A DNA stretch of 41,445 bases from Leuconostoc inhae KCTC 3774 (lineage in GTDB: Bacteria; Bacillota; Bacilli; Lactobacillales; Lactobacillaceae), in NCBI GenBank assembly GCA_000166735.2, contig AEMJ01000570.1:1-41445 (forward strand), written 5' to 3'. Positions 1-41,445 of this stretch are shown here, in pieces. The notes beneath the pieces were generated by a model that saw nothing but the letters and a program-made list of their open reading frames with translations, searched no databases and had not been told where the DNA came from. Both the position numbers and the translations under genes were made by a program. Position 1 is the first letter of the stretch; the number at the start of each line of letters is the position of its first letter.

Positions 1-38
1 TTTTAACAACTAAAAAAGACCGATTGTTTAATCAGCCT

Positions 39-821
39 TTAACCTTTTGCTTTGTCGGCCTGATTAGTCGTTGCCTTGTTTTGATTTTGTGCTGGCTTTT
101 CGGTTGCCTTTTCATCAAGTGCAACTAACGTGTCAGCATACACCGTCCAATCAGTGGCATCATTACCAGCAAATGCAAACTTCAAACCTTGTGGCACTAA
201 CTTGTCCCCCGGCTTCAAACCAGCTTGCAAGCGTTCACTTTCTGCTGGGTCAACCAAAATACGGACAATGTTATCATCATTGCCAACATCGCCTGATTTG
301 CTTTGTTGGGTAAAGTTGAACTGATAATTTGAAATAATTGGTTCATCGTAATCATCACGAGCTACTTCGCCACGATTGTCAGTTTTATAATTAGGTGTAA
401 CCCTAAACAAAACTAAATCATGACTATCAAACGCATCAGCACTACGCACACGTCCATGTGGTGTCTTGTCTTTACCTGATACGAATACGGCATCGTATTC
501 TTCTTCTGGCAAAGTGTCTGTTTTAGCATCAGACATAGGTAACAAAGTACCTGTCTTAGTGGCAACACGAGCGCCATTTCTTTGGTTACTGCGAGCAGTA
601 CCAGCGATAATTTTTGCATCGATCAGTTTTAGTGGTGTGCCAAAAGCCATACTAAAATCAAAACCAGCCTGTGGTGTAACATTTTCAGTGTTCAGTGTGT
701 TATTCACATTCAGCATAGCGACTGCCACATCAGCATTAGCACCAACTAAATTGCGCCCAGCAAATGTGAGCTTTCCGATACTTTTTCCTTGTAGTGATAA
801 ACTGCCAAACTTATTAACCAT
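39..821 (-). CDS. Element-associated hypothetical protein, 260 aa
   Basis: No confident function. The 260-residue product is soluble, acidic in the middle and ends in a low-complexity Ala/Gln/Lys/Asn tail. The ATG at 821 has an AAGGAA ribosome binding site about 10 bases upstream. The C-terminal third (GDKLVPQGLKFAFAGND, then a stretch ending in YADTLVAL) faintly recalls the DUF961/YdcP proteins of Tn916-like elements, but this is only a resemblance. A 46-bp diverged copy of its first codons lies at 13228-13273, which ties it to the mobile element rather than to the chromosome backbone. It is the last gene of the minus-strand block visible at the left edge and is separated from the NTPase gene upstream by a hairpin at 850-876. 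Confidence 0.6.
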   Translation of the reverse strand: MVNKFGSLSLQGKSIGKLTFAGRNLVGANADVAVAMLNVNNTLNTENVTPQAGFDFSMAFGTPLKLIDAKIIAGTARSNQRNGARVATKTGTLLPMSDAKTDTLPEEEYDAVFVSGKDKTPHGRVRSADAFDSHDLVLFRVTPNYKTDNRGEVARDDYDEPIISNYQFNFTQQSKSGDVGNDDNIVRILVDPAESERLQAGLKPGDKLVPQGLKFAFAGNDATDWTVYADTLVALDEKATEKPAQNQNKATTNQADKAKG

Positions 822-849
822 TTTTAATTATTCCTTTTATTTAATTTAA

Positions 850-876
850 AAAAGAGCATCATTTAAATGCTCTTTT
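850..876 (-). terminator. Hairpin terminator after the KAP NTPase gene
   Basis: AAAAGAGCAT and ATGCTCTTTT form a 10-bp stem with a 7-nt loop between the NTPase stop codon at 935 and the next gene start at 821. The stem ends in a T-run when read on the minus strand. Confidence 0.6.
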
Positions 877-934
877 GGATGTTTTTATATTTTCGTCATT
901 AAAAAATTTATTTTACGAGTATAAGTATTAATAT

Positions 935-3820
935 TTAATCAAACGTCGGCTTTAATTTATCTTGATCATCAACGGTTAAGTTATTAATTAATTCTTCGTG
1001 TATCATCCATGACAAAATTTTTGAATTAATTTCTTCGTTCTCAAAAACAATATCTTGGTATCCATCAATTTTTGCATAACTTTTCTAAATCTACCATTAG
1101 ATAAATTACTCTTTACTAGATAATCTACCACTTCTGTTTTTGACAGGTTACTAATATTGTTTGCAAAAATCTGGTCATTGAAATCATCTTCTAATGATAA
1201 TGCTTTTGATAATAAGTCATTATTCAATGATATATTATTATCAACTATTATCCTTTTGATTTCATTTGTAAAGAAATCAGGACGAACATCTAAATCTTTA
1301 TATTTAACTAATGATAGTAAGTCAGAGTCAGTAGTTAAAATGTGCCGTTCGATTAAAAATAAAACTTGTGAATTATTTAGTTCTGATACACTGTTTGATT
1401 TTATTTTTTCACCCTGATATTTTCCCCAAAGATCATAAAATGTGGCATCTGATAAACTATTTTCACTTAAAGTTGACATTAATACATAGTTTGACAATGG
1501 CTCATCAAGAATAATACGATTCACATCTATAAATCTTTCTAAAACCTCATCGTACGAAAATTCTTGAACATAATAGTTAATGTTCGAAGCTGTTGGACTT
1601 AAACGATTATGAATTAAAACAGAACTCAGGACATTATGATTAACATCTGATATGTTTTCAATAACTATAGAATCATTAACATCTTGTATTAGCATTTCCT
1701 TAAATGTTGAATAAATGTTTTCATCATTAACGAAGTTTATAAACTGTTCATTCGAAATAATATCTTTTAAATTGACTACTATTAGTTTAATATTTGATTG
1801 AGACTCTAAATATCTATTGTTTTGAGCAATATCTAGCATTTCAACTGGTTTTAAAACTGAAAGGTCAAAACGAATCGATGGTATAATAGTCGTCACTTTC
1901 TCATACAAATCAGGTCTTAAATTAATTAAAGTTTCTACAAAAATTGTTTCCGAATTATATGCTGTATCAAGAAGTAATTTGAACTTATCCATGTTATTAT
2001 CAGAGAGCCAACATGCCAGATCGATATTCAAAATTTGACTTTGTTGATAATCAGAATCTTGCAATTGCTCAACTAACCCTGAAATATCATTTAGCTTCAT
2101 ATTCATATCAAAATCTGGCTTAGATATATATATATTACGCATAAAGATTTGAGTAGATGAGTCGCCATAATAATGATTTATTATATTCAAATAATCTAAT
2201 GTAATATACCTATTTATGATCAAAGCATAAAGTAGGTCATTTTCTCTAAAATAATCCCATGAACCATCTACGCTAGAAAACTGTAACCTATTTAACCGTT
2301 CAATTTCATCTCTTATCTTTTGAATTTCAGAATCATAAGCAATTATAGGAAGTAAATTTTCTGAATATTCATTATTGTCAGACTTGAACTGAGAATACTG
2401 TTTATCCGAACTTTCATAATAATTGGCAACGTAATAATCATTTTCTATTACAGATTTTGCTGTTGACACACTTGAAATACTTTGCGTAGCTTGTTGACCG
2501 TATTGATGGGTATACGAAAGATTGGTATTACTTGCCCAGATGAAAAGATACTCAGCTTCACTTTTTAAATAAGTGCTGTTTCTTTTTTCTTGTAAGTCTT
2601 TCAATCTATTATTTGCATCATCAATCTGTGTTTGTATATTACTTTTATATTCTTTTGCAACATCTCCCAATACTCCTTCTCCATTTTGAATTTCATCAAA
2701 TTGATTAGGAAAAATATTTTTATAAGCAATTAATGCTAATAGTTCATTATGCTCGGCTTTTTCATTTTCTGAATTTTGCTCTATGCTAGCAACTTTAGTG
2801 TAAACTTCATACTCATTATGAATGTTTAACAATAGCCTAAAATCATCAATAAATTGACTTAGTATACGAAGTAACCTAGTATCAATATCGTCTTCTTTGA
2901 AAATTTCTCTCAGTTTGTCGAAAGAATTAGAGGTTGTAATGAATGGTATAACAGGCATAATTTCATCAAAAAATTTAACACGATCAGTTTTGTCTGTAAA
3001 TAGATCATCTTTTATTAAATAGATAAAAGTCCAGTTTGGATTATTTGTTTTATTTGCATTCAGTTTTGTATTTAATTCTCTCAGCTTTTCAAATATTGAT
3101 AAGTCTTTAAACCTGTCTAGGTCCTCGATAATTAGGATTGATTTACCTGATTGTTTAAACAAATAAACAATTTCATCAGTATATTTTTCAAATAAGTCAT
3201 CTCTTTTCATATTAATTTCAGTCTCAACTTGCTTTAAAGAAATTTTCAAGTCTCGAAATTCAAACTTAGAAAGAAAGTTCCAAAAAATAACAAGCCCAAA
3301 TAGAAAAGAAATAACAACAAGGAAAAATCGAACAGATTCATTAATTGGCAAAAATAATGAAGACACAAGGGATACTTCTGACAGCAAGGAAAATTTGGAG
3401 AACCTTGAAAGTGGTTTTTTATCTTGAACCGCGTTAATGGAATATTTTTATGATCAACTTGATAAATAATTTGGTTGATGATATTTGCAAATATAGTTCC
3501 TTTTGAAATCAAATTAGTTGGCTTTTCACTTGTTTTATCAGGAGTGGCACCACTATCATCAATTTCTTTTTGCGATACTACTTTAGTAGATGAACTTTCA
3601 AAAGTGGAAAAACTAACTTTAAGAAAGTCTTTTTTTTATTAAAATATGTATCGACAATAGAAGACTTTCCACTTCCATATTTACCTGTAACCGCTATATT
3701 ATGGATATGAATATCGTTGATAGCATCATCCAAATAACTTTTATAAACTTTATAATGGTTTTCATTTTCTAAGTCATCTTTTGGCGATAAAGGTAACAAT
3801 TTTTTAGTTTCGTCGTCCAA
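935..3820 (-). pseudogene. YobI-like KAP-family P-loop NTPase, three frameshifts as read
   Basis: A large membrane-associated P-loop NTPase resembling the YobI/KAP superfamily. The first segment carries Walker A GKYGSGKSS (residues 46-54). A hydrophobic segment follows (INESVRFFLVVISFLFGLVI), then Walker B LIIEDLDRF, then a long alpha-helical C-terminal part. KAP NTPases are known to carry membrane segments inserted in the P-loop domain. The likely start is TTG at 3820, preceded by CAGGAG at good spacing. The gene reads in four pieces. The breaks fall at T-runs 3630-3637, 3415-3420 and 1069-1073 (A-runs on the coding strand), and one extra A in each restores a continuous protein of about 962 residues ending at 935. 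It is probably intact in the organism. The role is unknown; some KAP NTPases have been linked to phage defence, and the position among mobile-element genes fits cargo. Confidence 0.75.
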
Positions 3821-4512
3821 TTTAATAATCTCCTGACGCTGTTTAAAAACAATATTATTGCTTAATGGAAAAGAATCATAATTACTTACAAAATAAGTAT
3901 ATCATCATTCCAATAGAACTGATTTGAATTAAATAAACGAAAGTTAAAGAATTCTCCCAGTTTAGCTAATAATAATAAAAATAGAATATTTTAAACTAGC
4001 GCTTTTACCATAATTTGGAGTATCAAATTACCAATTTTAGAAAAATACTTTCAGGATAAAAACAAAACAGATTTTTCTGATTTTGCTCATATTAATATTA
4101 TTCGTAAAAATATACAATAAACATTTACTAATGTTTTCTAATTCAAGGGATATAATTCTATTTTGACTATATCCGTCCTCATGATTAACTATGCTAAATT
4201 CTCAAATGTTTTAAAGTCGCCTACTCCATAGGTAGGACATTCAAGCAACACTCTTAGGCTCTGCCCATTTCCGAAATGCAATCTAGCACTTTACATTTCT
4301 CGACATGTTGTATTTTTGATATCGGAGCAGAAATTGTGACTAACTCAATTTTTCTAGACTTTTCTCTCTTACTGTTTACAGTCTCCGGATTGAACACTTT
4401 TCAAAAATGCAGTATAATAAATGTATTGAAACATTATATTCTGCACTATTTAATTACCGTTGCGGGGCATTAACTATGTGTCAATCAATATTAAGTTTTC
4501 AATGTACACATT

Positions 4513-4539
4513 GACTAGCCATTGGCTGGTCTTTTTTTT
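4513..4539 (+). terminator. Orphan rho-independent terminator
   Basis: GACTAGCC and GGCTGGTC form an 8-bp stem with an ATT loop followed by eight T residues on the plus strand. No plus-strand gene is visible just upstream, so it may be the leftover end of a deleted gene or terminate a small RNA. Confidence 0.6.
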
Positions 4540-4921
4540 CGTGCTTATTTTGTATTCTTTAGGTTTTCTTAATAATATAAGCCTTTTCTACAAAATAATA
4601 AGCACAAGGTATGTTACAGAAGTATTTCAACTCCTATATCAAACCTTATGCTTATTATTCTACAGACTCCGGTCAACCCAAAAACCACATGTTTAATATT
4701 ATAGTAATCTATTAGAAACATTGCTGTAAACTTAAAGCACTTTATTTTTATAACAAAGCACAACTTTTTTAATATTATCACGATTTCGTTTAAAAGTAAA
4801 CCTTGATTACACGCTTTTAAAACATCTCTATACAGCCTTTAAGCAATCTATTTACTCACTAGTATATCAAATATTTCAATCAATTAAACCGTCTTTAAAT
4901 ATTTATATTTTAAGCACAAAT

Positions 4922-4946
4922 AAAAAAGACATATCTAGTGTCTTTT
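4922..4946 (-). terminator. Terminator downstream of IS30 transposase
   Basis: AAAAGACA and TGTCTTTT form a stem with a 7-nt loop, 32-56 bases past the transposase stop codon. Read on the minus strand it is followed by T residues. Confidence 0.6.
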
Positions 4947-4977
4947 GTTTATTATTTATATTACTGATTTTGATAGC

Positions 4978-6155
4978 TTATTTTTTCTTATTTTCGCGTT
5001 CTTCAAACATACGCTGTTTACGCTTTTCATAAGCTCTACGATAACGTTGCATCGCTTTATATTCTTGTTCAAAGACTACCATAGGTCGTTTGCCGTCAAG
5101 TGCTTGTCTAAGTGGCATTGCATTCATTTTAGAAGCCACTTCATCTAGTTGTCGTTGCTTCACATCTTTAAATGACGTGCCTTTAGGGTACCAATCACGT
5201 AGCTTACGATTTCTGTTTTCATTAGTACCACGTTGCTGTGGTGATGACGGTGTAGCATAATATAGCTTGATTTTAAGTTGTTTCTGGACATACTCTAAAA
5301 AGTCCCATGAAATAAATTCAGAGCCATTATCAGCGGTCACAGTGCGCACGGCTTTACCATAGCGTTCATAAAATACCTTAAAGGCTTCAACCATATCACT
5401 AGATTTCTTACTCCGGACTAATATTAACGCTGTAAATCGCGTTTTGCGTTCGGTTAAAGTCATAATTGCAGTCGTATCTTGATACCGTTGATTATTCATT
5501 TTTGCAGGTAAAACCAAATCAATTTCCCAGTGTCCAAACTGTTTACGACTTTCTACTACCTGTGAGCGATCAAATATAGAGTGACGGACTAATTCGCCGT
5601 CATTTTTTAATTGATCGCGTAGTCTTGCAATTTCACGTTCTTTAGCACGTCTTGTTTGGGCTACTGTACGTTCTTTTGGTGTCCCATTTTGACGATGATA
5701 CTTGTGTGTCCGAATATCTAGTAGTCCTTGTCTAGCCCATAATCTAATGACAGATGCGGACACATCGACATCTTGTACATTACCAGCAATTTGTTCAGGT
5801 GTCCAATGTTCATCATTAACCCAAATCTCAATGATTTCTTTTAATTCAGGTGTCAATCTTAAACCAGTCCCCATTTTACTACGCTTTTTTAACGCAAGAT
5901 ATTGCCCACGTTGTGCCGAATACTTAATACGTGCGTGTATATCCATATTCAACAGTGTTCGTCTATCTAAATGTGAAAAATCAAGTGTGTTCCCACGGTG
6001 TAGTTCACGTAGTATTGATGACGGTGTATATCCCAAGCGCCTAGCAATATCAGATTGGGTCATTTTCTCAATATTCCACAAATATTCAATCATATGCCGT
6101 TGATTTTCATTTATATGTGGTTGGCGCTTTCGTTTTTTGGTGTTTCATCACTCAT
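4978..6155 (-). mobile_element. IS30-family transposase (DDE), one N-terminal frameshift as read
   Basis: Transposase of an IS30-family insertion sequence. The N-terminal helix-turn-helix (MTQSDIARRLGYTPSSILRE) is followed by the catalytic core with the D-D-E triad seen in HWEIDLV, TADNGSEF and RGTNENRNRKLR. From the first ATG in frame, 371 residues are open. An upstream ATG at 6155 with GGAGTG before it begins MSDETPKKRKRQPHINENQ when one A is added to the run at 6133-6138, which gives the expected IS30 N-terminus. So the real start is probably 6155 and the enzyme may be active. I could not delimit the element ends. It sits inside the decayed conjugative element, between its small gene at 6337 and the NTPase. 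Confidence 0.9.
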
Positions 6156-6336
6156 AAAAAACACTCCTTATTATAATAGTCCGACATTTAATGCCTATCA
6201 TAAAGTTTATCACTTTCTCATTTATGCCTATTATTTTATTTTTGACCCTATTGAAAAGCAAAAAAATAAACACAGATTTAGTCATAGAACATTGAAATCT
6301 CCTAATATTTGCAATAGATAATTTTTCAAACATGGA

Positions 6337-6744
6337 CTAACTACGCTCTCTTAATTGTTTTTTAGCTTGGTACAACTGTTCTTCAATCTTGTTTAAACCA
6401 CTGTCACTAGTACGATCAGTTCCCTTTATCAGCAAGTCTAAATCACGATAAGCAAACGTAATAGCGATTGATTTTTCAACCAAATCTTGCACACGCTTAG
6501 CTAAATCATTGTTAAAAAAAAGCACATCACTATAGGTCTGTGATTGTGCTTGTCGTATCGTTGTGTGTAATTGCATTGATACACTTAAAGTTGTTTGGAA
6601 GTTGGGCGCACCAGCTTTAAATTGAAAGCCTTGTCTATCGCTTTCTAAAGTCTGGTCTAGTTGACTGTATAAGTCTCTAAATCGTTCTAACTGCTTAATA
6701 TACAGCTCTAGTTGTTCTGGCTTTAACCATATTTTTGTTGGCAT
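6337..6744 (-). CDS. Element-associated helical protein, copy 1 (135 aa)
   Basis: An unrecognised 135-residue, mostly alpha-helical protein that opens with MPTKIWLKPEQLELYIKQLE. The start at 6744 has AAAGGAAAA as ribosome binding site. It lies 87 bases downstream of the relaxase stop and on the same strand, so it is likely co-transcribed with mobT. A paralogue at 10419-10664 shares WLKPEQLE and GAPNFQ but lacks about 27 internal codons. The composition suggests a small DNA- or protein-binding accessory factor of the mobile element; no domain was recognised. Confidence 0.6.
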   Translation of the reverse strand: MPTKIWLKPEQLELYIKQLERFRDLYSQLDQTLESDRQGFQFKAGAPNFQTTLSVSMQLHTTIRQAQSQTYSDVLFFNNDLAKRVQDLVEKSIAITFAYRDLDLLIKGTDRTSDSGLNKIEEQLYQAKKQLRERS

Positions 6745-6831
6745 TTTTCAATTTTCCTTTTTAGTTTACAATAAATAATGTACCTTATTCAGCTAATAGA
6801 AGTTCTAAAATATCTGTTGTGAGTCAATGGT

Positions 6832-8093
6832 TTATAAAAGACAATGATCGTTGTACATTTCCTGTTCCTTATCAAAAGTTATATTTGCCTGATGCAAAAT
6901 ACTGTTTGCTTGTGTGATAGCATTAACCAAATTAGCCTCTACCAATTTTTGGTGTTCTGCCGACAACTCAACACTATTGATCGCTTCAACAATTTCATGC
7001 CAATGTCCTGTTTTCTTTAATACTGCTAGACTAGGAACAACTGACTGTAAGACCCATTTTTCAATACGTTCAACTCTTTGTTTTTTGGTTGCCTAACAAA
7101 ACTTCATTCTGTTTCCTAAAGCTGTTAATAATGACCAAGCAGGCATTGGCTCAACTGTTTGCTCAATCACTTCACGTACCTTATCTGATTTTAGCTTTTG
7201 CGCATCAATCGGCTGATTAGTAAACCAAAGGTAGGTGTACAAAATATCAAAGGTTATATCAACCAACTTTTCATCTTGATTAAACCACTCATCAAGTACA
7301 TATTCTGCTTTATCCTGATGCAATTCTAATTCCACACGAGTCTTAACATCAGTATCATAGCCCTTGTTTGCTTGTTCTTTGTGTTTATCATAGGAACGGA
7401 TAACAAAATCAACCGTCCAGCCATCATCAACGTTGCCATGAACGGCATAAGATTTTGACCTACTCCAAAAACGTGTTTCTTGTACGACTTTAACTAATTA
7501 GTTCATATCTAGCAGACCCCATTTATCGTTGATAGCAATATCTAACCGAATTAAATGTCCCCGATATTGTCTTGTTTTCTCAAAAAAATTGCGCCAATTC
7601 ATGTTTTGTTTAAGTAAAGTTTTTTCAAATAGACGTGTTCCTTTACCTGTTAAATAAAGAGTTGTGCCAAATTTTTGCTCTACTGCTTGTGTTTCAGGGC
7701 TTTTCACTGGTGCAAAGTCTTATATATAGATATTTTTCTCGCCAGCGAATGCCATTTCACGCGTATAAAAATTTTGAGACGTAGGACGTTCCAAAAATAG
7801 ATTTTCTTGAAACCCTAACACATCAGCAATCACTTGCTTTGAAGTTGAATCTGGGAACGTCAATGAAACCCAGCCAAGTTGCACTTCAATAGCTTCAGAT
7901 AATTGTGGGTAAACCGAGAGGACTTTGTTAACAAATTTATCCGATATTTTTTGCTCACCAATTTCAAAACGATTAACTGTTTTTCTACTAATATCCATTG
8001 CAGTCGCTAATTCTTGTTGTGTTACCTCAAGTAATTGTCGTATCAATATCAAATTATTGTTTGATAGTTCTGGTACGTTTAATTTTGTTTCAT
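6832..8093 (-). pseudogene. mobT: MobT/Rep_trans family relaxase-replication initiator, three in-frame stops
   Basis: A protein of about 420 codons of the replication initiation factor family (Rep_trans; Tn916 Orf20 and ICEBs1 NicK type), which nicks the element origin to start transfer or rolling-circle replication. An N-terminal XRE-like HTH (LEVTQQELATAMDISRKTVN) is followed by the family motifs LGWVSLTFP, GTTLYLTGKGTRLFE and HLIRLDIAINDKWGLLD, then FVIRSYDKHKEQANKGYDTD and ELELHQDKAE. The start is taken at ATG 8093, which overlaps the upstream stop by ATGA and needs one extra base in the T-run at 8083-8086. Beyond that the frame is continuous to 6832 but carries TAA at about 7720 and 7498 and TAG at about 7093. 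These are substitutions, not length errors, so the gene is probably dead. Confidence 0.85.
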
Positions 8094-8440
8094 GTTTTTT
8101 GTCCTTTCAACAGTTGGTATTGACCAACATTCTTTAACTCGATTAAGTTTTCTAGTTCAGTTGAAACAGTGTTTTGTCTTTGTGCATCAGACTGTCTAAA
8201 TTTTGCTTTGAAACCAGATAGCTCACTACCAGTAATTTCATCAATCGCAATCTCATTACCAATATTAGGTAATTGTCTCAATTCAATAGCCGACACCGTC
8301 ACGTTATAAGTCTCCATAATTTCATCGTTTAATTTCATACCGATCATGATAAGTATTTCCAACGATAACCGTAAGCTATGTTGTGTTGTGCCTAGAAAAA
8401 TAGGTGTATAAGCTGTTGGCTTATTATTAATCGTTATCAT
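8090..8440 (-). CDS. Hypothetical protein translationally coupled to mobT
   Basis: A 116-residue protein with no recognised domain, beginning MITINNKPTAYTPIFLGTTQ. GGAAAG precedes the ATG at 8440, and its TGA overlaps the mobT ATG (ATGA at 8090-8093), so the two are translated as a pair. Elements of this family commonly carry a small gene just ahead of the relaxase, which is the only clue to its role. No frame damage is visible. Confidence 0.55.
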   Translation of the reverse strand: MITINNKPTAYTPIFLGTTQHSLRLSLEILIMIGMKLNDEIMETYNVTVSAIELRQLPNIGNEIAIDEITGSELSGFKAKFRQSDAQRQNTVSTELENLIELKNVGQYQLLKGQKT

Positions 8441-8457
8441 GTCTGCTTTCCTTTCTC

Positions 8458-8493
8458 AAAATGTCCCATTTGGTACCTTTAAAGGGACATTTT
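8458..8493. promoter_or_regulatory. Leader hairpin upstream of the mobT operon
   Basis: AAAATGTCCC and GGGACATTTT form a perfect 10-bp stem around a 16-nt loop containing GGTACC. On the plus strand it is followed by TTTTTGTTTTT-like T-rich sequence, so it can act as a plus-strand terminator. On the minus strand it lies in the leader of the 8440 gene and could be an operator. Confidence 0.45.
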
Positions 8494-8568
8494 TGTTTTT
8501 CAACCTAAATCGTTTCATATCAGCGTTTGTACCCCATATTGGGTTGACACTTTCAGCGTTTTTTCCGG

Positions 8569-8600
8569 TTTAACCCCCCTGTTAGTAACTGGGGGTTAAA
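8569..8600. other. Putative oriT / double-strand origin hairpin
   Basis: TTTAACCCCC and GGGGGTTAAA form a perfect 10-bp stem with a 12-nt loop. On the minus strand the loop and right arm read CTAACAGGGGGGT. As I recall it, the ICEBs1 oriT nicked by NicK has the same C-run/G-run hairpin with the same CTAACAGGGGGGT string. It lies about 130 bp upstream of the 8440-mobT gene pair, the expected place for the origin recognised by a MobT relaxase. Confidence 0.7.
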
Positions 8601-8616
8601 GTCTTTTTGTGGTTTC

Positions 8617-8734
8617 TTGAGCAGAGTACGTGCCAGTCGCTGACACTCATAGTCATTGCGACCACGCACCCTGCCCTCTTACAAGGGTAGGGCGTGGCAC
8701 TGGCTCTCCAGGTCGGTCGAATCACTCTACTCAA
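8617..8734. other. Large structured segment beside oriT (candidate single-strand origin or structured RNA)
   Basis: A 118-bp, unusually GC-rich segment with nested inverted repeats. The outer stem is TTGAGCAGAGT (8617-8627) with ACTCTACTCAA (8724-8734). Inside it GCCAGT (8632-8637) pairs with ACTGGC (8699-8704). Hairpin 1 uses GTCGC-TGAC (8636-8644) with GTCA and GCGAC (8652-8662). Hairpin 2 uses CCACGC (8662-8667) with GCGTGG (8692-8697) and an inner CCCT/AGGG. No open frame of note. Elements with NicK/Orf20-type relaxases carry a folded single-strand origin near the relaxase gene, which is the leading explanation. Confidence 0.5.
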
Positions 8735-8804
8735 ACAAGCACTATGTACAAAAAACGAGTTGACTATCTAGAAATTAGACCATCAACTTGTTTACGTTAC
8801 TTAT

Positions 8805-9097
8805 TTACTTGATCCAGGAGAGTTGATTCAGTAATGAATTTAACTCTTTATCACGATTAATCGCATGAGTCCGAATCGACTTATAGTTTCCTAATAAAAA
8901 CCCAATATTTTTTCGGATTTCCGTAATATAGGGTGACAACATCGGACTAATTTCTTCTAAATTGCCAGCAGCAAGCACTCGTTTTAATTCATCACTTAAC
9001 TGGGAGAGATGTTCCAAATCTCCTAATTTTTCGATTGTTTTGAAATCAGAATCGATTGTTCCGACAATGATTGTACTTTTTTAACATCTAAAGTCAT
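8805..9097 (-). pseudogene. Small element protein, copy 1 (about 97 aa), one frameshift as read
   Basis: An unrecognised small helical protein, likely start ATG at 9097 behind AAGAAGG, beginning MTLDVKKVQSLSEQSI. The frame breaks near 9049; adding one base there joins it to the downstream part that contains LGDLEHLSQLSDELKR and ends at 8805. The reconstruction is supported by a second diverged copy at 11454-11745 that has the same join (SEQSIADLKTIEKL). It lies just upstream of the structured segment and oriT-like hairpin. Confidence 0.6.
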
Positions 9098-9255
9098 GTT
9101 GTTTACCTTCTTTCTACTTTTTTAAAATATAAATTCTGAAATCTAAAAGTTGGACTTCTTTTATTATTTTTCATTAATAAAAGATATTTCTTCTTTCTAA
9201 AATTTTTAAAACTATAACAAAAACGACATAACTACAAAGTCATGTCGTTTCTTAT

Positions 9256-9468
9256 TCAAAAATAAAATAAATCTTCAAATTTTTTATTCAAAGCAATGCA
9301 AATTAATAACGCTAATTTCGCTGTCGGAATATATTCATAAGTTTCAATATTACTAATAGTCTGCCTAGATACACCAACTAATTTTGCTAATTCACTTTGA
9401 TTAAACTCTTGTTCAGCCCGCGCCACTTTCAAATTATTTTTTAAAGTCAATTGATGATTACTATTCAT
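9256..9468 (-). CDS. XRE-family regulator (first pair)
   Basis: A 70-residue helix-turn-helix regulator: LKVARAEQEFNQSELAKLVGVSRQTISNIE is the XRE/Cro DNA-binding fold, and the protein ends shortly after it (KFEDLFYF). The start is taken at ATG 9468 because it overlaps the upstream stop by ATGA; a longer frame exists but lacks support. It is the second gene of a two-gene operon with a membrane protein, a common arrangement in Firmicutes. The likely operator pair lies in the promoter at 9804-9850. Confidence 0.85.
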   Translation of the reverse strand: MNSNHQLTLKNNLKVARAEQEFNQSELAKLVGVSRQTISNIETYEYIPTAKLALLICIALNKKFEDLFYF

Positions 9469-9776
9469 TTGAAAATCATACCTACAATTGACCACGCTGT
9501 CATAATAGTAGCTATCAATAAAATAATTATCGTGATGATACTAAAGAATGAGGATTTCCTTTTAAATAAGTATGCTTCATGTCCAAGTGCCAGTAATAGA
9601 ATCATAAAAAACAAATCATTTGTTGGTTCTTTTTGAACTAGGCGCACAGTAAATATAAATAACCAAGCTACTAATAACATTATATAGTGAACCACTGTTA
9701 TATTTTTATGTTCAGCTATCTGACCCTCATCGTTATTTTCCTGTTGTGCGACCTTTAAAAATCTTTTTTGATTCAT
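9465..9776 (-). CDS. Small membrane protein paired with XRE regulator
   Basis: A 103-residue protein with a charged N-terminal region (about 1-27) and three hydrophobic segments, roughly residues 30-46, 55-70 and 76-100. It resembles the DUF6442-type membrane proteins that often sit beside small XRE regulators. ATG at 9776 follows GTGGGGA. The 3' end overlaps the regulator start by 4 bases. The function of such pairs is not established; membrane control of the regulator is one possibility. Confidence 0.7.
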   Translation of the reverse strand: MNQKRFLKVAQQENNDEGQIAEHKNITVVHYIMLLVAWLFIFTVRLVQKEPTNDLFFMILLLALGHEAYLFKRKSSFFSIITIIILLIATIMTAWSIVGMIFK

Positions 9777-9803
9777 TTTTTATTCCCCACTTTCTTGGTT
9801 ATA

Positions 9804-9850
9804 AGTATATCTATGACAAGTATACTTGTCAATAGTATAAGTACACTTAT
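9804..9850 (-). promoter_or_regulatory. Promoter with two palindromic operators for the first XRE pair
   Basis: Read on the minus strand, TTGACA (9827-9832), a 17-bp spacer and TATACT (9804-9809) form a near-consensus promoter 28 bases before the 9776 start. GACAAGTATACTTGTC (9815-9830) is a perfect 16-bp palindrome covering the -35 and spacer. ATAAGTACACTTAT (9837-9850) is a related site centred 21 bp upstream. Shared AAGT/ACTT half-sites and two-turn spacing fit autorepression by the XRE protein. Confidence 0.7.
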
Positions 9851-10221
9851 CATCTAGAGAGAATAAAATTAAACAAAAAATATGAACTAAACATTGGTAA
9901 AACTATACCAATTAAAGTTAACATAACGTGAGATATCTTAAGTAGTACTATATCAGCGTTCAAAAACACTAAAAAAGGTTATTGTAAAAACTTTTCACAA
10001 AGTCCTTAAAACGCCTATTTTATTACACCACATTTTAAATCTCACAAGCAAAATATTTTTATACCAATTCTAAATTATTCTTATAGTATACTCATTTTGT
10101 CACTATGAACTATTTAAATTGTATTTCTAAGATCTTTTTCACAGTTTAACACTAGATAATATATCAAAAAATAGTTCGGAATTAATATTATTTTATTTAA
10201 CCAATTTAGAGGAGACTTTTA

Positions 10222-10392
10222 ATGGATATTTGGGAAAAACTGTATAACGAAGCTAAAGTACTTTACAATCCACATGAAGTGTCACCTTTTGTATACGCTG
10301 AACATGTTGTATGCGCCTTGGAAGCTGAAGACGGACAAGTATTTACAGGATATTGTTTTTCGCTTGTTTTAGGGTGGCATCAATTAGATTGA
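10222..10392 (+). pseudogene. Truncated cytidine deaminase, 5' fragment
   Basis: The first 46 or so residues (MDIWEKLYNEAK, YNPHEVSPFVYAEHVVCALE, AEDGQVFTGYCF) match the N-terminus of the cytidine/blasticidin-S deaminase family. The reading then departs from the family and stops at 10392, before the zinc-binding active site. It has its own strong AGAGGAG ribosome binding site at the ATG 10222. The break point lies just before the element copy at 10419, so insertion or recombination of that DNA probably removed the rest. As it stands it cannot be an active deaminase. Confidence 0.75.
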
Positions 10393-10398
10393 TGCCAC
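10374..10398. terminator. Perfect 11-bp hairpin at the deaminase/element junction
   Basis: GTGGCATCAAT and ATTGATGCCAC pair perfectly around a TAG loop. It lies 21 bases past the stop of the minus-strand gene at 10419 and can terminate it; the stump of the deaminase gene reads into it from the other side. Confidence 0.65.
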
Positions 10399-10418
10399 TT
10401 TCACTATTAACATCATGA

Positions 10419-10664
10419 TCATTTAATAAAGTTGGTTAAGTCACGGTATTCAAAGGTCTGTGACTGCAATGAATGAATATAACAATGTAACTTCATTGAC
10501 ATCTGAAGTGTATTTTGGAAGTTTGGTGCACCTGGTTTGAATTCAAAATTTTGACGACTTGATGCTAAAATACTCAATAATGATTGATAAGTGTTTCTGA
10601 ATCCTTGTAGTTGAGCGATATAGTTTTCTAGTTGTTCTGGCTTTAGCCATACTTTTTGTGTCAT
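10419..10664 (-). CDS. Element-associated helical protein, copy 2 (81 aa, internally deleted)
   Basis: A paralogue of the 6337-6744 gene: MTQKVWLKPEQLENYIAQLQ at the N-terminus and FKPGAPNFQNTLQMSMKLH in the middle match copy 1 closely. After SLQSQTF it jumps to EYRDL, which in copy 1 lies some 27 residues further on, and ends early. So it has an in-frame internal deletion and a lost C-terminus. AAAGGATGA precedes the ATG at 10664. It is possibly non-functional, and is evidence of a second, diverged element next door. Confidence 0.6.
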   Translation of the reverse strand: MTQKVWLKPEQLENYIAQLQGFRNTYQSLLSILASSRQNFEFKPGAPNFQNTLQMSMKLHCYIHSLQSQTFEYRDLTNFIK

Positions 10665-10766
10665 AAATCATCCTTTCAGTCGATATCAATTGTAAATAAA
10701 AACCTATCGCTTTAGCAACAGGTTTGTAGTAATGTTTATCGTTAAAAATTCTCATGCATTTTCTAG

Positions 10767-11144
10767 TTAATTATTTTTATGGTAATACGAGAAAGCCAAC
10801 AGATTAACCATTTTTATAATTAAGTAAGCACTCAAAGTTAAAACTAAAGCAATGAATGTGATATGCATGATACTAAAACTGAGTAAAAGCAAACCAAACA
10901 CTATCTCAAGTATATTAAATGCAAATGTTTTAGCTTGAAGATCAATTTGATAATTTCTTTCATCGTGGTCAATAATTTTTTTCTTTGTCATAGGCATAAC
11001 AATCAGCGAAATACCAACAGCTATCAAAATGCCATATCTAAAATTAGTTGGGACTACTTTTAGCAGTATGAATATAATAGCTAGCAATACCAAAATAAAA
11101 ATGCCAATTTCCTTATAATTGATTGTATTTTCTTTATCTTTCAT
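10767..11144 (-). CDS. Membrane protein paired with second XRE regulator
   Basis: A 125-residue protein with four hydrophobic segments, arranged as two hairpins on either side of a charged stretch (KKKIIDHDERNYQID). The start is taken at ATG 11144, which has GGAAAG upstream and overlaps the end of the regulator gene by 11 bases. This regulator-membrane pair differs from the one at 9256-9776 in gene order and sequence. The function is unknown; the DHDERN motif followed by transmembrane helices recurs in small integral membrane proteins next to YozG-like regulators. Confidence 0.65.
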   Translation of the reverse strand: MKDKENTINYKEIGIFILVLLAIIFILLKVVPTNFRYGILIAVGISLIVMPMTKKKIIDHDERNYQIDLQAKTFAFNILEIVFGLLLLSFSIMHITFIALVLTLSAYLIIKMVNLLAFSYYHKNN

Positions 11145-11349
11145 GATTATCACTTTCCTCTGTATAAATAAAAATATTCTCAACACTCTTTCCAAAGTAT
11201 CTTGCAATCTTCATTGCTAATAAAATAGAAGGATTGTAACGACCATTTTCTAGTGAACTAATTGTTTGTCTAGTCACACCTAGATACTGCGCAAAATCTT
11301 GTTGGCTAACTTTGTGTTCTTTGCGCAATTTTTCTAAATTATTTAACAA
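11134..11349 (-). CDS. XRE-family regulator (second pair)
   Basis: A 71-residue protein that is almost entirely a Cro/C1-type HTH: LRKEHKVSQQDFAQYLGVTRQTISSLENG, then MKIARYFGKSVENIF. It resembles YozG-type regulators. ATG at 11349 follows AAGGAAGG. It is the first gene of a two-gene operon with the membrane protein. Two matching operator sites flank its promoter at 11370-11429, which suggests that it represses itself. Confidence 0.85.
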   Translation of the reverse strand: MLNNLEKLRKEHKVSQQDFAQYLGVTRQTISSLENGRYNPSILLAMKIARYFGKSVENIFIYTEESDNHER

Positions 11350-11369
11350 AATAAGTCACCTTCCTTAAT

Positions 11370-11429
11370 GTAAAGCACCCTTTCCATTAATTATACTACT
11401 TTAGTTTTTGAATGTAAAGTTAACTTTCC
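11370..11429 (-). promoter_or_regulatory. Promoter with two operators for the second XRE pair
   Basis: Minus-strand TTTACA (11413-11418), a 17-bp spacer and TATAAT (11390-11395). Two sites share the half-sites GTAAAG-N4-CTTTCC: 11370-11385 just downstream of the -10, and 11414-11429 over the -35. The repeated gapped palindrome is the likely regulator target. Confidence 0.7.
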
Positions 11430-11453
11430 AAAGCGACTTTTATATTATCCTGA

Positions 11454-11745
11454 TTAATTGATTTGTGATAGTTGATCCATTAATGCACTTAACTCTTTAG
11501 TACGATTAATCGCATGAGTTCGAATCGACTTATAGTTGCCCAATAAAAACCCGATATTCTTTCGGATTTCTGTAATGTATGGTGGCAACATCGGACTAAT
11601 TTTTTCAAATTTTCATCAGTAAGCATTCGCTTTAATTCATCACTGAGCTGTGAGAGATGTTCTAAGTCGCCTAATTTCTCGATTGTTTTTAAATCTGCAA
11701 TCGATTGTTCTGATATTAATTGTATTTTGTAACGTTAAAAGTCAT
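11454..11745 (-). pseudogene. Small element protein, copy 2, two frameshifts as read
   Basis: A diverged copy of the 8805-9097 gene. The ATG at 11745 has AAAGGATAGG upstream. The reading breaks at the T-runs 11725-11728 and 11600-11605; adding one base to each restores a protein with SEQSIADLKTIEKL, LEHLSQLSDELKR, RKNIGFLLGNYKSIRTHAIN and an end at 11454. Similarity to copy 1 continues upstream of the start to about 11780, where the truncated hydrolase begins. So this junction marks an edge of the second element remnant. Confidence 0.6.
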
Positions 11746-11782
11746 ATTTTTTACCTATCCTTTCTATTTTTTAAAAATATTA

Positions 11783-12619
11783 AACATAAACTATTAGAGA
11801 AAAGTGCATTTAAAGCAAGATTTTTCTACCCAGAAAATGAATCAAACCTACCTGCAATTCTAGTACTAAGCGGTAGTGAAGGTGGAATTGAAAAAGCGCA
11901 AGCGATAGCGCAATTGATAGCTAATCACGGATTTGCAACACTAGCGATCGGTTATTTTGGAATAGAAAATTTAACAAAAGATTTAAGTCAGATTCCATTA
12001 GAAATAATCGAAAATTCCATATCTTTTTTAAATCCCAAAAAATGATTAATAGTAAACATATTGGTATTTACGGTCGATCAAAAGGCGCAGAATTCGCTCT
12101 ACTTGCAGCAAGTTATTTCAACGAGATTAAATGTATTGTAGTTAATTCACCTTCAAATGTTGTTTACGAAGGAATTAGTCATAAAGGATTCCCCACACTA
12201 ACATCATCGTGGTCTTATAGAGGTAAGAGTATCAACTATTTCCCTTTTGTATTTAAAAAGTTCCTTCTTTCCAAAATTACTCATAAAGAATTTCCAATAA
12301 TTAATGAAAATGGTTCTTATGAAATTCCTGTTGAAAAAATTAGTTGTAATATTCTATGCATTGCATCATCAAAAGATGAAATTTGGAACGCATTACAAGC
12401 AAGCAAACGAATTCAAAGAAGATTAGCTCAAAATCATTTTCAACATCAATTTAATTCAAATTATGTTGAAAATGCTGGGCACATGTTGACTATTCCATTC
12501 CAACCTAATAATCGATACAAAAATACAGACAAAAATTAATTATGAATGATACCTATGAAACATGGAATAGCACGATTTCATATTTTAAAAACAATCTTAA
12601 AAAGAACTATAGCAATTAA
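11783..12619 (+). pseudogene. BAAT C-terminal-domain hydrolase, N-terminally truncated, two frameshifts
   Basis: Alpha/beta hydrolase of the acyl-CoA thioester hydrolase / bile acid-CoA:amino acid N-acyltransferase C-terminal family. Visible are FFYPENESNLPAILVLSGSEGG (beta strand and oxyanion loop), the nucleophile elbow GIYGRSKGAE, and ENAGHMLTIPFQP with the catalytic-type His. One extra A in each of the runs 12037-12042 and 12531-12535 joins the pieces and gives a normal C-terminus (DTYETWNSTISYF) ending at 12619. The N-terminal domain is missing and no start codon or ribosome site belongs to it; upstream is element DNA. So, unlike the indels, the 5' loss is real and the gene is probably dead. 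Confidence 0.75.
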
Positions 12620-13112
12620 TGTTTAAATTCGGAAAGAATTTCAATAGATGAAAAGAATCAAAACTCCGAACAGTGGATTGACGTGCAAGTGAAAATTTCC
12701 CCTCAAGGTGCTTATCGAGTGTTTGATGAATTCGATGATAAAGAAATAACAAAAAATCAAGATGGCTCTTTTACGGTTACGACTTCTTTACCGGAAGCTA
12801 TTACAACCTACTTTCAGGCATCAAACTCTTATGACAGCAACTTGCTTGCCAAGTGCTTTGCAGAGGATGCGATACTCTATGATGATGGACAGAATTATCA
12901 TGGTCCTTCCGCTATAAAGGCACATATTATAGTGGCAAATAACGATTTGCTGGTTAAAACTGATATTACAAATGCCATAGAAAAACAGTGAAATGGTTAT
13001 CACTGCTACTCTATCTGGAAATTTTGATGGAAGTCCTGTTGCGCTTGATTACTATTTCACCATGAAAGATCAAAAGATTGTCATGCTGAAAATTATTTTA
13101 GCAGGCGATTAA
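12620..13112 (+). pseudogene. WYL-regulator C-terminal stump fused to a SnoaL-like protein
   Basis: One reading frame joins two families. The first part (NSEQWIDVQVKISPQGAYRV, FDEFDDKEITKNQDGSFTVT) is the WYL-domain end of a YafY-type transcription regulator, lacking its HTH and final part. At SLPE it passes into LPEAITTYFQASNSYDSN and AKCFAEDAILYDDGQNYHGP, the start of a SnoaL-like NTF2-fold polyketide-cyclase-type protein. The frame breaks at the A-run 12981-12985, and the rest (MVITATLSGNF, LDYYFTMKDQKI) continues in another frame to 13112. The fusion point coincides with a short shared LPE-like stretch, consistent with a deletion between neighbouring genes. No good ribosome site precedes it. 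Confidence 0.7.
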
Positions 13113-13227
13113 TAATTTATAAAATAGCATTATTTTTATAGCACTTGAGATTACTACTTTTATGAGATGATAAGATTGGCTGAAAAATTAAAAGATATTT
13201 ATACAAAATATTTTTTGTTAGAACATT

Positions 13228-13273
13228 CCAGTACTTTTTCTTTGTAGTGATAAACTACCAAATTTATTAACAA
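13228..13273 (-). pseudogene. Fragment of the 260-aa element gene
   Basis: Some 46 bases match the first codons of the 39-821 gene (VNKFGSLSLQ in both, with several base differences) and then similarity ends. It is a remnant of a second diverged copy of the element gene set. Confidence 0.6.
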
Positions 13274-13304
13274 TAAATTTCATTCTTTTAGTTTTTTGTA
13301 TAAA

Positions 13305-13326
13305 AAATAACATAAAAATGTTATTT
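13305..13326 (-). terminator. Hairpin at the end of the SAP-domain gene
   Basis: AAATAACAT and ATGTTATTT form a 9-bp stem with a 4-A loop overlapping the stop codon region at 13325. On the minus strand T residues follow. Confidence 0.55.
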
Positions 13327-13954
13327 AAAGTAAGTATTGACGAATTTCTAATTGATACTGTTTCAATAATTCTCGTCTGTATAGTTTAGGCTGATTAGAA
13401 TCTCTAACTTTTGTCCACAAAATGGAAGCAACTGTCATTCGCGCATGATAGAGTTTGGTACAATCATCAGCCATAAATGATTTGATGAAGTTATTCCATT
13501 GATAAGTTTGTTCCTCAGCGTTAGATGCTAATTTCTCATAAGGATGCTCGTAAGCATCCATTAAATCTTGTACTGTGGCCAGAGTATCTTGTGCAATTTC
13601 AATTTCTCTCATCTTAATTGCCATGGATTTTTTAAACCTAAATTGACTTAATCCATAATACGCTTTAAAAAAGGCTCTAGCTTCATTGTTTAAACTAAAA
13701 CCTGACATTAATATGCGTGTACTTGGTGTAATTAAATCGGCTTTCATACCTTTTCGGCGTATTTTTCTGGCTACTCGAATTTTTGATACTGGTACGCCAG
13801 CAAGCAGTTTAACAATATAAGCTATTAATTCAGCCTTTGTCCCAGCTGTTGGTAAACTGTGCTTCTTGCAAATTTGTTGCAATTCAGTTTTGTACCAATA
13901 ATAGCTCTGAAATTCTTTGATACTCATATTTTTGGTAAATTCAGGTCGTACCAT
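13325..13954 (-). CDS. SAP-domain-containing protein
   Basis: A protein of about 209 residues. Residues near 25-55 (ELQQICKKHSLPTAGTKAELIAYIVKLLAG) form a SAP-like helix-extended-loop-helix nucleic-acid-binding motif. A basic linker (ARKIRRKGMK) and a helical C-terminal domain of unknown function follow. The start is taken at ATG 13954 with AAAGG upstream; a TTG two codons earlier is less likely. Proteins of this layout are frequent in lactic acid bacteria as stand-alone genes, with no assigned role. The gene looks intact and marks the right side of the accessory block. Confidence 0.75.
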   Translation of the reverse strand: MVRPEFTKNMSIKEFQSYYWYKTELQQICKKHSLPTAGTKAELIAYIVKLLAGVPVSKIRVARKIRRKGMKADLITPSTRILMSGFSLNNEARAFFKAYYGLSQFRFKKSMAIKMREIEIAQDTLATVQDLMDAYEHPYEKLASNAEEQTYQWNNFIKSFMADDCTKLYHARMTVASILWTKVRDSNQPKLYRRELLKQYQLEIRQYLL

Positions 13955-14131
13955 GAACAAGTATCCTTTCTTTTAATCATAGCTATTATCGTTCATTATG
14001 ACCATTCACTAAGCTAGCGTGTCCCACCATCTTTTTTGAGCATAGTTCGTACTAGAGTGATTGCCCCAAATGCCTAATTCATAACAACCTTTTTAAACAA
14101 TTCTGCTTTTGAGGCATTTAAACATGGTAAC

Positions 14132-15022
14132 TTAAAATTTGACGAGAATTCTACCACGACTATGATTATCCTCAAGGAAATGCTGAGCTGTTTTTACATC
14201 ATGATCGTCAAAAATTTCACCGATTGGCGCTTTCAATGAATGATTCGCTAACGCTTCTATCAAGTGTTTATAAGTACTGTGATCGAATGATTCATGAACG
14301 AATTTGAAATTAGAAAATTCATTTTGTGTCATAATTGCAATCGAAATAATAGACAAATCAACAATTTTATCGGATAAAACTTTCAGGATTTCCGTATTGC
14401 CAGCTATGTCTGCAACGATGGCAGAATCAAATTTTTCTTTAATATCTGAAACAGTATAAACCTGAATATCCGGCAAAAAATCGTTTAAATATGTTTTACT
14501 TAATGGTGTTACTATTGGATATATTTTTTTATTAACTGTATTGAGTTGTTGCAATAAATAAATACCTATTACGGAATTTGCACCAGTTATAAAGATGTTT
14601 GAGGAAGTTGATTTTTCGATTTCTTTCTTCAAAACTAATGAGGTTGCGGTTAATGTTGCTGCTTCATTATCTGATACGCAATCGGGTAGCACAAACAACC
14701 AATTATTGTTTTCATTCAACACATACTCGCTAAAAGCACCTGCTGGGTTCAGTAAAAAAACGCGTTTATTAATTAACTTTTGGTCGCGATTACTACCTAC
14801 AGCTACTATGGTTCCAACACCAGAAACACCTATTGTTCTTGGCAATTTTCCAAATTGTTCTGATGTTGCATGAGGATTGTTCTCTTTTTTTAAATCTGTA
14901 GGAACGACTGGTAACACGGACATTTTAACCAAAACACCATTAGTTGTAACTTTGGGTATCGGTTCAATTACATATTCCAAACTATCAATGCCATTATAAT
15001 CTACTTGCTTAATCGAAATCAT
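14132..15022 (-). CDS. MDR-superfamily NAD(P)-dependent oxidoreductase (quinone reductase-like)
   Basis: A 296-residue medium-chain dehydrogenase/reductase without the zinc-binding cysteines, so a quinone-oxidoreductase/enoyl-reductase-like enzyme acting in the cytoplasm with NAD(P)H. The N-terminal GroES-like part includes LPRTIGVSGVGTIVAVGSN and PAGAFSEYVL. The Rossmann fold shows IFITGANSVIGIYLLQQL, a variant of the GxGxxG loop. The C-terminus (AQHFLEDNHSRGRILVKF) is the usual MDR ending, so it is full length. GAGGACGTGATGAC-like sequence precedes the ATG at 15022. The substrate cannot be told. A single gene, no operon partner visible. Confidence 0.85.
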   Translation of the reverse strand: MISIKQVDYNGIDSLEYVIEPIPKVTTNGVLVKMSVLPVVPTDLKKENNPHATSEQFGKLPRTIGVSGVGTIVAVGSNRDQKLINKRVFLLNPAGAFSEYVLNENNNWLFVLPDCVSDNEAATLTATSLVLKKEIEKSTSSNIFITGANSVIGIYLLQQLNTVNKKIYPIVTPLSKTYLNDFLPDIQVYTVSDIKEKFDSAIVADIAGNTEILKVLSDKIVDLSIISIAIMTQNEFSNFKFVHESFDHSTYKHLIEALANHSLKAPIGEIFDDHDVKTAQHFLEDNHSRGRILVKF

Positions 15023-15519
15023 GTCATCACGTCCTCTCTTTGTTATTAAAATATAGCCTAGTTCGTTGACGTATGCAATATATTAATAATTCACGATTTG
15101 CTGATTTTTGACAAGAATTCACACGTTTTCGTTTCCAATATTGATGGAACCCCAACATTTCAAATGTGATGAGAGCAGACGCATTATCTGAAAACAACAC
15201 CTTCTCAATGTCCGGTATTGGGACACCCATGTTAATATGTATATTTAATTGATAGTGCAAACAAAAAATATTATTATATTGTTAATCACATAGAAGTTTT
15301 TTGTTACTCTTTAGATAGTAATTTTTTTGAATTTGCCATAATCTAAAATTAAAAAGGCTACTTAAAGTAGCCTTTGAAGTAAACGCGATAACTTGGACAA
15401 AATAAAAATCTGTTCAGAAAGTTATCGGGTTTTGTGATGTCAAAATATTTAAATGAAATGATTGAAACTGTCTCTTTGTATCAGGGGGATGGCCATTTAT
15501 GTTTATTTTACTATAAACT
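15023..15519. other. Intergenic region, possible regulator remnant
   Basis: No convincing gene. A 77-codon minus-strand frame (15027-15260) contains MGVPIPDIEKVLFSDNASAL, which recalls the C-terminal side of a MerR HTH domain, but neither side continues the family. It may be a remnant or chance. The region also holds the terminator at 15353-15375. Confidence 0.35.
15353..15375. terminator. Hairpin downstream of the LssY_C gene
   Basis: AAAGGCTACT and AGTAGCCTTT form a perfect 10-bp stem with a TAA loop. It lies about 145 bases past the stop of the minus-strand gene at 15520. Confidence 0.55.
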
Positions 15520-16317
15520 TTAAATGTCTTTATTCAGATCAACAAAAGGTAAAGCACCATCCGTGTATATTCTATCTCCGCCACCATTTTTACTATGATA
15601 ACCAGTAGTAAAATTTTCAACAACATTTATCTGATATGAAATATTTGAATTTTTGAATGTATTTAACACAAAATCACGTTCTTGGTCTACATTACCTATA
15701 ATTTTGTGAGTGATTTGACCATTGTACAAAGATAAACCGACCTTTTGATCAAATGTTGCAGCACATAACCAATCAGTTTTGTAACCTCCAGGTAAGTACC
15801 AATTACTGGGGGTTTTCCAGACTCTAATGTGGTGACGCCTTCTCGGATTATTATTTATTTCTTTTTCAAAAGCAAAACTTTGTTTGTCATTGAAAAGGTA
15901 CAAAGTGCTGACAGGTGCTGTTGGATAAGAATTTTTTAATAACGAGGCTATTACAATTTTAACAGAAGATTTAAAAGTTAGATTATCTGCGATATGCCAT
16001 CCTGATTCTAAAAATATGTTTTTCATAGTTTCTTCTGAGCCGTTAATCGCTATGTTTACGGGATCGCCTAACAACCCATCACTGGTAACAGACCTACCAA
16101 TGAAGTAATTTGGTAAGTAATGATTAGATATAAATCTGTTGACTTTTGGTGCAATCACGTATGATGACAATAACCAGATGGTTAGATATGCTATTATATG
16201 ATATCCCTTTGTCAGTATGTCAGATAAAAGAGCGATATAGACCAAATAACAAATAGTCATAATAAATACAAATTTTAGCGCTCTGAATAACAAATGAGCA
16301 ATTTTTATTAAAATCAT
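15520..16317 (-). CDS. LssY C-terminal-domain membrane protein
   Basis: A protein of about 265 residues. Two N-terminal hydrophobic segments (about 10-30 and 38-55) anchor it. The rest matches the LssY C-terminal domain as found alone or behind PAP2 phosphatase domains: SDGLLGDPVNIAINGSEE, APVSTLYLFNDKQSFAFEKE, RRRHHIRVWK and a conserved C-terminal segment with ENFTTGYHSKNGGGD. No PAP2 active-site motif is present, so enzyme activity should not be assumed. ATG at 16317 follows AAGGTG. It stands alone, and its role is unknown. Confidence 0.75.
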   Translation of the reverse strand: MILIKIAHLLFRALKFVFIMTICYLVYIALLSDILTKGYHIIAYLTIWLLSSYVIAPKVNRFISNHYLPNYFIGRSVTSDGLLGDPVNIAINGSEETMKNIFLESGWHIADNLTFKSSVKIVIASLLKNSYPTAPVSTLYLFNDKQSFAFEKEINNNPRRRHHIRVWKTPSNWYLPGGYKTDWLCAATFDQKVGLSLYNGQITHKIIGNVDQERDFVLNTFKNSNISYQINVVENFTTGYHSKNGGGDRIYTDGALPFVDLNKDI

Positions 16318-16480
16318 CAATCACACACCTTTCGAAATAAAAGAATTATCTTGACGTCTATTTTTTAACATCTCTACAGTTCGTTTCTAGTATATCACAC
16401 GCAAAAATAACAATTAGTCTAAAACATAATCGCTTAACTGCCGTTTTGGCAGTACCTTGTCAAAATTATTGTCGAATGCC

Positions 16481-16672
16481 TCAAATTTCTTCAATCTCAT
16501 CATATTTGGCAAACTCTCTACTATAAATACGCTGTAATTCTTTTTGCATTTTCAATGCCTTGAATAATGTTACAATCATTGATGTTACTGCCTGACCACT
16601 AAAGTGTTTCACAGCATAACGAGGGTGTAAGGATCGTTCATAGCTGCATTTACGCGAAAAAAGCCCATCCAT
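16481..16672 (-). CDS. Hypothetical short protein or gene remnant, 63 aa
   Basis: A 63-codon frame from an ATG without a clear ribosome site, ending just before a perfect 6-bp inverted repeat (ACTGCC/GGCAGT, 16437-16453). The part KALKMQKELQRIYSREFAKYDEIEE is strongly helical and looks like a natural protein end. It may be the C-terminal stump of a larger lost gene. Not recognised. Confidence 0.3.
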   Translation of the reverse strand: MDGLFSRKCSYERSLHPRYAVKHFSGQAVTSMIVTLFKALKMQKELQRIYSREFAKYDEIEEI

Positions 16673-16714
16673 TTGGGTGAACTTAGAGTGAAATATAAAA
16701 CAAATCTACGTGAA

Positions 16715-17337
16715 TTAACCTAAAAATGTTAAAGTATCGTTATCAATTTTCACGGCTTGATTGTTATTTAGTCTTGTTATATGAATTTCAGTTTTATTTT
16801 CGTATTCAGTAATCTTTTCTTTGATCGTTGCATCACGTGTTAGCATTTCTTTAAAATGTGGATAGATTTGTAAATGAGTTAAATTAAGACCTGTCAAATC
16901 CACATCATTGAACTGATTATCTTCCGGGTAAAGATACTGCATTAAGTTTATAGATGGCCCCATTACAATTGAGCCAGCACTTAGACCAAATATTAAGCTC
17001 CCACTACGGAACTTTTCTTTCAAAATACGATCTGCCCCGCTCTTTTTTAGAAAATGTAATAGGTAAAATGGGTATCCACCATTCAAAAAATAAGATCGTA
17101 GTCATATAGCTTTTTTGCATCTTCAAACTCAACATCTAAGAAATCTACTTTCGTCACATTCATGTCGATCAGATCATTTTTTATTTGATTCATTTGAGGA
17201 TGTTTTTCTTTTTCTTTTGGCCAAGATGTTGAAATAATGCAAGCTTTAGTTACTTTATTTTTATGAATCATTTTCAGAGCAACGGCCCCAATTGTAGGTG
17301 TTGAAAACCCATAAGCAGTGAGTAGTAATTTTTTCAT
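16715..17337 (-). pseudogene. Peptidase S51 (dipeptidase E-like), one frameshift as read
   Basis: A serine peptidase of family S51 (peptidase E / alpha-aspartyl dipeptidase type) with a class-I-amidotransferase-like fold. The N-terminal half (MKKLLLTAYGFSTPTIGAV) ends at a T6 stretch (A-run 17085-17090 on the plus strand). One extra base joins LYDYDLIF to LNGGYPFYLLHFLKKSGAD, the conserved G-G-x-x-F-x-L segment. The nucleophile Ser lies in FGLSAGSIVMG, and LTHLQIYPHF carries the conserved His region. The reconstructed length, about 207 residues, fits the family. It is probably intact in the organism. The substrate range is not predictable. Confidence 0.8.
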
Positions 17338-17686
17338 TGATAATACAAGCTTTCTTACCTTTAACTGACATGATCATGCCAAGAATATTTTAAAGAAATT
17401 ATAACACTTTAAAATATATATGTACCCCCATAACATATGAATAGACATAGGGTATTTTGAATCTAACTTTGAATTGTGCAATAAATTACTGATATTATTA
17501 TTTGTGTTCTTCCTATAAGACAAAGGCACTACTACCGCTTTGTAATTAATTCGTGCCAATACGGTCTAATAGTGTGGCAAAATTAGTTTTGATATTGTAC
17601 ATAACATTGTAAACAAAACGATAGGTTAACCAATTTTTTAGCTAAAAATAGGATAAACAATGCCCTTTAACCAGAAACTAATGTCT
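17338..17686. other. Intergenic region with nothing recognised
   Basis: No supported gene, hairpin terminator or repeat. It should contain the peptidase promoter and the end of the tetR transcript. Confidence 0.4.
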
Positions 17687-18295
17687 TTATTTTTTGCTTG
17701 CTAGCCAAGCAGGTAAGACTATATTATCTATCAGTTCTTCAATTGTGGGAGCAGAATCGGGTGCTACAAAAGTGTAATAACGGCGTAAATTACCGAGTAA
17801 CATTAGAACTTCTTTTGTAGGAACAGTCTCTAATTCTCCTCTTTTAATTGCGCGTTGAGCAAAACATTTTCCTAAAGCAATGGCACCCTCTTCAGCATCA
17901 ATTAGTATATCATCACTTATATTTTCTCCATTAGCCATTCTGTACATGGAAAATTTGACAAGATATTTACTAAATGAATCATACAAAATAGCATTACGAC
18001 GTGCATTTTCAATTAAATCACCACGTAAGCTACCCATATCAGGGAAGTTTTTTAAATCAATCTTTTCAGGATAGCCAGAATTTTTATGGGCCCAGTGATG
18101 TACGGCTGCCAATAGAAGACTACTAGGGTTAGTCCAACGTCTATACAGAACACTACGTGAGGTATTAGCTAAGCGAGCAATATTATAAAAAGTTACTTCA
18201 TCAACACCCTCTTCATCAAATAACTTTAAGGTAACATCATAGATTGTATTTTCCAACGTGATGCCACGTTTTCTTGTTTGAATTTCTTTTTCCAT
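17687..18295 (-). CDS. TetR/AcrR-family regulator, divergent from DHA2 efflux gene
   Basis: A 202-residue regulator, full length. The N-terminal HTH (VTFYNIARLANTSRSVLYRRWTNPSSLLLAAVHHW) is typical of the TetR family, and the C-terminal ligand domain ends with PTIEELIDNIVLPAWL. It is transcribed away from the MFS gene at 18405, with 109 bp between the starts, and a 9-bp inverted-repeat operator lies there (18331-18355). It probably represses the efflux gene and itself until an inducing compound binds. Confidence 0.85.
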   Translation of the reverse strand: MEKEIQTRKRGITLENTIYDVTLKLFDEEGVDEVTFYNIARLANTSRSVLYRRWTNPSSLLLAAVHHWAHKNSGYPEKIDLKNFPDMGSLRGDLIENARRNAILYDSFSKYLVKFSMYRMANGENISDDILIDAEEGAIALGKCFAQRAIKRGELETVPTKEVLMLLGNLRRYYTFVAPDSAPTIEELIDNIVLPAWLASKK

Positions 18296-18330
18296 AAGGC
18301 TATTCTACCATATCAAATTAGAAACAAAAA

Positions 18331-18367
18331 GTTCTTTATTGACTTTATAAAGAACAAATAGTACTCT
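18331..18367 (+). promoter_or_regulatory. TetR operator and efflux-gene promoter
   Basis: GTTCTTTAT (18331-18339) and ATAAAGAAC (18347-18355) are perfect inverted half-sites 7 bp apart. They cover the -35 TTGACT (18339-18344) of a plus-strand promoter whose -10 (TACTCT, 18362-18367, weak) is 17 bp on. This is the expected place for repression. Confidence 0.65.
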
Positions 18368-18404
18368 ATTCACAGAAACAAAATAATAAAAAGGACATGG
18401 GAAA

Positions 18405-19782
18405 ATGAATTTTAAGCAAGTAAGAAACATATCATTAGTTTTAGCATTTGGTCTATTAGCGCCAATGTTAGATACTACAATGACTAATATTGCGATTAAC
18501 AATATTAGTCATGATTTACACACGACGCTTAACAGCGTTCAATGGATTATAACTGCCTATGTATTATCAACTAGTATTGCTGTCCCATTTTCTGGTTGGC
18601 TAACACAACATTTTAATGGTAAGTATGTTTTTTGGTTGCACAGATGATGTTTGGTTTATCATCCATAGGTGCAGCCATGAGTACAACGGTAAATGTGCTT
18701 ATATTTTATCGGATTTTTCAAGGATTTGCTGCTGGTTTAATTATGCCACTTGTTAGCAACTTGCTTGTCAATATTGCACCACGTGACTATTTTCAAAAAC
18801 TCATGATGATTGTGATGTTGCCAATAATGATTGGCCCAGTGTTCGGTCCGATTTTAGGTGCGATTATTGTAGAATATGGTAATTGGCAATGGATTTTTTG
18901 GATAAACGTGCCAATTATGCTTATAGCTGCAGCATTAAATTTTTGGATAGTCCCCAGTATTCCTGCGACTGATAAAACTACAAAAATAGATTGGCTTGGC
19001 ATTACTTTGTTAGGTTTCGGTTCTGCATCATTAATTTACGGTTTGTCGCGAGCTGGGAAACTAGCAACTTTTAACAATTCTGATACATGGTTATTTGCAA
19101 GCATCGGACTATTTGCGCTATTTATTTATGTTATTTGGGGTATTTATAAGAAAAAACAGCAGTGTTACCGTTAGTTCTTTTCAAGGCACCTGTTTATGCT
19201 GCGTCTACCGTTAATTTATTTCTGGCTGGCATTATAACAACTGGTCCCATGCTTATTCTGCCATTGTATTTTCAACAAGGCCGTGGTTTAAGCATTTTAC
19301 AAACAGGATTTTGGTTGCTCCCTCAAGGTATTGGTATGCTTTTAATTAGACCACTACTGTTAAAATTACTGGATCGCATTGGTGCTCGCTATGTTGTCTG
19401 GCTAAGTCTATCATTATCTATCTTGGGGACAATGCCATTTGGGTGGATTGATAGCAAGACAAATATTCTGGTTATCAGCGTCGTATTGTTTATTCGTGGA
19501 TTGGGTATTGGTGGTGTTATTATGCCATTAATGACAACCATATTAATGGGAATGGATAAAAAGTTGGTGCCACAAGCTAATATTGGTGCAAGAATATTTC
19601 AAAATTTGGGTGGTGCTTTCGGTTCTGCCTTAGTAGCAACTATCATATCTTCATATCTCTCAACGCATCATACATCATTAGCAAATATAATTGCTTATCA
19701 ACACGCATTCTGGTGGTCAGTTTTGTTAACTGGACTAATGATTATACCATCAATATTTTTACCAAAATACGTTGAAAAATAG
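18405..19782 (+). pseudogene. DHA2 (EmrB/QacA) family MFS drug-efflux protein, two frameshifts as read
   Basis: A proton-driven multidrug exporter of the major facilitator superfamily, about 459 residues once rejoined. Family motifs are LLAPMLDTTMTNIAINNI (helix 1, DHA2 signature), SVQWIITAYVLSTSIAVP and PIMIGPVFGPILGAII (motif C). The frame breaks at T-run 18628-18633 and A-run 19151-19156. One extra base in each gives a seamless protein (KYVFLVAQMMFG and YKKKTAVLPLVLF). The first ATG has AAGGA upstream. It is divergent from the TetR gene, which likely controls it. Probably intact in the organism; the substrate is unknown. Confidence 0.85.
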
Positions 19783-19918
19783 ACGAAAACTAATTATTTA
19801 AATATTGTTCAAATATTTTAGTACCTAGTCTAATATCGTTCGGGCCAACTAACCTGGTTGCTATTATCCATGTTTATTCTCCTTCACTCTATTTTAATAG
19901 CACAGTATATTATAAAAC

Positions 19919-19932
19919 TGTAAGCGCTTACT
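19919..19932. promoter_or_regulatory. CcpA catabolite-responsive element (cre)
   Basis: TGTAAGCGCTTACT matches the Gram-positive cre consensus TGWAARCGYTWNCW at every position. It lies about 50 bp upstream of the minus-strand stump start at 19871. The gene it controlled, presumably a carbon-use gene, is no longer there. Confidence 0.75.
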
Positions 19933-20098
19933 TAGTTAATGATCTGCTATTTTTTGTTTTTCAACGCCAAAATTCAAACAAAACAGATAAAGGGTTAAAA
20001 TATGTCAGAAAAGTACACGGAAATTGTAAAATGAAACCCATCACTGTAAACAACAGGCTGAAGAACCTTTATGGATAGTGATTGTCTAAATCAAAAAA

Positions 20099-20118
20099 GC
20101 TCAGAGGCCTCTCTGAGC
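20099..20118 (-). terminator. Terminator downstream of merR-like gene
   Basis: GCTCAGAG and CTCTGAGC form a perfect 8-bp stem with a GCCT loop. On the minus strand it is followed by six T residues. It can end transcripts from the regulator at 20353-20715. Confidence 0.65.
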
Positions 20119-20352
20119 AAACGTAGTATATCATAGTTAAACTATTGATTTCCGAACACATAAAAATTCATAATGCCAAACGAAGCTTAACTATCAGTAT
20201 TAAAGTATAAAATATTTCTTGAATTGTATTTTTCTTATAAACATGGCATGAAAGTCACAAATTAATCAATAACTACTTTTTCATTTCATTCTATCAACAT
20301 CAATTTACAACTTTGTTCCGACGATTTGCTAATTTATTAAGAGTTCTTGTGT

Positions 20353-20715
20353 TTAATTACTTATTTTTTCTTTATAATACGCCAATTTATGCTTAAGTGC
20401 CTCTTTTGCCAAATCCAGATCTCTCTGGCGATTTTGTAGCTCTACTCTATGGGTTTCAAGTATCTCCATCCTCTGATATAGAGTAGAATCTCCTGCCATT
20501 CCCAATTCAACAATTTTGCGCAGATCGGCAAGTTTCATGCCCGTTTTTAGAAAACAAGAAATATAGAAAATCCATTGAATATCGTGATCATCAAACTGAC
20601 GAATTCCTCCTGCAGAGCGTTTAATATTAACAATCAGGCCCTGTTTTTCATAATAGCGAATCTTCGAAGATGGTAAATTCAACTTTTCAGATACTTCTTT
20701 GATACTGTAAAACAT
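20353..20715 (-). CDS. MerR-family regulator, divergent from aldehyde dehydrogenase
   Basis: A 120-residue MerR protein. The winged HTH is IKEVSEKLNLPSSKIRYYEK with QGLIVNIKRSAGGIRQFDD, then a dimerising coiled coil (RMEILETHRVELQNRQRDLDLAKEALKHKLAYYKEK). There is no cysteine-rich metal-binding tail, so it belongs with the YhdM/AdhR-like regulators that often control aldehyde-stress genes. It is transcribed away from the dehydrogenase at 20996. Two identical-core operators, each set in a promoter with a 19-bp spacer, lie between the genes. Confidence 0.85.
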   Translation of the reverse strand: MFYSIKEVSEKLNLPSSKIRYYEKQGLIVNIKRSAGGIRQFDDHDIQWIFYISCFLKTGMKLADLRKIVELGMAGDSTLYQRMEILETHRVELQNRQRDLDLAKEALKHKLAYYKEKISN

Positions 20716-20787
20716 ATCCCTCTCCTTTTTTTATATTATTATTTATTTTAATGCCAAGTAGATACCATTTTTTCTATATATAAGCCT

Positions 20788-20818
20788 ACTATACAACTTA
20801 AACCGACGTTTAAGTCAA
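20788..20818 (-). promoter_or_regulatory. MerR-type promoter of the regulator gene
   Basis: Minus-strand TTGACT (20813-20818), a 19-bp spacer and TATAGT (20788-20793). The spacer holds most of the palindrome CTTAAACCGACGTTTAAG (20797-20814). A stretched spacer with a centred dyad is the hallmark of MerR-regulated promoters. Confidence 0.75.
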
Positions 20819-20938
20819 ACATTCATCTATGATTATTCAGTTATGATACTATACTACTATAAATTTAACTAAAATCGTGTTTTTGAATTGATTCAATCTA
20901 TAAATGCACAAAATCTAAACATTGTTTATATGTTTTCC

Positions 20939-20969
20939 TTTACTTCAACGTCGGTTTAAGAAGTATAGT
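20939..20969 (+). promoter_or_regulatory. MerR-type promoter of the aldehyde dehydrogenase gene
   Basis: TTTACT (20939-20944), a 19-bp spacer and TATAGT (20964-20969). The site at 20943-20960 is, on the other strand, CTTAAACCGACGTTGAAG, one base different from the site at 20797-20814. MerR activators untwist such 19-bp spacers to switch the promoter on. Confidence 0.75.
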
Positions 20970-20995
20970 AAAGAAGAAAAGAAAGGATTTTAAAA

Positions 20996-22417
20996 ATGAA
21001 AATAATTAATCAACATTTTATAAATGGTAAATTTGTGCCCTCTCACGGAACTGAAATTCAGGAATTGTATAATCCGTCTACCGGAGAAAAAATTGGTGAA
21101 GTCAGTCTTGGCGATCAAACTGACGCTCGGAATGCCATTAATGCTGCTGCTGCTGCATATAAAAAATTTTCTCAAACATCAATTGATGAACGTTGCGCCA
21201 TGCTTCAACGTTTATATGACAGTATTATGAGAAAAAAAGATTTACTAAATATAATTGCCATGAAGGAGTACGGTTCTCCTGCTGGCGCAACGAATGGACG
21301 TACCGAATTTTCTGCACAAATATTTCTAGAAATGAAAGAAGAACTACAGCATTATCCGTTTGAATATAAAGAAGGTAAAGCAACCGTTGTAATGACATCG
21401 TTGGGGGTTATTGGGGCAATCACTCCTTGGAACGCAGACTATACTCATATTGCCTCAAAGATTGCACCGGCTATAGCCACAGGAAACACAATCGTAGTAA
21501 AACCAAGTGCAATCAGCGCTCTACAAACACAGGTATTTACTGAATGCCTTGCTGATGCTGAAATACCTGATGGCGTAATAAATATAATCAATGGTCGCGG
21601 AGCAACTGTAGGTACCGAAATCGTAACAAACCCTAAGATATCCAAGGTTAATTTTACTGGAAGTACCACTGTAGGTAAAATGATTTGGAAAGAAACGGCA
21701 AACAGTATGGCTCGTATGACATTAGAGTTGGGAGGGAAATCACCCATCGTCATTTTGGAGGATGCTGACCTTGATGACGTCATATCAAAGGCACTGATTA
21801 TAGCATTCAGCAATAGTGGTCAGGCCTGCCATGCAGGAACAAGGTTGATTGTACCTGAAAGCAAACTGGATAACGTTAAATTTACTTTGTTAAATGCTCT
21901 TCCCCACTTTAAAGTAGGTCTACCAACAGATCCGGATATTCAAATTGGACCGATGGTAAGTGAAAAGCAATATCAAAGAGTACAACAGTATATCAAAATT
22001 GGAATGGAAGAAGGCGCTCATATATTAAGTGGCGGTCTAGGAAAACCTAAAGGCTTAGAAAACGGCTACTTTGTTCGACCAACTGTTTTTACAAATGTTA
22101 CTTCGGATATGACAATTGCACAAGAGGAAATTTTTGGACCTGTCCTTTCTGTATTAACATATGCAAATCAATCGGAAGCTGTAAAAATAGCAAATGACAC
22201 CATTTACGGTTTGTCTGGTTATGTTTTCGGGAAAAATATTGCAAATGCCCGAAAAGTTGCTAATCAGATAAGATCAGGCAGAGTACTAATCAATAAAGCT
22301 TACAGCGATGAACCGAAAGCTCCTTTTGGGGGAATGAAACAATCAGGAGTCGGCAGAACATCCGGCCACTACTCAATAGACGATTATCTTGAATCAAAGG
22401 CTATTTTAGATAAGTAA
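20996..22417 (+). CDS. NAD(P)-dependent aldehyde dehydrogenase
   Basis: A 473-residue cytoplasmic aldehyde dehydrogenase that oxidises an aldehyde to its acid. Visible are the cofactor site (AITPWNADYTHIASKIAPAIATGNTIVVKPS), the Gly-rich VNFTGSTTVGKMI, the general base Glu in LELGGKSP and the nucleophile Cys in SGQACHAGTRL. EEIFGPVLSV and the C-terminal PFGGMKQSGVGR are also present. Length and all catalytic motifs are normal. The AAAGGA site precedes the ATG. The divergent MerR regulator and the 19-bp promoter suggest induction by a reactive aldehyde or related stress; the substrate is not determined. A long terminator follows at 22465-22533. A 7-A run inside the gene (near 21232) is in frame. 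Confidence 0.9.
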   Translation: MKIINQHFINGKFVPSHGTEIQELYNPSTGEKIGEVSLGDQTDARNAINAAAAAYKKFSQTSIDERCAMLQRLYDSIMRKKDLLNIIAMKEYGSPAGATNGRTEFSAQIFLEMKEELQHYPFEYKEGKATVVMTSLGVIGAITPWNADYTHIASKIAPAIATGNTIVVKPSAISALQTQVFTECLADAEIPDGVINIINGRGATVGTEIVTNPKISKVNFTGSTTVGKMIWKETANSMARMTLELGGKSPIVILEDADLDDVISKALIIAFSNSGQACHAGTRLIVPESKLDNVKFTLLNALPHFKVGLPTDPDIQIGPMVSEKQYQRVQQYIKIGMEEGAHILSGGLGKPKGLENGYFVRPTVFTNVTSDMTIAQEEIFGPVLSVLTYANQSEAVKIANDTIYGLSGYVFGKNIANARKVANQIRSGRVLINKAYSDEPKAPFGGMKQSGVGRTSGHYSIDDYLESKAILDK

Positions 22418-22464
22418 TACCTACTGAGTAAAAGCTTATTTGTCAAAATTCAAATCACAAGAGC

Positions 22465-22533
22465 AAGGCTTGACCTTGAATGTCAGATATAGTTTATTAG
22501 ACTATCTGACTTTCAAGAATCATAGCCTTTTTT
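22465..22533 (+). terminator. Long-stem terminator after aldehyde dehydrogenase
   Basis: CTTGAA and TTCAAG enclose a second paired segment (GTCAGATA region with TATCTGAC), and an outer AAGGCT pairs with AGCCTT, followed by six T residues on the plus strand. Confidence 0.7.
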
Positions 22534-22767
22534 GATAAATTCGTGATTGAAATTTCTCTTAATAAAAGGTTACTGTTTAAAGTATTCACATTTTAGAGGC
22601 AAAAATGACCACTCGAATTAATTATCGCAACATTTAATAAAAATCATCATTCATTTATTGTATTTTTATTGACATTTGTTGTTTCTATATCGCTATTTTC
22701 TAGTAACTATTTAAAATCAATATCTTTTTTTGACTAATAGATGCAGTCATCAAATATGATGTCATAA
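22534..22767. other. Intergenic region with nothing recognised
   Basis: An AT-rich convergent gap between the dehydrogenase terminator and the end of the minus-strand MFS gene. No supported gene or repeat. Confidence 0.4.
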
Positions 22768-23975
22768 TTATATTCCTTTAATAATTCTTTTTTTCGTCAG
22801 TAGTAATAAACCAATGATGATAACAAAGGCTACAAGTCCAGATGAAATAAATACTTGGTAGCTTTCAAAGCGATCAAACAATAGGCCGTAACATAATCCC
22901 CCCAGGGGAATAAACAGTTGAGAAATGGCATTGATGATGGAATATACCCCACCCTGTTTATTTTCTGGCACTTCAATTTGTAAATACGTTGTCATTGCCG
23001 TATTAGCCACTACCACTATTAATCCGAAAACAACTACTAATATTCCTAGAAAGCCAATAATTATTAAATAGTTACGCGTTATTAACTCCGGAAACCCGAA
23101 TAGCACAATGATTATAGTAAAGCATAGCATTGATTGATACATCATTTTTAAGTTATCCTTAATAGTATGCACAGTCAATAGGATGCCACCTCCTATCATT
23201 GCAACACTAGTTAAACTTTCCAAAAAACTGTAAACTAATTTAGACAGAGACAGTTGCTTAATAACAAGTATGGGTAAACCAATAGTTATAGATGAGGCAA
23301 ATAAGTTTATAAACATCGCAATAATCACAAGAGATAAAATCTCTGGCCGGGCTTTGACAAATTTTATAACCATCAAAAAAGAATTTTTGTCAGTAGCTGA
23401 TAGCCTATGTAAAGGAGCTAGTTTTAGCGTCCTTGTGAATAAGATTGACATTCCGACTAGAAAAATTATGAGTGAAATAAAGAATGGTAGTGTGAGGAGA
23501 CTAAATGCTAATCCGCCTACAATAGGCCCAAGAATATTTGCAACCGAAGTAGCTGATTGAACTGATGCATTCAGTCTTTGATAGTCATATTTTTCAACTA
23601 GTTGTGTCGTAGACGCTTTTAATGTAACGATAAATAGTTCTTCACTAACACGGATAATAATCATCAAAATATAGACATATGATAGTGTACCGACATCTAA
23701 ATGATCACGAACCACGACCCAATAAACCACAAGAAATACAAATGAAATTATTTGAGCGATTAATAATATCTTCTTGTGTGAACCTGTGTCTACAATTCTG
23801 GTCATAATCGGTGTGAGCATGAGGCTGACCAATGGCCCAATAATTGTTAGTGTCCCAAAAATGAAAGCTGACCCAGTGATTTGCAGAAAGTATAATCCGA
23901 AAAAAAATTTAAAGAGGTTATCGCTAAATTAAAAACTAAACTAATTAATGATGTTTTTATAATTGTATTGAACAT
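22768..23975 (-). pseudogene. MFS_3-type efflux transporter, one N-terminal frameshift as read
   Basis: A major-facilitator exporter of the MFS_3/macrolide-efflux-like group, about 402 residues with some 12 hydrophobic helices. The long frame begins inside helix 2 or 3, so it lacks its first membrane segments. Upstream, ATG at 23975 (behind GGAAAGG) starts MFNTIIKTSLISLVFNLAIT. Adding one base to the 8-A run at 23900-23907 joins it through FFFGLYFLQITGSAFIFGTL to the rest. It is divergent from the Rgg gene at 24087, which is a plausible regulator. Probably intact in the organism; the substrate is unknown. Confidence 0.8.
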
Positions 23976-24086
23976 TATCGTCCGCCCTTTCCTTATTTCT
24001 AATTTACCATCAACTATATCTAGACATTTTATTAATATGTGTAGTATAGTTTACGTTATTAGGTACAGGCGGAGGAAATACGAATT

Positions 24087-24973
24087 ATGACAACAATTGG
24101 AGAAACGATTAAAGCAATTCGAAAACAACTCAAAAGGAAGTTTATATGGGAATTGTGTCTAGAAACTTCGCATCTCGATTAGAAAATGGACATAACAGTA
24201 TTGAATCCGAAAAATTGTTTGCCATTCTCAAACGATTAGAAGTCTCTCCAAATGAGTTTCAATTTATTCACTATAATAACTCAGAATATTGGTTTAATAA
24301 CATTTTAAATCAAATTGACAATGATGCTAGCATGAAAAATACAGCTGGGTTAATGAAAAAGCATGTGACTTTTAAAAAAAATTTATCTCTAGACAGTCAA
24401 ATTCTTGCTGCTATTGCTTATATCAAAATATATATTATTGGCAATAATCCTTTAAGAATGTCCATTGATCCTGCGTATCCCCTAAAAAAGCACTTAACTC
24501 AGACTAAAGATTGGTCTGTGTTTGAATTAAGAGCATTTGTTGATGGCATTTTTATATTTAGAAAAGATCCGTCAGAATTACTTGAATGTATGGCTAAGGT
24601 TCATGAAGTATACAAAAAGTATAAAGGATTTACAGAATATTCATATATAATCGAACAAAGTGTTGCGAGTATTGTTCTTAATTATGTTCAGATTGAACTC
24701 ACAAATTTTAACTATAATTCAAGTAATTTGCAGAAAATTACTGATAATTCTTGCTACAGTACATTAACAGATTTTACAGCTAAATTGACTATGAATTTTG
24801 CTAGATTGATCATTTTTCTCTATTTGGGATCGGATCAAAAAAGTGATGAAGCTAATTGTTATGAATTTATAAGAATGCTACAAAAACTGCAACATGATGA
24901 TTATACCGTGTTTAAAGAAATCTACAATTACCATTTACCTCTAAGTCAAAGATACCGTAAGTCACGACTATAA
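24087..24973 (+). pseudogene. Rgg/GadR/MutR-family regulator, one frameshift as read
   Basis: An Rgg-type regulator, typically a quorum-sensing or stress transcription factor with an N-terminal HTH and a helical repeat domain that can bind a short peptide. ATG 24087 has a GGAGGAAAT site. After MTTIGETIKAIRKQLK the frame breaks at the A4 run 24132-24135. One extra A gives KKEVYMGIVSRNFASRLENG, the Rgg HTH. The C-terminal domain (about residues 70-295) is all-helical, as in the family. The total of about 295 residues is normal. No short hydrophobic peptide gene was recognised next to it. It lies 111 bp from the divergent MFS gene. Confidence 0.8.
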
Positions 24974-25192
24974 TATATGACTGATGAATGGTTATCATGT
25001 AAATTTACACGTCAGCCAGCACATTTTGTAACTTATGACCAGTATCAAAATAAAATTGGTCGGCATGAGCCCAGTTCAATACCGGATTCATGTCGACCAA
25101 TTTGTTATTTAATACTTTATCCAATTTTTGAAAATCACTTCAACACATGTCATAAAATACATATATAATAAAAATAATATTTTATCTTTTGC

Positions 25193-25713
25193 TTATACAA
25201 CACGTACATCTTCATCATTTTTAACTTTTGATGCTGTTTCTTTGACAGTATTAACACCGTCTGATGTTTTTCCTTAATTGTATTACCAGCATCCGTCACA
25301 CGATCTTGCAACGACACTTGATCAGCATCAAATTCTGACTTTGTTTGAATATCAATCACTTCAACATTAAGTTCAACCAATTCTAAACTCGTTATTTCTG
25401 TAAGCTGCTTGGCAATTACCTCAGTCAATGTTTTATAAATATCGTGTGCGTTGTTCCCATAAGCCATGATAACGTTTAGGTCAACAGCAACCTGTTCTTT
25501 ACCAACTTCAACTGAAATGCCATCAACAGAATTGTCGTTGTTTACAATTTTATTTTTAATGTTAGCCATAAAACCACCATCAACACCTAGTAAACCAGGA
25601 ACATTTTCAATCGCATAACCAATAACTTTTTGAATCACTTTGTCATTAAATGTTAATTCACCCTTAGGTGTCGTCACGTTTGAACGCTGTGCATTTTTGT
25701 TTTCTGTAACCAT
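25193..25713 (-). CDS. asp23: Asp23/Gls24 family envelope stress protein, C-terminal frameshift as read
   Basis: An alkaline-shock protein of about 173 residues that forms cell-envelope-associated assemblies through AmaP. The Asp23 domain is clear: GELTFNDKVIQKVIGYAIENVPGLLGVDGGFM, then VEVGKEQVAVDLNVIMAYG and LVELNVEVIDIQT. The start is ATG 25713, eight bases after GGAGG; the longer upstream frame runs through that site. The end reads as an unrelated basic tail unless one base is added to the T-run 25267-25271. With it the protein ends KNDEDVRVV at 25193, as usual for the family. It is the last gene of the glsB-amaP-DUF2273-asp23 operon. Confidence 0.9.
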
Positions 25714-25734
25714 TATCATTTCCTCCAAGTTTGT

Positions 25735-25943
25735 TTAGCGTTGGTTTTTCCGCCGCCAATTTTCAGCTATACGCGATAAATTAATATTATTTTTTCTAGT
25801 AAATAGCCACCAAAAGCAGCTACCAGCGTTACAATGATGATAAAAATCGTGCTGAGAAAACCAACAGTCATTAACAAGGTTGCTAGAACAAAACCAGTGC
25901 CACCAGTAATCCAAATCATTGAGATATTGTTTTTGTTAATCAT
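25735..25943 (-). pseudogene. DUF2273 small membrane protein, one frameshift as read
   Basis: A short protein of about 69 residues with two hydrophobic segments (MIWITGGTGFVLATLLMTVG and FLSTIFIIIVTLVAAFGGYL), matching the DUF2273 proteins that sit between amaP and asp23 in lactic acid bacteria. The frame breaks at T-run 25790-25795. With one extra base it continues EKNNINLSRIAENWRRKNQR and stops at 25735, the basic tail expected. ATG at 25943 follows GGAGTG. Its role in the alkaline-shock complex is not established. Confidence 0.75.
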
Positions 25944-25960
25944 TTTTACACTCCAAACTG

Positions 25961-26515
25961 CTAGATAACCCGTGTCGCCTTACGCTTACCACCGGCTGCC
26001 TGATTGACCTTCATGTCGACCTTAATGGGAACGGTGTTAACGCCTGCCAATAAATCTGCTATTTTATCTGTTAAAGTGTTTGTCAATCTGGGTAATTCTG
26101 TTATCGCATATTGTTGATAGATTGAGTCTGCTACAATATGAAATCGTCTTTGATGACGTGTGTTTTTAATTTTTACTTTGATGTTCGACAATCCTTCACC
26201 TGATAATTGCGTTTGGATAAAGTGACTGATACCATCATTGCTTAATGCTAGTCGCCCGCGTTTAGTTTGACTTAATTGTATATCTGGCTTCTGTGAAGGC
26301 ATCAATAATATCACTAAAAGAATAATTATAGTTATCGCAATGAGCGTCATACCATAATAATCAACAATCGTTTGACTGCTAATTGTGATATTAATGTTTA
26401 TACGTTTTAATAAAGCCATTATTGTCAAAATAACACGTGGCCAAAGCATGATTGCTAATCCGATCAAATAACCTATGCTAAGCAAACTTAGCAGGGATTT
26501 TTGCCATTTTTTCAT
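25961..26515 (-). CDS. amaP: Alkaline shock response membrane anchor protein AmaP
   Basis: A 184-residue membrane protein that anchors Asp23. Two N-terminal hydrophobic segments lie near residues 8-27 and 50-69. The soluble part contains LALSNDGISHFIQTQLSGEGLS and DSIYQQYAITELPRL, and ends with KVDMKVNQAAGGKRKATRVI. GGGGTG precedes the ATG at 26515. It is 17 bases upstream of the DUF2273 gene and 24 bases past glsB, so one operon. Confidence 0.9.
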   Translation of the reverse strand: MKKWQKSLLSLLSIGYLIGLAIMLWPRVILTIMALLKRININITISSQTIVDYYGMTLIAITIIILLVILLMPSQKPDIQLSQTKRGRLALSNDGISHFIQTQLSGEGLSNIKVKIKNTRHQRRFHIVADSIYQQYAITELPRLTNTLTDKIADLLAGVNTVPIKVDMKVNQAAGGKRKATRVI

Positions 26516-26539
26516 ATCACACCCCTTTGTTTGGTTGCG

Positions 26540-26785
26540 TTAACGCTTTGCTCGAATGCCAAAAACAGCTGATACGATTAAGACAAGGATAACCGCACCG
26601 ATGATTGATGGGATAATTGCCATGCCAGCAAGACTAGGACCCCAATGACCAAGAATTCCTTGCCCGATTGCTGATCCAACAAGACCAGCAATAATATTAC
26701 TAATCCAACCCATAGATTCACCACGATTCGTAATTGCACCTGCAACTGCACCAATAATTGCACCAACGATTAAAGACCAAATCAT
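26540..26785 (-). CDS. glsB: GlsB/YeaQ/YmgE family stress membrane protein
   Basis: An 81-residue protein with three hydrophobic segments and the family pattern: MIWSLIVGAIIGAVAGAI, then GWISNIIAGLVGSAIGQGIL and MAIIPSIIGAVILVLIV. It was formerly called transglycosylase-associated protein. The start is ATG 26785 behind GGAGGATTATATT; an in-frame ATG further up would run through that site. It is the first gene of the alkaline-shock operon. A close paralogue starts outside the window and ends at 41301. Confidence 0.9.
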   Translation of the reverse strand: MIWSLIVGAIIGAVAGAITNRGESMGWISNIIAGLVGSAIGQGILGHWGPSLAGMAIIPSIIGAVILVLIVSAVFGIRAKR

Positions 26786-27118
26786 AATATAATCCTCCAT
26801 TCTTTTCTTGCTCAATCTAAGTAGCGCTACTTATTACCTTCCAGTATATCATTATTTCTAAAATTTCACAAACTTTAAACAAATAAATAGCCTGTTCTAT
26901 TGAGTTGGCAACGCTTACACAAAAAATATTTCACAATAGAAATAAAAAATAACAATTTTGGTTTTTTAAAATAACATTTAATCTTGATGATAATGTCATA
27001 TTTATTTTAAAAGTGCTTACTATCTAAATAAACGACGCGGTGATATACGTAACTCATAATTCAGTGTTGCTTCCCTGGGACCAATCATTTTTAGTAACAT
27101 TATGGCGCCCCCATTCTA
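26786..27118. other. Intergenic region with a possible very small gene
   Basis: It contains the promoter region of the glsB operon (not resolved by eye) and, on the minus strand at 27020-27100, a 26-codon frame MLLKMIGPREATLNYELRIS with a basic end, behind a G-rich stretch. The small frame directly follows the ABC ATPase gene; whether it is translated cannot be told. Confidence 0.3.
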
Positions 27119-27790
27119 CTATTCAACCACTACTTTACCATCAATTATTTCATAGACTCTATCTGCATATGCCCGCATTCTTAAATCATGTGTCACAATA
27201 ACAACAGCTTTATTTTCATTTTTAGCAATGCCTTTAAATAGTTTAGCCACTTCGTCTACACGTTGACTGTCTAAAGCTGACGTTGGCTCATCTGCTAATA
27301 TATAATCAGGATTAGTATATAACGCTCTTGCAATAGCCACTCTTTGTGTTTGTCCACCTGAGAGTTGGTCTGGAAATTTTGATAGTAAGTTAGTTATGCC
27401 AAGACGTTCTAAATATTGTGTGAATAAGGCTGCTGACAAGTTATTATCAGGTTTAATTCGCTTAACTAACTCAAATTGTTTTTGCACAGTTAAATATGGC
27501 ACTAAACTATAAGATTGTAAAACAAAGCCGATATGTGATAGCCTAAAGTTATCTGCTTGCTTTTTTGACAAAGTATTCAAATCACGTCCATTTAAAAGTA
27601 TTTGGCCACTAGTAGCAGCCTGTAAACCGCCGAGAATTGTGAGAAGTGTGCTTTTACCTGACCCAGAAGGACCAACAATTAAGGTTAATTCCTTAGAATT
27701 TGCAGTGAAATTAACATGATCTAAAGCCGTCACTTGACTATCCCCTGTGCCAAACAATTTTGTAACATCAATTAGTTTAAGATTACTCAT
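27119..27790 (-). CDS. ABC transporter ATP-binding protein (MacB/LolD type)
   Basis: A 223-residue ATPase that powers an FtsX-type permease. It has Walker A VGPSGSGKST, the signature LSGGQTQRVAIARAL, Walker B YILADEPTSALD and the H-loop VIVTHD, all intact. The order and the 5-bp spacing after the permease gene at 27796 show one operon with the TetR gene upstream. The likely role is export of an antimicrobial or envelope-active compound, with MacB-like coupling; the substrate is unknown. Confidence 0.9.
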   Translation of the reverse strand: MSNLKLIDVTKLFGTGDSQVTALDHVNFTANSKELTLIVGPSGSGKSTLLTILGGLQAATSGQILLNGRDLNTLSKKQADNFRLSHIGFVLQSYSLVPYLTVQKQFELVKRIKPDNNLSAALFTQYLERLGITNLLSKFPDQLSGGQTQRVAIARALYTNPDYILADEPTSALDSQRVDEVAKLFKGIAKNENKAVVIVTHDLRMRAYADRVYEIIDGKVVVE

Positions 27791-27795
27791 TATGT

Positions 27796-28850
27796 CTATC
27801 CTCCTATAACTGACATTGGATCAATTTTTGTAATTAATCTCACTGGCACAATTGCGCCAAGAATACCTGTCAATACCAACCCCAAGGATGACAATACTAA
27901 TAGTTTAATATCAAAGAACATGGGTACTGATTCAGGTATAAACCACGCCGTAACACCACACAATATGCTGCTGATGAGCACCGAAAGGATCATAATGATA
28001 AGTGTTTCACTGATCGTATTTAACACAAGATAATTTCCCGGAACACCTTGAGCTCTTAAAACAGCAAAATTAGGTATTTTTTGAATGGTTAGAATATACA
28101 AAAAGATGGCAACAATAACAGCTGAAATCACTAACAAGAATCCAATCATAAATATAAAGGTACTGTTTTGAGCGGTATACCCTGGCATTTTATTAAACAA
28201 TTGTGCTTTAGTGTAATTCTTTAGATTTTTTGTATTCGCTTTTTTGGCACCATTAGACACGATGCCACTGGCGTAAAATGTGTTATTGACACCTTTTACA
28301 TCCCCCCAATTAACTAAATTACCATATATAATTGGCGCCATATTATACGTTGCATTTTTCACGTACCCGACGACCTTAACGTCATGTGCAAGCATGCCCA
28401 GTTTGATATGATCTCCAATTTTTAAATCCTTTTGAGTAAGTGCCGACGAAATTAGCACGTCATAACGATTTTTAGGTAATTGACCTTTGATTAATTGCAT
28501 CTGTTTATAAATTAAATCATTTTTTGAATACCAATAAACATTGCTGAGACACGTGCTTCATGCGATTTAACAATAATGGGCGCAACCCCAATTGCTGCTT
28601 GATTAGCAGATAGGCTTGTTTTATCAATATCGTCGTTTGTTAACAAGGATTGACTTAAGTTACCATTGGCATCATTGTTCATGGCAACATAGTTAATGCC
28701 CCAGCTATTAACGGCAGACGTATTTTGATTAGCAAGCCCCATAGCTAAAGCGCTTAGAATAAAAATTAAATAGCTAATCAAGGTCATAACAACTATGATT
28801 AAGCCATATCTCAACTTTTCTTTGTGCATCTCATTCAATGTTAAATACAT
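27796..28850 (-). pseudogene. FtsX-family ABC permease, one frameshift as read
   Basis: A permease of about 351 residues. One N-terminal transmembrane segment (LRYGLIIVVMTLISYLIFILSALAMG) is followed by an extracellular MacB-like domain of about 190 residues. Three C-terminal membrane segments follow within a classic FtsX domain (ISAVIVAIFLYILTIQKIPNF, LRAQGVPGNYLV). The frame breaks at T-run 28520-28525, and one extra base joins GIQKND and LIYKQMQLIKGQLPKN. It starts 3 bp after the TetR gene stop and ends 5 bp before the ATPase gene. It is probably intact in the organism and works with the ATPase. Confidence 0.85.
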
Positions 28851-28853
28851 AAT

Positions 28854-29380
28854 TTAGCCTACCGTTCTCCAATTTTTCAACATGTGAAGTGTTGTTATGA
28901 TACGTGCTTGCTTGTCAGGATTTAAAAAAACGCTCTAATTAATTGATGGACAGATTGAATGACCAACCATTGTGATATATCGTCAGTAGTCGAATTAGTG
29001 TCCAGTAACTTAAAATCATGCTGCGCAGTCTTAACAGTTTTTTGTTGCAAAAAAGCTTCATTCACAATATAGTAATGACTCAAAAAATCAAAATGTGGAC
29101 TTGTTTTAGCTTTTAAAATAAAGGCTTCTGTTGATGATACAATATCTTTCTTATCGATGGTTTGATGTATATCTGTGATAACATCAGTCAACACCCATTG
29201 ATATGCATCATCAATATCATCAAAATAGGTGTAAAAAGAGCCTCTTGAAATATGTGCAGTCGTAACAATATTTGATATTTTAGACTCCGCCAAAGTATAT
29301 GTTGAAAATTCAGCATACATGGCATCATACATCGTATGTTGTTTTTCTGCGCTCAGATTTAAAAATGTTTTTGTCGGCAT
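28854..29380 (-). CDS. TetR-family regulator of the FtsX ABC operon, C-terminal frameshift as read
   Basis: A TetR protein with the HTH AESKISNIVTTAHISRGSFYTYFDD near residues 31-55 and a C-terminal ligand domain. As read it stops at 28922 after LIRAFF. One extra base in the A-run 28924-28930 extends it with LNPDKQARIITTLHMLKNWR to 28854, three bases before the permease ATG. So the regulator is the first gene of its own operon. Two tandem palindromes just upstream (29402-29434) are its likely operators. Confidence 0.85.
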
Positions 29381-29401
29381 AACTGGTTAATCTCCTATAT
29401 A

Positions 29402-29434
29402 TGACATTGTGTCACTTTTTATGACATTGTGTCA
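29402..29434 (-). promoter_or_regulatory. Tandem palindromic operators of the TetR-ABC operon
   Basis: Two identical copies of TGACATTGTGTCA (TGACA-TTG-TGTCA dyad), at 29402-29414 and 29422-29434, lie exactly 20 bp apart, two helical turns. The upstream copy overlaps a minus-strand TTGACA (29430-29435), a likely -35. Confidence 0.75.
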
Positions 29435-29530
29435 ACTTTAATGTATATTATTTTATAAGTGCTCAGTCATTCGTAGGTCAAATAGTTGATCAACCATTTA
29501 AATGAACTAACCAATCCACTAGTTCAGATA

Positions 29531-29557
29531 AAAAGCCACTAACATTTAGTGGCTTTT
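29531..29557. terminator. Hairpin terminator downstream of the GNAT gene
   Basis: AAAAGCCACTAA and TTAGTGGCTTTT pair perfectly over 12 bp around a CAT loop. It lies past the GNAT stop codon and before the TetR-ABC promoter. Confidence 0.7.
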
Positions 29558-29617
29558 ATGACTAAAATTTTCGTTAATAATGATAGACAAATATGATTTA
29601 ATAGTTTGATTTGAAGA

Positions 29618-30082
29618 TTACCCTTGTTTGCATTCAATCACGCGTTGCATACCATAGTCTGTAACATCCAAATGCCGATTTTTAAACGGTCCGAAAATAT
29701 CTTGAAACCCATTTTTAAGATAGAAGCCATGAGCTGAAACTCTGGCTATCAAATTGAACGTACCATATCCTCTATGTTGATAATCATCAATGACCTGTTT
29801 GAGCAGTAAGGAACCTATGCCTTGCTTTTGAAAATTTGTATCAACAGCAACAGCAACGAGTCTAATGACTGAATTATCTGTTTCATAACTTGACAATGTC
29901 GCAATCAATTTTTGGTTTGATAAAATACCATAAAATTGATTGTTCTTTTCAATGAGTAAATCATCTGCTGATAATGATTTTCCTAATGGTTCACGTAATA
30001 TTTTATTTCTTAAATTTATATTTTGACTATATAAATCACGATTTGACGCTTTAAATTTTTTAAACAAAAATTGATTTTCCAT
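29618..30082 (-). CDS. GNAT-family N-acetyltransferase
   Basis: A 154-residue acetyl-CoA-dependent N-acetyltransferase. VIRLVAVAVDTNFQKQGIGS is strand 4 plus the acetyl-CoA-binding (Q/R)xxGxG loop, followed by LLLKQVIDDYQHRGY and VSAHGFYLKNGFQ. ATG 30082 is chosen because it lies 4 bases after the upstream gene stop with GGAAG ahead; a longer frame overlaps that gene and is not supported. Operon with the phosphoesterase at 30087. The substrate is not known. Confidence 0.85.
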   Translation of the reverse strand: MENQFLFKKFKASNRDLYSQNINLRNKILREPLGKSLSADDLLIEKNNQFYGILSNQKLIATLSSYETDNSVIRLVAVAVDTNFQKQGIGSLLLKQVIDDYQHRGYGTFNLIARVSAHGFYLKNGFQDIFGPFKNRHLDVTDYGMQRVIECKQG

Positions 30083-30086
30083 AGTA

Positions 30087-30941
30087 TTATTCTTCCGAGA
30101 ATGAATCAAGAAACGGGCGCAAGGCATTTAAATAATTGTTTTTCTGATTGATTTTTTTTAATATTTCTTGATTATGAGTATAGACACGACCATCATAAAT
30201 CATTTCTGAATACAATTCAGCATAAGCTAAGCTAATATTTCTTGCTAGAGACATCTCTTGATCAAGATTGTAAGTCACCTTTCTGAAATCAACGTCTGCT
30301 AAGCCAGTTTCATCTATTTCTAAAATTGCATATTGCGCACGTCGATCATTATTCAGTTTTGAATGCGCAAAAAATGGTTCACCAATGGTTCCTGGATTAA
30401 TAACTAGTTGCCCTTGACTACTATATCTTAACAATTGGTGGTGTACATGACCATAGACAGCAATATCAAAACTAGAGTTGATAAAAAGCTCATTAAAGTT
30501 GCTTGTTTCAGCAACTGGAATCAATGCTGATCCATAATTTTTATCAGGTAAGTTGTGCGAAATACTAATTTTTAGATTATTTATGACACGAGTTGCACAA
30601 GTTTCAAATTTTTTAATTTTATCTCTGTTGTTCGTCGATAATTTCTCATAAACATATTGACCTAAAATACCAATATACACATCCGACTCATCACTAAGAT
30701 CAAGCGTAGAATGGCTTTTAATAACCTCAAGAAAACAATCATCCCAATTACCTTTGATATATATATCTGTATTAATACCAGCAAGCAAATCAAATAATTC
30801 ATTGTTTCCCGGCCCAGGCATGACTAAATCCCCTAAGAACCAACATGTATCAACATCTCTTTTTTTGAGATCTTCTACGACAGCTGATAGGGCTGTGCTA
30901 TTCCCATGAACATCTGATAGCAAAGCAATTCTTTTTTTCAT
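30087..30941 (-). CDS. Calcineurin-like metallophosphoesterase
   Basis: A 284-residue phosphoesterase of the YfcE/ApaH-like group. The metal-binding motifs are complete: LLSDVHGN, WFLGDLV, IKGNWDD, SHNLPD and YGHVHHQ, the last followed by LVINPGTIGEP. The family hydrolyses phosphodiester or phosphomonoester bonds; the real substrate cannot be told. The start is ATG 30941 with GGAAGAG in front. It is followed after 4 bases by the GNAT gene. Confidence 0.85.
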   Translation of the reverse strand: MKKRIALLSDVHGNSTALSAVVEDLKKRDVDTCWFLGDLVMPGPGNNELFDLLAGINTDIYIKGNWDDCFLEVIKSHSTLDLSDESDVYIGILGQYVYEKLSTNNRDKIKKFETCATRVINNLKISISHNLPDKNYGSALIPVAETSNFNELFINSSFDIAVYGHVHHQLLRYSSQGQLVINPGTIGEPFFAHSKLNNDRRAQYAILEIDETGLADVDFRKVTYNLDQEMSLARNISLAYAELYSEMIYDGRVYTHNQEILKKINQKNNYLNALRPFLDSFSEE

Positions 30942-31163
30942 TTCTCTTCCTTTTTTATTGAGCAATAACTTTTTTGCAATAATTATAGCATATTTTATTA
31001 CTAGTCGTTATTCAGGAGGAACTAACTATAGCTACAACATAAATTTAATTGATTATGGCAAAACTAACAAGTTGTATTTTTAGTCTCTTGACAAAGATAA
31101 CTAAAAAAAGTAAACTTAATCAAGTGTTTCTACATATCTAAAAGATATATTAAGGAGATTAAT

Positions 31164-31684
31164 ATGTATGAATTATATATATTAGGACAATTACTGTTTA
31201 CTGATCGATCCGCTTATAAGTTACGTTTTGTCCTTGAAAATGTGTTGGGGATAAATCGAAAAGTCAGCTTTGGTGTGCTGTATCCATTACTAGAAAAGAT
31301 GGAAACTACGGGTGTGATTGTGATGACAAATGATTTAGATTGGCATGGTAAAAAAAAGTTACACGTTACCGCAGCTGGTCGAACCAGGTTTGATACACTA
31401 ATGCGAGAACCAATCTCAAAAAATGCTCATATGGATGATGTTTATTTATTTAAATTATCAAATCTATCACTAGTAGATCGTACGCTAGCGCAACAAATTA
31501 TTGCTGATTTTCGTGCTGAAAAGCAATCACAGTGTGTGCAATATGCAGAGTACAATCAACAATTACAGCTTCATCACTCTGAAGCGAGTTTTTTAAATCA
31601 GCTATGCAAATAAATAAATTACAACACGCCTTAGCTAATACCTATTTAGAACATTTAGATATCATTGAAAGTGAGTTAGAATAA
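31164..31684 (+). CDS. PadR-family regulator, C-terminal frameshift as read
   Basis: A PadR winged-helix regulator: MYELYILGQLLFTDRSAYKL, then VSFGVLYPLLEKMETTGVI and LHVTAAGRTRFDTLM. It reads 149 residues to 31613. One extra A in 31608-31610 would continue it through INKLQHALANTYLEHLDIIE to a stop at 31684 that overlaps the efflux-gene ATG by one base. Long C-terminal helices of that kind form the PadR dimer, so I favour the longer product. AAGGAG precedes the ATG. It likely represses its own operon with the MFS gene. Confidence 0.85.
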
Positions 31685-33255
31685 TGGAAAATGTATCACA
31701 AGAAAAATTAGATCCAAAACGCTGGTTATCCTTAATAGCCGTTTCTTTGGGTGTATTTATGGCGTTGATTGACACAACAGTTGTCAATGTAGCCTTGCCT
31801 AGTATTCAAACAAACCTGAATGCATCATACTCAGATTTACAATGGGTTATCTCTGCGTACACTATTGTCTTTTCGGTTTTATTACTGATTTGGGCAAAAT
31901 TAGGAGATTTATATGGTCGGAAATTAATGTTCATCGTTGGCTTAATCATATTTACAATTGGATCAGGACTTGATGCTGTATCAACATCAATTGGCATGTT
32001 ACATATTTTTCGAGCAGTTCAAGCTATTGGTGGTTCAGCTTTGATGTCTCTATCCTTCGCTCTTATTGGTACCACATTTAATGGCAAAGAGCGTGGTATT
32101 GCGTTAGGTATTTTGAGCTCGATTATAGGCCTTTCTACTGCTTCGGGACCATTAGTTGGTGGCTGGTTAGTTGACGCTTTTTCATGGCAATCAATTTTCA
32201 CTATTAATTTACCAATTGGTATTATAACAATCATCATGGCATCATTATTTATCTCAAACCAACAAACTCATCACGCAACAGGCAGTGTTGATTATATTGG
32301 CATGCTATTGTCAACTGGGACAATTTTTTCTTTGGTTTTTGGTTTAGTGCAAAAAGAGATGAATGCTAGTTGGGGATGGGATAAAATGCAAGTGGCCGGC
32401 TATCTAATCATGGCCGTTATCTTATTTATTTTGTTTATTTGGCGACAACGTACAGCTAAAAACCCAATGATGGATTTAAGTATGTTCAAATCATCAAGTT
32501 TTACTGGTGCTGTTTTGGTTGCATTTTTCTTAGGTGCTGGTCTATATGGATTTTTTGCATATTTATCAACATTCATGCAAAATTATGTTGGTTATTCGGC
32601 TTGGGACACAGGTTTACGACAAGCTACAATTTCAGGATTCTCACTAGTATTAGGGCCAATTGCTGGTATGCTCACTAATAGATTACGGCATGGCTATATG
32701 TTAGCAACATCAGCGTTATTTATTGGTGTTGGTTTATTTACCTTAAGTGCCTTGACAACCACAACAGCAACATTTGCTGATTTTTGGCCAGCATTTATCA
32801 TTATTGGTATTGGTAATGGCTCAATCAATCCACCGATGACAACGGCAGCCATGTCATCAGTTGCACCACGGCAAATGGGGATGGCTTCGGGTATGATTTC
32901 TACCTTTATGCAAGTTGGTGTCAGTTTTGGTGTTGTTTTTCAAGGATTACATTTAGCCGATGGTTATCAGGCCGGACTGGCTAAACACCTACCTGAGGTT
33001 ACGGGTGCCTCGGCAACGACTATAGCTACTTTGCATAAAGCGCTTGTTGATGCAGGTCCTTTTTCCGGTCATATGATTGTTATGAGTAAACAATTAGTAA
33101 AGGCACCTTTTGCTCACGAATTACAAATAGCAGTCCGTAAAGCCTTTGACCAAGGTTTTATCAGTATTATACGTTTAGATGCTATGCTATTGATTATTGG
33201 TGGTATTGTTGCTGCTATTTTCATTAAAACGGGCGGCCAAGGTGATTCAAAGTAA
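31684..33255 (+). CDS. DHA2-family MFS multidrug transporter
   Basis: A 523-residue, 14-helix proton-coupled exporter of the EmrB/QacA type, intact. It shows GVFMALIDTTVVNVALPSIQ (helix 1 signature), WAKLGDLYGRKLMF (motif A), FRAVQAIGGSALM (motif B) and GLSTASGPLVGGWLVD (motif C). It is cotranscribed with and overlaps the PadR gene, and is followed by a 17-bp-stem terminator. The substrate is unknown; PadR-linked exporters often respond to phenolics or antimicrobials. Confidence 0.9.
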   Translation: MENVSQEKLDPKRWLSLIAVSLGVFMALIDTTVVNVALPSIQTNLNASYSDLQWVISAYTIVFSVLLLIWAKLGDLYGRKLMFIVGLIIFTIGSGLDAVSTSIGMLHIFRAVQAIGGSALMSLSFALIGTTFNGKERGIALGILSSIIGLSTASGPLVGGWLVDAFSWQSIFTINLPIGIITIIMASLFISNQQTHHATGSVDYIGMLLSTGTIFSLVFGLVQKEMNASWGWDKMQVAGYLIMAVILFILFIWRQRTAKNPMMDLSMFKSSSFTGAVLVAFFLGAGLYGFFAYLSTFMQNYVGYSAWDTGLRQATISGFSLVLGPIAGMLTNRLRHGYMLATSALFIGVGLFTLSALTTTTATFADFWPAFIIIGIGNGSINPPMTTAAMSSVAPRQMGMASGMISTFMQVGVSFGVVFQGLHLADGYQAGLAKHLPEVTGASATTIATLHKALVDAGPFSGHMIVMSKQLVKAPFAHELQIAVRKAFDQGFISIIRLDAMLLIIGGIVAAIFIKTGGQGDSK

Positions 33256-33290
33256 AACAATGATCAGCATGACAAAATAAAGTTAAATAC

Positions 33291-33333
33291 AAAAGCCCAT
33301 GAACATTAATAAAATAAATGTTCATGGGCTTTT
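33291..33333. terminator. Strong terminator after the PadR-MFS operon
   Basis: A perfect 17-bp stem (AAAAGCCCATGAACATT with its complement) around a 9-nt loop. T residues in the distal arm serve the plus-strand operon, and by symmetry it may also serve the convergent mle transcript. Confidence 0.8.
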
Positions 33334-33482
33334 AAAATTTCTTGACTAACTTGATTAAATAATGTTAACTGATTAAATCGATCGCTTTCGGCAGGATTTA
33401 GTTAATAATATAACCGTTAAACGGTGATTATCATAATCAATAAGCATAGCACTTAAAAATTCATCAATTTAAAACAAAACTA

Positions 33483-34765
33483 TCAATGAAAGTAATGAAT
33501 TAAAATGCCACCGAGAACAAGCACGATTGCGCCACCCATACGATTACCCATTTGTGCGAATGCAATCATTCCCATGCGGTTTGAGGCAGATAATACGGCA
33601 ACGTTACCAGTACCACCCATACTATTATCACTCATACCAGCAGCGATAGCTGATTCAACAGGATATAAACCAAATAATTTACCGATAAATGCACTAGCAA
33701 GTCCCATAGCAACGACACTTGTTAAAGTCAAAACAACAAACTTCCAGGTCAGTGATTGTGCTAAGACATGCAAATCAATCAACGCTAAACCTATGCCTGC
33801 TAGCACAGCGTGCGTTAAATTATTCATAATGACTGTATTAAACATCACAACGGATTTTTCTAATTCTTGAGGCACCCAATTGCATGCTTTAAATAAAATA
33901 ACTAAGATAATAATAAAAGCATATGTGTGCACTTTTGGCACATAATTGTTTAGGATAGTACCAACTAAGAAAAATGAAAATGATACCATCATACCCACAC
34001 CAATTTTATTAGCATCTAGTGCTACTAGTGGCTTGGTTTTTCATCGTCACTTATTGGTAATAATACACCATGTCCATCATATTTTGTATTCGCGCCAAGT
34101 TTTGCTATCAAAGCAGCCCCTATAACAGCCATAACATTCCCTAATGTTACGGCTGGAATTAGCTGTGAAAACATTATACCTGAACTTGTTTGTAGTCCCT
34201 GCGCATATATATGTGATAATGGGACAGCACCAGCGCCAATGCCGCCTGCCATTAATGGCATCGAAACAAACATAACTGAATGTCCAAATCCTTCTCCTAG
34301 TAGCATGCCCATCAAACCAACTGCGAAAAATCCAATAACCATAGCTGCAAAAGAAACCGGAATAAATCGAACTGCGGCTTTCAACAGCAGATTACGATTC
34401 ATACCTAAAATTGCCCCGACGATTAAAGCGGCAATATAAAAATCTAGTAATCCAGTGTCGTTCAAAAATATTTTTGTCGCAGAAACAACATTTGAAGGGA
34501 TGACACCTGACGTGGCTAAAGCTGCCGCAGCAAAGATGGTAAATACTGAACCGCCACCTAGATAAGATTTAAAAATCGGCAATTTGTTTCCAATATAGTA
34601 AAACAAATGTCCTAATAACACAAGCATTAAAGTCAAGCCCAACATATTAAGTGGGAGTTTATGGTATGCTATGGTCACCATTAAAATAATTATCATGATG
34701 ATATAAAGTGGTAAACTCACACCACTAATTTTGATTTCCCTAAACCTTCTCATCTTCATTTTCAT
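33483..34765 (-). pseudogene. mleP: MleP malate transporter (2-hydroxycarboxylate family), one frameshift as read
   Basis: A membrane carrier of the 2HCT family (CitP/MleP/MaeP) that imports L-malate, usually in exchange for lactate, and feeds the malolactic enzyme. The N-terminal piece has GGSVFTIFAAAALATSG and LMAGGIGAGAVPLSHIYAQG (the GGxG re-entrant loop). The C-terminal piece has MSDNSMGGTGNVAVLSASNRM and FAQMGNRMGGAIVL (second loop and substrate Arg region). They meet at T-run 34037-34041; one extra base gives continuous KPLVALDANKIGVGMM. About 427 residues in all. It starts 6 bases after the mleA stop. If the shift is real, malate uptake by this route is lost. Confidence 0.85.
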
Positions 34766-34770
34766 CCCTA

Positions 34771-36399
34771 TCAATAATTAGCAGACCATTTAGCATTTCG
34801 CACAACTTGTTTAGCATCACTGATTTTTTCACGATTTAAACCTTGATTTACGACACTTTGTGCAGTTACTTCCGCAATTTTTTGCGAAAACTCAGTCAAA
34901 TTTGAAACTGGTGGCAATACTGCTGCACCTTCTTGATCGGAATCGACTAAACCACCTAATGCATGAATAGCTGCTGAAATTGTTTTTTGTGTTAGCAATT
35001 TCGCAGTTGAGGCTACTAAACCAAAACCTAGTCCAGGATAAATCAATGCGTTGTTACCTTGACCAATTTTATAAGTGACACCTTTGTATTCAACATTTTC
35101 TGCAGGAATACCCGTTGCCACTAATGCTTTGCCATCAGTCCATTTAATTAAATTTTCTGCCGTTGCTTCAGCAAGTTTCGTAGGATTTGACAAAGGAAAG
35201 ATAATTGGACGTGCTGTATGTGTTGCCATTTCTTTTACAATTTCTTCTGTGAATGTACCAGGTTGTGTGGATGTACCAATTAAAACTGTTGGCTTTATTT
35301 CTTTAACCACTGCAGATAATGTTGTTAGTTCTTCAGCATGATTAAATTCGTTTCGCGTTCGAGTAAATGCTTTTTGCGCCACTGTTAAATCTGACATATC
35401 ATCGAATAACAAGCCTTGTTTGTCAACAAGATAAAAATGTTTTTTAGCCTCTTTAGCAGATAACCCTGCTTCTTGTAGTTCAGTAAAAATTTGATTAACA
35501 ATGCCCATGCCAGCTGTTCCAGCTCCAAATGTTACAAATGTTTGGTCAATGAGCCGTTCTTTTGAAATATTTAATGCGCCAAAAACACCTGCCAAGACAA
35601 TCATGCCTGTTCCTTGAATATCATCATTAAAAGTTGCAATTTTATTTTTATACTTGTCTAAGATAACCTGTGCATTTGCACGACCAAAATCTTCCCAATG
35701 CAGTAATGACTCTGGGAATAGTTCTTGTTCTGCGATCACAAACTGATCAATAAATTCAAGATAGGCATCACCTGCAATTCGTGCATGCTTATTTCCGAGA
35801 TAGCGTTCGTTTTCTAGCAGTGATTGATTGTTTGTACCAGCATCGATGCTAATTGGCAAAACACTGGCTGGATCAATGCCGGCCGCTGCAGTATAAACCA
35901 TTAATTTACCAACAGCAATATCGACACCGTTGACACCCCAATCACCCATACCCAAAATACCCTCAGCATCTGTTACCACAATTAACTTAATATCGCGGCC
36001 GTCTGCTGCATTAATAAGTGATTGCTTGATATCTTCTGGTTTGTCCACTGATAAAAATGTGGCATTTTGTGGATTTATATAAATGTCATTGTACTGCTCA
36101 ATTGAATCCGCAACAACAGGATCATAAACAATTGGCATGAATTCGGAAACGTGTTGATCCATTAAATGATAAAACAAAGTAATATTTTCATTAAAGAGGT
36201 TCATCAAGAAAATACGCTTTTCAAGTGGTGCTGTTTTTGATTGGAATTGTTGGTATGCTTGCTCAGCTTGTTCGTCAATGGTTTGCACCTGACTAGGTAA
36301 TGTGCCATTTAGGCCCAATGTCTTTCGTTCTGTTAACGTAAATCCAGTCCCTTTGTTCAAAAAGGGATTCCGTAATACTTCATATCCTTTTGCATGCAT
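34771..36399 (-). CDS. mleA: Malolactic enzyme
   Basis: A 542-residue cytoplasmic, NAD- and Mn-dependent enzyme that decarboxylates L-malate directly to L-lactate and CO2. It shows the malic-enzyme fold: [20 protein letters not shown] (malate/NAD region), [20 protein letters not shown] (metal-binding Asp/Glu), [14 protein letters not shown] (NAD loop) and IIFPLSNPT. The length matches the family at about 541. The start is ATG 36399 behind AAGGTGG. It is first in the mleA-mleP operon, divergent from the LysR gene. Intact. Confidence 0.95.
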
Positions 36400-36419
36400 C
36401 GTTACTACCACCTTATATT

Positions 36420-36504
36420 TATAGTTTATTTAACAACATGCTTGACTATACTCGTGTCAATAGTTTATAGTCAAATTATTATGATGTTATAAATATAAAC
36501 TATA
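36420..36504. promoter_or_regulatory. mleA-mleR divergent control region
   Basis: On the minus strand TTGACT (36469-36474), an 18-bp spacer and TATAGT (36445-36450) form a good mleA promoter. TATAGTTTAT (36420-36429) and ATAAACTATA (36495-36504) are exact inverted copies, and a third copy of TAGTTTATAG lies at 36461-36470. These are candidate sites for the LysR-type regulator, which usually binds such spaced dyads. Confidence 0.6.
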
Positions 36505-36541
36505 GGTCCCTTGGAAATGATTGATATTAAAGGAAATATAC

Positions 36542-37381
36542 ATGCAAATAAATGATTTAAAATACTATAATGAGTTATATAATAAAAAGAATTTCACTAA
36601 AGTTGCAAAACATTTTAATATTAGCCAACCATCTATTAGCAGTGCTATTAAACGTTTGGAAAATTTTTTTCAAGTGAAATTGGTTATTAGAGGCAACACA
36701 CAATCTGAATTAGTATTTACACAATCAGGTGAACAATTACACCAACATACGGTGTCGATTTTGAACGAATTAAATAGCGCAAAACATGAGTTAGATCATT
36801 TGAAATCACGAACAACAACGATTGGACTGCCACCTATTCTTAAAAACGCTTATTTTACTAAAATTGCTATAGCTGCTAGAGAATTTGACCGTCAGTTTAA
36901 TATTAATAATATGGCCATTTATGAAGCCGGTTCTAACTATTTAAAGCAAGCCTTGATGGCTGGAGAGATTGATATCGCTTTACTGGGTGCTTTAAATATG
37001 CCACAAGATGATGAATTACTTATTATTCCCTTTATCCGCGCAAATTTCTGTGTGTATATTTCAAAAAATAATCCATTGTCCAAAAAATCACACCTTTATT
37101 TTTCAGACTTGCAGAAGCAAGCATTTGTAGCATTAGACTCCAGTTTTGTTCACAATCAAGCCATTAAAAAAATGAGTCAACAAGCTGGTTTTCGACCAAA
37201 ATATTTTATGAAGACAAACGATATTCATTTTTTAATGAATCTGATTTCAGAAAATTTAGGGGTTGCAATTTTAACGGACATCGTCAAAACAACAGCTTCA
37301 GACATAGTTGTATTACCTTTATTAGATGAGCCACAACCTTTTTTCACTGGCAGTATCGCATTTAGAAAAATCATTTATTAA
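36542..37381 (+). CDS. mleR: LysR-family regulator of the malolactic genes
   Basis: A 279-residue LysR-type regulator, divergent from mleA, in the position of mleR in malolactic lactic acid bacteria. The HTH is FTKVAKHFNISQPSISSAIKRLENFF. The effector domain contains YEAGSNYLKQALMAGEIDIALLGA. ATG 36542 follows AAAGGAAATATAC. It probably activates mleA-mleP in response to malate. Intact. Confidence 0.9.
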   Translation: MQINDLKYYNELYNKKNFTKVAKHFNISQPSISSAIKRLENFFQVKLVIRGNTQSELVFTQSGEQLHQHTVSILNELNSAKHELDHLKSRTTTIGLPPILKNAYFTKIAIAAREFDRQFNINNMAIYEAGSNYLKQALMAGEIDIALLGALNMPQDDELLIIPFIRANFCVYISKNNPLSKKSHLYFSDLQKQAFVALDSSFVHNQAIKKMSQQAGFRPKYFMKTNDIHFLMNLISENLGVAILTDIVKTTASDIVVLPLLDEPQPFFTGSIAFRKIIY

Positions 37382-37441
37382 CCAATGAAGAAAAATGCTA
37401 GTAGATACTTTGTCAAAATAAAAATCATTTTTATATTAAAT

Positions 37442-37480
37442 AATCGGGCACCAGCTTCTCTAAGAAGTTGGTGCCCGATT
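37442..37480. terminator. Bidirectional terminator between mleR and PPOX gene
   Basis: An 18-bp stem with a CTA loop (AATCGGGCACCA as its outer arm) lies between the two convergent genes. The T-tract is modest on both strands. Confidence 0.6.
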
Positions 37481-37535
37481 ATGGCATTTTATTTATTTGT
37501 TTAATAACACGCATTGTCACTATCACCACTTAATT

Positions 37536-37934
37536 TTAAGCCAATCGCATACCTGCATCCAGCGTGTTATCTAACTTATAAATTCGTTCTACGTCTATAA
37601 TCACCACAGCCGCGCGTGGAAATCTGTCATAGATTTTTGTTTTTGCTAAAATTTCTGAGGCATAATCATCATTCTCGTGAATATGCGCTTTACCCTCAAA
37701 TCTAAACCCTTTTTCTGCCACTCGATCGACTACTGCAACAGCTACTAAGCCATTTGTTAGTAAATTTTCATAGGCGTGCCTAAACGTATGTTCATAATAA
37801 ATGAGATGTGAATCATCTAAAACATGTAATGAACCCTTTGGCCCAATTTGTGGTGAACCATCTGGGCTTGTTGTCGCCAAAAAAGGAAATTGATCATTAA
37901 TCATGTCTTGCATATTTTGAGATAAAATCACCAT
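37536..37934 (-). CDS. Pyridoxamine 5'-phosphate oxidase-family (FMN-binding) protein
   Basis: A 132-residue split-beta-barrel protein: QFPFLATTSPDGSPQIGPKG (the usual flavin-pocket strand), LIYYEHTFRHAYENLL and VAVAVVDRVAEKGFRFEGKA. Proteins of this size bind FMN or a related cofactor and act as small reductases; the real substrate is unknown. ATG 37934 lies six bases after GGGAGG, so the longer upstream frame is discarded. Single gene. Confidence 0.8.
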   Translation of the reverse strand: MVILSQNMQDMINDQFPFLATTSPDGSPQIGPKGSLHVLDDSHLIYYEHTFRHAYENLLTNGLVAVAVVDRVAEKGFRFEGKAHIHENDDYASEILAKTKIYDRFPRAAVVIIDVERIYKLDNTLDAGMRLA

Positions 37935-37964
37935 TTTTGACCTCCCTTCTAAATATTTAATCAA

Positions 37965-38385
37965 AATAATTATGACAGATCACCCACCAGCAACTTTAAT
38001 CGGTTCGTTCATCTAATTATCTACCCGCTATCAAGTGAGGATGATTGATCATATCATTTGTCACACTATCATCAACTAATATCGAGACTCTGTTTTTTAA
38101 ATGTGTTAGATTAATGTTACTCATTTTTATTCTGCATTATTGTCTCCTGATATTATAAATTGATGAACAAAAAAGTTAATTTATTTAAAACTCATTTTTC
38201 ATAAAGACATAATTTTCTAAATAATAACAAACTTAATGCTGATTTGCAAATATTTTGATTGTGTTTATTTTGTAATAATTATTGAATCATATTACATATA
38301 TAAAGATGATATAATGACCATAATTTTAAAATAGTATTTTTAAAATTTAATGTTAATTTTATTAAAGCAAAGGAGAAGGAACATT
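37965..38385. other. Intergenic region upstream of kdsA, with a short frame
   Basis: It contains the kdsA promoter region: TATAAT near 38311-38316, with no convincing -35 at 17 bp. On the minus strand a 35-codon frame at 38017-38124 (MSNINLTHLKNRVSILVDDS) has only a distant ribosome site and ends in TAA. It may be a remnant. Nothing else recognised. Confidence 0.35.
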
Positions 38386-39237
38386 ATGGCTAAAATAACT
38401 GATGTATTTCAAGGATATGGTTTTAGTAACGATCGACTAACACTGTTAGCCGGACCCTGTGCAATTGAATCATACGACACATGTGCTGAAGTAGTTGAGA
38501 CACTGAAAAACTTAACAGACAAGCTAGATATTAATTACGTTTTTAAGGCTTCGTTTGATAAAGCTAATCGTAGCGCAATTGAATCTGAACGTGGCGCTGG
38601 TATGACGGCTGGTTTAGAAGTCTTGCAAAAAATTAAAGACAACTATCAAGTACCAATAGTAACTGACGTACATGAATCCTACCAATGTGAACCTGTGGCC
38701 AAGGTGGCTGATGTTCTACAAATTCCTGCCTATTTGAGTAGACAAACCGATTTATTAGTAGCAGCAGCTAAGACTGGGCTCGTAGTTAATATCAAAAAAG
38801 CACAATTTATGGCACCGGAAGACATTAAAAGTGCAGTTAACAAAGTTGCTCAGACGAATGAACATATTCTGGTTACCGAGCGTGGCACAATGTTTGGTTA
38901 TCACCAATTAGTTGTTGACATGACAAGCTTAATTCAAATGCGTGACACAGGTTATCCTATTATTTTTGATGCAACACACGCTGTCCAAATTCCAAGTGGT
39001 TATGGAAATCATTCTGGCGGTAATCGTGATTACGCTTTCCCTCTGATGCGTGCCGCTTTAGCTATAGGTATTGATGGTATTTTTGCAGAGGTACACCCTA
39101 ACCCACCTGAAGCCATTTCTGATCAGGATAGTCAACTTTACTTATCTAAAATTCAACCTATTTTAGAAAATGCCAACAAACTCTTTCACGAACATCTCGA
39201 CATGAAGGCGGTGTATGACAATGACGAATTACTTTGA
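38386..39237 (+). CDS. kdsA: 3-deoxy-8-phosphooctulonate (KDO-8-P) synthase
   Basis: A 283-residue TIM-barrel enzyme that condenses phosphoenolpyruvate with D-arabinose 5-phosphate to KDO 8-phosphate. All family motifs are present: LLAGPCAIES, VFKASFDKANRS, IPAYLSRQTDLL, VNIKKAQFMAP, ERGTMFGYHQLVVDM and FDATHAVQIPSG. The Cys in AGPC (residue 25), the His of DATH, the Glu in AEVHP and the Asp in ISDQDS fit the metal-dependent class. The start is ATG 38386 behind AAGGAGAAGGA. Its 3' end overlaps the isomerase gene by 17 bases. KDO is a hallmark of Gram-negative lipopolysaccharide, so its use in this cell is unclear. Intact. Confidence 0.9.
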   Translation: MAKITDVFQGYGFSNDRLTLLAGPCAIESYDTCAEVVETLKNLTDKLDINYVFKASFDKANRSAIESERGAGMTAGLEVLQKIKDNYQVPIVTDVHESYQCEPVAKVADVLQIPAYLSRQTDLLVAAAKTGLVVNIKKAQFMAPEDIKSAVNKVAQTNEHILVTERGTMFGYHQLVVDMTSLIQMRDTGYPIIFDATHAVQIPSGYGNHSGGNRDYAFPLMRAALAIGIDGIFAEVHPNPPEAISDQDSQLYLSKIQPILENANKLFHEHLDMKAVYDNDELL

Positions 39238-40176
39238 TGACGCTAAAATAACTTTTGACACAGAAATTGCTGCTTTACAAACAGTCCGCGAGACATTAGA
39301 TGAAAATTTTGATGAGGTGGTTGAAGCAATTTTAAATACAAAAGGCCGTTCCATATTTATCGCCATTGGTAAATCTGGTATTATTGCTGAAAAAATAGCT
39401 GCCTCGTTGTCATCCGTTGGTGTCCCAAGCTTTTTCATTGATGCTGGTACCGCATACCACGGAGACCTAGGTCGTGTCTCAGCAGATGATTTAGTTATTT
39501 TTATTTCAAATAGTGGTGAAACACAAGAAGTTGTACAAACACTTTTTGCACTGAAAAATATTCATCAAAACGAGTTAAAAACGATTGCTCTCACAGGTTC
39601 TGAAGATGCAACGTTAGCTAAAAATACTGACATTTTTTTGAAAGTAGATGTCGCAGAAGAAGCTGACCCAACTAAACTAGCACCCACAAGTTCTACCACT
39701 GCTACACTTGTTATGGGTGATGCACTGCTAATTGCCGTCGAAAAAGCAAAGGCATTCAAACGAGCAGATTTTGCACTATACCATCCCGGTGGCTCAATTG
39801 GTAAAATGTTACTGCGGGATGTTGCACATTCTATGCACACTAAGATTCCTTATGTTCAAACAACAACACCAATTAACGATGTTATTTACCGTATTAGTGA
39901 TTTTGGCGTTGGCATGACTTTAGTTAAAACACCCGAAGAAAAAGTTATTGGCATTATAACAGATGGTGATATTCGTAAAAAGTTTTTATACATTAATCAA
40001 GTCAAAAATTCAACTGCTGCTGATTATATGACTGAAGGATTTATTAGCATCAATCAAAATGCACGTAATAGCGCAGCTTGGAAAAAATGGCATCGAATAA
40101 TATATCCAATTTGGTAGTCAAAGATGACGATGATAGCGTCGTTGGCATTATCACCATTCATGATGTGCTGGAATAG
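39221..40176 (+). CDS. kpsF: Arabinose-5-phosphate isomerase (KpsF/KdsD), C-terminal frameshift as read
   Basis: A sugar isomerase that makes D-arabinose 5-phosphate from D-ribulose 5-phosphate, the substrate of KdsA. It has a SIS domain (SIFIAIGKSGIIAEKIAASL, FISNSGETQEVVQTL) and the KpsF signature ALYHPGGSIGKMLL. A CBS domain (FGVGMTLVKTPEEKVIGIIT) follows. The second CBS domain is cut at 40117; one extra A in the run 40082-40087 continues it (MASNNISNLVVK, VVGIITIHDVLE) to 40176, normal length. The start is ATG 39221, nine bases after GGCGG; a second ATG two codons upstream is too close to that site. It overlaps kdsA, so the two are translated together. Confidence 0.9.
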
Positions 40177-40206
40177 TTGCATTGACTTAAAATATAATCA
40201 ATAAAC

Positions 40207-40237
40207 AACCCCACTAACTTCAACAGTTAGTGGGGTT
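40207..40237. terminator. Terminator between kpsF and aldo/keto reductase
   Basis: AACCCCACTAAC and GTTAGTGGGGTT form a perfect 12-bp stem with a 7-nt loop. T residues follow on both strands, so it can serve both convergent genes. Confidence 0.75.
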
Positions 40238-40261
40238 TTAAAAGTCTATTTTGTTCGTAAT

Positions 40262-41110
40262 TTAATTAAATTCTTCATAAGTATTTGGATCCTGATTATC
40301 CACACGTCCATCTACTTTGGTCAATGAGCTAATAGCAATTACTTCATCTGCTGTTAACTCAAAATTCCAAAGTGCAAGATTATCGCGTTGGTGTTGTAGG
40401 CTACCAGCTTTAGGGACAGGTAGCACACCACGTTGAAGATGCCAACGCAGAATAATCTGTCCTGCATTTTTGTGATATTTTTCTGCTAATTCTAAAATAA
40501 TTGGTTCTTTTAATTCTCCAATTCCACGACCTAATGGACTCCAAGCTTCAGTAACTATTCCGCGGTCTTTGTTAGCTTGCAACAAACTATTCTGTATCCA
40601 ATAAGGGTGAATTTCGTTTTGATTGACCGCTGGTGTGACACCTGTTGCTTCAATTATGCGATCCAAGTGTGCCGCTTCAAAATTCGAGACGCCAATAGAT
40701 CGTATCAACCCACGTTTTTGAGCTTCAATAAGAGCAGTCCAAGCTTCAACATAATTATCACGCTTAGGCAATGGCCAATGAATTAAATACAAGTCCAAAT
40801 AATCTAAGCGTAAACGCAAAAGTGTTTCCTCAATCATTTTTAGAGCATCTTCCCGATGATGATATTGTCCTGGGAGCTTTGACGTGACATAAAATGATGA
40901 TCTCGGAATGCCCGATCGCCTGATTGCTTCACCAACGGCACCCTCACTATCATAATTGGTAGACGTATCTATCAAACGGTACCCAGTTTGAATAGCTGCT
41001 AAAATTTGATCAACACCTTGCATACCACGTATTTGATATGTTCCCAAAGCTATCTGAGGCAATATGTGTCCATCGTTTAAATTATAAACTGGTACAGTAT
41101 TATTATTCAC
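40262..41110 (-). CDS. Aldo/keto reductase (2,5-diketo-D-gluconate reductase-like)
   Basis: A 282-residue NADPH-dependent TIM-barrel reductase of the AKR5 type. The catalytic tetrad is complete at Asp48, Tyr53, Lys78 and His111 (LIDTSTNYD, VTSKLPG, LYLIHWPL). The cofactor segment VLPVPKAGSLQHQRDNL is present, as is IGVSNFEAAHL. The length is normal. A single gene starting at ATG 41110, with GGAGAAA in front. It probably reduces aldehydes or ketones; the substrate is not determined. Confidence 0.9.
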   Translation of the reverse strand: MNNNTVPVYNLNDGHILPQIALGTYQIRGMQGVDQILAAIQTGYRLIDTSTNYDSEGAVGEAIRRSGIPRSSFYVTSKLPGQYHHREDALKMIEETLLRLRLDYLDLYLIHWPLPKRDNYVEAWTALIEAQKRGLIRSIGVSNFEAAHLDRIIEATGVTPAVNQNEIHPYWIQNSLLQANKDRGIVTEAWSPLGRGIGELKEPIILELAEKYHKNAGQIILRWHLQRGVLPVPKAGSLQHQRDNLALWNFELTADEVIAISSLTKVDGRVDNQDPNTYEEFN

Positions 41111-41300
41111 TGAGTTTTCTCCTAACGGTTAATTATTTATCAAAAAATAGTCTATATTTTTAAGCTTGTAATGACATTAGTAACTAGTCATAATGGCATT
41201 TGCATTGTGTTCATAAAATCAAATTAAATATCAAAACAATGACTATACTTAGTTAGCAGTAAAAGTTTAATGATAAAATCAATGTTATTTAAAATTATTT

Positions 41301-41445
41301 TTAACGTTTGACTTGAGAACCAAATATCATTGAGATAATAAGCACAAGAATCACTGCCCCAATAATCGATGGTATAATAGCCATTCCAGCTAGACTAGGT
41401 CCCCAATGGCCAAGTAGTCCTTGACCAATAGCAGAACCGACTAGT
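41301..41445 (-). CDS. Second GlsB/YeaQ/YmgE family protein, partial at window edge
   Basis: The last 47 codons of a GlsB paralogue: LVGSAIGQGLLGHWGPSLAG, MAIIPSIIGAVILVLIISMI and the end GSQVKR. It is nearly identical in protein sequence to the 26540-26785 gene through GHWGPSLAGMAIIPSIIGAV. The start lies beyond the window. Confidence 0.85.
   Translation of the reverse strand, partial: LVGSAIGQGLLGHWGPSLAGMAIIPSIIGAVILVLIISMIFGSQVKR

Follow-up and report, generated by a model that had tools for sequence, protein, structure and literature searches.

KDO is a sugar of Gram-negative outer membranes, and to our knowledge KDO-8-phosphate is known solely as an intermediate on the way to sugars of the envelope or cell wall. 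In the Gram-negative route to CMP-KDO, an arabinose-5-phosphate isomerase (KdsD, KpsF or GutQ) and KdsA are followed by KdsC, KdsB and WaaA. On the Gram-positive side, Cech, Markin and Woodard reportedly described an arabinose-5-phosphate isomerase of Clostridium tetani in 2017. The mere presence of KDO genes in a Gram-positive has been published before, for an island of Bacillus coahuilensis m2-6 that carries kdsB, kpsC, kdsD, kdsC and kdsA (PMC4744853). We found no published work on a kdsA-kpsF pair in lactic acid bacteria in the open-licence literature, and a link between kdsA and Leuconostoc is absent from the excerpted part of PMC11678924.

Here, we have analysed such a pair in Leuconostoc inhae KCTC 3774. 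The window, by which we mean the whole 41,445-nucleotide stretch under study, is contig C324 of a draft that comprises 2.30 Mb in 893 contigs and is 89% complete. The initial annotation described a two-gene module at 38386-40176; curated models place its members in the kdsA and kpsF families, although the kpsF frame stops at 40117 and not at 40176. The features to which we refer are as follows.

38243..38260, + strand: upstream motif TTTGCAAATATTTTGATT, with 0-1 mismatches to the consensus in the window, G085, L. gelidum and L. miyukkimchii
38307..38315, + strand: TGATATAAT, a possible extended -10 (consensus match only)
38386..39237, + strand: kdsA, KDO-8-phosphate synthase (NF003543 and TIGR01362 over curated cut-offs)
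39221..40117, + strand: kpsF, KpsF/GutQ sugar-phosphate isomerase family (SIS and CBS), as the frame stands in the draft (TIGR00393 over cut-off)
40083..40176, + strand: C-terminal remainder of kpsF, covering the larger part of its second CBS domain; in another frame in the draft, intact in G085, of the same species
40207..40237, no strand assigned: 13-pair hairpin in the interval between kpsF and a convergent aldo-keto reductase gene, a possible shared terminator

The open reading frame holding kdsA spans 38350-39237, with the start placed at 38386, 3' of a ribosome-binding site, and kpsF starts at 39221 or 39215. The overlap of 17 bases originally claimed for the two genes is present (39221-39237), and most Leuconostoc copies, as well as those of Weissella and Periweissella, could have an overlap of the same length. 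The TATAAT of the candidate -10 begins 76 bases 5' of the kdsA start. The upstream motif TTTGCAAATATTTTGATT departs from the consensus at 3-5 positions in four further Leuconostoc loci and is missing at that place on plasmids; a regulon shared with stress genes was considered and rejected, given that in the 16 loci scanned the motif (at most 2 mismatches) occurs nowhere but ahead of kdsA. The hairpin is predicted on the - strand only, where 2 such sites compare with 1.5 expected, and no known regulatory RNA reached the gathering threshold in 37900-40300. The idea of phage or defence cargo was likewise set aside: a viral-contig scan (24 loci) reached 48% identity at best, and PADLOC gave no match.

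KdsA scored 375.9 bits against NF003543 (cut-off 242) and 354.2 bits against TIGR01362 (cut-off 314), both KDO-8-phosphate synthase equivalog models, and fell under the cut-off of a third model, NF009109 (283.6 vs 457 bits). Its closest solved relatives by sequence are KDO-8-phosphate synthases, headed by entry 1fwn, which we take to be the Aquifex aeolicus enzyme, and it is 96% identical to the KdsA of Leuconostoc gelidum KCTC 3527. The isomerase scored 246.5 bits against TIGR00393 (cut-off 203.7), with the SIS and first CBS domains found in the window; the truncated draft frame, which served as the query, came under the cut-offs of the KdsD and GutQ equivalogs (238.9 vs 505 and 216.9 vs 481). 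By sequence, its closest solved relatives are a phosphosugar isomerase and an arabinose-5-phosphate isomerase.

That both genes keep their catalytic motifs, as had been proposed from the window, is borne out by residue alignments. In KdsA, the KANRS motif (K46-A-N-R-S50), C11, H185, E222 and D233, all of which we assume to have catalytic roles, are intact in 32/32 lactic-acid-bacterial rows, and again in all 31 rows of a second alignment; D233 is presumably a metal ligand and the cysteine presumably that of the metal-dependent type. In KpsF, K59, E111, E152 and the HPGG motif are intact in 30/30 relatives and also in the window row, and we take K59, E111, E152 and H193 to be catalytic. Alongside these conserved positions there are residues peculiar to the clade. 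Position 235 of KdsA (Aquifex numbering, D233 + 2) is Asp in 31/31 lactic-acid-bacterial rows and in 0/93 others, which take in viral rows, Aquifex and the row of plasmid L035. Position 85 of KpsF (E. coli numbering) is Glu in all 46 other rows and Thr, Asn, Ser or Val in all 30 clade rows, C154 is replaced by Asp in 30/30 clade rows (1/46 others, with Cys in the other 45) and L156 is Thr throughout the 30; this comparison leaves out duplicate copies, matches of at most 250 residues and G338, whose kpsF is split in two, and counts L035 among the others. Judged from sequence, the clade-specific changes would lie close to the active sites, and those at KdsA 235 and KpsF 85 and 154 may alter metal or substrate handling.

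The kpsF frame of the window needs separate consideration, since it meets a stop at 40117 and the remainder up to 40176 lies in another frame. The window was aligned over 12,225 columns with the corresponding locus (L157) of G085, a genome of the same species in a single contig of 1,954,080 bases, and the alignment shows 1 substitution as against 10 single-base indels; 8 of the latter are deletions adjoining homopolymer runs, and two of the indel sites fall in kpsF (40082) and in the citrate-symporter gene (34042). In G085, kpsF is an open frame of 323 residues with SIS and two CBS stretches, and among the 30 pair-bearing genomes the gene is broken only in the window's draft and in G338. Because indels so far outnumber substitutions, the break near 40082 is almost surely a sequencing error rather than a strain difference.

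Among 397 Lactobacillaceae genomes searched at E<=1e-20, 40 matched KdsA: 30 at 67-100% identity and 10 at 29-31%, which is the level of DAHP synthase and for which reason those ten were left out of the counts. The gene is present, with an open frame every time, in 30/397 genomes of 8 genera, including Leuconostoc, Weissella, Periweissella, Oenococcus, Ligilactobacillus and Liquorilactobacillus; the 30 count both the window's own genome and G085, which are one species. Within Leuconostoc, 12 of the 19 genomes have the pair and 7 do not. A search for kpsF (E<=1e-35) returned 37 genomes, with near-full-length matches in the same 30 (in two pieces in G338) and, in the remaining 7, matches at 40-49% identity that are either short (about 190-200 residues) or interrupted by stops; no full-length kpsF without kdsA was found at this threshold in the 397 genomes. 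Given that two curated-family matches are adjacent in 30/30 kdsA-bearing genomes, the pairing is more than chance, and the kdsA-kpsF pair is real. Wider sampling found kdsA in 6 of 395 Lactobacillales, all of them Lactobacillaceae, and in 5 of 398 Bacilli, namely the window's own genome and 4 others.

In a KdsA tree of 102 rows, all 31 lactic-acid-bacterial rows fall into a single clade (100/100) on a stem of 0.77, which stands beside Bacteroidota and Exiguobacterium rows. The outgroup consisted of the best 80 of 496 relatives together with rows from the Bacilli sample and plasmid loci, and we omitted viral rows, rows shorter than 230 residues and duplicates of loci that the tree already had. 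The simplest reading of this tree would be a single transfer into lactic acid bacteria from a Bacteroidota-like source, and the nesting of the Weissella rows within Leuconostoc (98/89) suggests later exchange. Ratios of dN/dS for kdsA were 0.015-0.085 in 17 of the 18 computable pairs (19 compared) and 0.29 in a near-identical plasmid pair, and those for kpsF were 0.017-0.15 across 18 pairs. The pair is thus one clade under purifying selection.

The pair is also found on plasmids. KdsA matches occurred in 110 of 72,556 plasmid records, only two of them above 60% identity: L. citreum CBA3624 and L. mesenteroides ML2. Comparison of plasmid with chromosome was made for the L. citreum plasmid, which is 98.6% identical to the chromosome of L. 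pseudomesenteroides (L040) from 17 bases 5' of kdsA to 4 bases before the end of kpsF; the sole further match between the two stretches covers 227 columns at 75% in GlsB-like genes, and the chromosomal region upstream of kdsA is not alignable with the plasmid. The moved unit looks like the two genes plus their ribosome-binding site, now apparently under a different promoter, with a donor lineage that had different flanks as a possible alternative for the plasmid copy. The two plasmids are 97.8% identical to one another over 2,608 columns around the pair, and both have, after an IS30 transposase gene, a downstream block of SDR, CorA, DUF1345, Asp23, AmaP and GlsB genes on the opposite strand. 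A Bacillus velezensis plasmid (L035) was not accepted as a Gram-positive KDO case: it has a GC content of 57%, its KdsA is grouped, by way of long branches, with one alphaproteobacterial and one Cytophagales row, and the record may be misassigned.

Partner enzymes were sought in the 30 kdsA-bearing Lactobacillaceae genomes, 29 of which are at least 90% complete (the window's own being 89%), with models for KdsB (PF02348), KdsC (TIGR01670), WaaA (PF04413) and KpsC/KpsS (PF05159). As positive controls, PF02348, PF04413 and PF05159 all matched in E. coli and PF05159 also in Bacillus subtilis, and the KdsC model exceeded its cut-off in 4 of 14 control genomes. PF02348 gave no credible KdsB in the 30 genomes. 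Its weak matches, in 15 of them, reached 25.5 bits at best, with 9 genomes over the Pfam cut-off of 22.6 bits; 14 of the 15 sit in frames of 459-470 residues, of which the three checked were all GlmU, and the fifteenth (G251) is an IspD/TarI-like cytidylyltransferase of 240 residues adjoining a LicD-like gene. KdsC passed the TIGR01670 cut-off in 0/30 genomes. The partial matches to this model, present in all 30 (best 45.9 vs 106.95 bits), are by their size probably general HAD phosphatases, and such an enzyme could act in place of KdsC and free KDO. Neither WaaA nor KpsC/KpsS was found in any of the 30. Searches of this kind see known families only, and KDO-activating enzymes unrelated to these would be invisible to them. 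The initial annotation had noted that KdsC, KdsB and KDO transferase are not seen in the window, with which the genome-wide searches agree; its suggestion that the partners lie elsewhere is not borne out by the four-model search, which gave no credible candidate for any of them in the 30 genomes.

Other Bacilli with kdsA present a different picture. In all 4, KdsC-like and KpsF-like matches lie inside a 3.7-kb locus. Exiguobacterium L050 has the order kdsA-kdsC-kpsF-kdsB with KpsS-like genes (the matched genes of L116 are 100% identical to those of L050), and L117 has kdsB and a KpsS-like piece near kdsA; the other two loci, at 3.7 kb, are too short to tell.

The surroundings of the pair vary with the genus. 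Of 13 Leuconostoc loci besides the window, 9 (L157, L036, L037, L038, L156, L039, L040, L033 and L034, as opposed to L152-L155) have at least one Asp23, AmaP, GlsB-like, CorA or SDR gene starting within 10 kb, the Asp23, AmaP and GlsB-like clusters being confirmed by profile in some loci. We judge the raw count of 9/13 to amount to about three independent arrangements of these stress-gene surroundings. In the last 13.4 kb of the window, a PPOX-type flavoprotein gene and the aldo-keto reductase gene are the only ones of the listed neighbours, and the contig ends short of the position at which L157 has a complete GlsB-like gene. The stress-gene neighbours were found in Leuconostoc only. In six Weissella loci the pair is flanked by luxS on one side and the pyr operon on the other, and genes resembling pyrF and pyrE also lie close to it in the two Liquorilactobacillus loci and in a single locus from genus g21 (pyr names confirmed by profile in L042, L049 and L148). 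In 4 of 5 Oenococcus loci the pair is followed by a CcpN-like gene and a PPDK gene (ccpN-ppdK); PPDK is spread over two frames in one of the four, L147, and two have an intervening gene of the alcohol dehydrogenase-like kind. A link to PEP supply is possible. No neighbour is common to all genera, and the pairing of kpsF with kdsA is the only constant. Because the neighbours in Leuconostoc, Weissella and Oenococcus differ, the context does not indicate a single role. The pair is also present in Ligilactobacillus and Liquorilactobacillus, which we take not to be obligate heterofermenters, so its role is unlikely to be bound up with the phosphoketolase pathway alone.

If the enzymes act as their families predict, KpsF would convert ribulose 5-phosphate to arabinose 5-phosphate, and KdsA would use this with PEP to give KDO-8-phosphate and Pi. 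As regards known dedicated enzymes, the pathway in Lactobacillaceae would end at this point, and the useful product would be KDO-8-phosphate itself or free KDO released by a general HAD phosphatase. Since the enzymes for the known use of KDO were not found, the product probably has some other role. On balance, we lean towards the view that the product of the pair is KDO-8-phosphate and that its role is a soluble one, independent of CMP activation and perhaps connected with stress, with the product serving either as a stress metabolite or as a drain for PEP and pentose phosphate. In its favour are the curated matches, the intact catalytic residues, the strict pairing, the missing partner families, the single clade, the purifying selection and the mobility of the pair. 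The gene neighbourhood points to stress as the leading setting in Leuconostoc, but stress neighbours are absent from 4/13 Leuconostoc loci and 7/19 Leuconostoc genomes manage without the pair. The clade-specific substitutions in both proteins could also mean another substrate, and activation of KDO by a non-homologous route is possible. Of the options first put forward for this locus, the evidence favours the one in which KDO-8-phosphate is itself the end product and would serve some other purpose. More broadly, we suggest tentatively, as something close to an even call, that in Lactobacillaceae KDO-8-phosphate, or KDO released from it, acts in solution and outside any envelope glycan, whether as metabolite, osmolyte, signal or a drain for PEP and pentose phosphate, and is supplied by a portable two-gene cassette whose enzymes have clade-specific residues close to the active site.

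Several other explanations need to be weighed against this soluble role. The substitutions may reflect a drift in substrate, whereby KpsF would isomerise a different ketose phosphate and KdsA would join its product with PEP to give a related 3-deoxy-ulosonate phosphate. The invariant Asp at KdsA 235 (31/31 vs 0/93), the changes at KpsF 85, C154 and L156 in 30/30 rows and the long stem (0.77) beneath the clade would all fit, but KANRS, C11, H185, E222 and D233 of KdsA and K59, E111, E152 and HPGG of KpsF are unaltered and the KDO-8-phosphate synthase models score over their curated cut-offs, and we consider such drift unlikely. More improbable still is the addition of KDO to a surface glycan by enzymes unrelated to known KdsC, KdsB and KDO transferases. 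One could point to the kdsC and kpsF genes alongside kdsA in 4/4 other Bacilli, two of which have kdsB and a kpsS-like gene, to the published KDO island of a Bacillus (PMC4744853), to the partial KdsC-model matches in 30/30 genomes and to the G251 cytidylyltransferase beside its LicD-like gene. Set against these are the failure to find a credible KdsB, WaaA or KpsC/S in 30 genomes and the lack, kpsF apart, of any gene that lies beside the pair in all genera. An unusual cell-surface glycan had been among the early suggestions, and the present data do not support it: none of the enzymes known to activate and transfer KDO was found in the 30 genomes, while the 4 other kdsA-bearing Bacilli have kdsC and kpsF alongside, and two of those 4 also kdsB and a kpsS-like gene. 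A KDO surface glycan is disfavoured.

The missing partners, together with broken kpsF frames in the window draft and G338, might also be taken to mean that the pair is a decaying, functionless leftover of a transferred KDO pathway. The low dN/dS of both genes speaks against this, as do the unbroken kpsF in 28/30 genomes, the open kdsA in 30/30, the spread over 8 genera and plasmids and the probable sequencing error behind the break in the window, and we regard decay as highly improbable. The least probable of all the explanations, with next to no likelihood in our estimation, is a role for KdsA as an extra DAHP synthase serving the shikimate pathway. KdsA does share PF00793, the Pfam family that this test covers, with type-I DAHP synthase, but it has the KANRS motif of KDO-8-phosphate synthases, and 21/30 kdsA-bearing genomes have a second PF00793 protein (type-I DAHP synthase), with aroB (PF01761) in exactly those 21. 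The other nine (G019, G029, G058, G065, G089, G095, G121, G145 and G330) keep KdsA without aroB or another PF00793 protein, and because aroB is absent there, KdsA could not feed a normal shikimate pathway in them; the DAHP synthase candidate was rejected at the level of gene content.

That 8 genera have the pair but not the remainder of the pathway suggests that food bacteria put KDO-8-phosphate to a second use. There is also an annotation pitfall, in that such genes are counted as lipopolysaccharide enzymes in bacteria without lipopolysaccharide. Given that one genus has strains with and without the pair, plus two plasmid copies, the question of its role is directly testable.

Compared with the Gram-negative pathway through KDO-8-phosphate to CMP-KDO, the lactic-acid-bacterial pair has the same first two enzymes, from the same families and with the same catalytic residues, but it differs in having no credible phosphatase, cytidylyltransferase or transferase of a known family in 30 genomes, in its monoderm host and in its clade-specific residues. 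The KDO cluster of Exiguobacterium aestuarii (L050) likewise unites kdsA and an arabinose-5-phosphate isomerase gene in a Gram-positive. The Exiguobacterium cluster and that of Bacillus coahuilensis have kdsC, kdsB and kpsC/kpsS, presumably for a KDO glycan, whereas none of these was found for the lactic acid bacteria. The Clostridium tetani isomerase also belongs to a Gram-positive, and in the lactic acid bacteria the isomerase gene adjoins kdsA in every one of the 30 genomes.

Upstream of the kdsA-kpsF pair, which encodes KDO-8-phosphate synthase and a KpsF/GutQ-family isomerase, a short motif stands 5' of the chromosomal kdsA of the Leuconostoc gelidum group:

38243-38260, TTTGCAAA[C/T]ATTTTGATT

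On comparison with these chromosomal loci, the motif was absent from the corresponding place in the plasmid copies of kdsA (L. citreum CBA3624 and L. mesenteroides ML2), and it may represent a regulator site ahead of the chromosomal gene.

In another Leuconostoc genome (G338), kpsF lies in two frames (L008; G338:C6:155604-156474), which may be a true break or a sequence error. KpsF-like stretches that are short or contain stops, at 40-49% identity, occur in G049, G107, G132, G186, G316, G330, G369 and G392 among the sampled Lactobacillaceae genomes, and a search for kdsA returned no match at the KdsA level in seven of these eight. At four of five Oenococcus loci (L144 10965-14378, L048, L146 and L147) the pair is followed by genes for a CcpN-like regulator and pyruvate phosphate dikinase; in L147 the dikinase gene is divided between two frames. 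Three genera have pyrimidine-synthesis genes close to the pair, in differing arrangements: Weissella (L041-L045, L158), Liquorilactobacillus (L049, L151) and genus g21 (L148).

A divided frame is also found in the window itself, in the following gene:

33483-34774, minus strand, 2-hydroxycarboxylate (citrate/malate) symporter gene, adjoining the malolactic enzyme gene

The draft splits this gene into two frames, where the complete same-species genome (G085) has a single frame of 430 residues; alignment of the two shows one base absent from the window at 34042, adjoining a homopolymer run.

A scan of viral-collection contigs found KdsA relatives encoded on 24 of them (L120-L143; best identity 48%), which suggests from sequence that some phages or proviruses may carry a KdsA-type enzyme. 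Among plasmid records, one under the name Bacillus velezensis FIO1408 (L035; 57% GC, without annotation), which may be misassigned, holds kpsF-kdsB-kdsA together with dTDP-rhamnose genes. The Gram-positive Exiguobacterium aestuarii has a KDO cluster, kdsA-kdsC-kpsF-kdsB, adjoining two KpsS-like genes (L050 5253-13072).
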